A DNA stretch of 64,000 nucleotides from an uncultured Piscirickettsiaceae bacterium (GTDB lineage Bacteria; Pseudomonadota; Gammaproteobacteria; Methylococcales; Cycloclasticaceae), in assembly GCA_913061075.1 (NCBI GenBank), contig CAJXSK010000001.1:62001-126000 (forward strand), given 5' to 3'. This document shows positions 1 through 64,000 of the stretch, piece after piece. Position 1 is the first letter of the stretch; every line of letters starts with the position of its first letter. A model generated the notes under the pieces. The model had not been told where the DNA came from and searched no databases. It saw nothing but the letters and a program-made list of their open reading frames with translations. The translations under genes and the position numbers were made by a program.

Positions 1-77
1 GGTCGGGAAAACGGTTAGTTATAAAAATCATCTGTGACTCCTTCACTAATGGTTTAGATTGCATTCAGTAATAAATG

Positions 78-731
78 TTAGCGTTGTTCTAGGCTTTGTT
101 CCTTTAAAAAACCTCGTGCTGTATAGAACAATAACATAATTGCGATAGCCATTAACAAGTGATATATCACGTTATGGTCAAGCCAAACGGGGTGGATGCT
201 GATACCTAATTGTTGAATTGCCGACGCTATAAATGTTACTAGCATGCCATTAATACCAAAAAATATATACCAACGTCGTTTTTTTAAAAATACCCATACT
301 AGCGCTAATAACATTGACGCTGAAGCGGGTATGTAGAATGCAATTGCTACAAGGAATTGATTGTTTACGAAGATAATGACGAAACAATAAATAACGTAAG
401 CAGCAATAACAAAGAAACCTATACGCTTACTGTTGGCTTCACCTGCCACAAGAATACTTGCAATCATATAAGCGGCGACGCCGACAGCACCCAGCGTAAT
501 TAACGTAGCGTTCCATACTAAAGTATATAAGGCACTTGATTCATCATAAAAAAAACCATGGCTTGTTCCACCTACGAAAGAGGCTAAACCAAGCGCACAA
601 AAAAACACCACAAACCAGCGATATAGCCGGTTAACAACGCCTCGTTGTTTCAATAGTAGATAAGTAAAATAAATACACTCAGTGGTTAATCCGTAATCAG
701 TTAGCGTAACGCCCGGTTCGTAGATGGTCAT
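78..731 (-). CDS. multi-pass membrane protein, unknown function
   Basis: ORF track 217 aa; several hydrophobic segments. Confidence 0.65.
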   Translation of the reverse strand: MTIYEPGVTLTDYGLTTECIYFTYLLLKQRGVVNRLYRWFVVFFCALGLASFVGGTSHGFFYDESSALYTLVWNATLITLGAVGVAAYMIASILVAGEANSKRIGFFVIAAYVIYCFVIIFVNNQFLVAIAFYIPASASMLLALVWVFLKKRRWYIFFGINGMLVTFIASAIQQLGISIHPVWLDHNVIYHLLMAIAIMLLFYTARGFLKEQSLEQR

Positions 732-881
732 TCATGATGTATCAATTAATTAGATACCGAACATGATAAACCTAACAGCACATCAGGACTAACACTTGTA
801 TTTAATAGGAAGACTAGCCTTGTTATAATAAATTCTTAAGGCACTGGATTTACGTTCCAGCGAGCTAACATAAGGAAAAGT

Positions 882-1874
882 ATGGAAGATCAAGAATACG
901 TTGTTTGTGCGCTTTATCATTTTGTTCGATTAGATAATCACGGCGATCTAAAACAACCCCTCCTCAAATTAATGAATCACCACGGTGTTAAAGGCACTTT
1001 GCTACTGGCTGCTGAGGGCATCAACGGCACGATTGCGGGTAAGCGCAAAGCGGTTGATCATTTATTGCAGTGGTTACGAAACAAAGATGATTTTAAGAGC
1101 TTGGTGCATAAAGAATCGTATGTGGACGCGCAGCCGTTTAATCGTACTAAGGTGAAGCTTAAAAAAGAAATTGTGACAATGGGTGTGGAAGATATTGACC
1201 CTAATGACATTGTGGGTACCTACGTTAAACCGAAAAATTGGAATGCGCTGATTACCGACCCCGATGTTTTGTTGGTGGATACGAGAAACGATTACGAGGT
1301 GGCCATTGGTACGTTTAAAGGGGCGCTAAACCCCAATACTGAAACGTTCCGTGAGTTTCCTGACTACGTTAAAGATAATCTTGATAAGGCAAAACATAAA
1401 AAAGTGGCGATGTTTTGTACGGGCGGTATTCGTTGTGAAAAGTCTACAGCGTATTTAAAACAACAAGGCTTTGATGAGGTCTATCACTTAGAGGGCGGTA
1501 TATTGAAATACCTAGAAGACGTGCCGCAAGATGAGACACAGTGGGAAGGCGAGTGCTTTGTATTTGATAACCGTGTGTCAGTTGACCACGACTTAGATAA
1601 AGGTCAATACGATCAATGTTACGGATGCAGAATGCCGATTACTGAAGGTGACAAACAGCACGTTCATTATCAACAGGGTATTAGCTGTCACCATTGCTTT
1701 GATAAGACGGACGATGAACAAAAGGCGCGTTATATCGAACGGCAACATCAAATTGAATTAGCGAAAAAACGGGGCGAAGAACATATTGGCGGCGAAATGG
1801 TTGATTTAATTGAACAACATAGAAAAGAAAAACTAAAAAAGAAAAAGGCAGACCAAGAACGAGAAGGTAGTTAA
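882..1874 (+). CDS. trhO: rhodanese-domain tRNA uridine hydroxylase (TrhO/YceA family)
   Basis: GINGTIAG N-terminal signature, rhodanese [10 protein letters not shown] active-site loop, Cys-rich C-terminal region CYGCRMP...CHHC. Confidence 0.9.
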
Positions 1875-1878
1875 CATT

Positions 1879-2604
1879 ATGTTAATTGAAAAAGGCAATG
1901 ACCCTATTGGCTTAGCGCTAAAAAGCTACCTAGAAACTGATGACGATACGCCCATTCAAGTGGATATGGACATCACAGACGTTGATACATTGCCGCCAAG
2001 CTATTTTTTTCGTTCTTATGACGATTGCCCAGCGTTAGAGCAGATCGCACTTCAACAGGCCCGAGGTAAGGTGCTAGATGTTGGTGCTGGTGCGGGTTCG
2101 CATAGTTTGTATTTGCAAGAGCAAGGCTTAGACATTACTGCAATTGATGTCTCGCCACATTCGGTAGATGTGATGCATAAACGTGGATTAAATAACGTTT
2201 TACTCATTAATTTTTATGATTTGCCGGCGAGTTCGTTTGATACATTGTTGTTATTGATGAATGGCATTGGTTTGGTACAAACACTCGATGGTTTTGATGT
2301 TTTTTTCTCAAAGGCCAAAACAGTGTTAGCGTCAGAGGGGCAAATCTTGTTAGATAGCTCAGACCTTATCTACATGTTTGAAGAAGATGACGGTTCCTAC
2401 TTGATAGACTTGAGTGATAAATACCATGGCGAGGTTGAATTCAATTTGTCATATAAAGATGTTCAAGGAGAGGCTTTCAAGTGGTTGTATGTGTCGGAAG
2501 AATTATTACAAGATGCCGCTGAAGCAAACGGTTTTGATTGTGAGATTATTAAACAAGGGCCTCATTACGATTATTTGGCAAAATTAACGGTTAAAAAGGA
2601 ATAG
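1879..2604 (+). CDS. class I SAM-dependent methyltransferase
   Basis: SAM motif VLDVGAGAGSHSLYL; 4 bp after trhO. Confidence 0.8.
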   Translation: MLIEKGNDPIGLALKSYLETDDDTPIQVDMDITDVDTLPPSYFFRSYDDCPALEQIALQQARGKVLDVGAGAGSHSLYLQEQGLDITAIDVSPHSVDVMHKRGLNNVLLINFYDLPASSFDTLLLLMNGIGLVQTLDGFDVFFSKAKTVLASEGQILLDSSDLIYMFEEDDGSYLIDLSDKYHGEVEFNLSYKDVQGEAFKWLYVSEELLQDAAEANGFDCEIIKQGPHYDYLAKLTVKKE

Positions 2605-2606
2605 AT

Positions 2607-2801
2607 ATGGAGATTAAAGTAGATTCTAAAGAAACAACCAAAGTTAGTATTATTGATGTAAAAATGCCTTTTATCTCCATGGTTATTTTTTTAGTGAAGT
2701 TATCTATTGCCGCCATTCCCGCTTTTATTATTATGTCGATAGTGGGTAGTGTTCTTTTTGCTATTTTTGGTACTGCTATGCATACAGGAATGCGGTTTTA
2801 A
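2607..2801 (+). CDS. small membrane protein
   Basis: 64 aa with a long hydrophobic stretch; tightly linked to the upstream methyltransferase. Confidence 0.55.
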   Translation: MEIKVDSKETTKVSIIDVKMPFISMVIFLVKLSIAAIPAFIIMSIVGSVLFAIFGTAMHTGMRF

Positions 2802-2868
2802 AGGCTAGCCAAATGGGTTTATATGGCTGTAATATAAAGTCATGATGACTGATGAAATTCTAAGATAG

Positions 2869-4350
2869 ATGTTCAAAGAACGTGCAGAGTGCGACAAACT
2901 ATCAACACTTTTAACCCAACTGAATGAGCATTTGGATGCTTTTCAACAATTTGACCATCCTGATGCGGTGGTTGATGCTGAACTCTGGCGATTAGCACTG
3001 GATAAGCCTGTTCCAGAAAAAGGGATAGGTGCTGAAAATGTGATTGCTGAAATGGGTGAGCATGTTATTCCTAATGGGTCACAAATAGCTAAGCCAGGTT
3101 GTACCTCATATATAACTACAGCTGCAACGGATATGGGGTCCATTGCTACACTGGCTGGTATAGTTGCCTCGCCCCAACGTATTGGATTGACGGCTTTTAA
3201 TTATTTAGAAGACTTGGCCCTTCAATGGCTGGTAGAAATGTTTGGGTTGCCGAGTAATATGCAAGGTGTTTTTAGCAGTGGTGGCTCAACGGCTAATTTG
3301 ATTGGACTAGGCGCTGCAAGGCAATCCGCTTTTGCTCGATTAGGTATGAACCCTGCTGATGATGGGGTACAACGCGTTTGTAAAATTTATGCAACTGATC
3401 AGAGTCATTTTACGATACATCGTTCTGCGGCTGTGTTGGGCATGGGCCGGAATTCAGTTGTTCATATTCCAGTTGATAGTCAGTTGCGCCTTTGTCCGAA
3501 TGCATTGCGTGAACAACTAAAAAAAGATAAAGCGATTGATGCAGTGCCTGTTGCTATTGTTGCTAGTGCGGGGAGTACTAATACAGGTGCAATGGATTCG
3601 TTACAAGCAATAGGTGAAATTGCGCGAGAATACGATATTTGGTTTCACATTGATGGTGCTTACGGTTTGCCGGGCACACTTGACCCTCAAGTACATCATC
3701 TATACAAAGGTGTTGAATTAGCTGATTCTATAACCGTTGATGCACATAAATGGTTAGGGGCTCCTGTGGGTATCGGTGTCACTTTTGTAAAAGACGTCGT
3801 GGCACTACAAGAAAGTTTTAACCAAGGAAATGTGGCTGATTATATTAGAACGACTATCGTAGATAGCGAACATGCAGATAACTCAATGGATAGTCTTGGT
3901 ATTCCATATCATGACATGGGGGTTGAGCTTTCAGCTCCAACGCGAGGCACAATTGTTTGGGCGCTTATTCGAGAGATAGGTGTAGAAGGAATGAGAGCCC
4001 GCATTTGCCGTCACAATGAAATGGCGCGTCGCGTCGCCGAACAGGCTAAACAACACAAAAACCTAGAACTAGCGCTTGAGCCAACATTATCTATTTGTTG
4101 TTTCCGTTACATAAACGAAAGTGCTATAGATTTGAATGGGCTAAATAAAAAAATTCATCGACAGTTAATGAAAAACGGCACAAATATTCCTAGTACCACC
4201 ATGGTGGGAGATAAGTTTGTTATCCGACCGTGTTTCTTAGGTGCTAGAACCGATTGGCATCACGCGGATGACCTGGTAAAAGAAGTTATTGAAATTGGCG
4301 ATGCAATAATTAAAAACGAGATCAATACTAGAGATAATAAGGAGAACTGA
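2869..4350 (+). CDS. PLP-dependent group II decarboxylase (aromatic amino acid/glutamate/cysteine-sulfinate decarboxylase-like)
   Basis: SITVDAHKWLGAPVG PLP-lysine motif and HIDGAYG; 493 aa. Confidence 0.85.
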   Translation: MFKERAECDKLSTLLTQLNEHLDAFQQFDHPDAVVDAELWRLALDKPVPEKGIGAENVIAEMGEHVIPNGSQIAKPGCTSYITTAATDMGSIATLAGIVASPQRIGLTAFNYLEDLALQWLVEMFGLPSNMQGVFSSGGSTANLIGLGAARQSAFARLGMNPADDGVQRVCKIYATDQSHFTIHRSAAVLGMGRNSVVHIPVDSQLRLCPNALREQLKKDKAIDAVPVAIVASAGSTNTGAMDSLQAIGEIAREYDIWFHIDGAYGLPGTLDPQVHHLYKGVELADSITVDAHKWLGAPVGIGVTFVKDVVALQESFNQGNVADYIRTTIVDSEHADNSMDSLGIPYHDMGVELSAPTRGTIVWALIREIGVEGMRARICRHNEMARRVAEQAKQHKNLELALEPTLSICCFRYINESAIDLNGLNKKIHRQLMKNGTNIPSTTMVGDKFVIRPCFLGARTDWHHADDLVKEVIEIGDAIIKNEINTRDNKEN

Positions 4351-4351
4351 G

Positions 4352-5380
4352 ATGGTCAAACGTTATAAAAACATTTTAGAAACAATTGGTAATACGCCAG
4401 TGGTTCGTATTAATAGGTTAGGGCCTAAAGGTGTGAATATTTTTGCAAAAATTGAATCATTTAACCCAATGGGGTCTTTTAAAGATAGGCTTGCGTTGGG
4501 CGTGATAGAAGATGCGGAACGTAAAGGTGAATTGTCACCTGGGCAAACAATTGTAGAAGCTACAAGCGGAAACACAGGCATTGGCCTGGCAATGGTGTGT
4601 GCGCAAAAAGGGTATCCATTGGTTATTACCATGGCCGAAAGTTTTAGCGTAGAGCGCAGAAAACTGATGCGATTTTTAGGTGCGCGAGTCGTGTTAACAC
4701 CAGCATCAGAAAAAGGTACCGGCATGGTTAAAAAAGCTGAAGAATTGGCAGAAAAAAATGGTTGGTGGCAATCAAAACAATTCGAAAACCCAGCGAATGC
4801 CGATATGCATATGAGAACAACAGCAGAGGAAATACTTGAAGACTTTTTTGATGTAACGCTCGATTACTGGGTGACAGGCTATGGTACAGGCGGTACATTA
4901 AATGGTGTATCTAAGGTGCTAAAACAGAAAAGCCCAACAACAAAAATTATTGTTTGCGAGCCTTTGAACGCACAATTATTGGGCAGCGGGATTCCTCAAA
5001 CAGAAAATGAAAGCCACCCTAATTTCACCCCGCACCCTATGCAAGGTTGGACGCCGGACTTTATTCCTACATTAACAAAAGAAGTGGTAGATGCAGGCTC
5101 GCGTATTGATCAACTGTTACCGATTGATGGAAAGTTTGCCATTCAATGTTCAAAAGACTTGGCGCAAAAAGAAGGTATATTTGTGGGCATTTCTGCAGGT
5201 GCAACCTTGGCAGGCGCTTTAAAAATAGCCGAAACAGCGCCACAAGGCAGTAATATATTATGTATGTTACCCGACACAGGCGAACGTTATCTAACCACAC
5301 CTTTGTTTGATGATGTGTCGATAGATATGTCAGACGATGAGGCGGCTTTATCTCAATCTACGCCTGGGTATCAGTTTTAG
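4352..5380 (+). CDS. cysteine synthase / cystathionine beta-synthase family PLP enzyme
   Basis: NPMGSFKDR PLP lysine motif, EATSGNTGIGLAM, GTGGTLNGV, GISAGA. Confidence 0.88.
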   Translation: MVKRYKNILETIGNTPVVRINRLGPKGVNIFAKIESFNPMGSFKDRLALGVIEDAERKGELSPGQTIVEATSGNTGIGLAMVCAQKGYPLVITMAESFSVERRKLMRFLGARVVLTPASEKGTGMVKKAEELAEKNGWWQSKQFENPANADMHMRTTAEEILEDFFDVTLDYWVTGYGTGGTLNGVSKVLKQKSPTTKIIVCEPLNAQLLGSGIPQTENESHPNFTPHPMQGWTPDFIPTLTKEVVDAGSRIDQLLPIDGKFAIQCSKDLAQKEGIFVGISAGATLAGALKIAETAPQGSNILCMLPDTGERYLTTPLFDDVSIDMSDDEAALSQSTPGYQF

Positions 5381-5400
5381 TAAATCTTATCTAAGAGGGT

Positions 5401-5805
5401 ATGAATATGAACACTGAAGCTATAGAAGAATTAGAAAAAGAAATTCGATCTAGTGAGCAACAACTCGTCATGTTCTCTTTGGAATGGTGTGAGTTTTGTT
5501 GGGCAGCTATAAAGGTGTTAGATGAATATGAAATTCCTTATCGCGTCACTAATTTAGATTCGGTAGCGTACGTTGATAACTTACGCGGTAGAAACATTCG
5601 TTTAGCACTAAACGAAAAAACAACGTGGAAAACTATGCCTCAAATGTATGTTAATGGCGAATTTATTGGTGGGTGTATGGATTTATTTGAAGGGTGCAAA
5701 ACCGCTGAATTACAAACCCGTTTAGATGCCGCTAATATTAGCAATAAACGAACGGTTTCAACGGATCCGGCGAGTTTTTTACCAACATGGTTGCATCCGC
5801 GATAA
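5401..5805 (+). CDS. glutaredoxin-domain protein
   Basis: WCEFCWA redox motif, TMPQMYVNGEFIGGCMDL. Confidence 0.85.
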   Translation: MNMNTEAIEELEKEIRSSEQQLVMFSLEWCEFCWAAIKVLDEYEIPYRVTNLDSVAYVDNLRGRNIRLALNEKTTWKTMPQMYVNGEFIGGCMDLFEGCKTAELQTRLDAANISNKRTVSTDPASFLPTWLHPR

Positions 5806-5895
5806 ATTAAGTAGACGACTAGTTTTCGCGTAGTGTTCAACACAGATGGGTTTAAATTTTCAATCGAACGTCATAAAAACCTCATTTAAAAGAAT

Positions 5896-7377
5896 ATGAA
5901 TCAATTCATTATCTCTCTTGATCAAGGCACCAGCAGTAGTCGAGCTGTTTTGTTTAATGATCAGGCGCAGATTGTCGATATAACGCAGCGTGAATTTGCC
6001 CAACACTTCCCTCAACCAGGCTGGGTTGAGCATGACCCACTTGAGATTTGGGAGTGCCAGTTAGGTGTGTTAACGGAATTGTTAGCTAAGAACAACTTAA
6101 AGGGTGTTGATATAGCTGCAATTGGTATAACAAATCAGCGTGAAACTACCGTGTTATGGGATAAAAATACCGGCAAGCCAATCTACAACGCCATTGTTTG
6201 GCAAGATAAGCGTACTGTAGAGACATGTGAGAAATTGATTGACGAAGATTGGCAACCGATTGTAAAAGCAAAAACAGGCCTCATGATTGATGCTTATTTT
6301 TCTGCCACTAAAATTAAATGGATTCTTGATAATGTTGACGGTGCATGTTCATTAGCAGGCTCTGGTGATTTGCTTTTCGGCACTATTGATACTTGGTTAA
6401 TTTGGAATTTAACCAACGGGCAGGTACACGCAACGGAATGTTCAAATGCATCGCGGACAATGTTGTTCAATATAAATGCAGCCACTTGGGATGATGATTT
6501 GCTCCACATGCTAGATATTCCTAATAACATTTTGCCCACTGTTAAAGATTCCGATGCTTACTTTGGTGACTATCTTTTAGACGGAATAAAGATTCCTATT
6601 CACGGTGTTCTAGGTGATCAGCAGGCGGCGATATTTGGCCAACTTTCTTGGCAAAAAGGTGAGGCAAAGAACACCTACGGAACGGGCTGCTTTATGTTGC
6701 TAAATACAGGGCAAGAACGGGTTATTAGTGATTATGGCTTGTTAACAACCATTGCTTGGCGCACTAACGATAAGATTACTTATGCGTTAGAAGGCAGTGT
6801 TTTTATAGCGGGTTCTGCTGTGCAATGGCTGCGAGATGGATTGCAAATTATAGAATGTGCAGAGCAAACAGAGGAGCTGGCAAATGCAGCAGATAATGAA
6901 GATCACGTTGTTGTAGTACCTGCATTTTCTGGTTTAGGAACGCCATATTGGGACATGTCGGCACGGGGCGCTGTATTCGGACTAAGTTTGGGGTCGGGGA
7001 AAGCAGAGTTGGCTCGGGGTACATTGCAGGCTATTGCCCTTCAAACTTATGATGTATTAACGGCTATGCAAAATGATAGTGGCATTAAGCTTCAAGCGTT
7101 AAAGGTAGACGGTGGGGCTATTGCTAATAATTATTTAGCACAGTTCCAAGCCGATATTTTAGAAGTTGCCATCGAGCGCCCCAAAAATTTAGAATCAACT
7201 GCAACGGGCGTGGCATATATGGCTGGTTTAGGCGTAGGTTTTTGGACTGAGGCGTTTATTCAACAGCAATACGATATTGATTATCGTTTTAATTCGAATA
7301 TGGCAGCTGAACAAAGAGAGAAATATTTAGCCCGTTGGAAAAAAGCGATAAAAAGAACGCGAGGTTGGTTAGATTAA
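5896..7377 (+). CDS. glpK: glycerol kinase
   Basis: SLDQGTSSSRAVLF, NQRETTVLWD, GDQQAAIFGQ; full length 493 aa. Confidence 0.97.
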   Translation: MNQFIISLDQGTSSSRAVLFNDQAQIVDITQREFAQHFPQPGWVEHDPLEIWECQLGVLTELLAKNNLKGVDIAAIGITNQRETTVLWDKNTGKPIYNAIVWQDKRTVETCEKLIDEDWQPIVKAKTGLMIDAYFSATKIKWILDNVDGACSLAGSGDLLFGTIDTWLIWNLTNGQVHATECSNASRTMLFNINAATWDDDLLHMLDIPNNILPTVKDSDAYFGDYLLDGIKIPIHGVLGDQQAAIFGQLSWQKGEAKNTYGTGCFMLLNTGQERVISDYGLLTTIAWRTNDKITYALEGSVFIAGSAVQWLRDGLQIIECAEQTEELANAADNEDHVVVVPAFSGLGTPYWDMSARGAVFGLSLGSGKAELARGTLQAIALQTYDVLTAMQNDSGIKLQALKVDGGAIANNYLAQFQADILEVAIERPKNLESTATGVAYMAGLGVGFWTEAFIQQQYDIDYRFNSNMAAEQREKYLARWKKAIKRTRGWLD

Positions 7378-7384
7378 CTGTTCG

Positions 7385-8059
7385 TTACTTTACAAGCATG
7401 TCCATACCCGCTTTAAGCAAGTCTTCTTTCTTCATGTTGTCAGGTACGCGTAAACCACGTTGAAAAGAGGGGCGACTATCCAATTCAGTTATCCATCGTT
7501 CAATATTTGGGAAGGCTTCCGTAGAAAACCCAGCCCAGCCAGCAATTTTTATCCAAGGGTAGGCGGCAATGTCAGCAATACTGAATTCACCAGCAATATA
7601 CGGCTGTTGCTCAAGTTGTTGATCCCAAACGCCATATAGCCTTAGCGTTTCTATTTGATAGCGGAGTGTGGCTTCGGGTACATTGTTTTCCATGTATCTA
7701 TAGAAAACATTAGCTTGCCCCTGCATGGGCCCTAGTCCTGACATTTGAAAAAATAGCCACTGCATCACGGCATAGCGTTTTGCTGGGTTTGTTGGTAATA
7801 AACGCCCTGTTTTCTCAGCGAGGTAAATTAAAATAGCGCCAGACTCAAAAATGGTTAAATCACCAGCAGTGTGATCAATAATGGCGGGAATTCTACCATT
7901 AGGGTTGATGGATAAAAACCAATCCTCTTTTTGTTCATTGTTACCTAAATCAATATTTCTTACGTTGTATTCGAGCCCCAGCTCTTCTAAAGCGATTGAG
8001 ATTTTTCTGCCGTTCGGCGTTGCAGAGGTATATAACGATATTGGTTTGAGTTCAGACAT
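7385..8059 (-). CDS. glutathione S-transferase family protein (YfcG/GST-like)
   Basis: TPNGRKISIALEELGLEY, NPNGRIPAI, FESGAILIYLA. Confidence 0.88.
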   Translation of the reverse strand: MSELKPISLYTSATPNGRKISIALEELGLEYNVRNIDLGNNEQKEDWFLSINPNGRIPAIIDHTAGDLTIFESGAILIYLAEKTGRLLPTNPAKRYAVMQWLFFQMSGLGPMQGQANVFYRYMENNVPEATLRYQIETLRLYGVWDQQLEQQPYIAGEFSIADIAAYPWIKIAGWAGFSTEAFPNIERWITELDSRPSFQRGLRVPDNMKKEDLLKAGMDMLVK

Positions 8060-8122
8060 TTATTTTCTGAATTGTTCATTAACAATTTCTGGAAGAGCGC
8101 AGTGTCGGCTCAGCTAAGGTCA

Positions 8123-8947
8123 TTATTCGGGCTTCCTGAATCGAAGCGTCATTCTGTCGCTTTCACCAATGGCTAAATACTTGGCTTTGTTTTGTTCTTT
8201 TAAACGAAGCGTGGGTGGCAAACTCCAAACACCTTCAGGATAGATTTTTGTATCTAACGGATTTGCATTTATTTCAGATGTGCCCTCTAAAACGAAGCCC
8301 GCTTTTTCGGCGAGCCTAATCACTAAGTCTTGATCTAGGTAGCCAAATTTTTTCATGTACTTCAAGCTTGAATTTGCTGCCGCCCGGTGGTCGGTAAGCC
8401 CTAAAACACCCCCCGGTTTTAGAACCTTGTAAAACGCGTTAAACATATCGTCTTCGAACCCACCTTTAAGCCAGTTATGTGCATTTCTAAAGGTTAGAAC
8501 GGCATCTGCACTATTATTTGGTCCTAAGGTATACGTTTTAGGTGGGCCTAATTCAATTACCCTAACTTGGTCGTATAAAGCAGGCGAGGCAGCTAACATT
8601 GCTTCGTAATCAATTTGAATTTTACCTAAGAACTTAGGCACTGTACTAACTTGAAAACCTGCTGCCGTAAGCGAGCCACCACCGTTCTTAAGGTAGGGCG
8701 CAAGGATTTCTGTATACCATCCACCGCCGGGCCAAATTTCAACCACAGCCATATTCGATTTAATGCCGAAAAACGTTAGTGTTTGTTGTGGATGGCGATA
8801 TTGATCGCGAACACTATTTGATGTAGATCGGTGTTCGCCGCTAATAGCTTTATTTAGCTCATCAGTATCAGTGGCAAAAGCGGGAGTAAAAGGACTTAAT
8901 GCAAAAATTAAAACACTAATAGATTTTAGAATTTGGGTGTTTGTCAT
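8123..8947 (-). CDS. exported SAM-methyltransferase-like protein
   Basis: N-terminal signal peptide (ISVLIFALSPFTPAFA), then a methyltransferase-like core VVEIWPGGGWYTEILAPYL and GGVLGLTDHRA. Confidence 0.75.
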   Translation of the reverse strand: MTNTQILKSISVLIFALSPFTPAFATDTDELNKAISGEHRSTSNSVRDQYRHPQQTLTFFGIKSNMAVVEIWPGGGWYTEILAPYLKNGGGSLTAAGFQVSTVPKFLGKIQIDYEAMLAASPALYDQVRVIELGPPKTYTLGPNNSADAVLTFRNAHNWLKGGFEDDMFNAFYKVLKPGGVLGLTDHRAAANSSLKYMKKFGYLDQDLVIRLAEKAGFVLEGTSEINANPLDTKIYPEGVWSLPPTLRLKEQNKAKYLAIGESDRMTLRFRKPE

Positions 8948-9092
8948 TGTGTTTCCCTATAACTGTTGTGTGTTAGGCAATTGATTGTAACCCTTTGAGA
9001 AATCATATCAATAGTTGATAAGGGCTTATTAATTGAGGGTCAAACGTTCTTCAAAAGGTATTTTGAACGATAATGTAAGCAAAGTTTAATAA

Positions 9093-9120
9093 AAAAAGGC
9101 CCACTATATTGTGGGCCTGA
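9093..9120 (-). terminator. Rho-independent terminator
   Basis: AGGCCCAC/GTGGGCCT stem (9097-9104/9111-9118) followed by a T-run on the minus strand; downstream of the MFS gene. Confidence 0.75.
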
Positions 9121-9284
9121 GTAGGTGTTTAAACCTGAGGAGGTTAGATGTCTTGAGAACTACCTAACTTAATTAAGTGTATAACACTCGTTCTTAAATG
9201 TTCAATGTTTGCTACGAAAGAAGTGATTTTAAGCATTTTCTGAATTTATTGATGCGTAGAAATCATTTGGATTAGTAAATCAGA

Positions 9285-10466
9285 TTAACTTGTTTGAGCC
9301 CTTTTAGCCCATACAATGCTCATTAAAATAAAGCCAAGTGCTGGAATAACGCCTAGATTTACTACGTCCCAACCAAAATTGAATTGTATATAACCAGCAG
9401 ATAAAGAAGCAAACGCGGCAGATGAGAAAACGAAGAAATCATTTAAACCTTGAACTTTAGCTTTTTCGTTTGCTTGGTATGTTTCTGTGAGTAGCGTGGT
9501 ACCGCCTATAAATAAGAAATTCCAACAGATTCCCAATAAGGCGAGTGAGGCCCAATAGTGGTTTAGCTCATGGCCAATAAAGTTTATTACAACACAGGTA
9601 AAGCCAACAAAAACACCAGCGATTAAAATAGAATAAATACCAAAGTACCGTATTAAATATCCCGTGAATAAAGACGGAATAAACATTCCAAGCAAATGCC
9701 ACTGAATGACGAAAGCGGTATCGCTAAATGTATGGTTGTGATGTTGCATGGCGAGTGGGGTTGCGGTCATCATGAATGCCATAACGCCGTACCCAAGCAT
9801 TGCGCAGGTTACCGCGACAATAAATGTTGGTTGTTTAACAATATTAAATAATGGGCGTGGTTCACTGGTGTCTGATGTTTCATTTTGGCCCTTATTCTCA
9901 CGCGGTAGGTAAAGAAAACTCAATGCGAGCAGCATTAATAGATATATAAATATTGTTACCGCAAAACTACCAGCAAACTGGCTACCGGTAATCCAGTCTT
10001 TTGCATAATTTGCCAAATTAGGGCCTACAAACGCAGCAACAATACCGCCCAATGTTACAAACGATATAGCGCGACTTTTAAACTCATGGGTAACGCAATC
10101 AGCTGCGGCAAAACGAAAAAAGTTGCCGATGCTGTTAAAAATACCAAATAAACCTATGCCTATAACAAACGTCCAAAATTCATTATTAATAATAGCGTAC
10201 GTGGAGATAGCACCACCACTTATGCCAATGAGTGTCGACAGCATAAAGCCTTTCTTACGGCCTATTTTTTCAAGCAATAATGCGGCAGGAAAACTGCTTA
10301 ACATGGTCGTTATGTACATAACAGCAACAGGTAATGTTGCTAACGATTTATCTGGTGACAGGTTAAACCCCACTAAAGCAGCACACGTTACAACTAACGC
10401 CGCAACGGTTACTAGCAAACCTTGAGCAATAGAGAAAATAGGTGTGTTTCTAAGTAGTGGTGTCAT
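9285..10466 (-). CDS. MFS transporter
   Basis: 393 aa, ~12 hydrophobic segments, LLEKIGRKKGF between TM2 and TM3. Confidence 0.85.
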   Translation of the reverse strand: MTPLLRNTPIFSIAQGLLVTVAALVVTCAALVGFNLSPDKSLATLPVAVMYITTMLSSFPAALLLEKIGRKKGFMLSTLIGISGGAISTYAIINNEFWTFVIGIGLFGIFNSIGNFFRFAAADCVTHEFKSRAISFVTLGGIVAAFVGPNLANYAKDWITGSQFAGSFAVTIFIYLLMLLALSFLYLPRENKGQNETSDTSEPRPLFNIVKQPTFIVAVTCAMLGYGVMAFMMTATPLAMQHHNHTFSDTAFVIQWHLLGMFIPSLFTGYLIRYFGIYSILIAGVFVGFTCVVINFIGHELNHYWASLALLGICWNFLFIGGTTLLTETYQANEKAKVQGLNDFFVFSSAAFASLSAGYIQFNFGWDVVNLGVIPALGFILMSIVWAKRAQTS

Positions 10467-10637
10467 CAGGGGCGAATTATCAGGGAGTAGGTTATTTTAA
10501 ATGAAGTAGTTAAACAGACTAGATGTTGTATGGGTGGTTTTTTATGATGAGGTTTAAAAATTTATTTTGTGATTACTAATGAATTATTGTTTAAACCTGA
10601 TGTCCCAGATATCAATACATAAATTATAAAAACAAAA

Positions 10638-11159
10638 ATGCTTACAGATAAACAAAAAGGTTTAACACGTGCCGAAATTATTATCGGCGTGTTCGCATTT
10701 GTTCTTTTACTTGGTCTTTCTTTACCGTCATTTCTAGAAATTGTTAGGAACACACAATTAAAAGATTTGGGTGACAAAATGATTGTGGATTTCGAATTAG
10801 CACAAACAGAATCAGTCATGCGTAATGAATCATTATTTATCTCTGCCTCTGCCTCAGACGCATCATGGTGCTACGGTTTAAGTGTTGGTAAAGCGTGTGA
10901 TTGTACTCAAGTAAATAGTTGTCAGTTGGACAGTATTAATACAACAGTTCAAAGTGATGACTATAGTGATTTGTCGGTTGTTACATCGTCAACTGTATTG
11001 CGTTTACCGTTGGAATTCAAACCGTCAGGTGTTGTTGATGCGTCAGGCTATTTTGAAGTTGTCAATTCAATGGGTAAAAAGCTCGGAGTAAAGCTAAACA
11101 CTAAGGGTGTTGTAGATAAATGTTCGGACAGTGCGGCTTGGGGCTACTCGTCTTGTTAA
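10638..11159 (+). CDS. type IV pilin/pseudopilin-like protein (GspH/FimT type)
   Basis: prepilin-peptidase-like site KG|LTRAEIIIGVFAFVLLLGLSLPSF with Glu at +5; paired Cys in the C-terminal half. Confidence 0.75.
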   Translation: MLTDKQKGLTRAEIIIGVFAFVLLLGLSLPSFLEIVRNTQLKDLGDKMIVDFELAQTESVMRNESLFISASASDASWCYGLSVGKACDCTQVNSCQLDSINTTVQSDDYSDLSVVTSSTVLRLPLEFKPSGVVDASGYFEVVNSMGKKLGVKLNTKGVVDKCSDSAAWGYSSC

Positions 11160-11163
11160 AACA

Positions 11164-11676
11164 TTAAGTTTTATAAGGCATTTCACCTAAAAAATCATCT
11201 TTGCCCAGTATAACGCCGTTATGGCGCAAAATAGCAAACGCGGTTGAAAGGTGAAAATACATATTGGGAATCGTGCATTGAATCAAAAACTCTTGCCCTG
11301 TTAAGTATTTACCTTCCCAGCGTTCTAATGCCACCTTAGCGTCCTCTAAATTAATAAGGTCGTCCGAACTAAACTTGTTGATCTGCGTTATTACGTCGTT
11401 AATACGGCTCTGTAACTGCGCGACAGACGTTTCATTGTCTTCATGAACGGGTGTGGAATCGACAGTATCGGTAATTCGTGCGACACCGATTTTGGCTACA
11501 TCGCATACAATCTGCACTTGTCGCATAAGATCAAATTGATCGGGCGCAAGGCGAGAATGGAGCAATACATCCACGTCAAAATCTTTTGATTCCGCGTAGG
11601 CCTCGGCTTTATTTAACATAGCGCTTAAATTAGTAAGCAACGCAGTAAATTGAATAATCGTTAATTCATGTAACAT
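11164..11676 (-). CDS. DUF1993-family protein
   Basis: 170 aa; overall pattern (AILRHNGVILGKDDFLG C-terminus) matches the DUF1993 family. Confidence 0.7.
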   Translation of the reverse strand: MLHELTIIQFTALLTNLSAMLNKAEAYAESKDFDVDVLLHSRLAPDQFDLMRQVQIVCDVAKIGVARITDTVDSTPVHEDNETSVAQLQSRINDVITQINKFSSDDLINLEDAKVALERWEGKYLTGQEFLIQCTIPNMYFHLSTAFAILRHNGVILGKDDFLGEMPYKT

Positions 11677-11744
11677 GGTAGAGGCCTTTTATCTTATTGA
11701 TATGGCTTTCTCAGTGTACCTAAATTAAAGAACGATTAGTATCG

Positions 11745-12128
11745 TTAGCCAGACAGTTCAATGTCATCACTAAATTCATCTAGATCTTCGTCATCATCAG
11801 AGCTGTTATTTGTCGTGTTATTGGCAGTTGCTAATTTATAAGGCTTTTTGTGGATACGCCTATATTCTGCACGCGCCGCTTTCCAGTCGGCTTCGTACTT
11901 AATCATGGCGGCTTTAGCGTCGGGATCGCTCAAAGGAAATAATTTAGCAGTAACAATAGACTCATCGTATTCAATGAATGCGTTTTTATTCGTATTGTAT
12001 AAGTTAAGCCGCCCGGGTGTGTTTGAGGGCAGGCGGTTATCACGTATAAGAATGGTGGTGGATTGTGTGGTGCGCAACTCTAGGTAACTCACAGGGCTTT
12101 GACTTTTACCATAACAATTTATCCTCAT
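11745..12128 (-). CDS. hypothetical protein with acidic low-complexity C-terminus
   Basis: ORF 11745-12242; more likely start is MRINCYGK at 12128; tail SSDDDEDLDEFSDDIE. Confidence 0.5.
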   Translation of the reverse strand: MRINCYGKSQSPVSYLELRTTQSTTILIRDNRLPSNTPGRLNLYNTNKNAFIEYDESIVTAKLFPLSDPDAKAAMIKYEADWKAARAEYRRIHKKPYKLATANNTTNNSSDDDEDLDEFSDDIELSG

Positions 12129-12282
12129 GCTATTGGTTTCTAATATTGATAAAAAGTGCCAAAAACTAACGTTTGAAATGTAATGTACTCCCATGTTTAA
12201 TATTTTAAAAGCAAAAAATTTGAGGTGTACTCGAGTTGTCAAAAAATGAATTTTAAAGCGTAAAAAAATGACAGTAGGTGCG

Positions 12283-12756
12283 TTAAATTCGAGTTGCTTT
12301 CCAAAATCGTTGGCGCCAGTAAACGTTATCCAAACTGGAGGTGGTTACCCCCTTGCTAGTTGATGCATGCAAAAACATTCTGTCGCCTAAGTAAATCCCT
12401 ACGTGGCGAACGTAACGGCTTGTTTTAAAGAACACTAAATCACCTGTAGTTAAAAGAGCAGGTGAAATTTTCGTGCCTAATCTGGCTTGGTCTCTTGTTG
12501 TTCGGGGTAAATGTACCCCTAAAATATCTTTGTATGTGAGTTGTACAAAAGCGGAACAATCTATGCCGCGTTTATTAAGTCCTCCATATTGATAGGGTAC
12601 ACCTTTCCATTTGACTAGTTGATGTTTAAGTTGTTCTGTCAGGGAGTCGTTATACGTTGTGTTAGGAACAACAGGGGTACTACTGCAACCAGATAAAGTA
12701 GCAATAACAATAATGTTGATGATGAATACCCAATACTTCATTACATCCCATACCAT
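12283..12756 (-). CDS. NlpC/P60 family lipoprotein
   Basis: lipobox IATLSGCSS; GIDCSAFVQLTY catalytic Cys, RHVGIYLGDRMFLHAS His. Confidence 0.9.
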   Translation of the reverse strand: MVWDVMKYWVFIINIIVIATLSGCSSTPVVPNTTYNDSLTEQLKHQLVKWKGVPYQYGGLNKRGIDCSAFVQLTYKDILGVHLPRTTRDQARLGTKISPALLTTGDLVFFKTSRYVRHVGIYLGDRMFLHASTSKGVTTSSLDNVYWRQRFWKATRI

Positions 12757-12811
12757 AAAAAGAATAGCTAAAGTGTAGTAGGGGTAAAAAGGTTTACAAG
12801 TTTGCGTTGGG

Positions 12812-13291
12812 TTAGCGTTGTTTTGTCGACCGCATCCGTTGGGGTGTTAATTTAGCGCTTAAATATAGAGGATGGGCCGGTTCGCCAGATTTGTTCATTT
12901 TTAAATAATGTAAATTTAATATTATTTTTTTAACATCCATTGAACGATTCAAATAAGTACCGTAATTCCCCCATGCTGCCACGACAATACCTGCGTTTTT
13001 AGCGAGTTTCTTAAGCCACATATTGTTATCTTTACCAATAGGGTCGATTGCTCTTTTCATGTCTGTTGGGAGCGTTGCACGAAAAGCAAACAAGTTAGAC
13101 ATGCAAACGCCGCCATAACCCCAGGATTTAGCGAAATTAATGCATCGCGTTAATGTTGCGTCGTCCGTTGTTTCGTCAGCTGTGGACGGGTTAAGCCCCA
13201 CGAACCATACAAATGGTTGAGAGTCGTCCCATGTTCGCCATAAGGCGTAACGGTAGCGTCTACAAGAAGAAAGCTTAGCGGTATTTATCAC
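12812..13291 (-). CDS. DUF1643 domain protein
   Basis: YRYALWR...FVGLNPSTADETTDDATLTRCINFAKSWGYGG. Confidence 0.85.
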   Translation of the reverse strand: MINTAKLSSCRRYRYALWRTWDDSQPFVWFVGLNPSTADETTDDATLTRCINFAKSWGYGGVCMSNLFAFRATLPTDMKRAIDPIGKDNNMWLKKLAKNAGIVVAAWGNYGTYLNRSMDVKKIILNLHYLKMNKSGEPAHPLYLSAKLTPQRMRSTKQR

Positions 13292-13651
13292 TTAAATACC
13301 GCTGTCTGACCACACAGCAAATTCATTACCGCTTGGTTCTGTGAAGTGGAAGCGGCGACCGCCCGGAAAAGGAAAAATGGGCTTTACGATAACGCCATTG
13401 GCCCGTGTTACCTTACTTAGGGTTGATTCAAGATCATTGCTATAAAATACGATTAGTGCAGCACCACTGTTTGTTGATGAGGATAACGTTGACTGAAAAA
13501 AACCGCCATCAATACCTTGGTTTGAAAAGGCGGTATAGTCAGGGCCGAAATCTTGAAATGCCCACCCAAAAACTTGAGTAAAAAACACCTTTGTCGCATT
13601 TAAGTCTTTTGCGGGGAGCTCAATGTAATTTACTTTTTCATGTTTATTCAT
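13292..13651 (-). CDS. VOC/glyoxalase-like protein
   Basis: YIELPAKDLNATKVFFTQVFGWAF...FTEPSGNEFAVWS. Confidence 0.88.
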   Translation of the reverse strand: MNKHEKVNYIELPAKDLNATKVFFTQVFGWAFQDFGPDYTAFSNQGIDGGFFQSTLSSSTNSGAALIVFYSNDLESTLSKVTRANGVIVKPIFPFPGGRRFHFTEPSGNEFAVWSDSGI

Positions 13652-13693
13652 GTTTATTCATGGGTTTTCCCTTAGGTGGTTTAGAAACTGTGG

Positions 13694-14182
13694 TTATCTT
13701 TTTGATGTATTTAATAACAAATCTTTACCTATGGGAACAAAGGTTGATGCCGCATTAATGAGCGACGTAGAAGTGAACTTAGGAACACCGTAAACCTCTA
13801 CTGTTGTCTTTAAGCCACGTCGAATTTTATCAACCAACAAATCAAAGTCCCCATCGCCCGATGCTAATACCACCACATTTGCATCTGTAGCATAGTCCAT
13901 AGCGTCAAGTGCTATGCCTACATCCCAGTCGCCTTTTGCGGTTCCATCCACGCGTTGAATAAAGGGTTTTAGCTTCACTTCAAAACCAATGGCTCTGAGT
14001 ATATTTTGAAACTGTTTTTGTTTCTCGTCACCACGATCTATCGCATAAGCTATCGCTTTAATGACAGTTCTATTTGATGTGGATTTTGCCCAAAATTTAT
14101 TGTAATCAAAATGACAATGATAAGACGATTTCGTTGTGTAATAAATATTCTGTACATCAACAAGCAGGACTACTTTTTCCAT
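13694..14182 (-). CDS. NYN-domain (LabA/PIN-like) putative nuclease
   Basis: LLVDVQNIYY, VVLASGDGDFDLLVDKIRR acidic motifs. Confidence 0.85.
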   Translation of the reverse strand: MEKVVLLVDVQNIYYTTKSSYHCHFDYNKFWAKSTSNRTVIKAIAYAIDRGDEKQKQFQNILRAIGFEVKLKPFIQRVDGTAKGDWDVGIALDAMDYATDANVVVLASGDGDFDLLVDKIRRGLKTTVEVYGVPKFTSTSLINAASTFVPIGKDLLLNTSKR

Positions 14183-14393
14183 GGATTAGGTGATTCGAGT
14201 ATTTATGTGTGCTAATACTAACCATAGCAATCAGTAAATGTAAGCTATTCCTATCAATTAGTGACCCATAAGGGCATACTAAATTTGTTACGTATTGGCT
14301 ATTTCGTTTGAATTAAATTAAAACGTATCTAGGCTTTTTAAAAAGCTAAACCCAGCTTAAGGCATAAACAAATTTCTAGAAGAGGAAAATATT

Positions 14394-14510
14394 ATGAGTA
14401 AAGGACAAGACAGTAAAAAAGCCGACAAAAAGAAACCGCTTTTAACACCAAAAGAAAAGAAAGCAGCCAAGGCAGCTAAAAAAGCCGCGAACAAAGGTTT
14501 AGGTGGTTAA
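14394..14510 (+). CDS. 38-aa Lys/Ala-rich basic small protein (below the ORF-track cutoff)
   Basis: ATG with upstream AGAGGA SD; translates to MSKGQDSKKADKKKPLLTPKEKKAAKAAKKAANKGLGG*; strong terminator 50 bp downstream. Confidence 0.65.
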   Translation: MSKGQDSKKADKKKPLLTPKEKKAAKAAKKAANKGLGG

Positions 14511-14560
14511 AATGAATAGGATAGCCGTTTCGCTGAACGGCAACAATCAGCGCAATAATA

Positions 14561-14597
14561 AAAAAAGCCCCCAGAATTTCTAATGGGGGCTTTCTTG
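14561..14597 (+). terminator. bidirectional Rho-independent terminator
   Basis: AAAGCCCCCA/TGGGGGCTTT stem (14564-14573/14584-14593) with flanking A and T tracts. Confidence 0.85.
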
Positions 14598-14633
14598 TAT
14601 TTCGTGCTTAGTAAAAGAGGGTAATGATTTCCC

Positions 14634-14882
14634 TTATTTATTTTCAGCTTGATATTTTTTTATTGCGTCAACACCTTGCGTAATAAGCTCTTCGGCTTTA
14701 CTAGCAGCAATACAATTAGGCGTTTCGAGTGTTTCAGGTCTTTGCTGGCACTGAGTATATACTACTGCTTGTTCGTGCGTGTTTTTCAAATAATAATCAG
14801 CCGTTTTAGTTGTTTCAGAACAAGCAGCAAGTAGCAGTGTTGCTGTTGCGGCTAATGTTAATTTTTGAATAGCTTTAATCAT
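14634..14882 (-). CDS. EexN-like small lipoprotein
   Basis: lipobox LLLAACSE; DYYLKN...C(x)nNCIAASKAEE pattern as in EexN-family lipoproteins. Confidence 0.7.
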   Translation of the reverse strand: MIKAIQKLTLAATATLLLAACSETTKTADYYLKNTHEQAVVYTQCQQRPETLETPNCIAASKAEELITQGVDAIKKYQAENK

Positions 14883-14952
14883 GTTTTCCCCGTTTTATTT
14901 TCTTTAATTTGAATCGGTGGGGATGGTAGCATTTTTTTGTCAAATAATGTAT

Positions 14953-15369
14953 TTAATAAAACATATGAGGCATGATGTTATTTAAAATGTCTATCCACAG
15001 TATCACTAAAAAATAAATAGATATTGTAAAAACCCCGCCGCGTATTAAGTAATTGTTCGAGCTAATGTGCACAGCAGAATGCACATAACGAGTTATAACA
15101 AAGCCCCACGCATTAAACACCATTGAATCTGTTTCAATGCCGAGTGCTAAGGATAAGATTGCCGCCATATAGAAAATAGGTGGCACTTCAAATAAGTTGT
15201 TTAGGTTGTTTGTCACTTTCGCTAAATAATCTGGTGCTTGCGCTCCTTTAAATAGTTGAAAGTACTTAAAGTCGACGGCTTTAGTGTACAAGGCAGTCAT
15301 TCTTGCCACAAACAGTAGGCTGAATAAAATCAGCACGAGCAGCAACATCATAGATAGTGGGTAAATCAT
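14953..15369 (-). CDS. MAPEG family membrane protein
   Basis: NNLFEVPPIFYMAAIL, AWGFVITRYVHSAVHIS. Confidence 0.85.
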   Translation of the reverse strand: MIYPLSMMLLLVLILFSLLFVARMTALYTKAVDFKYFQLFKGAQAPDYLAKVTNNLNNLFEVPPIFYMAAILSLALGIETDSMVFNAWGFVITRYVHSAVHISSNNYLIRGGVFTISIYFLVILWIDILNNIMPHMFY

Positions 15370-16865
15370 TCTTTAGTCCTCATTAAAGGGCGATGTTCTC
15401 GTTCAATATTTTCATCTTGTCTTTTTAGGCACCGGCCTCTTGGTTCATCGCCTTCATACAACACGATGTCGGAATGCAAGAATTGTGCAGCCTTTGCTGA
15501 ATCTTTCACTTTTATAGCACTGCGCTTTAACATATCTGATTCAAATTCAGTTAATACGCTGTTTCTTATGCCAGCTTCACGCCATTGAGAGGAGGGCTTA
15601 CATCCTTTTTTGATTCCTCGAGCCAACGCCAGCGCATCTAGCAAAGCTTGGTTTGCTCCTTGTCCTTTGAACGGGCTCATCGGGTGAGCCGCATCGCCAA
15701 TCAGTGTTACGTTAGTGCCTTTTTCTAGTAATTCTGGCTCAAGTAGTGCCCGGTCATATACAGGGTAACCAGACACTTGATTTTCATGCGTCGCCGCTAA
15801 AATCTGGGGAATGGGTTTGTGCCACTGACAACGTCTGATTGCTTCCTCTTTAAGTGTTTGAGGCCCTTGCGCGCTTAATGCCTTCGCTTCTTTTTCAGTC
15901 ATAGGGAAGCTAAGTTGCCACATGACCGAGTCTGATGAATAAGGCATCATATAAATTCGCTCATTGCCATTGGCAGTTTGAAATACGGTGGCAGAGTCTA
16001 GCAAAGAGCTATCAACATCTTTAATATTTTCAAGCGGACAAATGCCCAAAATCACAATACAGTCCAAATAACGTAATGGGGAAGTGGCCTCGTCAATCAA
16101 CAGTTTTCGTACCGAACTACGAATGCCATCAGCGCCCACAATAAGGTCAGCTTTGGCGTTCTTCATCTCACCATCTACTTGGAAATTTAAATCAACACAG
16201 GCATCTTCGCGTTCTTCAAAGCCCACTAATTGATGCCCCCAATGTACCGCGTCATGCCCACCTAGCTGTTCAAGCAAAGCCAAACGTAATGATTGCCTAG
16301 CAATATGCACATTTGTGCGTTTTGGTGCGGTTTTAGTATCTGAAGGCAGCCATTTTCTAACACCCCATTCAGCGATTACTTTTCCATCGGTCGTATGAAC
16401 AAGGTGCCGGGTTGAAACCACGCCGTCTTCTAATGAGATTATTCCCAGTCCGGCGATAGCTCTACTGGCTTGCTGAAGGGTGAGCCCATAGCCTTGAGAT
16501 CGCTCATCGAAACCACTGTCGCGTTCATAAAGAGTAAAGGGGATGCCACGATGCAAACAAGCCACGGCGAGAGCAACACCACCAATACCAGCACCAATAA
16601 TGGTAACGTGTGGGTAGTTCTCTTTATCGGGCAATGGTTTAGTAGAGGAAGACACCAACCCTGAGCCTTTGCAGTTAACGCATGATTCGAGGTGACCTTT
16701 AGGGCGAACGGGAGGAGTGCCTTCATTGTTCGTTTTTTCAAAAAGTTCCAATTCCCTCTGATAACGTAGCTTTACTTTCTTGCGAAGCCGCCTACTTTTA
16801 TTACCGCGTCCCTGACAGGTTGGGCAAATATCCCAGTGGTTTTCTTCAGTATTCACGGTTTCCAT
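15366..16865 (-). CDS. FAD-dependent monooxygenase with N-terminal DnaJ-like zinc-finger segment
   Basis: CPTCQGRG...CVNCKGSG at the N-terminus, then VTIIGAGIGGVALAVACLHRGIPFTLYERD, DLIVGADGIRSSVRK, LIGDAAHPMSPFKGQGANQALLDALAL. Confidence 0.88.
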   Translation of the reverse strand: METVNTEENHWDICPTCQGRGNKSRRLRKKVKLRYQRELELFEKTNNEGTPPVRPKGHLESCVNCKGSGLVSSSTKPLPDKENYPHVTIIGAGIGGVALAVACLHRGIPFTLYERDSGFDERSQGYGLTLQQASRAIAGLGIISLEDGVVSTRHLVHTTDGKVIAEWGVRKWLPSDTKTAPKRTNVHIARQSLRLALLEQLGGHDAVHWGHQLVGFEEREDACVDLNFQVDGEMKNAKADLIVGADGIRSSVRKLLIDEATSPLRYLDCIVILGICPLENIKDVDSSLLDSATVFQTANGNERIYMMPYSSDSVMWQLSFPMTEKEAKALSAQGPQTLKEEAIRRCQWHKPIPQILAATHENQVSGYPVYDRALLEPELLEKGTNVTLIGDAAHPMSPFKGQGANQALLDALALARGIKKGCKPSSQWREAGIRNSVLTEFESDMLKRSAIKVKDSAKAAQFLHSDIVLYEGDEPRGRCLKRQDENIEREHRPLMRTKE

Positions 16866-16966
16866 TTGATATTTATTTAACCCGCTAGCAATATGCGTTT
16901 ACTTTAACATTTGTTTTAAAGTCTATTAAAATGGTTTGGTAAAACACCAATGGATAGCCTTATTAA

Positions 16967-17857
16967 ATGACAATGTCCGAGCGTCCCTCAAAGCTTAGTT
17001 TGCCGCAGGTTAATCCGGGCGTTGCAACCGTGCTGGAATACCTGATTATTAAATTCCCTTACATTGATGGCGAGATTTGGCAGCAGCGAATGACCGAAGG
17101 CAAAGTACATTGGCACGATGGCTCATTGATAACCGCGCAATCACCATTTCAGTCACAGCAACGGGTCTATTATTATAGAGAAGTCGACAACGAGCCAAGC
17201 ATTCCCTTTAAGGAAGCGGTTCTATTCCAGGATGAACATATTTTAGTGGCCTATAAACCCCACTTTTTAGCCGTCACCCCCGGCGGTAGGTATGTGAATG
17301 AGTGCCTACAAACCCGCTTACAACACACCACCGGCAATAAAGCCATACAAGCTTTGCACAGGCTGGATAGAGTGACAGCTGGTTTGGTCATGTTCTCAGT
17401 CAACCCCGCCACACGCCATCTTTATCATCAATTATTTGAAACACGGCAAATACACAAAACCTATCAGGCCATTGCTAATATTAATGATGGTGAAAACATT
17501 GTGGGTGAAGAGTGGGAAATTAAAAACCGTATCGAACAGGGCGAACCCGGCTTTAGAATGCGCGTGACAGAGGGCGAAGCTAATAGCCAGTCTATCATTC
17601 GATGCGTACAACAAACGACACTACAGGCGTTGTTTGAATTAAACCCTGTCACGGGTAAAACTCATCAGTTACGTGTGCACATGCAAACACTGGATTGGCC
17701 CATATTGAATGATAAATACTACCCGACATTACAGCCGGAATCGGCGGATGACTATTCAGCGCCCTTGCAGTTATTGGCAAAGGAACTTAAGTTTATTGAC
17801 CCCATCACTCAAGACACTAGGCGCTTTATCTGTGACGATAACGTGTCGCTGGAATAA
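16967..17857 (+). CDS. RluA-family pseudouridine synthase
   Basis: LHRLDRVTAGLVMFSVN, GKTHQLRVHM. Confidence 0.92.
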   Translation: MTMSERPSKLSLPQVNPGVATVLEYLIIKFPYIDGEIWQQRMTEGKVHWHDGSLITAQSPFQSQQRVYYYREVDNEPSIPFKEAVLFQDEHILVAYKPHFLAVTPGGRYVNECLQTRLQHTTGNKAIQALHRLDRVTAGLVMFSVNPATRHLYHQLFETRQIHKTYQAIANINDGENIVGEEWEIKNRIEQGEPGFRMRVTEGEANSQSIIRCVQQTTLQALFELNPVTGKTHQLRVHMQTLDWPILNDKYYPTLQPESADDYSAPLQLLAKELKFIDPITQDTRRFICDDNVSLE

Positions 17858-17872
17858 GGCAAATCAAGCTAC

Positions 17873-18121
17873 TTATTTATAAAAGGCCTCAACCGTTCCT
17901 TTTAGCTTTATCAGCAGTGGTTGCCCTCGACGATCTAACGATTTAGGCGAAGCAACTTTCACCCAACCTTCACTGATGCAATATTCCTCAACATCTGTAC
18001 GCTCTTTGTCGTTCAGCTTAATGCCAATATTGTGCTCAAAAATTTCTGCCACATGGTGTGGGCTACGTGAATCACCTGAAAGACGATCGGGTAAAGTGGG
18101 TGGTGATTTTTTATCGTTCAT
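17873..18121 (-). CDS. DUF3297 family protein
   Basis: PPTLPDRLSGDSRSPHH...GWVKV.SPKSLDRRGQPL. Confidence 0.85.
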   Translation of the reverse strand: MNDKKSPPTLPDRLSGDSRSPHHVAEIFEHNIGIKLNDKERTDVEEYCISEGWVKVASPKSLDRRGQPLLIKLKGTVEAFYK

Positions 18122-18224
18122 GTAAGTGACCTGAATTAATTAAATTATGGGTTGTTGTAGGCAGTATAAACGCCGTGCTCAAGAACTGCATGCGGCCTTT
18201 ACGTGGTGGATTATCTTCTCGATT

Positions 18225-18716
18225 TTATCGCCATTTCGCCCAAGGATCCTCATACTCTTCCGTATGTGAGTTTTCAGAACCCGACGATTCCTGCTCATGC
18301 TTTGCGTAATTATTATCCCAGTCGTCTGATTGTTTGGCTTTGTTGTAGGCGGTCGCCTTTTTTACTCGTTTAGAACGCATATCATCAGCATTTTCTATGC
18401 TTAAGTCAGCTGGCTCACCTGGCGTTTGGTCATTAGGAACAATTCGATCTCTAGGGGGTATTGAAAACTGTTCGGATGACACTTTAGGCAAGTTTTTGAA
18501 CTCATATAAATAGAACGCCTCAACTTTTTCACAGGCCCATGTCGTCTTTTTAAGGAACTTAATGCTAGATGCAATACTAGGGTTTTTCTTAAAGCAGTTG
18601 ATGTTTAAATAAGCATAGAGAATTTCAAAACCATAGTGGTCAACTATCTCATTCAACAAGTTTTTTAAACTAAGGCCATGCAGCGGGTTATTGGTGTAAT
18701 CAATCTGATCATTCAT
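18225..18716 (-). CDS. VF530-family (DUF2132) DNA-binding protein with long polar C-terminal extension
   Basis: [63 protein letters not shown]; likely start [14 protein letters not shown] at 18716. Confidence 0.85.
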
Positions 18717-18843
18717 ACTAATATTTAATAAACTGGAGGAATGGCGCACATTATACCTGCCATCACTTATACGATATATAGCAGTACCGGCCTCTAAATG
18801 CCGTAAAATGACTGTTTAACGTCCCATATAGCCGTATTAACAA

Positions 18844-21111
18844 ATGAAGAATAGCAAAGTTGAACTGTTGGCCCCGGGTGGTAATGCGGAGGCAATTAAA
18901 GCCGCCATTGCTGCGGGTGCTAACGCTGTGTATTGCGGCTTAGATATGTTTAATGCCCGTAATCGTGCTACGAATCTGTCTTTTGATGATTTGTGCGGCG
19001 TTGTTCGGTTGGCTCATCAACATAACTGCGAAGTATTTTTAACACTCAACGTGGTGATTCTCGAACAGGAAATGCCGTCGTTAATAAAGTTGCTCAACAA
19101 ACTAGTTAACATCAATTTAGATGGGATTATCGTTCAAGATTTAGGTGTATTTAATCTGGTTAAAAAACATTTCCCTACACTCGATATTCACGCTTCCACG
19201 CAACTCACTACGCATAACGAGGGGCAAATACAGTTCCTTGGGCAAATTGGTGCAACCCGCGTTAATTTATCGCGTGAGTTGAATTTGGGCGAGGTTAAAA
19301 CGCTAACAAGCTTCGCGCATGACCATAACGTGTTAACAGAAGTGTTTGTACACGGGGCGCTGTGCATTGCTTTTTCTGGTCAGTGTTATTCAAGTTCCGT
19401 CAGTGTGGGTAATTCGGGTAACCGTGGTCGTTGTAGCCAAGCCTGTCGTGATGAATACGAAACCACCGCAACAGGTAATAAATTCCCGCTAAATTTAAAA
19501 GACAACTCCGCCTATTTTGATTTACCTGAACTGCTAGATGCTGGTGTGGATTCACTGAAAATAGAAGGGCGCATTAAAGGCGCGCATTACGTTTATACCG
19601 TGGTGGATAGTTGGCGCAAGCAGATGGATAAATTCGAAGAAACAGGGCAGTTATTGTCGGACGATTCAAATTTACATAAGGTCTTTAACCGTGATTTTAC
19701 CAATTCATTTTTAAAGGGCAATCTAACGAAAGACATGTTCATAGATAACCCTCGCGACCACAGTGTTGAACACGCGGTAACGAAAAGCCAAGCGGTCTCT
19801 ATCCCACAAGTTCATAAGGCAAAACAAGGTTTGTATGATGAAAGAAATACGTTGGGTGATGAGCTAGCAAAAAAAATTAAAGGATTAAGTATTGAAAAAC
19901 AACATCTTAAGCTATCTTTCTCAGGTGAAATCAACAAAAAATTAATGTTAACGCTGCAGGTAACATGCAGCAACGGGTTGGCTGAAACACATATAATTGA
20001 ATCCAGCGAACCATTAAAAAAAGCAACACAATCAACGCTTGATCCCGCTGCCATACAAAAACGTTTTAAGGGGTTTAACAATGCACGCTACACAATGGAG
20101 TCGATTAACGTTGATGGCTTGGCCGATAATCTAAGCCTCCCGTTTAAAGAGCTGGCAGACATAAAAAACAAAGCAGCCTTCATACTCAATGATTCTATTG
20201 ATGTAGTGACAAATGTAGATGTTCCAGCGCTGGTTAATCATCCAAAAGCGAATGCGGATAATCAGCCGGCCATGTCCATTTTAATAGCTGATGAAAAAGA
20301 CCTGCATTTGTGTGACGTGACGGATGCTGATGTCTACTTCAAATTACCCGAAAGCTTCAAAAAAGACGATACTAAATACATTGATTTATTGTTGCAAAAT
20401 CCGCGTTTAATCCCTTGGTTTCCAGCCGTGTTGATTGGTAAAGATTATCTAGAAGCCGTAAAAATTCTTGAGCAAGTAAAGCCGAAACGCATTGTAAGTA
20501 ATAATACCGGCATCGCTCATAAAGCCTTCCAAATGGATATAGAGTGGATAGCAGGGCCGTTTTTAAATACCACCAATTCGTACGCCTTGCTAACACTTCA
20601 AGAAGAACTTAATTGTGCTGGTGCGTTTATTTCTAACGAAATAAATCAAATGCAAATTAAAAAAATAGCACGGCCGAAAAACTTCAAATTGCTCTACAGC
20701 ATTTACCACCCGATTTTGATGATGACCAGTCGGCAATGTTTCTTCCAACAAACTGTCGGTTGTAAAAAACCGAGTATCGAAGACGGCTGCATGCTCAAGT
20801 GCCAGAAGGCCACCACCATTACCAATGTAAAAGGTGTGTCATTCGCCATTGATAAGCAAAAGGGCGGCTACCCAAGCATTTACAACGATGAGCAATTTTT
20901 GAATTTAGATGTCATCAATGACTTATCTGAACAGTTTGATGAATTCTTTATAGACCTAACCAATATCGGCGCAGGGTCAAAAACTGAGCAGAACAAAGCG
21001 CAGCTTATAGCGCACTTTGAACAAATAATAAGTGGACAAAGTAGCGCAAAAGAGCCGCTTAACCAAATGGTACCGCTGTCTACTATGGCGCAATATAGGC
21101 AAGGGTTGTAG
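18844..21111 (+). CDS. U32 family peptidase / RlhA-like 23S rRNA hydroxylation protein
   Basis: ELLAPGGNAEAIKAAIAAGANAVYCGL; FVHGALCIAFSGQCYSSSVSVGNSGNRGRCSQACR; SLKIEGRIKGAHYVYTVVDSWRKQMD. Confidence 0.88.
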   Translation: MKNSKVELLAPGGNAEAIKAAIAAGANAVYCGLDMFNARNRATNLSFDDLCGVVRLAHQHNCEVFLTLNVVILEQEMPSLIKLLNKLVNINLDGIIVQDLGVFNLVKKHFPTLDIHASTQLTTHNEGQIQFLGQIGATRVNLSRELNLGEVKTLTSFAHDHNVLTEVFVHGALCIAFSGQCYSSSVSVGNSGNRGRCSQACRDEYETTATGNKFPLNLKDNSAYFDLPELLDAGVDSLKIEGRIKGAHYVYTVVDSWRKQMDKFEETGQLLSDDSNLHKVFNRDFTNSFLKGNLTKDMFIDNPRDHSVEHAVTKSQAVSIPQVHKAKQGLYDERNTLGDELAKKIKGLSIEKQHLKLSFSGEINKKLMLTLQVTCSNGLAETHIIESSEPLKKATQSTLDPAAIQKRFKGFNNARYTMESINVDGLADNLSLPFKELADIKNKAAFILNDSIDVVTNVDVPALVNHPKANADNQPAMSILIADEKDLHLCDVTDADVYFKLPESFKKDDTKYIDLLLQNPRLIPWFPAVLIGKDYLEAVKILEQVKPKRIVSNNTGIAHKAFQMDIEWIAGPFLNTTNSYALLTLQEELNCAGAFISNEINQMQIKKIARPKNFKLLYSIYHPILMMTSRQCFFQQTVGCKKPSIEDGCMLKCQKATTITNVKGVSFAIDKQKGGYPSIYNDEQFLNLDVINDLSEQFDEFFIDLTNIGAGSKTEQNKAQLIAHFEQIISGQSSAKEPLNQMVPLSTMAQYRQGL

Positions 21112-21124
21112 CCGCGTTTAGAGC

Positions 21125-21802
21125 ATGACACTACCCATACTCTACTCCTTGCAAAATTGCCCATACGCGATGCGTGCAAGGTTCGTTATTTTATTAGCAG
21201 GGCAAGAGGTGAGGCTGCGGCCTATAACGATGGGGAATAAACCAGCGGATATGTTAGCCGTATCACCCAAAGGCACGGTACCTGTTTTAGTATTGGAGAA
21301 CGGTGTTGATAATGAAAACAAAAGGAAAATACAGGTTATCGATGAAAGCTTAGACATCATGTTGTGGGCACTTAATCGAAATGACCCTAATAACTTACTT
21401 TATTCCGAACAGCCTGATTGTTTAGAAGAAATGCTGGCAATCATTGAAGAAAACGACAAACAATTCAAACCTACACTGGAACGATATAAACGTGCCAAAC
21501 GTTACCGTAAAGATGATGTAGAGCATTGCCGCCTGCTATGTGAACCATTCGTTCAGCAACTAGAGTCGCGATTAACGCAGCATGAGTTCTTAATGGGCGC
21601 TACGCCAAGCCTGTTAGATTACGCCTTATTGCCCTTCGTTAGGCAGTTTTCAAAGGTGAATCGACAAGTGTACTTACAAGGTCCCTATACCCATTTGCAA
21701 AAATGGCTAAACCGTCATTTACAAAGCAGGCTATACGCAAAAGCCATGTTCAAATACCCGTTTTGGTTAGATACTCATCAAGACGTTATATTGAGCGAGT
21801 AA
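21125..21802 (+). CDS. glutathione S-transferase/glutaredoxin-2-like protein
   Basis: ILYSLQNCPYAMRARFVILLAGQEVRLR; SPKGTVPVLVLENG. Confidence 0.85.
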   Translation: MTLPILYSLQNCPYAMRARFVILLAGQEVRLRPITMGNKPADMLAVSPKGTVPVLVLENGVDNENKRKIQVIDESLDIMLWALNRNDPNNLLYSEQPDCLEEMLAIIEENDKQFKPTLERYKRAKRYRKDDVEHCRLLCEPFVQQLESRLTQHEFLMGATPSLLDYALLPFVRQFSKVNRQVYLQGPYTHLQKWLNRHLQSRLYAKAMFKYPFWLDTHQDVILSE

Positions 21803-21925
21803 GTTTTAACACCCTGTTTATATAAACCTAATTTGTTATTCCCAGATCGGTTGTATTAACAAAATTCTCGGCTATCTTTACAGTAGGTTATATAAAAAAG
21901 ATAAACGAAATCAGGGAAAGCAGTT

Positions 21926-23458
21926 ATGACGTTTAATAAAAAGATATCTTCATCATTCAATGAACACGGTTTAGCAAAATATTTGTTAGGATTTTTGTTA
22001 CTGGCAAGTCCCGTTTTATCTTTTGCCGCGGGTGATAATGTACAAGACTTCACCGGCCATTGGGTTGGCATATTGTGTGTGATTATCTTCGTTTTTGCCT
22101 ATTCCCTTGTTATCGCAGAAGAAGCGATACACCTACGCAAGTCAAAACCCGTGATGGTTGCTGCAGGTTTAATATGGGCGCTTGTGGCTGTCATGTACAC
22201 AAGCATTGGAGACAACCATACTGCTGAAGCGGCAGTAAGGCATAATCTATTAGAATTCGCTGAATTGTTTTTATTCTTATTAGCGGCAATGACCTACATC
22301 AATACCATGGAAGAACGCGGTGTATTTGATATGTTACGCGTTTGGCTGGTGTCTCGCGGCTTTACGTTGCGTACCATTTTTTGGTTAACGGGCATTTTAG
22401 CCTTCTTAATTTCCCCAATAGCAGACAACCTAACAACGGCATTATTAATGGCAACGGTCGCCATGGCAGTGGGTGGTGGCAATACTAAATTTGTTGCAAT
22501 AGCGTGTATCAATATCGTGGTAGCCGCTAATGCAGGTGGCGCATTCTCACCCTTTGGCGACATTACAACCTTAATGGTTTGGCAAAAAGGCATCATAGCA
22601 TTCCAAGACTTTTTCGTACTGTTTGCACCATCGTTAGTTAACTGGTTGATCCCCGCCATCATCATGTCATTCGCTGTCAGTAGTGAGCGACCAAAAGCAG
22701 TGGATGCCGAATATCACTTGGGGCACGGTGCATGGGTGGTGACTGGCTTGTTTATACTTACGATTACGATGGCTGTTTGTGCACATAACTTCCTGCATTT
22801 ACCGCCAGTGATGGGCATGATGACCGGTCTAGGCTTCCTTAAATTCTACGGTTATTATCTAAAACGTCGCGACGCTTCGTTAGCGAACTTTGAAGCACAA
22901 ATGGGTGAACATGGTTTGGAACTTGAAGGTATTGTCAAACACGCAACTGAAGATGACGGTAATCATCATAAAAGCCATTTCAATATATTTAAATCACTAG
23001 AACGCGCTGAGTGGGACACCTTAATGTTCTTCTATGGCATTATCTTATGTGTGGGTGGTTTAGGTACATTGGGTTACTTATCGCTCGTATCTGAATTGAT
23101 GTACATTGACCTGGGAACAACCGAAGCCAATATTCTTGTGGGTGTACTATCAGCGATTATTGATAATATTCCGGTGATGTTTGCAGTATTGTCCATGATG
23201 CCTGATATGTCACACGGGCAATGGTTATTAGTTACGCTAACAGCCGGTGTCGGTGGTTCTATGTTATCGATTGGTTCGGCTGCGGGTGTGGCTGTTATGG
23301 GCACAGCGCGTGGTGTGTATACGTTCATGGCCCATCTAAAATGGACATGGGCTATTGCGCTAGGATATGCCGCTAGTATATGGGTTCATTTTTTAGTGAA
23401 TGGCGACGCATTTAATGTGCCAATTAAAACGGCGTTGAAAGCCGCTAGTGGGCATTAA
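21926..23458 (+). CDS. nhaD: NhaD-type sodium:proton antiporter
   Basis: SPIADNLTTALLMATVAMAVGGGNTKFVAIACINIVVAANAGGAFSPFGDITTLMVWQKG. Confidence 0.95.
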   Translation: MTFNKKISSSFNEHGLAKYLLGFLLLASPVLSFAAGDNVQDFTGHWVGILCVIIFVFAYSLVIAEEAIHLRKSKPVMVAAGLIWALVAVMYTSIGDNHTAEAAVRHNLLEFAELFLFLLAAMTYINTMEERGVFDMLRVWLVSRGFTLRTIFWLTGILAFLISPIADNLTTALLMATVAMAVGGGNTKFVAIACINIVVAANAGGAFSPFGDITTLMVWQKGIIAFQDFFVLFAPSLVNWLIPAIIMSFAVSSERPKAVDAEYHLGHGAWVVTGLFILTITMAVCAHNFLHLPPVMGMMTGLGFLKFYGYYLKRRDASLANFEAQMGEHGLELEGIVKHATEDDGNHHKSHFNIFKSLERAEWDTLMFFYGIILCVGGLGTLGYLSLVSELMYIDLGTTEANILVGVLSAIIDNIPVMFAVLSMMPDMSHGQWLLVTLTAGVGGSMLSIGSAAGVAVMGTARGVYTFMAHLKWTWAIALGYAASIWVHFLVNGDAFNVPIKTALKAASGH

Positions 23459-23544
23459 CAGTTAAATTAAAGGGAGCTTCAGCTTGCGCCCGTTTATTGG
23501 GGTAGTAGTCGTTTCACTACTTATATTTAACCCGCCGAAGTTGA

Positions 23545-23820
23545 TCAGCCCCTTTTTATACGCACGACTTTCATAATATCTAAATCAATGTCGACAACAG
23601 TTTCCTGTGCGGGGTAATACGTCATATTTACTCTGGCACCTTTTAAGGTTTGGTGCTCACTTTTACGCTTGAATTTAAAAGGCACGTTGCAACCTTCTAC
23701 CATTAAGGTATGCAAAACCCAATCACCCTGACTTCGTTGAACATGTGACAACACCTTCATTAACTCTGAATGGGTAAGACTTGCGTGTTTTCCCACTAAT
23801 TTCTTGGGGTCTGACTGCAT
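23545..23820 (-). CDS. conserved hypothetical protein
   Basis: 91-aa ORF with good residue diversity. Confidence 0.5.
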   Translation of the reverse strand: MQSDPKKLVGKHASLTHSELMKVLSHVQRSQGDWVLHTLMVEGCNVPFKFKRKSEHQTLKGARVNMTYYPAQETVVDIDLDIMKVVRIKRG

Positions 23821-23923
23821 ATTTTTTAATAATTAATTTAACCAATAGTCATCAATTGAACTCATCAGTTTTTTGTTAAGAATTTAGGTTTGGTGAATAA
23901 AACTAATCGAGTCGTGCTGAATT

Positions 23924-23980
23924 AAGACCGATTTAAATCCCGGTAAAAACGTTCATGCGTGCCATGTTCAATCAACAAAC
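23924..23980 (-). pseudogene. 3' remnant of a coding sequence, cut at the REP-element edge
   Basis: minus-strand reading ends ...CLLIEHGTHERFYRDLNRS* and abuts the inverted repeat at 23982. Confidence 0.35.
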
Positions 23981-23981
23981 A

Positions 23982-23998
23982 AAAGGGGTCGGTGACAA
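23982..23998. repeat. left arm of 17-bp perfect inverted repeat bounding REP-transposase unit
   Basis: AAAGGGGTCGGTGACAA; exact reverse complement at 24789-24805. Confidence 0.95.
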
Positions 23999-24002
23999 GT
24001 GA

Positions 24003-24021
24003 GACTTAATTGCATTAAGTC
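24003..24021. repeat. REP-like hairpin at tnpA 3' end
   Basis: GACTTAAT TGC ATTAAGTC next to GGTCGGTGACAAGT. Confidence 0.6.
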
Positions 24022-24710
24022 TACCTCTCAATTTTAGGTCTTCCTCTATTCGCATACCCAATGCGCCTGTTTAACTGCTGCTCAATTAGAGCTTTAAATA
24101 AATTATCACCGGTTGGCATAGAAAACTGTACCGCATTACGAATAGTTCGGTTTTTGTTGGTATCTACATCATTCTTAAACAGCAAAGCATAGCTTTGTTG
24201 CCTATCAAACCTGTTCAAACCCAGTCGGCAGTAAGTTTCGTGTGGGCTAATTAACTTATTAGCCTCACCTTCTGCATTACACAGATAGCTTGACCATTTA
24301 TAAAGCGAAGGGTGAGAGACCATATTAGCTTTAACAGGGTTCATTTCAATATACCGACTACAGGCTAACAGATAATGTTCAGCATCAATAAGGCTTGCCT
24401 TATGTCTTCCCTCCCAAAGAGTTCCAGTGCGTTTATATTCTTTGTTTACGTATTGAACATAACGCCTACCAATAGACTGCATGACTAAACTAATTGAATC
24501 TATTTCCGCAGGAGACATGAGCAGGTGAACATGATTAGTCATCAACACGTAAGCATGAATATTAACGTGGTATTTTTGTGCCGCATCAAAAAGGCACTCA
24601 AGGTAAAAAAGGTAATCTTGCTCAGCAAAAAAAGTGGCGTGGCGATTATTGCCACGTTGGATAATGTGGCAAGGAACATCAGGTACATACATCCGTGTTT
24701 TTCTTGGCAT
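24021..24710 (-). mobile_element. REP-associated tyrosine (Y1) transposase CDS
   Basis: MPRKTRMYVPDVPCHIIQRGNNRHATFF, AYVLMTNHVHLLMSP (HUH), GTLWEGRHKASLIDAEHYLLACSRYIEMNPVKANMV. Confidence 0.95.
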
Positions 24711-24747
24711 GACAACTCCTTTGTCATCGTTAAGAAATCATTCTAAA

Positions 24748-24876
24748 TCAATTTAAAGCGGCAGGGGAATGATGCAAGTGATTCTTATTTGTCACCGACC
24801 CCTTTAATTTATAACCATATATCGTGCCAAGTGCTGCCGAGCATAATATAAGAAAGATAACGAAAATATACTTCAT
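24748..24876 (-). pseudogene. truncated integron cassette ORF (N-terminal TM segment, interrupted by REP-transposase unit)
   Basis: ATG 11 bp past the attC boundary; MKYIFVIFLILCSAALGTIYGYK then element-derived KLKGSVTNKNHLHHSPAALN*. Confidence 0.55.
24789..24805. repeat. right arm of 17-bp perfect inverted repeat bounding REP-transposase unit
   Basis: TTGTCACCGACCCCTTT. Confidence 0.95.
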
Positions 24877-24886
24877 GCTTTTGGCC

Positions 24887-24973
24887 TACTAACGCCGTGC
24901 TAACGGGTGCGCAGCGAGGCACGAGCGGAGCATGCCAGTGAGCGGAGCGAACGAGTTAAGCACTTTGTTATGT
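24887..24973 (-). other. integron attC recombination site
   Basis: minus strand ACATAACAAAGTGCTTAACTCGTTCGCTCC...GCACCCGTTAGCACGGCGTTAGTA; R'' ATAAC, L arms GTGCTTAAC/GTTAGCAC, R' GCGTTAG; directly after the stop of ORF 24980-25258. Confidence 0.88.
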
Positions 24974-24979
24974 GTTTTA

Positions 24980-25258
24980 TTATTTGATACCAATTGCATT
25001 AGTAAATGCCACCCATTTATTAGCAATGTTTTCACCCGCTTGACCTGAGATAAACGACCAACCATGAGCTCTCAATTCAGATTGTGCTAACTCTTGGATA
25101 GCCGACACATTTTCTGTTTGATGAAGCAGTGCATACATTTCGGCTGCCACTGCCAAACGACCTGTTAGTAATGGTCGTTCGTTAGCTTGATTAGTGGTTG
25201 CCAGACCTTCCTTTAAAGCCAAAGTATAATCTGTTAATTTCTCGAATATCTCTTTCAT
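24980..25258 (-). CDS. integron cassette hypothetical protein
   Basis: 92-aa ORF; stop abuts an attC. Confidence 0.75.
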   Translation of the reverse strand: MKEIFEKLTDYTLALKEGLATTNQANERPLLTGRLAVAAEMYALLHQTENVSAIQELAQSELRAHGWSFISGQAGENIANKWVAFTNAIGIK

Positions 25259-25283
25259 GACTATTTACACATAACAGTTACAT

Positions 25284-25306
25284 TAACGAGACCCCCTGTC
25301 TCGTTA
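25284..25306. repeat. mini-palindrome at cassette junction (attC-like or terminator)
   Basis: TAACGAGAC-CCCCT-GTCTCGTTA, perfect 9-bp arms, located exactly between two cassette genes. Confidence 0.6.
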
Positions 25307-25321
25307 TACATTTTTATGCGC

Positions 25322-25597
25322 TTACACAAATATCTCATAATGTCTCTCAATATTGGCTGATACTTTCCCCCAATATGAGCTTTTTACCCTTTGCTGATGA
25401 GACTCAAATGCCACCTTATTGACAAACTCTTCGTGCACACTAAAGCGGTTAGGATTATTTGAATCTTGAATAACTTCAAAAACCAAGCATCCTGGCTCAT
25501 CATGTGTGAGATTCTTATGATTGATTAATTCTTCCTTTACAGAAGAAAGGTCTTCTGCCGGAACTATGATAAATCCTTTTAATATTATTTTCGACAT
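25322..25597 (-). CDS. antibiotic biosynthesis monooxygenase (ABM)-like cassette protein
   Basis: ILKGFIIVPAEDLSSVKEELINHKNLTHDEPGCLVFEVIQDSNNPNRFSVHEEFVNKVAFESHQQ; start MSKIILKG at 25597 because the longer ORF start lies inside the attC. Confidence 0.8.
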   Translation of the reverse strand: MSKIILKGFIIVPAEDLSSVKEELINHKNLTHDEPGCLVFEVIQDSNNPNRFSVHEEFVNKVAFESHQQRVKSSYWGKVSANIERHYEIFV

Positions 25598-25612
25598 GTG
25601 ATCTCTAAAGGC

Positions 25613-25672
25613 ACCTAACGCCTCAAACACCGGCGCAGCTTTGCTGCGTCCGAGTGCTTTGACTTGTTATAT
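25613..25672 (-). other. integron attC recombination site
   Basis: minus strand ATATAACAAGTCAAAGCACTCGGACGCAGCAAAGCTGCGCCGGTGTTTGAGGCGTTAGGT; R'' ATAAC, R' GTTAGGT (GTTRRRY), 60 bp; begins 12 bp after the stop of the upstream gene. Confidence 0.9.
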
Positions 25673-25684
25673 TTGCATTCACCA

Positions 25685-26302
25685 TCAGTTCATTAATTCC
25701 CACAGGATGCGATAGCAATACTTCACTACATCATGCTCGTCTTTATCTGGATTGAGCTTGCCATGCACGAGCATGTTTCGTACCTGATATATAATTTCAA
25801 ACAATCCAGCGAAGCAATGTTGTCGATTGCTTGAAATGAAAAGTTGATCAAGCTTGATGACATCAGCTTCGTCATTGGCATGAACGGAGCCATCCTGATT
25901 GATTCGTGGTGATTTTATTAGGTCAATCGGATTATCTTTATCCTGATAATCTACGATTGCGCTACGTAGAGAACATGATGAAACTCTCTCAGGCTCAAGG
26001 TTTGCACGGTCTAGCGCATAATGAAGCAATTCAAGGTCAGTTCGAAAGGCAATGCCCTCCTTTCCGACCTTATCAATCAACTCTTCAAACTTTTTATAGA
26101 AATGATTTCTGCCACTCGTATCGTCTTTGAGCTTATTAATAAAGTCGCGATCTGAAGCCCCATTTGTTCCCGGATGGAGATCATTCAAATCTGAATAATG
26201 TGACATGTACCATGAGTTACAAGCCAGCCATAGCGATATGAATGGTGAGAAATAATCTATCGCGGATTTCTCCATCCACTCCTTTTTATAGTCAGCAGGC
26301 AT
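25685..26302 (-). CDS. HEPN-like protein linked to RM genes
   Basis: C-terminal YQVRNMLVHGKL (Rx4H motif) in a helical protein; 2 bp after the S subunit stop. Confidence 0.65.
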   Translation of the reverse strand: MPADYKKEWMEKSAIDYFSPFISLWLACNSWYMSHYSDLNDLHPGTNGASDRDFINKLKDDTSGRNHFYKKFEELIDKVGKEGIAFRTDLELLHYALDRANLEPERVSSCSLRSAIVDYQDKDNPIDLIKSPRINQDGSVHANDEADVIKLDQLFISSNRQHCFAGLFEIIYQVRNMLVHGKLNPDKDEHDVVKYCYRILWELMN

Positions 26303-26304
26303 CC

Positions 26305-27696
26305 TTAGACCTCCGCCTGATCTTTTAGCCAGGCATTCGCTGATTTTTCGTCCTTATCAATAGCAATTTCAACAGCACGCTTGGCGCAATCCAGCAAATG
26401 TTTGTATTGCTTTCGAAAGCTGAATGATTCGGTGACTTTTTCCTGGATTTTAGTTTGTTTGGACTCAGGGATAAGGGGTATAGGTAAGTTTAAAATGTCG
26501 TTGTCAACTATGACTGGATATGATGTCCCTGTGTTTGGCTTTAGTGACCATGCTAAAAGTGGCTTCGAATGAAGGAAAGCAAGGAGTGTTTCTTTGTTAA
26601 TTCGGTCATTTTCGTGAAGCACAGTGAATGCACCGCTTCCTACATATCCACTTTCCTCAACAATAGTTATTGCACCTCTGTATGTCCTGACTTTCGAAAC
26701 AATTACGTCGCCCTTCTTCAATGCTCTTTTGGCATTGGCTGGCAATTCTTCACCTAAAACCTCATTTGGAATGATTTCTCCATTTGAAACATTAACGCTG
26801 CCAATTTCCACGTACTGATAAACTTTCTTATCATCAATTTTAAAAGTGCTCTTGTTCTGCTTAAACTCTTCGCCAATAGTTGAATAGCCACCAGAATACT
26901 CTTTTATTGCTTGTTCAATCTCCTCATACTTTGGCTGGAAGTATTCAGCGTCAACGCGTTCGGACTGTTCAGTATCTGAATAGCTTTTGACAAAGAAGAG
27001 TTGATGCTTTGGTTGCCAATGGTCTAAGCCGATCTCAGAAAGCAAAATATCCTGCGACTCGACGAATGATGCAGCTGATTTTCTCAGAATGTCTTTTGCT
27101 GTTTTTACTAGATATTCTACCTTCGATTGAAAATCTTCGCTAAAGATAGGAACCGGAACCGTTTTTATATCAAAAAGGTTTATACCGGGTTGTGCCGCAC
27201 CTCTCTGACCCCTGCGAACTAGACCGTGACCAACATCGCATGATAAATACGTCAACAGGTACCAGACATTTATTTTGGCATTTCGAATCAATGTGCTTTT
27301 GCAGCTAAATATTGAAGGAATATCTTCACTGCTGACAATCGCTGCTTTACCGAAATTCATACCAACAACTGTAAGAAGAATGTCATTTTCTTTCAGATGA
27401 AACTGTGGCAATTCATCAAACAGTCCTCCTTCAATAAACACAGGATCAGCGTCAACGACAAAAGGTGTTTGTATGTCTTTTCCCCTGATATAACGCTTTC
27501 CGCTATTTTCATCATATCGCTCAGCTGTTACCGTAGAGCCGAAAGGCCCAGCAATAAGACCACAAAGGTTTCCAAGGAATTCATGATTATGATTGAGAAC
27601 TGCATCTTCTTTTCTCAAGTTTTCAGGGCTGTAGTATTCTGAGTCAATTCTGAATTCAGCGTTCAATTCACTTTTTCTAACAGCTGAAATCAGCAT
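26305..27696 (-). CDS. hsdS: restriction-modification specificity subunit (HsdS-like)
   Basis: two-TRD layout; GPFGSTVTAERYDENSGKRYIRGKDIQ; QPGINLFDIKTVPVPIF; likely start MLISAVRKSEL at 27696. Confidence 0.88.
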   Translation of the reverse strand: MLISAVRKSELNAEFRIDSEYYSPENLRKEDAVLNHNHEFLGNLCGLIAGPFGSTVTAERYDENSGKRYIRGKDIQTPFVVDADPVFIEGGLFDELPQFHLKENDILLTVVGMNFGKAAIVSSEDIPSIFSCKSTLIRNAKINVWYLLTYLSCDVGHGLVRRGQRGAAQPGINLFDIKTVPVPIFSEDFQSKVEYLVKTAKDILRKSAASFVESQDILLSEIGLDHWQPKHQLFFVKSYSDTEQSERVDAEYFQPKYEEIEQAIKEYSGGYSTIGEEFKQNKSTFKIDDKKVYQYVEIGSVNVSNGEIIPNEVLGEELPANAKRALKKGDVIVSKVRTYRGAITIVEESGYVGSGAFTVLHENDRINKETLLAFLHSKPLLAWSLKPNTGTSYPVIVDNDILNLPIPLIPESKQTKIQEKVTESFSFRKQYKHLLDCAKRAVEIAIDKDEKSANAWLKDQAEV

Positions 27697-27698
27697 TC

Positions 27699-29762
27699 TT
27701 AACCCTCCAACCAAAACGACAAATTCTCGACTTTAGCCCAGTCAATAAATGCTTCCGTAATACCATCAGGTAATTCTCCGCCGTGGTTGTGCAGGTCATG
27801 GTCAACAATCAAATGTCCATTTTTATCCAACTTATATTGGCCGTTACCGTTTTTGACATAGATATAATCGCCGGAGTTGTCTTTACCGCCTTTTTGGCTG
27901 ACAGCGAAAAAGATAGGGTAATCCTCCACTTTCGGGCAAAGCTCGTCATGCCACTTTTGTACAAACAACACACTGGTTTTGGTGCCAGTGTGGGGCTTGA
28001 AAGTATTGCCATGCAGTCCTACCACGGCAAGGATACGGCCATGCTGGGCGATAAATTCACGTATATTCTTGTCTGAAGCGTTGTTAAAGCGACCTTGTGG
28101 TAGAACAATCGCCATGCGGCCACCCGGCTTGAGAAAGTCCAGGTTTCTTTCAATAAATAGAATATCACGCCCGACTTTGCTTTGTGCCTTGCCGTTACCC
28201 TTAAAGCCTAATTCATACTGGTGCAGGATGCGGCTTTCTTTGATGTCTCCTGCAAAGGGAGGATTTGCCATCAAAATATCGAAGTCGAAATTTTTGTTTT
28301 CGTCCTTGTCGCTTCTAAGTTTTTTCAGACGGTCAAAACCTTTGCCGTAGGTATTAATCCACTTTGGATCTTTTTCGGTCTTGTCACACCAACGCTCAAA
28401 ATCCAGCGTATTGAGATGCAGAACATTGGTTTCACCATCACCCGCGATCAGGTTGAGGGTACGAGCAACTCGCACAGTTTTTTCGTCAAAGTCGATTCCA
28501 AACACCTTGAGTACATGCTGTTTTTCTTCGTCAGGAATTTCAGCGTTGGTGAACAAATGTCCGGTGAGTTTGAAAATCGTATGCACCGGAAACCCACAGC
28601 TACCGGATGCTGTGTCAATCATGTATTCCCCGCGCGTGGGATTGAGCATCTGCACGCACATATCAATGACGTGGCGCGGTGTGAAATATTGGCCTTTTTC
28701 CCCTTTGGAGGATTTATTGACCAGATACTCAAAAGCCTCATCGACCACCAGCAAGTTTGAATTGAATAGCTTTACATCCTGCAAGCTGGAAACACATACA
28801 GATAAATGGCTGTCGGAAAGTTCAAAAGACGCCCCTTCGGGAAATACGCCATGCCACTGGTTTTTTGCCTCGTTAAACAACTCCTGAATTTTCTTTTTTA
28901 ATTCAGAATCGGTTTGGCCGGTATTTCTGAACTCCATAACACGAAATTTCTTGTCGTTAAGTGTTTCAAGGCATCCTTTTAGTTTTTCGTAATCGCCCCT
29001 TTCTTCCTCATCCAAATTCTGGTCAATATGATATTCAATAATATCCTTATCTTTTTTGCTGCCGAATTCATCATAGAGTTTAGTGAAAATGAGCTTGAAT
29101 ACTTCTTCGAATACATCCACGCCAGCATTGGCGAGAACCTCATCTTCCATTTCCAAAATGATGTCTTTCAATGACTTTCGTTCATTGGCGATTTTGTCTT
29201 TGATAATTAGGTCGCGCAGGGTGAAGCGCTCGCTCAGTATGTCTTTGAGCGTTAGATTCTCTTTTGGAATGTCCGTGATGTCTTCAAAATAATTTGGATC
29301 TTTGCGGTGGTAGTGAGATATTTTCTCGCCATTTGTCCATACGCCAATGGGCGCACCCGTTGCGTTGCAATAGGAGCGAAGTTGATTTTTTCCATCTTTA
29401 AGTTTGGGCTTTTTTAGTTCAACGACGACATAAGGGGTATCAGTACGGTCCTTGTCAAAAATGACAATATCCGCGCTTTTCTTCTCGCGCCCAAAGGTAA
29501 CTGCATATTCAAAGGCAAGGCGCTTTTTCGGGTAACCGTACTGCTCTATTAACCTTGTTGCGTATAGCTGCCTGACCACCTCTTCAGGCTTAAGTTGAAT
29601 ATCTTTATCTCTAACGACGCATTTTATGAAAGGAGTATCTTTACCTCTGGTTTCCTTGATAATAACTTTTTGCCGTAAATCTTCAATTTCCTCATCCGAG
29701 AACAGCGATAAATTGTAGTTGCTATCTTTTAGGATGGATTGAAAAATGTCTGTTTTTATCAT
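27699..29762 (-). CDS. hsdM: N6-adenine DNA methylase with N-terminal HsdR-N/PD-(D/E)XK-like domain (Type I HsdM or BcgI-like RM subunit)
   Basis: SAM motif DTASGSCGF, catalytic ANPPF; N-terminus SADIVIFDKDRTDTPYVVVELKKPK...GKNQLRSYC (D-X16-ELK plus QxxxY). Confidence 0.9.
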   Translation of the reverse strand: MIKTDIFQSILKDSNYNLSLFSDEEIEDLRQKVIIKETRGKDTPFIKCVVRDKDIQLKPEEVVRQLYATRLIEQYGYPKKRLAFEYAVTFGREKKSADIVIFDKDRTDTPYVVVELKKPKLKDGKNQLRSYCNATGAPIGVWTNGEKISHYHRKDPNYFEDITDIPKENLTLKDILSERFTLRDLIIKDKIANERKSLKDIILEMEDEVLANAGVDVFEEVFKLIFTKLYDEFGSKKDKDIIEYHIDQNLDEEERGDYEKLKGCLETLNDKKFRVMEFRNTGQTDSELKKKIQELFNEAKNQWHGVFPEGASFELSDSHLSVCVSSLQDVKLFNSNLLVVDEAFEYLVNKSSKGEKGQYFTPRHVIDMCVQMLNPTRGEYMIDTASGSCGFPVHTIFKLTGHLFTNAEIPDEEKQHVLKVFGIDFDEKTVRVARTLNLIAGDGETNVLHLNTLDFERWCDKTEKDPKWINTYGKGFDRLKKLRSDKDENKNFDFDILMANPPFAGDIKESRILHQYELGFKGNGKAQSKVGRDILFIERNLDFLKPGGRMAIVLPQGRFNNASDKNIREFIAQHGRILAVVGLHGNTFKPHTGTKTSVLFVQKWHDELCPKVEDYPIFFAVSQKGGKDNSGDYIYVKNGNGQYKLDKNGHLIVDHDLHNHGGELPDGITEAFIDWAKVENLSFWLEG

Positions 29763-29823
29763 TACTTCTTATATCTCCGTTTCATAATTTTTTACGACTT
29801 GCACGGTGGTTGGTTTGCAAATA

Positions 29824-29984
29824 TAACGTTCCGTGTTGTCGGGAAAGCTTCCCGTGTAATTGGTGAGTCCGAAGGCTTATCATATTATACGGGAAGCTTT
29901 CCTGACGAACCGTCTTGTTAGTAGGACGCGTAGCGGATTACTAACACGATGGTTTGGCAGGGCATCCGACAACACGGAACGTTA
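29824..29984. repeat. nested inverted-repeat / three-way-junction element
   Basis: 19-bp perfect outer arms TAACGTTCCGTGTTGTCGG (29824-29842)/(29966-29984); inner arms 14 bp (29842-29855/29889-29902) and 8 bp (29916-29923/29939-29946). Confidence 0.9.
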
Positions 29985-30020
29985 AAAGGGCACTGAGCCA
30001 GAGCGAAGTGTCCTTTTAAC
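29981..30020. repeat. 40-bp imperfect palindrome, candidate attI/attC core
   Basis: GTTAAAAGGgCACT...AGTGtCCTTTTAAC; one mismatched position in a 14-bp stem. Confidence 0.7.
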
Positions 30021-30025
30021 AGCCT

Positions 30026-30052
30026 GATATACAGGACACTGTCCTATATATC
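30026..30052. promoter_or_regulatory. 27-bp near-perfect palindrome upstream of intI (operator or recombinase-binding candidate)
   Basis: GATATACAGGACA-C-TGTCCTATATATC, 12/13 positions paired. Confidence 0.5.
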
Positions 30053-30213
30053 AATATTATAAGGAATCCCTGTTTTATAACTTCCTTGTTTGTGGTTCTC
30101 ATGTAACTCATTGTATTTTCGATAAATAAAAAGTCTATTGACTTGGTTTTCATTGTTAACCAGGATTCCATCCTAGTCATTTTATAAATTTATAGACTCG
30201 AAAAGGATATTCA

Positions 30214-31200
30214 ATGTCTAAATCACCTTTTTTATCTTCTGTGGAAGAGTATATGACGGTACGTCGTTATAGTAAACGTACCATTAAAAGTTACTTATAC
30301 TGGATTCGAAGTTATATTCTTTATCATAAGAAAGCTCACCCAAAGGAGTTACATGCAAAGCACGTTGAAGATTTTTTAACGTATCTTTCAGTCAAGCGTA
30401 AGGTTTCTAGCAGCACGCAAAAAATAGCGTTGAATGCCTTGGCATTTTTGTACAACAAGTTTTTTGAACAGCCCTTGGGTAACTTATCTGAGTTTAATCG
30501 AGTAAAAAGACAACCAAGGCTCCCAACTGTGTTAACTGAAGGTGAGGTTATGAACCTATTGCATAATCTTGATCCAGTTTATAAATTACCGGTAGGTCTG
30601 TTATATGGTTCTGGTTTGCGGTTAATGGAATGTGTGCGTTTGAGAGTTAATGATGTTGATTTAGATTTAAAGCAAGTTCGTGTTTGGAATGGCAAAGGAG
30701 CTAAGCATCGGCTGTCGACTTTAGCGGTTGAACTGGCTCATGGGATTAAGCGTCAAATTCAAAAAGTTGAGGGCTACTTAGAAGAAGACTTGCAAAAAGA
30801 GTAATACAGTGGGGTGTGGTTGCCTGATGCGCTAGATCGAAAATATAAAAATGCTAATAAATCACTTGGCTGGCAATATTTATTTCCATCTGTAAAGTTA
30901 AGTGTCGATCCGAGCAGTGGCTTGGTTCGTCGTCATCACATAGATGAAACCGGTATTAATAAGGCTCTTAAACGAGCTGCTTTAAAGACTAGTATTAGGA
31001 AACAAGTCAGCTCTCATACGTTGAGGCATTCTTTTGCTACACACCTTTTACAAAATGGCGCTGATATTAGAACGGTGCAACAGCAGCTAGGGCATAGTGA
31101 TGTAAAGACGACTGAAATTTATACACATGTGCTTAAGCAAGGTGCTGATGGTGTTAAGAGTCCTTTAAGTCGTTTGATAGGTAAGGATGATATTGATTAG
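30214..31200 (+). pseudogene. intI: integron integrase (IntI-type tyrosine recombinase), split by in-frame TAA at 30802-30804
   Basis: both ORFs in the same frame; R in [39 protein letters not shown]; IntI-specific insert [27 protein letters not shown] and [17 protein letters not shown]. Confidence 0.93.
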
Positions 31201-31229
31201 CGAGTTTTGTTCTATTACGTCTTTTAAAA

Positions 31230-31270
31230 TCAAAGGGGCCAGCCAACTTAATCCAACATAACCCCTTTGA
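31230..31270. terminator. hairpin between convergent intI and ettA (possible bidirectional terminator)
   Basis: TCAAAGGGG (31230-31238)/CCCCTTTGA (31262-31270). Confidence 0.4.
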
Positions 31271-31282
31271 GTTAATTTAATC

Positions 31283-32950
31283 CTACCCAGCCAATTTTTT
31301 ATACTTAATCCGTCTAGGTTGGTCTGCTTCAGCACCCAGTCGACGCTTTAAATCGGCTTCGTAATCTTCATAGTTACCTTCAAACCATACCACATTGCTG
31401 TCGCCTTCAAATGCTAGCATGTGGGTGGCAATTCTGTCTAAGAACCAACGATCATGCGAAATAACCACGGCGCAACCGGGGAAGCTGAGTAGGGCTTCTT
31501 CTAAGGCGCGGAGGGTTTCAATGTCTAGGTCGTTGGTGGGTTCATCCAGTAGTAAGACGTTGCCGCCTTCTTTAAGTACTTTGGCTAAATGCACGCGATT
31601 ACGTTCACCACCGGACAGGTCGCCCATGCGTTTTTGTTGGTCTGAACCTTTAAAGTTGAAGCGGCCAACGTAGGCGCGTGAAGGGGTTTCGTAGGTGCCA
31701 ACGGTTATTACATCGTTGCCTTCGGAAATTTCTTCGAATACGGTTTTGTTGTCATCTAGGCCTTCGCGTGACTGGTCTACGTAGGCGAGCTTAACGGTTT
31801 CGCCTATTTTAATCTCACCGCCACCGGTTTCTTCTAGCCCGCCCATCATTTTAAACAGGGTGGATTTACCCGCGCCGTTGGCACCGATAATGCCGACGAT
31901 GCCGCCTTGCGGCAGGTTGAAGTTTAGGTTGTCGAACAACACACGGTCGCCAAAGGCTTTGCTGACGTTAACGGCTTCTATTACCGAGTCACCCAAGCGT
32001 GGGCCGGGTGGTATGTAAATTTCCTGGGTTTCACTGCGCTTCTGGAAGTCTTTAGATTGCAGTTCATCAAACCGTGCCATCCGCGCTTTGCTTTTAGCAT
32101 GGCGGCCTTTGGGGTTTGAGCGCACCCATTCCAGTTCTTTTTTAATGGAACGTTGTTGTGAGGCTTCGGCTTTTTGTTCTTGCTCTAAACGCGCGTCTTT
32201 TTGTTCTAACCACGATGAATAATTGCCTTCCCACGGAATGCCGCGTCCGCGATCAAGCTCTAGAATCCAACCCGCAACATTATCTAAGAAGTACCGATCA
32301 TGGGTTACGGCAACAACGGTGCCGGTAAAGTCGTGCAGGAAGCGTTCTAACCACGCGACGGATTCCGCGTCTAAGTGGTTGGTCGGTTCATCCAGCAGTA
32401 ACATGTCGGGTTTTGAGAGCAGTAATTTACACAGCGCTACGCGGCGTTTTTCACCACCGGATAGTTTGCTTACATCGGCATCCCAAGGCGGTAGGCGAAG
32501 CGCATCGGCGGCAATTTCCATGGTGCGGTCGGTGTCGTGGCCATCGCCTGCTTGAAGTATGTTTTCTAATTCGGCTTGTTTTTTTGCTAATGCATCAAAG
32601 TCGGCATCGGGTTCTGCGTAGGCGGCGTATACGGCATCCAGTTCGGCTTGAGCATTGGTGAAATCGCCTAATGCTTCTTCAATATTACCGCGAACGTCTT
32701 TGCTTTCGTCCAGCTGGGGTTCTTGCGATAAGTAACCAATTTTAATGCCGGGTTGTGGTCGTGCTTCGCCTTCTATATCGGTATCTAATCCCGCCATAAT
32801 TTTAAGTAGGGTAGATTTGCCGGAACCGTTTAAACCCAATACGCCAATTTTTGCACCGGGGTAAAAAGATAAATAAATGTCGGTGAGGATTTTGCGCTTA
32901 GGAGGAACGATTTTACTAACACCGTTCATGGTAAAGATGTATTGAGCCAT
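31283..32950 (-). CDS. ettA: energy-dependent translational throttle protein EttA (ABC-F)
   Basis: two Walker A ([18 protein letters not shown]), two LSGGE motifs; 555 aa EttA-like N-terminus. Confidence 0.96.
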
Positions 32951-33231
32951 TGGAATGTGTTTTGTGTTGATTAAATGATGGTGCTTAGTATTACTGAGGT
33001 TGGGTTTTATTTAAAGGTGTATTAGTAGGTTATGCTTTTTCGTAAGTTGTTCCGGTTTAATTAAATAGTGATTAAAGTTTCTGATATTTCGCTGCCGCGA
33101 GGGCGTTCATTTCTTTTGCTTCGCCAGCACCTAAAGGCATAAATCTCACTAAGCGATTAAAGAACAATCGCCAAGTGAGATTAAAAGTAACGAACCAAAG
33201 AAAAGGCGACCCCACTATCGCTTGCATCCCA

Positions 33232-33314
33232 TTAAAGCTCCTTTGAATTGGGGTAGCGCTAAACTCGCTGCGCTCAAGCAACGCGTTACCTTATCCAATT
33301 CAAAGCAACTTTAA
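33232..33314. repeat. intergenic imperfect inverted repeat
   Basis: TTAAAGCTCCTTTGAATTGG (33232-33251) vs CCAATTCAAAGCAACTTTAA (33295-33314). Confidence 0.7.
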
Positions 33315-33486
33315 CGGGCGCGATAGGAGGGGAGTTAAGTTCAAAATCACAATAAGCGCGATAAAGGGAAGGTTAAAAGTCGCTTCTTGTGTTTTTGAAT
33401 GCTTTTCTAGCGTGTTAGGCACTAGATGATGTAAAATTAGCGGTCTTAAATTAATCCACCATCTATAAAAAGCACGAGGCAACTTA

Positions 33487-34743
33487 ATGTATACAAAAAG
33501 CATGACTATTGAAGGGTTTGATGATGAGCTGTTGGCGTCTATTCAACAAGAAGAACAGCGTCAAGAAGATCATATTGAGCTGATTGCATCTGAAAACTAC
33601 GCGAGCCCGCGTGTTATGGAAGCGCAAGGTTCTATGCTGACGAATAAGTATGCCGAAGGTTACCCGGGTAAACGCTATTACGGCGGTTGTGAATACGTGG
33701 ATATTGCCGAGCAATTGGCGATTGACCGCGTTAAGCAATTATTCGGTGCGGATTATGCCAACGTGCAACCGCATTCTGGTTCGCAAGCGAACGCGGCCGT
33801 TTATTTAGCGTTGCTGCAAGCGGGCGATACCATTTTAGGCATGAGCTTGGCGCACGGTGGACATTTAACCCACGGTTCAAAAGTGAATTTTTCTGGCAAA
33901 TTGTTTAATGCGATTCAATACGGTTTGAATGATGCAACGGGCGAAGTGGATTACGACGAGATTCAAGCCTTAGCGACTGAGCATAAACCTAAAATGATTG
34001 TGGCTGGTTTCTCTGCGTATTCACGGGTGATGGATTGGCAAAAGTTTCGTGACATTGCGGATTCTGTTGGCGCGTATTTATTTGTTGATATGGCTCACGT
34101 TGCAGGTTTGGTTGCGGCTGGCGAATACCCAAGCCCAGTGAATATCGCAGACGTAACAACATCAACAACACACAAAACATTACGCGGCCCACGTGGCGGA
34201 CTTATTTTGGCTAAAGCCAATCCTGAGATTGAGAAAAAACTAAACTCAATGGTGTTCCCTGGTACGCAAGGTGGTCCACTTATGCACGTGATTGCGGCTA
34301 AAGCAGTGGCGTTTAAAGAAGCGTTATCACCAGAATTTACAGCGTATCAAAAACAAGTAAAAGTAAACGCGAGTGCGATGGCTGATGCGTTTATAGCACG
34401 CGGTTACAACATTGTGTCTGGCGGTACGGACAACCATTTATTCTTGGTTGATTTAATCGACAAGGGCTTAACCGGTAAAGCAGCAGAAGCGGCGTTGGAA
34501 GTGGCGAACATCACGACCAATAAAAACTCTGTGCCAAACGACCCACAATCTCCGTTTGTAACCAGTGGTATTCGCTTAGGTGCGCCAGCGATTACAACGC
34601 GTGGCTTTAACGAGCAAGACAGTAAAGACCTAGCGGGCTGGATGTGCGACATTTTGGATGATATTGAAAATGGTTCGGTTCAAGAAACAGTGAAACAAAA
34701 CGTGCTGGCCATTTGTAAACGTTTGCCTGTTTACGCAGACTAG
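33487..34743 (+). CDS. glyA: serine hydroxymethyltransferase
   Basis: [36 protein letters not shown]. Confidence 0.98.
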
Positions 34744-34754
34744 GGTTTAACAGC

Positions 34755-35252
34755 ATGCAATGCCCCTTATGTAACGACAGCGATACACGCGTTATTGACT
34801 CGCGCCTTGCGGGGGAAGGGGATAGTGTGCGTAGACGCCGTGAATGCCAAGCGTGCCGAGAACGGTTTACAACGTTCGAAACGGCCGAGTTAAATTTACC
34901 ACGCGTGATTAAAAGCGATGGCGTTCGTGAGCCGTTTTGGGAAGAAAAACTCAGTGCGGGTTTTCTTCGTTCGATAGAAAAACGGCCCGTGAAGAGTGAA
35001 GACATTGATGCGGCGATGAGTCGTATTAAGAAAAAGCTATTGTCCTTGGGTGAACGTGAAATTCCGTCCATGAGAATTGGTGAACTGGTGATGGAAGAGT
35101 TGCAAGATTTAGATCATGTGGCGTATGTGCGCTTTGCTTCGGTGTATAAAAGTTTTGAAGACATCAGTGAGTTTAGAGATGTGATTGATTCGCTTGAGAA
35201 GGGTGAAAAAAGCGAGCCATTAACGTTAACGTCAGTAGTCGTTAAAAAGTAA
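34755..35252 (+). CDS. nrdR: transcriptional repressor NrdR
   Basis: [18 protein letters not shown]...[17 protein letters not shown]. Confidence 0.97.
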
Positions 35253-35260
35253 CGATTGAT

Positions 35261-36373
35261 ATGACGTTTTCGTCTGACGACAAACGATTTATGACTCGTG
35301 CATTAGAACTGGCCGAGCAGGGAAAATACAGCGCCAAACCAAACCCTTGTGTGGGTTGCGTCATTGTTCAAGGGAATCAAGTTATTGGCGAAGGTTGGCA
35401 TGAAAAAGCTGGTGAAGCACATGCGGAAGTCCACGCGTTAAAACAAGCAGGTGATGCGGCTATAAGCGCAACGGCCTACGTAACACTTGAACCGTGTAGT
35501 CACCAAGGCAAAACCTCTCCCTGTGCTGATGCGCTGATAGGCGCAAATATTGCACGCGTTGTTATCGCGATGCAGGATCCAAATCCACTCGTGTCTGGGC
35601 AAGGCATTGAAAGACTTCGTGCCGCTGGCATTGATGTTTCCATTGGATTAATGGAAGAAGAAGCTGAATCGCTTAATACGGCTTTTATTCATAAAATGAA
35701 AACGGGGCAACCGTTTATTATGAGCAAAGTGGCGATGAGCTTAGATGGAAAAACTGCCATGGCATCCGGCGAAAGCCAATGGATAACAGGGGCGCAAGCA
35801 CGAGAAGATGTACACCGCTTACGCGCCCAAAGCGACGTTGTGATAACGGGCGTGGGAACGGTTTTAACTGATAACCCTCAATTAACAGCGCGAGATGGGC
35901 TAGGCAACCGCGTAATAAAGCAGCCGCACATTGTCGTGTTAGATTCAAAACTAAAAACACCGCTAGATGCAGCCTTGTTCAATAGCGGCGTTGGCGTGAC
36001 GTTATTAACATGCAGTACTGACGTGTCAGCCATACAAGCCTTGCGTGAAACAGGTTGTAACGTTGAAGTTGTTGCGGCTGATACGAAAGGCCAAGTGGAT
36101 TTGCAAGCCGTTCATAAATGGCTTTGTGAGCAGCCCATTAATAGGGTGATGATAGAGGCGGGTGCGTTATTAAACGGCGCGTGCTTACAAGCGGGACTTG
36201 TTGATGAGCTAATTGTTTATATGGCACCGAGTGCGTTGGGCGCTGATGCCCGTGGTGCGTTTGCAATGCCGACTATTTCCCAGTTATCTGACCGTATTCA
36301 GTTGAATTACACGTCAATGGATAAGATGGGCAATGACATTAAATTAACGTATAGCGTAAATAAAGAGGCATAG
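35261..36373 (+). CDS. ribD: bifunctional riboflavin deaminase/reductase RibD
   Basis: HAEVHAL, TLEPCSHQGKTSPCADALI, SKVAMSLDGKTAMASGESQWITG. Confidence 0.97.
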   Translation: MTFSSDDKRFMTRALELAEQGKYSAKPNPCVGCVIVQGNQVIGEGWHEKAGEAHAEVHALKQAGDAAISATAYVTLEPCSHQGKTSPCADALIGANIARVVIAMQDPNPLVSGQGIERLRAAGIDVSIGLMEEEAESLNTAFIHKMKTGQPFIMSKVAMSLDGKTAMASGESQWITGAQAREDVHRLRAQSDVVITGVGTVLTDNPQLTARDGLGNRVIKQPHIVVLDSKLKTPLDAALFNSGVGVTLLTCSTDVSAIQALRETGCNVEVVAADTKGQVDLQAVHKWLCEQPINRVMIEAGALLNGACLQAGLVDELIVYMAPSALGADARGAFAMPTISQLSDRIQLNYTSMDKMGNDIKLTYSVNKEA

Positions 36374-37027
36374 ATGTTTACAGGCATTATCGAAGCGATA
36401 GGTGAAATTAAACGTGTTGAACAGCAACAAGGCGATGTGCGTTTAACGGTCGCGACTAACGATTTGAATTTAAGCGATGCTCAACTGGGCGATAGCATTG
36501 CCGTTAACGGCGTTTGCTTAACGGCTATAGAATTATCTGAAAAGCAGTTCGTTGCAGATGTGTCGAATGAAACATTATCGGCCACAACAATGGCTGATAT
36601 AAAAGCAGGTTCACCGGTCAATTTAGAATGCGCATTACAAGCACAAACACGTTTAGGCGGCCATATGGTGAGTGGCCATGTGGATGGCGTAGGCCGTATA
36701 TTAGAACGCAAACCCGATGCGCGTTCTGTGCGTTTTACCTTTGAAATGCCTGCTGAGATATCACGCTATGTTGCGCAAAAGGGCTCTATTTGTATTGATG
36801 GCATAAGCCTTACGGTCAACACGGTTGATGATGTGTCTTTCTCCGTTAATATTGTGCCGCATACATTAGAGATGACAACGTTAGGACGCCGCAATGTGGG
36901 CGATGCTGTCAACCTAGAGGTCGATGTGATTGCGCGGTACCTAGAGAGATTAATGTTGGGTCAATCTACAACGGAGCCAACGGTTGATTACAAAGCCTTA
37001 CTTGAAAAAAATGGGTTCATGTCTTAA
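36374..37027 (+). CDS. ribE: riboflavin synthase alpha chain
   Basis: MFTGIIEAIGEI, VNGVCLTA, GGHMVSGHVDG, DGISLTVN. Confidence 0.97.
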   Translation: MFTGIIEAIGEIKRVEQQQGDVRLTVATNDLNLSDAQLGDSIAVNGVCLTAIELSEKQFVADVSNETLSATTMADIKAGSPVNLECALQAQTRLGGHMVSGHVDGVGRILERKPDARSVRFTFEMPAEISRYVAQKGSICIDGISLTVNTVDDVSFSVNIVPHTLEMTTLGRRNVGDAVNLEVDVIARYLERLMLGQSTTEPTVDYKALLEKNGFMS

Positions 37028-37123
37028 GTGCGAGCAAAAACCACGCTGTATTAAGTAATAAATCGGTAAATAGTCACGGCTTAATCGGCTACAATAGCCG
37101 CAAATTCTGTACAAACACACGTA

Positions 37124-38227
37124 ATGAATACTACTCAAGAAATCATTGATGATCTGAAGCAAGGCAAAATCGTTATCATTATGGATGACGAAGATCGCGA
37201 AAACGAAGGCGATTTATTGATGCTTGCTGAGCACGTTCGCCCTCAAGATGTTAATTTTATGGCGAGTTATGGGCGAGGGTTGATTTGCTTAACCTTAACG
37301 CGTGAACGTTGTCAGCAATTACGCTTACCGTTGATGGTGAATGATAATCAAGCGGCTTTTTCAACCAACTTCACGATGTCTATTGAAGCGGCTGAAGGTG
37401 TGACAACTGGTATATCAGCAGCAGATCGAGCAAAAACTATTTTGGCGGCGGTGAAGCCAGATGCAAAGCCAACGGATATTGTTCAACCAGGGCATATTTT
37501 TCCGTTAATGGCGCAACCGGGTGGGGTGTTAAATCGTACTGGCCATACAGAAGCGGGGTGTGATCTAGCTAGATTGGCCGGTGGCGAACCGGCTGCGGTG
37601 ATTGTTGAAATATTAAATGACGATGGCAGCATGGCGCGCCGAGATGATTTAAAAGTGTTTGCCGAAAAGCACGAGCTTAAAATAGGCACGATTGCTGATT
37701 TGATTCATTACCGTATTCAGAATGAAAAAAATGTTGAGCGGGTGAGTAGCTGCGAATACCCAACGGAATACGGCGACTTTAGATTACATGCATTCCAAGA
37801 CCAGATAGGTAACAAATTGCATTTGGCGTTAACACATGGCGATGTGAATACAGATGAGCCCGTATTGGTTCGCGTAAATGCAAAAAGTACCTTGGCTGAT
37901 TTGCTTCATGCCAAAGAAAGTGACCATTATCCATTGCCTAGGGCCATGCGTAAAATTGTTGAAGAGGGGCGGGGCGCGCTCATTTTGATTCGTAACCAAG
38001 AAGATGACCAATCTATTGTTGAGTTCATTCACGAGCAAGAAATGAAAGAAAAAGGTGTGGATCAGCCTACTACTCAGCAGTCGGTCGACTCGAGAACAGT
38101 GGGTGTTGGTTGTCAAATACTATCCGATCTAGGGATCAAGAAATTAAAACTGATTGGCACGCCAACGAAATATACGGGTTTAGCGGGTTTTGATATTGAG
38201 ATTGTTGAACACGTCTCTTTAGATTAG
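37124..38227 (+). CDS. ribB: 3,4-dihydroxy-2-butanone-4-phosphate synthase with degenerate GTP cyclohydrolase II-like domain
   Basis: [33 protein letters not shown]-terminal domain lacks the GCHII zinc-site Cys motif. Confidence 0.94.
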
Positions 38228-38283
38228 CAGTAACGAACACTGATATAATTACTCATAATTTATAACCATACACAGGTTTTAAC

Positions 38284-38763
38284 ATGGCAGATGTAAAAAT
38301 AATTGAAGGCAATATGATTGTGCGCGATGCACGTTTTTGTTTGTTGGTAGGTCGCTTTAATAGCTTTATTGTCGATCAGTTAGAAGGTGGTGCAATTGAA
38401 ACATTGTTGCGTCACGGTGCAGACATCAAAAATATTGATGTGGTGAAAGTGCCCGGCGCATTTGAAATGCCATTGGCTGCGCAACGCATTGCAGGACAAG
38501 GTAAATACGATGCTATTATTGGTTTAGGCGCGGTTATTCGTGGCGGCACGCCGCATTTTGAATATGTGTCTGGCGAAGTGACTAAAGGCTTAGCAACGGT
38601 TTCACTTCAAGCAAACTTACCCGTAACATTTGGTGTGTTAACGGTAGATTCTATTGAACAAGCTATTGAGCGCGCTGGTACAAAAGCGGGTAACAAGGGT
38701 GTAGAAGCTGCGTTGGCAGCCATTGAGATGGTTAACGTATTAAAGGTGTTAGACGCCGAATGA
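38284..38763 (+). CDS. ribH: 6,7-dimethyl-8-ribityllumazine synthase
   Basis: [28 protein letters not shown]. Confidence 0.97.
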
Positions 38764-39200
38764 GTTCACCTAAAAGTAGTGCAAGACAGGTTGCACTTCA
38801 AGCACTATATCAATGGCAAGTAACAGGTCAGAACTTAGAAGAGTTGCAGAAGCAATTTGAAGGTGATCCTGAGTACGGCAAATTTCATAAAAACTTCTTC
38901 ATCGGTTTGTTAACAGGCGTCGTTGATAAAATTAGCGATCTGGATACGGTTATTAGCGAATTCACTTCACGAGATTTAGAGAAAATAGACCCGATTGAAA
39001 AAGCGGTTCTACGTTTGGGTAGTTATGAATTATTGTTTAAGCCCGAAGTGCCATACCGAGTGGCTATTAATGAGTCTGTTAAGTTGGCAAAACGTTTTGG
39101 CTCATCGAAAAGTCATACGTTCGTTAACAGTGTGCTGGACAAGATAGCTAAGAAATCGAGAGCGGTTGAGATTAGCGCTAATATTAAGAAAGCTAAGTAA
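38760..39200 (+). CDS. nusB: transcription antitermination factor NusB
   Basis: [39 protein letters not shown]. Confidence 0.97.
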
Positions 39201-39213
39201 CAATCTCCGTGAT

Positions 39214-40200
39214 ATGGCGCTGTCTGAATTCACGTTAATAAATCAATATTTCAATAAGAATGTTGATGCTGCATTTCCTGCCGCATTAGGCATTGGGGAT
39301 GATTGTGCGTTAGTTGATATCCCACCTAATATGCAATTGGTTGTTAGCACGGATACATTGGTTGAAACGGTTCACTTCTTATCGAACAGCGACCCTTATT
39401 TATTAGGGCATAAATCATTAGCAGTAAACTTAAGCGACTTATCCGCGATGGGGGCAAAACCTGCTTGGGTGTCACTTGCGCTTACATTGCCAAAAGCCGA
39501 TGACAATTGGGTGAAAGAATTCAGCAAAGGCTTCTTATCGCTAGCTCAAAGCCATTCGATGCAATTGATTGGTGGTGATACAACACAAGGGCCGTTAAGC
39601 ATTAGTGTCACCGTTATGGGGTTGTTGCCAAAAGGTAAAGCGCTTAAACGTTCAGGCGCAAACGTAGGCGACGGCGTGTATGTATCTGGCACAATTGGCA
39701 GTGCGGGGTTGGGTTTAATAAAAGCACAGCAAACGGCAACTGATGCTTCAGATGAGGATTTAGCTCAGTACTTAAAACCTACGTCAAACATCGATTTAGG
39801 GGAACAGCTATTACCGCTTGCTAGCGCATGTATAGATGTTTCTGATGGCCTAGCGGCAGACCTTACGCATATCCTTAATGCCAGTGGCGTTGCAGCCAGA
39901 GTCTTTCATAAAAACTTGCCGATGTCAGACAGGGTGAAAGAACATATTGAAGAGTTACAAGATGCTCTATGGCCCTATTCAACGGGCGATGATTATCAGC
40001 TGTGCTTTACGCTACCTAAAGCATTAACAAATGATAAAACAATCGCGGAACTGACCGCAAACAAATCAATAACTAAAATTGGTAGTATTGAGGCGGGTGA
40101 TGGTTTAACTGTTGTGCTGCCAGATGGTTCTGAAAAAACGATTGATAAGGGATTTCAGCACTTTAATAGTAGCGCCTCTGAGACTAGCCATGACAAATAA
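39214..40200 (+). CDS. thiL: thiamine-monophosphate kinase
   Basis: LGIGDDCALVD, VSTDTLVETVHF; start MALSEFTL at 39214. Confidence 0.96.
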   Translation: MALSEFTLINQYFNKNVDAAFPAALGIGDDCALVDIPPNMQLVVSTDTLVETVHFLSNSDPYLLGHKSLAVNLSDLSAMGAKPAWVSLALTLPKADDNWVKEFSKGFLSLAQSHSMQLIGGDTTQGPLSISVTVMGLLPKGKALKRSGANVGDGVYVSGTIGSAGLGLIKAQQTATDASDEDLAQYLKPTSNIDLGEQLLPLASACIDVSDGLAADLTHILNASGVAARVFHKNLPMSDRVKEHIEELQDALWPYSTGDDYQLCFTLPKALTNDKTIAELTANKSITKIGSIEAGDGLTVVLPDGSEKTIDKGFQHFNSSASETSHDK

Positions 40201-40675
40201 AACACCAACATTTAAACAGTTGCTAAAAAATCCAGTGCATTTATTGGCATTTGGTTTTGGTTCTGGTTTGGCGAAAAAGGGACCAGGTACAGCAGGCACG
40301 CTCATGGCTGTTCCTATTTATTATGGCTTGTTTCAAATGGGCGAGAATGTTTATTTGACCTCTCTGGTCATCATTTCATTCGTCGGTATTTGGATTTGTG
40401 GAAAAACGGCTGATGATATTGGTGTTCATGACCATGGCGGGATTGTTTGGGATGAAATTGCAGGCTTTTTGCTCACTATGCTGTGGGTTTCATTTAGTTG
40501 GTTAAATGTATTGCTAGGGTTTATATACTTTAGGGTGTTCGATATTTTAAAACCATGGCCAATTAACCTTCTAGATAGGCACGTAAAAGGCGGATTTGGC
40601 ATTATGGTGGACGATATATTGGCCGGATTAATGGCTGCCTTGTGTTTATACCTAACAAACCAATTTATTTTATAA
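40190..40675 (+). CDS. pgpA: phosphatidylglycerophosphatase A
   Basis: FGSGLAKKGPGTAGTLMAVP, GIVWDEIAGFLLTM; start MTNKTPTF at 40190. Confidence 0.95.
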   Translation: MTNKTPTFKQLLKNPVHLLAFGFGSGLAKKGPGTAGTLMAVPIYYGLFQMGENVYLTSLVIISFVGIWICGKTADDIGVHDHGGIVWDEIAGFLLTMLWVSFSWLNVLLGFIYFRVFDILKPWPINLLDRHVKGGFGIMVDDILAGLMAALCLYLTNQFIL

Positions 40676-40736
40676 ATCTTGTCTATTTAGATTGTAAATA
40701 GACAGTATATCTAGTATTATTCCGCCTCTAAATTGA

Positions 40737-40813
<77 letters not shown>

Positions 40814-40819
40814 ATTTAC

Positions 40820-40874
40820 AAAAAAAAGCCTTGGAAAATAGTTGTTTTAACGATTATTTCCCAAGGTTTTTTTT
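40820..40874 (+). terminator. Rho-independent terminator after tRNA
   Basis: CCTTGG.../...CCAAGG followed by T8. Confidence 0.8.
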
Positions 40875-40954
40875 CGTTATATGGCTTCTAGTTTTAATAT
40901 GGCGTTCTATTTATATTGACGTAATTGTTCACTAAATGATTGTAGGGTAGAGAA

Positions 40955-41737
40955 ATGGATTTAAAAGGAAAAACAGCAATAATAACAGGTTCAACATCGG
41001 GTATCGGGTTGGGCATTGCGCAAGGGTTTGCTGCGCAAGGTATCAATATTATGATGAATGGGTTTGGTGATTCTGTCGAGATCGAAAAAGAACGTGTTGC
41101 GATTGAAAAGCTAGGTGTTAAGTGTATCTATAACGGTGCTGATATGACCAAACCTGATGAAGTAACATCGATGGTTGAAGAGGCAGCGAAGGTTTTCGGC
41201 TCAATTGATATTTTGGTTAACAATGCGGGTATTCAGCATGTTGCGCCTGTCGAAGAGTTTGCACCTGAAAAGTGGGATGCGATTATAGCGATTAACATGT
41301 CTTCGAGTTTTCATACAGTACGTGCCGCTATTCCACATATGAAAAAACAAGGCTGGGGCCGGATCATTAATATTGCGTCTGCTCATGGGCTTATTGCTTC
41401 GCCGTTTAAATCAGCCTATGTGACTGCCAAACATGGTGTGTTGGGCTTTACTAAAACGATTGCTTTAGAAGTGGCTGAAGACAATATTACCTGCAACGCA
41501 ATTTGTCCGGGTTATGTGATGACACCTTTAGTTGAAAAACAAATTCCAGATACTGCTAAGGCGCGCGGTATTAGTGAAGAAGAAGTGAAGCGCGACGTGC
41601 TATTGTCGGCTCAGTGGACTAAGAAATTTGTGACGGTTGAAGAGTTAGCTGGTACGTCTTTATTTTTGTGTTCTGAGTTTGCGGAAAATATCACAGGCAC
41701 TCATATTTCTGTTGATGGCGGCTGGACTGCCGGTTAA
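40955..41737 (+). CDS. bdhA: 3-hydroxybutyrate dehydrogenase (SDR)
   Basis: TGSTSGIGLGIA, NNAGIQHVAPVEEF, SAYVTAKHG; BdhA-like C-terminus. Confidence 0.9.
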   Translation: MDLKGKTAIITGSTSGIGLGIAQGFAAQGINIMMNGFGDSVEIEKERVAIEKLGVKCIYNGADMTKPDEVTSMVEEAAKVFGSIDILVNNAGIQHVAPVEEFAPEKWDAIIAINMSSSFHTVRAAIPHMKKQGWGRIINIASAHGLIASPFKSAYVTAKHGVLGFTKTIALEVAEDNITCNAICPGYVMTPLVEKQIPDTAKARGISEEEVKRDVLLSAQWTKKFVTVEELAGTSLFLCSEFAENITGTHISVDGGWTAG

Positions 41738-41758
41738 TAAACGCGTTGGAAAAAGCAA

Positions 41759-42538
41759 ATGAACACTAAAGATATTTTAAACTTACCATCGATGCCGCTG
41801 GCATCACCGAGTTACCCAAAAGGCCCGTATCGTTTTATAGACCGTGAGTACCTGATTATTACGTATGAATCAGATCCTGCCGCTATTCGCGCGCAATTAC
41901 CTGAGCCACTAGAACCAGATGGTTCTAATACGGTGTTATACGAATTCATTAAGATGCCAGATAGCTCTGGATTTGGTAGTTACACAGAAAGTGGCATTGT
42001 TATTCCTGCCAGCTATCAAGGCGAAGCTGTTAACTTTACATCGCAAATGTATTTGGATATTGAGTCGCCTATTTCGGGTGGTCGAGAAATTTGGGGTTTC
42101 CCAAAAAAATTGGCACAACCCACATTAAGCACCCAAGAAGACACGTTAACAGGCACGTTGGATTACGCTGGGGAACGGGTTGCGATGGGCACCATGCGCT
42201 ATAAGCAAGAACAGCTAACGTATAACTTACATGATGAGGTGGTGTGTACCAGTTGTGTCGATACGTTAACTGACAAAATGATGACGACACAGGTTAACCT
42301 GAAGCTTATCCCTGATGTTGATGGAACGCCCGCGATAGCGCAGTTGGTTGCATACAATTTGGCCGATATTGATATAAAGGGCGCCTGGTCGGGCCCAGCT
42401 CGTTTGCATTTGATTCCGCATGTAAATGCACCTGTGGCTGACTTACCCGTTAAGCAGGTCGTTGGTGGGATGCATTTCATCGCTGACTTAACGCTACCTT
42501 ATGGTCGTGTCTTACATGACTATTTGGGCACTAAATAA
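41759..42538 (+). CDS. adc: acetoacetate decarboxylase
   Basis: [21 protein letters not shown] active-site Lys pair; 259 aa. Confidence 0.93.
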
Positions 42539-42563
42539 TCGTTTTACGTAGGTAACTAAATTA

Positions 42564-43661
42564 ATGACACAACAAAGTAGTAAAGTAGAAAAAACCATTA
42601 ACCTTGCGCTACAAGGCGGGGGAGCGCACGGTGCATTCACTTGGGGTGTTTTAGATAAGCTTTTAGAAGATGGTCGTATTGGTATTGATGGCATTTGTGC
42701 GACCAGTGCGGGCACGATGAATGCTTGCGTGTTAGCGTCGGGAATGCAGAAAGGTGGCCCAGAGAAAGCACGTGAGAGCCTACATGATTTTTGGTGGCGT
42801 ATATCAGAAGCGGGTAAAGCAATGAAGCCAATGAGCAAATGGCCTCTAGAAAAGTATATGCCATGGAAAGTGCCTGATACGTTAAATTTCATGGTGACAG
42901 ATTTCATGTCGCGTGTTTTTTCACCTGAGCAACTTAATCCATTTAATGTGAACCCATTGCGTGATGTATTAGCAGATGCAGTTGATTTTGAAGCCTTGAA
43001 TAAAGATGACGACATCAAGTTGTTCATTAGTACAACACATGTTCAAAGTGGCAGAGTGCGTGTGTTTAATACTAAAGATGTTACGTTAGATGTGGCCATG
43101 GCGTCTGCTTGCTTACCGTTGATATTTAAAGCAGTATCGATAGACGATGAAGACTATTGGGATGGCGGTTATGTTGGAAACCCGGCCTTGTTTCCTCTCT
43201 TCTACAAAACAGATAGTAGGGATTTATTAATCGTACATATCAATCCAATAAATCGTTTTGATACGCCAACAACGGCAACAGAAATTGTTAGTCGTATTAA
43301 TGAAATTAGTTTTAACGCATCGTTGTTATCAGAAATGCGTTCAATAGCGTTTGTGAAAAAATTACTTGAGCACGAAATGCTCAAAGAAGAACATAAAGCC
43401 GATTTTAAGAATATTCTTGTACATTCCGTACGGGCAGACGATGCATTAGTGGACTTATCATTAAGTAGTAAATTTAATTCTGATTGGGATTTTCTAACAT
43501 CCTTGCGTGATAAAGGCCGAGAAGAAATGTCGGTATGGTTAGAGCGGAATTTTGATGCTATAGGTGTGAGTGACTCAGTGGACTTACATAAGACTTTTTT
43601 AAACTCGAATACAAAGATATTTGAAGATGAAAGCGGTCTTCATAGGCATGTGAAAACTTAG
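42564..43661 (+). CDS. patatin-like phospholipase
   Basis: LQGGGAHGAFTWGVLDKLL; catalytic loop reads CATSAGTMNA (GxSxG-like); DGGYVGNPALFPL. Confidence 0.9.
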   Translation: MTQQSSKVEKTINLALQGGGAHGAFTWGVLDKLLEDGRIGIDGICATSAGTMNACVLASGMQKGGPEKARESLHDFWWRISEAGKAMKPMSKWPLEKYMPWKVPDTLNFMVTDFMSRVFSPEQLNPFNVNPLRDVLADAVDFEALNKDDDIKLFISTTHVQSGRVRVFNTKDVTLDVAMASACLPLIFKAVSIDDEDYWDGGYVGNPALFPLFYKTDSRDLLIVHINPINRFDTPTTATEIVSRINEISFNASLLSEMRSIAFVKKLLEHEMLKEEHKADFKNILVHSVRADDALVDLSLSSKFNSDWDFLTSLRDKGREEMSVWLERNFDAIGVSDSVDLHKTFLNSNTKIFEDESGLHRHVKT

Positions 43662-43759
43662 AACATACGAATTAATTTAGGTGGTTTTCTTTTTAAGACT
43701 TGAAAAATTGAATTAAATCACCAGTTATAAGTATCAAATTAATAATTTTGGATTTAAAA

Positions 43760-45664
43760 ATGAGTAAGACAAAAGAGAAAGCAAAGAAAGAAACATTAGG
43801 GTTTGAAGCAGAAACTAAACAGGTTTTAAACCTAGTTATTAATTCCCTTTACAGTAATAAAGAAATTTTCTTACGTGAATTGATTTCTAATGCATCAGAC
43901 GCGGCGGATAAATTGCGTTTTGAGGCGTTATCTAACGACAAGTTATATGAAGGTGACGGTGAGTTGAAAATCCGCCTTTCCATTAATAAAAAGGCCCGTA
44001 CATTGACCATTTCTGATAATGGCATTGGTATGACGGCGGAAGAAGTTAAGAAAAATATTGGTACAATTGCCCATTCAGGCACTAAAAAATTCTTTGAATC
44101 GTTGACCGGTGATGAGAGTAAAGATAGTCAAATGATTGGCCAATTCGGCGTGGGCTTTTATTCAAGTTTTATCGTTGCTGATAACGTAACGGTTATAACG
44201 CGTAAAGCAGGCGAAGATAAAGCGGCTGGCATTAAGTGGGAGTCTGCAGGTGAAGGCGAGTACACCATTGAAACAGTTGAGAAAGCAACGCGTGGTACAG
44301 ATATTGTTTTACACCTTAAAAAAGGTGAAAGCGAGTTTTTAGAAAGCCATCGTTTGCAATCCATTGTTCATAAGTTCTCAGAACATCTTGATATTCCTAT
44401 CGTGATGAAGAACGAGAATAAAGATGAAGAAAAAGAAGACGAGCCAGATGATATTACCGTTAACAGTGCCACTGCATTATGGGCAAAGTCTAAAGGCGAA
44501 CTGAAGGCAGAAGACTACAACGAATTTTACAAGCAAACACTCGGTGATTACCAAGATCCACTAGCTTATAGCCACAGTAAGGTGGAAGGCAAAAGCGAAT
44601 ATACGTTGTTGTTGTATGTGCCTTCGAAAGCCCCGTTTGACATGTGGGATAGAGAGGCAACAAGCGGCGTAAAACTTTACGTTAAGCGTACGTTTGTAAT
44701 GGAAGGTGGTGAGTTGATGCCACGTTACTTGCGTTTCGTGAAGGGCATTATTGATTCAGATAGTTTGCCGTTAAACGTGTCACGTGAATTGCTCCAACAA
44801 AGCAAACAGATCGATTTGTTAAAAGCCGGTGCCGTTAAAAAAGTCTTGTCATTAATTGAAGGCTTGTCTAAAAAACACCCGGAAAAGTTTGATACCTTTT
44901 GGGCAGAGTTTGGTCCAGTATTTAAAGAAGGCCCTATTGAAGATGCAAAAAATAAAGACCGTATTGCTAAATTACTGCGGTTTGCATCAACTAAAACTGA
45001 AGGTAAGCAAACATTAACGTTACCGGCTTATATTGAAAACATGCAAGAAGGCCAAGAGAAAATCTATTTCTTAACGGGTAGTGCGTATGCAACGGTTAAA
45101 AATAGCCCTCACCTTGAAGTCTTTAAAAAGAAAGATATTGAAGTATTGTTGTTAACGGATCATGTGGATGAATGGTTGGTTCAACATATGCCAGAGTTTG
45201 ATGGCAAATCTTTACAGTCTGTCGCTAAAGGTGATATTGATTTGGCTGCCATTGATAAAGATGGCAAAGAAGCTAAAGCAGATGAAAAGAAAGAAGATGA
45301 ATCATTAAACAGCGTGCTTGAGCAAATTAAGACAGTGCTGGACGGCAAAGTGAAAGAGGTTCGAATTAGTTCACGTTTAACTGACTCGCCAGCCTGTTTA
45401 GTGGCGGATGAGCATGAAATGGGTGCGCACATGGAGCGGATAATGAAAGCAGCGGGGCAAGATATGCCACCAAGTTTGCCGACGTTTGAAGTGAATGCAG
45501 ATCATGCGCTTATCCAACGGTTAAAGGATGAGTCAGATGATGATCGTTTTTCTGATTTATCAAACTTATTGTTTGAACAAGCGTTGTTAAGCGAAGGTGG
45601 TCAATTAGAAGACCCAGCTACATTTGTACATCGTTTGAATAAGCTTTTACAATCATTACTGTAA
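43760..45664 (+). CDS. htpG: molecular chaperone HtpG (Hsp90)
   Basis: FLRELISNASDAADKLRF, IGQFGVGFYSSFIVAD; ATG at 43760. Confidence 0.98.
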   Translation: MSKTKEKAKKETLGFEAETKQVLNLVINSLYSNKEIFLRELISNASDAADKLRFEALSNDKLYEGDGELKIRLSINKKARTLTISDNGIGMTAEEVKKNIGTIAHSGTKKFFESLTGDESKDSQMIGQFGVGFYSSFIVADNVTVITRKAGEDKAAGIKWESAGEGEYTIETVEKATRGTDIVLHLKKGESEFLESHRLQSIVHKFSEHLDIPIVMKNENKDEEKEDEPDDITVNSATALWAKSKGELKAEDYNEFYKQTLGDYQDPLAYSHSKVEGKSEYTLLLYVPSKAPFDMWDREATSGVKLYVKRTFVMEGGELMPRYLRFVKGIIDSDSLPLNVSRELLQQSKQIDLLKAGAVKKVLSLIEGLSKKHPEKFDTFWAEFGPVFKEGPIEDAKNKDRIAKLLRFASTKTEGKQTLTLPAYIENMQEGQEKIYFLTGSAYATVKNSPHLEVFKKKDIEVLLLTDHVDEWLVQHMPEFDGKSLQSVAKGDIDLAAIDKDGKEAKADEKKEDESLNSVLEQIKTVLDGKVKEVRISSRLTDSPACLVADEHEMGAHMERIMKAAGQDMPPSLPTFEVNADHALIQRLKDESDDDRFSDLSNLLFEQALLSEGGQLEDPATFVHRLNKLLQSLL

Positions 45665-45694
45665 ACATTAGCAAAATAAGCTAACCCCAAAAAG

Positions 45695-45724
45695 AAGGCG
45701 AACAATGTAAATTGTTCGCCTTTT
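45695..45724 (+). terminator. Rho-independent terminator after htpG
   Basis: AAGGCGAACAAT/ATTGTTCGCCTT 12-bp perfect stem + T-run. Confidence 0.9.
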
Positions 45725-45782
45725 AAGTGTGAGAGTAAAATCTCACGGAGGGGGAAGTCTGTTGAATTGGCTAAATGTAAGC

Positions 45783-46232
45783 CTAAAACTTCAAGTAAAT
45801 ATTTAGCCCATGATTTGGGTAACCATATGCATGTCGTACTAACTGTCTAATGGCATGTTTTGGCTTGTAGTAATGCTGTTGATGCCTATAAGCATGCGAG
45901 TTTTTTGCATAATAAGGTTTTTGATACGTACGTTGATAGTTATGATGCTTGTTACCATAGTGGCGAGGCCTTTCACTGTAACCATACCGTTTATAAGAGT
46001 AGTCGTGCTTAGGTTTGTAGTGATGTTTTTCGTTATGGCGATATTTGTTGTCGTACCTTTGCTGTTTATAGCGATTATTATACGAATGTTTGTAATGATG
46101 CTTTTTATAGTGATGTTGATGATGCGACTGGTCGTAACCAGAGCTAACACCACTGCGCGCGATAGATTGGCCGCTGACGAACAACAATGTAGTCGCCGCT
46201 GTTAATGTAACAATTCTTAAAAAAGTATTCAT
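45783..46232 (-). CDS. exported His/Tyr/Lys-rich low-complexity protein
   Basis: signal peptide then SHHQHHYKKHHYKHSYNNRYKQQRY... with about 20 His. Confidence 0.75.
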   Translation of the reverse strand: MNTFLRIVTLTAATTLLFVSGQSIARSGVSSGYDQSHHQHHYKKHHYKHSYNNRYKQQRYDNKYRHNEKHHYKPKHDYSYKRYGYSERPRHYGNKHHNYQRTYQKPYYAKNSHAYRHQQHYYKPKHAIRQLVRHAYGYPNHGLNIYLKF

Positions 46233-46391
46233 AATATTATCCTTAACTGCAGAGCAGTTTAGTTATGGTGCAGTGTTAGGATAAATCGTGCGGATGAATT
46301 TAAACTGAACAATAAACGTTGTTTAATTGAGCATTGGATTAAGCGAAATAGCCCTCTATCTCGCCTGTGCTGATTTTTTACAGGATTAAAG

Positions 46392-46796
46392 TTAGGGTAA
46401 TTGAACAGGTGTGTTAGGTGTCCAATTAGGGGCTTGGTGCTCAGCAACAACCGTTGTATAGACGCCGCCACGCACATTAAAGTCAGCAGATAGTCGCATA
46501 AATCTTGGCTGGCATGCGACAACTAAATCATCAAGAATTTGGTTTGTAACGGCTTCATGAAACGCGCCTTTATCGCGATAAGACCACACATAGAGTTTAA
46601 ACGACTTTAATTCAACACAAGATTCATTAGGTACGTATTCTAAACGTAATGTCGCAAAATCCGGCTGGCCTGTTTTTGGGCACAAGCACGTAAATTCGGG
46701 CGTGTCGATTTTTATCGTGTAATCACGGCCAGAATTAGGGTTTGGAAAGGTTTCTAAATCTGTAGAAGGCGTTGTGCTCATAATATTCAAGTTCAT
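46392..46796 (-). CDS. queF: NADPH-dependent 7-cyano-7-deazaguanine reductase (short QueF)
   Basis: [52 protein letters not shown]. Confidence 0.95.
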
Positions 46797-46929
46797 TTGG
46801 ATAGTGTTGGCGCATTTTACATGGATTATTTTTAGAAGACGTTATAAACGCCAACTTTCTTATAAATATTAAGGTGAATTCACAATAATTCGTCTTTATG
46901 AAAAAAGCACAATCATGTATCGTTAACCG

Positions 46930-49900
46930 ATGCGTTTGGAAAAAATAAAACTCTCTGGTTTTAAGTCATTTGTTGACACAACCACCATCCCTTTTATGAG
47001 TGATATGGTCGGGATTGTTGGCCCAAATGGCTGTGGGAAGTCCAACGTCATTGATGCTGTTCGATGGGTGATGGGTGAGAGTTCTGCGAAAAACTTACGT
47101 GGCGATCAAATGGCCGATGTTATTTTCAATGGATCATCCACACGTAAGCCTGTTGGACAAGCATTCGTAGAATTAATTTTTGATAATACAGATGGAACCA
47201 TTACCGGCGAATATGCGGGTAATCGCCAAATTGCTTTAAAACGACAAGTAAACCGTGAAGGACAGTCTGCCTATTTTCTGAACGGTACGCGCTGCCGACG
47301 CAAAGACATTACAGATTTGTTCTTGGGGACAGGGCTTGGTCCAAGAAGTTATGCGATTATCGAGCAAGGGACTATTTCAAGGTTAATTGAGGCTAAACCT
47401 GAAGAGCTTCGTGTGTTTCTTGAAGAAGCGGCGGGTATTTCTAAATATAAAGAACGCCGACGAGATACAGAAAATAGAATGCGCAGAACGCGCGAAAACC
47501 TTGAGCGTATTGGCGACCTGTGCGAAGAGATAGAAAAACAATGCCGCCACTTGAAGCGTCAAGCAGGTACGGCGGAAAAATATAAAGCATTAAAAACAGA
47601 TGAGCGTAAAATTAAAGCGCAGCTACTTGCACTTAAATGGCAATCCTTAAATGTTTTAGATATAGAGCAGACGCAAAAACTAACCCAACTTAGTCTAGAG
47701 GTAGAGTCAATTGTCACAGGTCAGCGTGAGCTTGAGAAAAATTTAGAACAGCAGCGTGAAGGCTACAATGACCAACGTGAGAAGTGGAACAAAGTGCAAG
47801 CTGGATTTTATGCGATTGGGTCAGAAATTGCCAAAGCTGAACAAGCGCTCCAACATAAAAAGTCTGAGCTGGAACAACACCAGACACTTTATGAGCAAAG
47901 CAGCCAGTTAATTCAACGTGCTGAAACGGATGTTGCGAATGGAAAAGGCAGGCTATTAGAAACCGATAACAAAATTGAGCAGAATCAAGGTTTTATCGAA
48001 GAAGCCAAGATGCGTGAAAAGGATATCATTCAGCGTTTAAAGACTGCGGAGGAGGAAATGAACGCATGGCAAAAAATTTGGGATGATTTTACATATCAAG
48101 TGGCTGAGCCAAAGCGAAAAATTGATGTGGAAAAAGCTAAAATCACCCAATTTGATCGGCACTTAATTCAGTTGTCGAACCGAATAGAATCTGCAAAAAG
48201 AGAAGAGAATAACTTACAACAAGTGATATTAACGGATGGCTTGTCAGATATTCAACAAAACCACGATGAATTGGCTAGGCAGCACCAGGCTTCCTTATTA
48301 ACTGTAGAAGCGTTGCAAAAGAAAATAACCGATTCGCGAGATTTACTCCATCAGCATAATGAAAGTTTGGCGAAACATAGAGCTGAACATGCTCGGCTGT
48401 CGGGACGATTAGCATCAATAGAGATGTTTCAGCAGTCCAGTTTGGGGGATAAACAAAAAGCAGTCTCGCATTGGCTAAACAAGCTTGATTTATCGACATC
48501 CACTCGATTTGTTGAGCACTTATCAGTTAAAGATGGCTGGGAAAGAGCGGTGGAAACTGTATTGGGTTCATCGTTGCAGGCTATTTGTGTTGATGATTTA
48601 GCCCATGCAATGAAAGGCTTGAATGATTTACAAGGGGCTGACATCACCTTGTTAAGTAAACAATCAGTCTCAAATGCTAAGAAGTCGTCGACTAGCCTTG
48701 CGAACTTAATCGACTCATCTTTCATACCCGCCTCCTTATTTGAAGGTGTTCACTACGCTGAAACACTTGCCGAGGCAGAACACTTGCTGCCTAAATTGGA
48801 TGCTTGGGAATCTGTAATTACAAAAACAGGTGTTTGGTTACATTGTGATAGCGTGTTTGTTAAAAGCGAAGACAAACAAGGCAGTGCGCTCTCATTAGAG
48901 AAAGAAAAGAAATCAGTTATTGGCCGTTTGACTAAGTTGAATGTGTTAATTGCCGATACAGAACAGGCATTACGGCTTGCGCAAAGCGGTTTGGTGGAAT
49001 CCGAACAAGCACGTCAACAACAACATCAAGCGGAAGCGGATATGGCTAAGCAGGTTTCTGCATTGGCATTGCGGATGTCTGAAAAAACATCCAAAATCAA
49101 TCAAGCGAAGCATCGCCTTTCCTCCATAGCGGATGATTTACGTGTTGCGTTACAAGAAAAACAGCAAGATGAAACATTGTTGGCTACCAGTAAAAAACTA
49201 CTCGAAGAAACGATTAACGAAGCGTCTGAACTTGAAGCGCAAAGAGAAAGCTTTCAGGAGCAACGGTCCGTGCGCAAATTAGCGCTGGATGAAGCCAGAA
49301 CTGAGCTGCATTCTGAACGCGAAAAACTCCATCACCTAATGCTAGAGTTAGAATCGTTGCGGTCGAGTAAGGCGCTGACAACACAGAACCTAAACAGTAT
49401 TCAGGAAAAGTTGCTTCAAGCAGAAGAGCAACGGGGTAAGGCAAAAAAAGTGTTGCAACGTGGCGACCAGCCGTTAGATAAGCAGCGCGAAGAGTTGGAC
49501 GTATTGCTTAAGAATAAAATTAAAATTGAAGCTGAGCTAATTCAAGAAAGGCAAGCGGTTGAGCGATTTGAACAAACTATTCAGCAAATAGAAAAAAGCA
49601 GGCGTGGTAAAGAACATGATGTTCAGGTAGCGCGAGAGAATATGTCAACGGCTAAAGTGAACCATCAAGAAGTATTAGTCCGCAAGCAAACCTTGGTAGA
49701 GCAATCTCAAGAATCGGGTATTAACCTTGATGAGGTACTTAGTTCTTTAACAGATGATGCTGAAGAGGGTGGTTGGCAGCATCAGTTGAATGAGCTGACA
49801 TCAAAAATTGAGCGTCTTGGCCCGATTAATCTAACGGCTATCGAAGAGCTGGAAACACAGTCTGAGCGTCAGACGTATTTGACGGACCAACAAAAAGATT

Positions 49901-50430
49901 TAACCGATGCGCTCGAAACGTTAGTTGCAGCCATTGAAAAAATTGATAAAGAAAGCAGAACACTGTTTAAGCAAACGTTTGATAAAGTGAATAGTGGTTT
50001 CGAGAAGCGTTTCCCCAAATTATTTGGTGGGGGTAATGCGTATTTACAACTGACGGGCGGCGATATTCTTGATACGGGTGTTACGGTTATGGCGCGCCCT
50101 CCCGGCAAACGAAATAGCTCTATTCATTTGCTTTCGGGGGGCGAAAAAGCCTTAACAGCAGTTGCGTTGGTGTTTGCTATTTTTGACTTAAATCCGGCAC
50201 CTTTTTGTATGTTAGATGAAGTGGATGCGCCGTTAGATGAAGCCAATGTGGGCCGCTTTGGCGAGTTGGTTAAAGAAATGTCTAAGCAGGTTCAGATGAT
50301 ACTAATCACTCATAATAAAGCGACAATGGAAATTGCGCATCACCTATCAGGCGTTACAATGAAAGAGCCAGGGGTTTCTCGAATCGTATCAGTTGATATT
50401 GAAGAAGCGACTGAAATGGTTGTTAGTTAG
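46930..50430 (+). CDS. smc: chromosome segregation protein SMC
   Basis: GPNGCGKSNVIDAVRWVMGE, coiled coils, LLSGGEKALTAVALVFAIF. Confidence 0.98.
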   Translation: MRLEKIKLSGFKSFVDTTTIPFMSDMVGIVGPNGCGKSNVIDAVRWVMGESSAKNLRGDQMADVIFNGSSTRKPVGQAFVELIFDNTDGTITGEYAGNRQIALKRQVNREGQSAYFLNGTRCRRKDITDLFLGTGLGPRSYAIIEQGTISRLIEAKPEELRVFLEEAAGISKYKERRRDTENRMRRTRENLERIGDLCEEIEKQCRHLKRQAGTAEKYKALKTDERKIKAQLLALKWQSLNVLDIEQTQKLTQLSLEVESIVTGQRELEKNLEQQREGYNDQREKWNKVQAGFYAIGSEIAKAEQALQHKKSELEQHQTLYEQSSQLIQRAETDVANGKGRLLETDNKIEQNQGFIEEAKMREKDIIQRLKTAEEEMNAWQKIWDDFTYQVAEPKRKIDVEKAKITQFDRHLIQLSNRIESAKREENNLQQVILTDGLSDIQQNHDELARQHQASLLTVEALQKKITDSRDLLHQHNESLAKHRAEHARLSGRLASIEMFQQSSLGDKQKAVSHWLNKLDLSTSTRFVEHLSVKDGWERAVETVLGSSLQAICVDDLAHAMKGLNDLQGADITLLSKQSVSNAKKSSTSLANLIDSSFIPASLFEGVHYAETLAEAEHLLPKLDAWESVITKTGVWLHCDSVFVKSEDKQGSALSLEKEKKSVIGRLTKLNVLIADTEQALRLAQSGLVESEQARQQQHQAEADMAKQVSALALRMSEKTSKINQAKHRLSSIADDLRVALQEKQQDETLLATSKKLLEETINEASELEAQRESFQEQRSVRKLALDEARTELHSEREKLHHLMLELESLRSSKALTTQNLNSIQEKLLQAEEQRGKAKKVLQRGDQPLDKQREELDVLLKNKIKIEAELIQERQAVERFEQTIQQIEKSRRGKEHDVQVARENMSTAKVNHQEVLVRKQTLVEQSQESGINLDEVLSSLTDDAEEGGWQHQLNELTSKIERLGPINLTAIEELETQSERQTYLTDQQKDLTDALETLVAAIEKIDKESRTLFKQTFDKVNSGFEKRFPKLFGGGNAYLQLTGGDILDTGVTVMARPPGKRNSSIHLLSGGEKALTAVALVFAIFDLNPAPFCMLDEVDAPLDEANVGRFGELVKEMSKQVQMILITHNKATMEIAHHLSGVTMKEPGVSRIVSVDIEEATEMVVS

Positions 50431-50455
50431 ATTAATTAGGGTTTTAGGATAAAGA

Positions 50456-53181
<2,726 letters not shown>

Positions 53182-53196
53182 TGTTATTTTATTTCT

Positions 53197-54342
53197 ATGA
53201 ATAAGGAAGATATAGAAACGCGGGTTTGTATGTTGCAAAGCCATTTGGATGGGCTTATTGAACGCGTCCAAAGAAATGAAGTAACGTTGAAACGTTTTCA
53301 AGACCTGGAAATGCGTTTGTTGTCTTTAAATTCCTTGAAGGATCTTGTTCAGCACGTATTAGACGATATTCAAGTAGCATTTGATTTGGATTCGCTTTGC
53401 TTGGTGTTGGCGGATAAGAAAGCAGAGGTGCAAACATTTTTGTCAGAAGATGGTTTTAGATTTGATGACTATTCAAATTTAATGTTGCTTGAAAATGTTA
53501 ATGTGTTTAAGGAAAAGCTAGGTGTTGCGCAACGTATTCTGTTAGGTATGTCGAACGATGTGTTGAGTAACGAGTTTTGGCCAAAAAACAATAAAAAACC
53601 AGTTGCGGTCGCAATGCTACCGCTTGTTAGGCGTGGCGTTTATTTGGGTTGTTTAGTGCTTGGTAGTAAAGACCGTGAGCGTTTCTTGCCCGCGATGGAT
53701 ACATACTTTTTGCAACGATTAAGCAGCGTATTAAGTGTTTGCTTTGAAAACACCAGTAATTTCGAGCAACTAAGCCGCAGTAGCCTCTTTGATACGTTAA
53801 CAGGAGTGAATAATCGACGGTTTTTTGAACAACGCCTTAATGAAGAAATATTGCGTTCGCTAAGAACGGCAGATGATTTGACGTGTCTGTTTATTGATAT
53901 TGATTTTTTCAAAAAAGTTAACGATAGTTATGGTCATCAAATTGGAGACCAAGCATTGAAGCACGTTGCCGATGCCTTAAAAAGTCAATTGAGAAGCAAT
54001 GACATTTTGACGAGGTATGGCGGAGAGGAGTTTGTGGTGCTACTACCGACGGCATCTGAGCTAAAAGGTAATGAAGTGGCGGAAAGGATGCGTGCATGTG
54101 TTGAAGCTTGTCCACTAACGTTACAAAGCGGTAAGAAGCTAAAAATGACGGTATCTATCGGCACATCTACGTTCATCGTTGACAAGCCAAGAGCGTTTAA
54201 AGAATTAGATGGAGCGGTCTTGATAGAAGTGGCTGATAAATCTTTGTATAAAGCCAAAAACTCGGGTCGAAATAAAGTCTGTAGTGGTGGTGAGGTGCGC
54301 GCTGAACCCCTGGATAGCAACACGTCATTTAGTGCCGGTTAA
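53197..54342 (+). CDS. diguanylate cyclase with DUF484/GAF-like N-terminus
   Basis: YGGEEFVVLLP, DIDFFKKVNDSYGHQIGDQAL. Confidence 0.92.
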   Translation: MNKEDIETRVCMLQSHLDGLIERVQRNEVTLKRFQDLEMRLLSLNSLKDLVQHVLDDIQVAFDLDSLCLVLADKKAEVQTFLSEDGFRFDDYSNLMLLENVNVFKEKLGVAQRILLGMSNDVLSNEFWPKNNKKPVAVAMLPLVRRGVYLGCLVLGSKDRERFLPAMDTYFLQRLSSVLSVCFENTSNFEQLSRSSLFDTLTGVNNRRFFEQRLNEEILRSLRTADDLTCLFIDIDFFKKVNDSYGHQIGDQALKHVADALKSQLRSNDILTRYGGEEFVVLLPTASELKGNEVAERMRACVEACPLTLQSGKKLKMTVSIGTSTFIVDKPRAFKELDGAVLIEVADKSLYKAKNSGRNKVCSGGEVRAEPLDSNTSFSAG

Positions 54343-54512
54343 GACGCTTATATAAGACAAAACAAGAGTACCTTGTGCGGGGCTAAATAAGGTATAATTT
54401 CCGTTTAATTTTCCAATAACAAAGGCTACAAAAACAGCGGTTTTATAAAGCGCTCATTTGCTTATTGTTGTTGGGTCTAAAACTGCTTATATGTATGTGG
54501 AGATACTGGTAA

Positions 54513-57089
54513 ATGGCTGAGCTCACAACAGAAACTATACCCGTCAATATTGAAGATGAGATGCGGCAGTCGTATCTTGATTATGCGATGAGTGTCATTG
54601 TCGGCCGAGCGTTACCTGATGTTCGAGATGGCTTGAAGCCAGTTCATCGTCGCGTGTTATTCGCCATGAGCGTTTTGAACAATGATTGGAATAAACCGTA
54701 TAAAAAATCCGCACGTATTGTTGGTGATGTGATTGGTAAATACCACCCGCATGGCGATACGGCGGTTTATGACACGATTGTTAGGATGGCCCAGCCTTTT
54801 TCTATGCGCCATATGTTGGTGGATGGGCAAGGTAACTTTGGTTCTATAGACGGTGATTCAGCTGCTGCTATGCGGTATACCGAAATCAGAATGTCTAAGT
54901 TGTCGCATGAAATGTTGACGGATTTGGATAAAGAAACTGTCGATTTTAGTGCCAACTATGATGAGTCGGAGTATGAGCCAACAGTTTTACCGGCAAAGGT
55001 TCCTTTATTGCTTGTCAATGGCTCTGCGGGCATCGCTGTGGGCATGGCTACCAATATTCCGCCACATAACTTGGCTGAGATTACGTCAGCGTGTATTCAC
55101 TTAATTGATGAACCTGATGCGACGATTGATCAATTGATGGAGCATGTGCCTGGGCCGGATTTTCCTACGGCAGGTATTATTAACGGCGCTGATGGTATTC
55201 GTGAAGCGTATCTAACAGGGCGAGGCCGCATTTATCTGCGTGCTCGTTATCATGTAGAAGAGAGTACAACGGGTAAGCTTTCAATTGTGGTGACTGAATT
55301 ACCGTACCAGGTTAACAAAGCACGGTTAATGGAAAAAATTGCTCACCTAGTTAAAGATGGAAAGCTAGAAGGTATTTCTGGGCTACGTGATGAGTCTGAT
55401 AAAGACGGTATGCGGATGGTGATAGAGCTTAAGCGTGCTGAAGTTCCTGAAGTAATTATTAATAATTTATATCAACAAACGCAGTTACAGAATGTTTTTG
55501 GTATCAACATGGTGGCGCTTATCGATGGCCGTCCGCAATGTTTGAATTTAAAGCAAATATTAGACGCATTTATTGATCATAGGCGTGAAGTTGTTACGCG
55601 CCGTACAGTGTACCTTTTACGTAAAGCACGAGAACGCGCGCATACGTTAGAAGGGCTGGCAGTTGCATTGTCAAATATTGACGACATGATCGCGATGATT
55701 AAGGCAGCAAAAAACCCGGCAGAAGCTAAAGAGGCTTTGTTGGGAGCGGCATGGCAACCTGGATTAGTGGCAGAATTGCTTGAAAAAGCAGACTCGAGCC
55801 GATCACGCCCTGATAAGCTGGAAGAACACTATGGCATGGTTGATAAAAAATATTATCTATCGCCAGCACAAGCGCAAGCTATTTTAGAGCTGCGTTTACA
55901 CCGCTTGACAGGTCTTGAGCAAGATAAAATTCTCCAAGAATATAAAGACCTATTAGTTTCAATTGATGACTTGCTAGATATCATCGTTAACAGAACACGA
56001 TTAATGACTGTTATTAAAGACGAGTTAATTGACCTGGTTGAAGAATACAAAGAAGACAGACGGACCGAGATAGTCGAGCAGTTCTTAAATCTGACAGCAG
56101 AGGATTTGATTACTGAAGAAGATATGGTGGTCACGTTGTCGCACGAAGGCTACGTTAAGTCACAACCGTTAACAACTTACACGTCACAACGGCGCGGTGG
56201 TAAAGGTAAAACAGCGGCAAATACCAAAAATGAAGACTTTATAGATAAGTTATTTATCGCTAATACACATGACACGGTTTTATGCTTTTCAAGTAAAGGT
56301 AAAGTTTACTGGTTAAGGGTCTTTAACTTGCCTGTGGCGAGCCGGATTTCTCGCGGCAAGCCGATTGTTAACTTGCTACCATTGGAAAGTGATGAACGCA
56401 TCAATGCTATTTTACCGATACGTGAATTTAAAGACGATGAGTATATCTTAATGGTAGCCGAGTCTGGCACGGTGAAGAAGACGCTTATTAAAGAATTCGA
56501 AAAACCGCGCTCAAGTGGCAAAATTGCAATAGATTTACGTGAAGGCGATCAATTGGTCGGCGTGGATGTAACGGATGGTCAAAAAGACATTATGTTATTT
56601 GCAAGTTCTGGCAAAGTGACTAGTTTCAACGAGTCCGATGTTAGGCCAATGGGTCGAACAGCCAGTGGTGTTAGAGGAATGCGATTAAAGGATGGTGAGC
56701 AAATTATTTCATTGATAATTTCTCAACCAGGCACGGTTCTAACACTAACTGAAAATGGCTATGGCAAGCGTACTAAAGTGGAAGAGTACCCCATTCATAA
56801 GCGTGGTGGGCAAGGTGTCATCGCAATGCAAACAAGCGATAGAAATGGTGTGCTTGTGGGTGCAGTTCTTGTGGATGACAACGATGAAATAATGTTGATA
56901 ACTGATGGTGGTACGTTAGTAAGAACACGTACAAACGAAATCTCAGTGCTTGGGAGAAACACGCAAGGTGTGCGTGTAATTCGCCCAGGCAAGAATGAAA
57001 AGGTGATTGGCTTAGATAGAATTGCTTTTTTAGAAAGTGAAGAAGTAGATGAAGATGACGTATCGCCATCTTCAGACGATGAATTATAA
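54513..57089 (+). CDS. gyrA: DNA gyrase subunit A
   Basis: [30 protein letters not shown] GyrA box. Confidence 0.98.
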
Positions 57090-57106
57090 CTAATAGGAGT
57101 TTTTGA

Positions 57107-58189
57107 ATGACGCGATTATTTAATTTTAGTGCTGGACCCGCAGGAATGCCTGAGCCAGTACTAGAAACAGCTCGCGATGAGATGTTAGATTGGCAGGGTG
57201 CAGGTATGTCCGTTATGGAGATGAGCCACCGTGGTAAGGACTTTATTTCGATAGCTGAAAAAGCAGAAGCGGATGTTCGTGAGTTATTGAATATTCCAAA
57301 CAATTACAAAGTGTTGTTTTTGCAAGGTGGAGCGACTGGGCAGTTTTCAATGGTGCCCATGAATTTACTGCGCGGTAAAACATCAGCTTGTTATGTGAAT
57401 ACCGGTGCTTGGTCAAAAAAAGCTATTTCTGAAGCTAAAATTCACTGCGATGTAAAAGTATCAGCAACATCTGAAGCTGATAAATTTATGTCAATTCCGC
57501 AAGTGAATACGTGGGATATAGATGAAAACTCAGCGTATTTGCACTATACAAGTAATGAAACAATCGGCGGTGTAGAGTTTCAGAGCATTCCTGATGTTGG
57601 GGGTCTAACACTAGTGGCCGATATGTCGTCAAACATTCTTTCAAGAGAAATTGATGTCAGTAAGTTCGGTGTCATTTATGCCGGCGGTCAGAAAAATATG
57701 GGTCCTTCAGGTATTGCATTAACAATAGTTAGAGAAGATCTGATGGGCGAGGTTGTTAAAGGCACACCGTCTATATTTGATTATCAAAAAAATGCCGATG
57801 CAGGTTCAATGTTAAACACGCCGCCAACATACAGTTGGTATTTGATGGGCTTGGTGTTTGATTGGCTAAAAGGTCAAGGTGGCGTTGCATCAATTGAGCA
57901 ACGAAACATTCGACAGGCAACTAAATTGTATTCAGCAATTGATGGTTCAGATTTTTACAGTAACCCTGTCGAGGTAAGCAGCCGTTCAAGAATGAACATA
58001 CCGTTTACCTTGGCAAACAGTGAGTTAGATGGTTTGTTTTTAGCTGAAGCTAAGAAAGTAGGGCTTGTTACATTAAAAGGCCATCGTTCTGTTGGCGGAA
58101 TGCGGGCGAGTATATATAACGCCATGCCTGAAGAAGGTGTGGATAATTTGGTTAGTTTTATGGCTGATTTTGAAAAAAATAACGCTTAA
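57107..58189 (+). CDS. serC: phosphoserine aminotransferase
   Basis: FNFSAGPAGMPEPVL, YAGGQKNMGPSG. Confidence 0.98.
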   Translation: MTRLFNFSAGPAGMPEPVLETARDEMLDWQGAGMSVMEMSHRGKDFISIAEKAEADVRELLNIPNNYKVLFLQGGATGQFSMVPMNLLRGKTSACYVNTGAWSKKAISEAKIHCDVKVSATSEADKFMSIPQVNTWDIDENSAYLHYTSNETIGGVEFQSIPDVGGLTLVADMSSNILSREIDVSKFGVIYAGGQKNMGPSGIALTIVREDLMGEVVKGTPSIFDYQKNADAGSMLNTPPTYSWYLMGLVFDWLKGQGGVASIEQRNIRQATKLYSAIDGSDFYSNPVEVSSRSRMNIPFTLANSELDGLFLAEAKKVGLVTLKGHRSVGGMRASIYNAMPEEGVDNLVSFMADFEKNNA

Positions 58190-58228
58190 TAATCAATAGA
58201 ATAAGATTAAATATTAAAGGTAAATAGC

Positions 58229-59392
58229 ATGTTCAAGATTCAAACATTAAACAATATTTCTGTAAAAGGTTTAGAAAAGTTTCCGAGAGATAATTACGAA
58301 GTAGCATCTGAATTACAAGCCCCGGATGCTTATATGCTGCGTTCGTTAAAGTTACACGATGCAGTCATCCCAGACAGTGTATTGGCTATTGGACGGGCAG
58401 GAGCGGGGGTTAACAATATCCCTATCGAAAAAATGAGTGCGCTCGGTGTGCCAGTTTTTAATGCACCCGGTGCAAATGCAAACGCTGTTAAAGAACTTGT
58501 GTTAGCGGGTATGTTGTTAGGTTGTCGTAACATTTGCCAAGCATGGGAATGTGCTAAAAATTTAGAAGGCAGTGATGAGTCAATAGCGAAAGAAGTAGAG
58601 CAAGTTAAAAAGAATTTTGTTGGTTTTGAATTGCCGGGTAAAACACTGGGTGTAATTGGACTTGGCGCTATTGGAACATCTGTGGCTAATACAGCTAGAG
58701 ATTTAGGAATGAATGTTGTGGGTTACGATCCTGCTATTACTGTTGAGCGTGCTTGGCAGTTGTCAGCAGAAATTGGTTCTGCAAATACAGTTGATGAACT
58801 GTTAGCTCAATCTGACTTCGTTACTATTCATGTGCCTTTTAATGAAGGGACAAAAAACTTAGTGAATGCGAGCCGTATCAGTATGATGAATGATAACGCT
58901 ATTATTTTGAATTTTTCTAGAAATGGTATTGTTAACGACGAAGACGTCGTGGCTGCGTTAGATTCAGGTAAGCTTTATGCGTATATATGTGACTTCCCTA
59001 GTAACTTATTAAAAGATCACCCTAAGGTGATTGCGCTACCTCACTTGGGCGCGTCTACAGGTGAAGCTGAAGAAAACTGTGCGATTATGATTGCTGATCA
59101 ACTTAAAGATTTTCTTGAGAATGGCAATATCAAAAACTCAGTAAATTTTCCCGCAGTTAAAATGCCGCGTGTTGTTGGTTTTAGAATGGCGATAGCTAAT
59201 TCAAATGTACCCAATATGGTTGGCCAAATATCAAGTATATTAGCGGATTCAGGCCACAACATATTGGATTTGTTGAATAAATCACGTGGAGAGATAGCCT
59301 ATACTTTATTGGATGTTGATACTGAAATAACCGATGATGTTGTTGGCCAAATTAAGAGTATTGAGGGTGTGCTTTCAGTAAGAACCCTTTAG
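58229..59392 (+). CDS. serA: D-3-phosphoglycerate dehydrogenase
   Basis: IGRAGAGVNNIP, LGVIGLGAIGTSVA, ALPHLGASTGEAEENCA, C-terminal ACT. Confidence 0.93.
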   Translation: MFKIQTLNNISVKGLEKFPRDNYEVASELQAPDAYMLRSLKLHDAVIPDSVLAIGRAGAGVNNIPIEKMSALGVPVFNAPGANANAVKELVLAGMLLGCRNICQAWECAKNLEGSDESIAKEVEQVKKNFVGFELPGKTLGVIGLGAIGTSVANTARDLGMNVVGYDPAITVERAWQLSAEIGSANTVDELLAQSDFVTIHVPFNEGTKNLVNASRISMMNDNAIILNFSRNGIVNDEDVVAALDSGKLYAYICDFPSNLLKDHPKVIALPHLGASTGEAEENCAIMIADQLKDFLENGNIKNSVNFPAVKMPRVVGFRMAIANSNVPNMVGQISSILADSGHNILDLLNKSRGEIAYTLLDVDTEITDDVVGQIKSIEGVLSVRTL

Positions 59393-59401
59393 GATTGAAT
59401 T

Positions 59402-60487
59402 ATGAGTGTTGATAAATCGTTAACAGATCTGCGTGTTGCTATTGATGCGTTAGATAATCAATTATTAACACTCTTCAATCAGCGCGCGTGCTTAGCGCAA
59501 GATGTTGCACATATTAAAATTGCAGACGGAGAGGAGGGTGATTTTTACCGACCTGATCGCGAGGCTTCTGTTTTAAGGCGGGTTAAGGAAACAAACCCAG
59601 GGCCTTTAGATGGCGAAGATGTGGCGCGAATTTATCGTGAGTTAATGTCGTCGTGTTTGGCGCTAGAAAAGCCCCTTACAATTGCTTTTTTAGGGCCTAC
59701 TGGAACATTTACGCAAGAAGCTGCACTTAAGCACTTTGGACACGCTGTTAACACACAGGCAACATCCACAATTTCTGATGTGTTTCATCAGGTCGAGACA
59801 GGTAATGCGCACTATGGTGTTGTACCTGTTGAAAACTCAACTGAAGGCGTTATTACTCACACATTAGATACATTTTTGTCCTCTTCGCTGCGTATTTGTG
59901 GTGAAGTTGCACTAAGAATACATCACCATCTTCTTTCTAAAACGTCTAACTTGAAAGAAATAACAATAGTGTATTCTCACCAACAATCCCTAGGTCAATG
60001 TAGACAATGGTTGGCAACAAATATCCCGAAAGTCGAAGTGGTTGCTGTTAGTAGTAATGCTGAAGCAGCAAGATTGGCGTCTGAAACACCAACAGCCGCA
60101 GCAATAGCGGGTGAAATAGCGGCAGATATTTATCAGCTGAACAGATTGGCGAGCCATATTGAAGATGAAACGCATAACACCACGCGATTTTTAGTGATAG
60201 GTGAAAGGGAAGTGCCAGTTAGTGGTGAAGATAAAACTAGCATGTTGATATCTACTAAAAATGTCGCAGGTGCATTACAAGGTGTTCTTGCACCGTTTGC
60301 CTATGCAGGCATTAGTCTTAATAAAATCGAATCACGCCCTTCTCGCCAAGGTGCTTGGGAGTATGTTTTTTTTGTTGATATTGATGGGCATAAAGATGAT
60401 GAAAATGTTTCAAAAGTTTTAAAAGAACTTGAGTCAAACGTAAATTTTCTGACAGTACTTGGATCGTATCCAAAGGCTGTTATCTAA
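59402..60487 (+). CDS. pheA: chorismate mutase/prephenate dehydratase
   Basis: FLGPTGTFTQEAALKHFG, VPVENSTEGVI, THNTTRFLVIG-like NTTRFLVI, ESRPSRQGAWEY. Confidence 0.97.
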   Translation: MSVDKSLTDLRVAIDALDNQLLTLFNQRACLAQDVAHIKIADGEEGDFYRPDREASVLRRVKETNPGPLDGEDVARIYRELMSSCLALEKPLTIAFLGPTGTFTQEAALKHFGHAVNTQATSTISDVFHQVETGNAHYGVVPVENSTEGVITHTLDTFLSSSLRICGEVALRIHHHLLSKTSNLKEITIVYSHQQSLGQCRQWLATNIPKVEVVAVSSNAEAARLASETPTAAAIAGEIAADIYQLNRLASHIEDETHNTTRFLVIGEREVPVSGEDKTSMLISTKNVAGALQGVLAPFAYAGISLNKIESRPSRQGAWEYVFFVDIDGHKDDENVSKVLKELESNVNFLTVLGSYPKAVI

Positions 60488-60510
60488 ATTTATGATGAAA
60501 TGTTGATAGA

Positions 60511-61644
60511 TTGATGCACGATAAAAAATATTTTGATGATTTAGTAATACCGTCCATTAAAGGATTAACCGCGTATATACCCGGTAAACCGATTGAGGAA
60601 GTAGAGCGAGGATTAGGCTTAAAAAACATCATTAAACTGGCTTCAAACGAAAACCCTAAGGGGCCGAGTAAACGTGTACTAAAAGCCATTGAAATGGCGA
60701 GTAAAGATATATCTCAATATCCGGATGGCAATGGTTTTTATTTAAAACAAGCGATAGCCAAGAAATACGCTATAACTGATGACATGATTACATTGGGGAA
60801 TGGCTCAAATGATGTATTGGATATAATAGCGCGAGCATTTCTTGGTCCAAATCGAGAGGCAGTGTTTTCAGAGCATGCATTCGTTGTCTATTCAATCGCA
60901 ACGCAATCAGTTAGTGCTGTTTCTAGAGTAGCCAAGGCTTGTTCACCTGATTCAGAGCAACCTTATGGGCATGATTTGGCAGCGATGCGTTGTTTAGTAA
61001 ACGATAAAACCTCCGTTGTGTTTATAGCGAACCCAAACAATCCGACGGGTACTTGGTTAAGTGATGAAGAACTGGAAGGCTTCATAAATGGACTTCCACA
61101 ACACGTTATTGTTGTACTTGATGAAGCGTATTGTGAATACAGCGAAACGTATGACGATAGTGCGAGTGTTAAGTGGGTTCAACGTTATCCTAATTTGATT
61201 GTGACTAGAACGTTCTCAAAAGCTTATGGTTTGGCAGGCTTAAGAGTTGGTTATTCCATTTGTCATTCAGGAATAGCCGGTTTATTAAACCGGGTTCGGC
61301 AACCCTTTAATGTGAATTCTTTGGCATTAGTTGCGGCAAAGATAGCATTGGCAGATGACGATTATTTGGTTGAAACGAGGGCGCTAAACGCCAAAGGTTT
61401 AAAACAACTAGAAGGTGGTTTTTCGGCGTTAAACTTAAATTATATCCCGTCAAAAGGTAATTTCATTACCGTAGATGTTGGGGGTGATGCTGTGCAAATT
61501 TACGAAAAATTATTGCATGAAGGCGTTATTGTTAGGCCAATATCTGGTTATGATTTGCCGAACCACTTAAGAGTATCTGTTGGTACAGCAGAACAAAACG
61601 AACTACTGCTGAAAGCGCTTAAAAAGGTATTAACCTGTGTTTAA
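60511..61644 (+). CDS. hisC: histidinol-phosphate aminotransferase
   Basis: KLASNENPKGPS, NPNNPTGTW, TRTFSKAYGLAGLRVGY. Confidence 0.95.
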   Translation: MMHDKKYFDDLVIPSIKGLTAYIPGKPIEEVERGLGLKNIIKLASNENPKGPSKRVLKAIEMASKDISQYPDGNGFYLKQAIAKKYAITDDMITLGNGSNDVLDIIARAFLGPNREAVFSEHAFVVYSIATQSVSAVSRVAKACSPDSEQPYGHDLAAMRCLVNDKTSVVFIANPNNPTGTWLSDEELEGFINGLPQHVIVVLDEAYCEYSETYDDSASVKWVQRYPNLIVTRTFSKAYGLAGLRVGYSICHSGIAGLLNRVRQPFNVNSLALVAAKIALADDDYLVETRALNAKGLKQLEGGFSALNLNYIPSKGNFITVDVGGDAVQIYEKLLHEGVIVRPISGYDLPNHLRVSVGTAEQNELLLKALKKVLTCV

Positions 61645-62512
61645 TAAAATGTGCATCATCGGCGTTGGTTTAATTGGAGGGTCCATTGCACGAGCCTCCC
61701 GAAAAAAAGGCCTATGTTCACAAATTGTTGGGGTAGGGCGAGATACAAAAAATCTAGAACGGGCTGTTGAGTTAGGTGTTATCAATAGCTATTCAACAGA
61801 TATTACGTCAGCTGTTATTGGTGCAGATATTGTTGTTGTTTGCACGCCAGTAGGCTCCTTTGAACGTATATTTTCTGCTCTTAAGCAGGTATGGTCATCA
61901 GATTGTTTATATACAGATGTTGGCTCTACAAAAGAAAGCGTTGTTAAATCACTTGAGGCAGTATTCGGTGTAGTACCAGATAATTTTGTTTTGGCACACC
62001 CCATTGCGGGTTCTGAAAATAACGGTGTTGAAGCATCTATTGATACGTTATTTGATGGAAAGCGAACCATTATTACCCCCCTAGATAAGCAAACAAACTC
62101 AACGTTTAAAGAATCATGTTCTACTTGGTGGCAGGGGATGGGGGCTAGTGTTACGGAAATGACTGTTCAACATCATGATGAAGTATTGGCGGCAACAAGC
62201 CATCTTCCGCACGTTATTGCTTTTGCATTAGTTGAGCTACTAAAAAACAAAGAAGATGAAAAAGAAATTTTTAAATTCGCAGCTGGTGGATTCAAAGATT
62301 TTACACGTATAGCATCTAGTAACCCAGAAATGTGGGCAGATATATGCATGGCAAATTCTAAACAAATAGTTAAGTTACTTAATGAATATCAAAAGCTTAA
62401 CGAGCATATCTCAAGTTTAATTGAGTCTTCTAATAAAGATGGTTTGTGTGAGTTGTTTGCATCAGCACAAGCGGCTCGCGAGAAATTTTTAACATTACAA
62501 AGTCGATCATAA
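61637..62512 (+). CDS. tyrA: prephenate dehydrogenase
   Basis: IIGVGLIGGSIARA, HPIAGSENNGVE, ATSHLPHVIAFAL. Confidence 0.95.
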   Translation: MFNKMCIIGVGLIGGSIARASRKKGLCSQIVGVGRDTKNLERAVELGVINSYSTDITSAVIGADIVVVCTPVGSFERIFSALKQVWSSDCLYTDVGSTKESVVKSLEAVFGVVPDNFVLAHPIAGSENNGVEASIDTLFDGKRTIITPLDKQTNSTFKESCSTWWQGMGASVTEMTVQHHDEVLAATSHLPHVIAFALVELLKNKEDEKEIFKFAAGGFKDFTRIASSNPEMWADICMANSKQIVKLLNEYQKLNEHISSLIESSNKDGLCELFASAQAAREKFLTLQSRS

Positions 62513-62519
62513 AGAACGT

Positions 62520-63824
62520 ATGAATACTTTTTTAACGAAAGCGAGTACAAGCTTGTCTGGAATATTTCGAGTGCCAGGCGACAAATCTATTTCCCATCGC
62601 TCAATAATGTTGGGTAGCTTGGCTGAAGGTGTTACAGAAGTCAGTGGTTTCTTAGAAGCTGAAGATGCGTTAGCCACACTAAAAGCATTCCAAAGTATGG
62701 GCGTGAATATTGAAAGATTCGGTGAAGGCCAAGTTCGTATTCACGGTGTGGGTATGAGAGGTTTAAAAGCACCAAATGAAGAACTGTACGTTGGCAACTC
62801 TGGCACCTCTATGCGGTTATTAGCAGGTTTGTTGGCCGGGCAACCGTTTGATTCTGTTTTAACAGGTGATGCCTCGTTGACTAGAAGGCCAATGAAACGT
62901 GTCCTAGACCCGCTTAAAGAAATGGGTGCAAACATTGGTAGTAATGAAAAAGGTACAGCACCCATAAAAATTAATGGCGTGGCATCTTTATCGCCAATAA
63001 ATTACTTAATGCCGATGGGCAGCGCACAAGTTAAATCTTGTATATTGTTGGCTGGGTTGTACGCAGAAGGTAAAACAGAGGTAACAGAACCTGTTATTAC
63101 TCGGGATCATACAGAACAAATGTTAAGAGGCTTCGGTTACCCTGTAGAACGGGTAGGTAATACAATTTCGTTAGAGGGTGGTGGAAAGCTTACGTCTACA
63201 TCAATTGATGTGCCTGGAGATATTTCTTCAGCTGCTTTTTTAATGGTGGCAGCATCAATTACGCAAGGCTCAGATATCACCATAAACCATGTTGGCATTA
63301 ACCCAACACGAACTGGTGTGATTGATATTTTACTGGCGATGGGCGCGAATATTAGTTTGATCAATGAACGTGTTATTGGTGGTGAAAAGGTCGCCGACAT
63401 TCGCGTTAAATCAAGCCAATTAAAAGGCATCGATATACCAGAAGAATTCGTGGCATTAGCTATAGATGAATTTCCGGTTATTTTTGTTGCTGCAGCCTGT
63501 GCGAAAGGGAAGACGGTGTTAACAGGGGCAGAAGAGTTGCGTGTAAAAGAAAGTGATAGGATTCAAAGCATGGCAGAAGGCTTAGGCACTATTGGTGTTG
63601 ATGCAAGAGCGACAGCCGATGGTATGGTGATTAATGGCGGAGTAATTCAAGGTGGCGTTGTTGAAAGTCATGATGACCACCGAATTGCAATGTCTTTTGC
63701 AGTAGCGGGTCTTGTGTCACAGAATGGCGTTCAAGTGAACAATTGTGAAAATGTAAACACATCGTTTCCTGGTTTTGTTGAATTGGTAACAGGATGCGGC
63801 TTTAACATTAAAGCAAAAGTTTAA
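62520..63824 (+). CDS. aroA: 3-phosphoshikimate 1-carboxyvinyltransferase
   Basis: [42 protein letters not shown]. Confidence 0.98.
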
Positions 63825-64000
63825 TGAAAGATATATCACCCGTTCTTACCATTGATGGTCCGAGTGGCTCTGGGAAAGGAACAATATCAAAATGCTTAGC
63901 TGAAAAGCTAGCATGGCACTATTTAGATAGTGGCGCCATATACCGAGCATTAGGCGTTGCAGTAACAACAGCTAACGTGGATCTGAATAAAGAGCAAGCG
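63824..64000 (+). CDS. cmk: cytidylate kinase, 5' part (runs off window)
   Basis: TAATG overlap with aroA; translates [47 protein letters not shown]. Confidence 0.95.

Follow-up and report, generated by a model that had tools for sequence, protein, structure and literature searches.

A nuclease-methylase fusion, its specificity subunit and a HEPN-like third gene carried as one integron cassette

How does a methylase with a specificity subunit restrict DNA when no HsdR helicase is at hand, and what is a small third gene doing directly behind the pair? The locus that raises these questions lies in a 64,000-nucleotide stretch of the genome of an uncultured Piscirickettsiaceae bacterium (contig CAJXSK010000001.1; this whole stretch is referred to below as the window). 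The reading for which we would argue, with fair but not full assurance, is that of a Type IIB-like restriction-modification (RM) enzyme with a coupled HEPN-type backup effector, moved as one integron cassette. The features of the locus are these:

24980..25630, minus strand: two small cassettes behind the trio, an ABM-family monooxygenase (25322-25630) and a 92-aa unknown (24980-25258)
25612..25678, minus strand: attC closing the trio cassette, ATATAAC...GTTAGGT with stem, placing the cassette end at ~25619
25619..29826, minus strand: the whole trio cassette, ~4.2 kb, with 5' boundary GTTATATTTGC; similarity to the related cassette L006 starts at the cut point
25685..26302, minus strand: ORF3, 205 aa, HEPN-like putative RNase effector, Rx4H motif R175-N-M-L-V-H180
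26305..27714, minus strand: S gene, whose specificity subunit comprises two target-recognition halves
27699..29762, minus strand: RM (hsdM-like) gene, 687 aa, predicted N-terminal PD-(D/E)XK nuclease fused to a gamma-class N6-adenine methylase
about 29827..30016, minus strand: gene-less short cassette with attC-like palindrome AACGTTCCGTGTTGTCGG...CCGACAACACGGAACGTT, read from the sequence
30214..31200, plus strand: integron integrase gene with in-frame TAA at 30802-30804, TIGR02249 matching both halves

The cassette

The ORF listing bears out the original observation of three nearly contiguous genes, all on the minus strand. The S ORF (27714-26305) opens with TTG, and an ATG further downstream yields a 2-bp gap behind M; a gap of 2 bp also separates ORF3 from S. 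The trio has exact attI/attC-type boundaries with an attC at its 3' end, as an integron gene cassette should, and these boundaries are found in different genomic backgrounds: the whole unit moves as one cassette, whose length agrees with the ~4 kb that had been proposed. Its attC folds as DNA better than shuffled sequences (z -3.84), and a comparable attC-type site stands at the equivalent place in the related locus L004. The folding of that site and of another at 24.9 kb in the window does not exceed that of shuffles, and both are therefore based on sequence boundaries only. The trio had been taken for the first cassette of the array. That was wrong: the gene-less cassette lies between it and the integrase side, and the trio is second.

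The integrase gene is probably a pseudogene, judging from its reading frame: on read-through, stretches 1-190 and 196-315 of the TIGR02249 profile are matched on either side of the in-frame stop. A functional intI is thus not what this genome has at the locus. Promoter and terminator scans of the locus came out at chance level.

The RM chain and its specificity subunit

It had been proposed that the methylase chain itself does the cutting, like the BcgI-like Type IIB enzymes, on the strength of a D-X16-ELK plus QLRSY block. The block is there, as D98-X16-E115-L-K117 and QLRSY, within an N-terminus that Pfam assigns to HSDR_N_2 (aa 59-166, E 6.1e-29); the N6_Mtase domain (Pfam, E 5.1e-32) spans aa 340-613, with NPPF at 500-503. 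Residues E85, D98, E115, K117, Q127 and Y131 are invariant in all 11 of the RM homologues compared, at identities down to 43%. By sequence profile, the nearest solved structure is RM.BsaXI (2.5e-46), an enzyme proven to be Type IIB, the nuclease stretch included (E 0.0013 for that stretch). In the profile alignment E115 and K117 fall on BsaXI E105 and K107, residues that BsaXI cannot do without (PMC11997821); E85 and D98 can be aligned with BsaXI E73 and D90 only with two-residue shifts. The structural check that had been suggested for a nuclease core points the same way: the AF2 model seats the nuclease motif on a strand-strand-strand-helix core, and Foldseek returns BsaXI as the top match of the model (~700 columns, E 1.8e-20). 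Both parts of the chain are under the same purifying selection, with dN/dS against L006 of 0.041 for the nuclease part and 0.030 for the methylase (values are given for L006 and L007 only, because dS is saturated for most pairs). Homology and modelling together establish the nuclease-methylase architecture of RM, and they support the proposed placement of cleavage in the methylase chain.

The S protein is a Methylase_S (Pfam) whose PDB matches are to S subunits, S.BsaXI weakly among them. Windowed comparison with L006 gives identities of 0.13-0.40 over the first ~210 codons and 0.76-0.97 beyond codon 241; TRD1 has been swapped among otherwise similar cassettes and TRD2 kept.

That no hsdR lies in the window, as originally noted, holds for the ORFs in the 12 kb around the trio. 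A search of the genome with an hsdR model finds one, on contig C12, beside its own M and S. A Type I system is recognised by an hsdR partner in the operon, and neither the window trio nor those of E. coli and Klebsiella have a linked hsdR; at the trio, as expected for Type IIB, there is no linked ATP-dependent translocase subunit.

Like BsaXI and BcgI, then, the window enzyme joins an N-terminal PD-(D/E)XK domain, with the catalytic E, D and ExK residues conserved, to a gamma N6-methylase in a single chain; its two-TRD S subunit is a separate protein, and it has no helicase. There are differences as well: the window's nuclease domain is recognised as HSDR_N_2; BsaXI has 916 aa as against 687, which leaves the window RM no room for the BsaXI C-terminal paddle; and the accessible part of the BsaXI description mentions no third gene, whereas the window has ORF3. 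In a relative on a Picosynechococcus plasmid, nuclease, methylase and S are joined in a single 1179-aa chain, as they are in enzymes of the AloI type (PMC3874165). The same domain order as in the window RM was built in engineered HsdR-nuclease-HsdM fusions, which modified DNA but did not restrict (PMC6158711); the natural fusion, in contrast, has been kept intact and under selection.

The third gene and its relatives

Identification of ORF3 as a HEPN RNase, originally suggested by an RNMLVH motif, fares less simply. The motif is present (R175-x4-H180), and its R and H are invariant in seven ORF3 sequences of 21-83% identity, among just 14 invariant columns; the chance expectation for an invariant R/H pair at this spacing is 0.016. 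HEPN domains are defined by Rx4-6H at the end of helix 3 or the start of the following loop (PMC3710099), and have a four-helix fold. In the all-helical AF2 model of ORF3 (helix 160-179, loop, helix 189-204) the R stands at the helix end, with the H in the loop that follows. The N-terminal part of the protein has a dN/dS of 0.033. On the other side, ORF3 has no family match in Pfam, NCBIfam or PADLOC, scans of its seven relatives against Pfam, PADLOC and PHROGs found no family, and Foldseek searches against PDB and viral models gave insignificant matches with no HEPN structure among them, though the ORF3 model used was a shallow one (5 sequences, pLDDT 69.6, residues 108-157 below 50). Motif and helix topology make ORF3 a likely HEPN RNase; family and fold searches have added nothing to that assignment.

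The trio is conserved elsewhere, as the suggested search for co-occurrence brings out. A related M-S pair is followed immediately by a divergent ORF3 homologue in E. coli/Klebsiella, in Endozoicomonas, in two further genomes of Pseudomonadota and on a gut contig, and in each of these homologues Rx4H still closes a predicted helix; the E. coli version is found in EC2001 and two other genomes. In a survey of 399 genomes of the phylum, ORF3 adjoins M-S in all four that have it, and in every trio it directly follows or overlaps S. The third slot behind M-S is elsewhere sometimes taken by TIR, HEPN-MNT or DUF3800 genes. M-S does not need ORF3, since M and S persist in L006, where ORF3 is truncated; the fused nuclease-methylase-S relative has no HEPN neighbour. 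Hundreds of Klebsiella plasmids have lost M-S and keep only half of ORF3.

RNase effectors linked to RM enzymes are not new in concept. At least 16 HEPN clades are linked to RM (PMC3710099), and HEPN, HEPN-MNT and other effectors are found near BREX (PMC12839542); HEPN genes of RM operons, an integron-cassette HEPN protein (3jrt) and BREX backup effectors are all precedents. ORF3 differs from the known RM-linked HEPN proteins in matching no described family and in being tied to a Type IIB-like enzyme, a combination of which we found no earlier description. The original comparison with PrrC and RloC survives as analogy only, because ORF3 has no ABC-ATPase domain. EcoprrI-PrrC does share with the window the genetic linkage of an Rx4-6H effector (in ORF3, a putative RNase) to an RM enzyme. 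PrrC, however, has an N-terminal ABC ATPase and accompanies a Type IC hsdMSR (PMC3710099), whereas ORF3, at 205 aa and with no Pfam match, lacks the ATPase fused to HEPN that marks PrrC and RloC, and has no hsdR beside it.

Alternatives, mechanism and significance

ORF3 might instead be an unrelated helical accessory (a regulator, a chaperone or an M-S assembly factor, for example) of an ordinary Type IIB-like enzyme. Its lack of a HEPN family or fold match, its subunit-like position close behind S and the Klebsiella plasmids in which half of it is left without M-S would all fit; the placement of R-x4-H exactly at a helix end, among so few invariant columns, and the known toxin and effector types that replace ORF3 in the third slot do not, and we regard this reading as unlikely. 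A relationship to MADS (methylation-associated defence) would make M-S a modification-only or DNA-sensing device that marks self, its N-terminal domain binding without cutting and the third gene or its neighbours (Mrr, GmrSD-like) executing. The M and S proteins are indeed related to MAD2 and MAD5, which are the named models closest to them (9.7e-85 and 1e-35). Behind the trio come Mrr-type nucleases in loci L005 and L033 and DUF262 pairs in E. coli/Klebsiella. MAD2, moreover, shares the fold of M but lacks an intact nuclease site, so that cutting is not required of the N-terminal domain in that branch. Yet the window RM, whose nuclease part is strongly conserved, has intact nuclease residues where the single authentic MAD2 compared (Hymenobacter) has lost them, and such a mode of action is improbable here. 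MADS membership as such we reject: scores lie far under the equivalog cut-offs (285 of 720 and 123 of 400 bits), and no MADS kinase is encoded among the neighbouring genes.

Decay of the cassette, with genes no longer expressed or functional in this host, would sit well with the interrupted integrase and the chance-level promoter scan. It sits badly with three intact ORFs and with purifying selection between cassettes about one substitution per synonymous site apart; the trio is also close to the integrase, and cassettes at that end are usually the best expressed. We think decay quite improbable. Use of a distant hsdR by a split Type I system has in its favour the one hsdR of the genome, but that gene has its own M and S on C12, none adjoins the window trio or its counterparts in E. 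coli and Klebsiella, and M has a nuclease domain of its own; we have rejected this reading, and would be very surprised to see it return.

The Type IIB-like enzyme with a coupled HEPN-type effector would work as follows. Type IIB enzymes are (RM)2S complexes that make double-strand cuts to either side of a bipartite site. Here, too, a pair of RM chains with a single S chain would bind a two-part DNA site; by analogy with BsaXI, the RM chain would protect host sites by adenine methylation, and where the DNA is unmodified its N-terminal PD-(D/E)XK domain would cut near the site without a helicase. ORF3, probably a HEPN-type RNase produced together with the RM subunits, would be kept silent either by the RM complex or by a missing trigger, as PrrC suggests. 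When restriction fails or is inhibited, ORF3 would, on the same analogy, be released and translation would stop in the infected cell. Because the three-gene set recurs in unrelated bacteria with RM closely coupled to ORF3, it probably defends against phage in two layers, which as a general kind of system is known. More tentatively, and we consider the generalisation possible rather than probable, there may be a family of Type IIB-like systems, each a compact RM core whose third slot takes one of several interchangeable abortive effectors (HEPN, HEPN-MNT, TIR or DUF3800), in which RM serves as sensor or guard, the effector is freed by inhibition of restriction and not by DNA damage, and spread is partly by single integron cassettes.

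The locus shows that several genes of a probable defence unit can travel in a single integron cassette. A Type IIB-like enzyme with a HEPN-like effector, if that is what the trio encodes, would extend the PrrC idea to helicase-free RM enzymes, and would do so in a 4-kb unit. The natural fusion of an HsdR-type nuclease to HsdM is, moreover, the very intermediate that engineers tried and failed to get working (PMC6158711); since natural fusions exist, the transition from Type I to Type IIB becomes directly testable in this RM family.

The nuclease-methylase chain and its specificity subunit

The three open reading frames lie where the original prediction had placed them, as the ORF listing of the window confirms:

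29762-27699, minus strand: M, hsdM-like, a 687-aa ORF
ending at 26305, minus strand: S, the specificity subunit, 469 aa when read from a TTG (an in-frame ATG leaves a 2-bp gap behind M)
26302-25685, minus strand: ORF3, HEPN-like, a 205-aa ORF

Pfam finds HSDR_N_2 in M (residues 59-166, 6.1e-29) followed by N6_Mtase (340-613, 5.1e-32). Across 11 aligned homologues, with identities down to 43%, E85, D98, E115, K117, Q127 and Y131 never change, and the nuclease site is intact in a wider set of 17 sequences except for the authentic MAD2 (a methylation-associated defence protein related to M) of Hymenobacter. The top solved-structure relative by profile is RM.BsaXI (E 2.5e-46); a separate N-terminal stretch (E 0.0013) aligns E115/K117 with E105/K107 of BsaXI, while D98/E85 pair with D90/E73 only if shifted by two residues, a correspondence that we infer. 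Alanine mutants show that E73, D90, E105 and K107 are required for BsaXI cleavage, and the complex is (RM)2S (PMC11997821).

The AlphaFold2 (AF2) model of M (pLDDT 73) has a helix at 59-73, strands at 82-90, 93-102 and 110-116, and a helix at 121-135, a predicted order that is the PD-(D/E)XK pattern. With that model Foldseek returns BsaXI first (~700 columns, E 1.8e-20); HsdM proteins and Type IIG enzymes rank lower. Between the window and L006, a related locus, dN/dS is 0.041 for the nuclease part and 0.030 for the methylase part, and the nuclease is therefore not a relic. By its architecture, conserved predicted catalytic residues and purifying selection, M is a nuclease-methylase, as had been proposed.

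S carries a Methylase_S domain (Pfam). Compared with L006 and another relative, L007, its first ~210 codons are 13-40% identical and the remainder mostly 73-97%: judged from sequence, it is a subunit of two target-recognition (TRD) halves that evolve separately. In Type I and Type IIB systems, specificity genes that are active exchange their TRDs.

No hsdR is linked to the trio, none having been noted in the window at first reading either; the single hsdR of the genome adjoins its own M and S on another contig, in a separate system:

contig C12, 39343-46148: conventional Type I system in which a 309-aa gene separates S from hsdR

A conserved partner, probably HEPN

Pfam, NCBIfam and PADLOC searches gave no match to ORF3. 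Close homologues stand behind M-S (on short contigs, behind S) in L004, L005, L006 and L007, that of L006 truncated. Distant ones (21-30% identical) occupy the same place on one Klebsiella plasmid, in three E. coli chromosomes, in two further Pseudomonadota genomes (G720, G453) and on a contig from the human gut that is catalogued as phage. In every homologous locus ORF3 is directly 3' of S or overlaps it. Co-occurrence of the trio, proposed earlier as a check, was borne out by a profile search of 399 genomes, which found the family in four, beside M-S in each. On this sequence evidence, ORF3 is a conserved partner of M-S.

The HEPN assignment stands in part. Seven aligned sequences share 14 invariant columns, including R175 and H180 of the Rx4H motif (an invariant R/H pair at 4-6 spacing arises in 1.6% of random draws). 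The AF2 model is all-helical (pLDDT 69.6, most core blocks 70-91): R175 closes helix 160-179, H180 lies in the following loop and a final helix spans 189-204. Such placement, with R at a helix end and H in the next loop, defines HEPN domains (PMC3710099). Foldseek, however, gave no significant match, and ORF3 is thus only probably HEPN.

The integron cassettes

25619-29826: trio cassette, ~4.2 kb
29827-30016: gene-less cassette, ~190 bp, with long perfect palindromic arms, between integrase and trio
30214-31200: integron integrase gene, split by one in-frame TAA

Similarity between the window and L006 starts at GTTATATTTGC, the expected crossover point, and ORF3 is followed by an attC both in the window and in L004, the stems of the two being different. 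These boundaries agree with a trio mobile as one ~4-kb cassette, in second position and not, as originally thought, first, since the gene-less cassette precedes it. M differs between the window and L006 by ~1 substitution per synonymous site (0.97), which makes the transfer an old one. Both L004 and L006 come from MAGs, and these contigs may have been misbinned.

In L006 (5730-6480) ORF3 stops short at a RAYT-type transposase gene flanked by AAAAGGGGACGTTACCC/GGGTAACGTCCCCTTTT. A RAYT-type transposase-like ORF also lies at 24021-24710 of the window, close to the cassettes behind the trio.

Variation in the third slot and a possible mechanism

Behind M-S the HEPN-like gene is replaced by a TIR protein in L019:6330-10767 (TIR_2 1.8e-15; M frameshifted), a HEPN-MNT fusion (NTase_sub_bind plus Polbeta) in L032 (1883-3941) and a DUF3800 protein in L031. 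In L030 M and S are separated by a Bro-N gene; L035 and L013 (fused M-S) have no third gene. The L013 protein (6986-10525, Picosynechococcus pAQ6) unites the nuclease, methylase and specificity domains in one chain of 1179 aa, an arrangement like that of AloI in a member of the window's M-S family. Mrr-type nucleases of differing architecture follow the HEPN-like gene in L005:4802-5770 and L033:4230-5207, and a DUF262 pair follows it in Klebsiella and E. coli. This variation resembles that of backup effectors beside BREX (PMC12839542), although our sample is small.

On 465 Klebsiella plasmids M, S and the front of the HEPN-like gene are missing, and just its back half is left. The one examined (L053:3675-4408) retains the DUF262 pair and has a gene for an IS1-like transposase next to what remains of ORF3. 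Such a loss would suit a toxin unable to persist without its keeper, but also simple deletion.

HEPN-RM linkage and Type IIB enzymes are each already known, as are defence cassettes in integrons (PMC13092281 cites two Science papers on them). The open-access literature searched yielded no description of a Type IIB enzyme joined to a HEPN gene, and the apparent pairing of a Type IIB-like enzyme with a HEPN-like gene is therefore counted as a new variation on known elements.

The analogy with PrrC has led to the proposal that HEPN genes in RM operons are held in check and then released (PMC3710099). What is observed here is the architecture, the conservation of the catalytic residues, the purifying selection, the linkage and the cassette boundaries; beyond these, M-S would methylate specific sites and cut without ATP, and the RM complex would restrain ORF3 until failed restriction released it, perhaps to cleave RNA.
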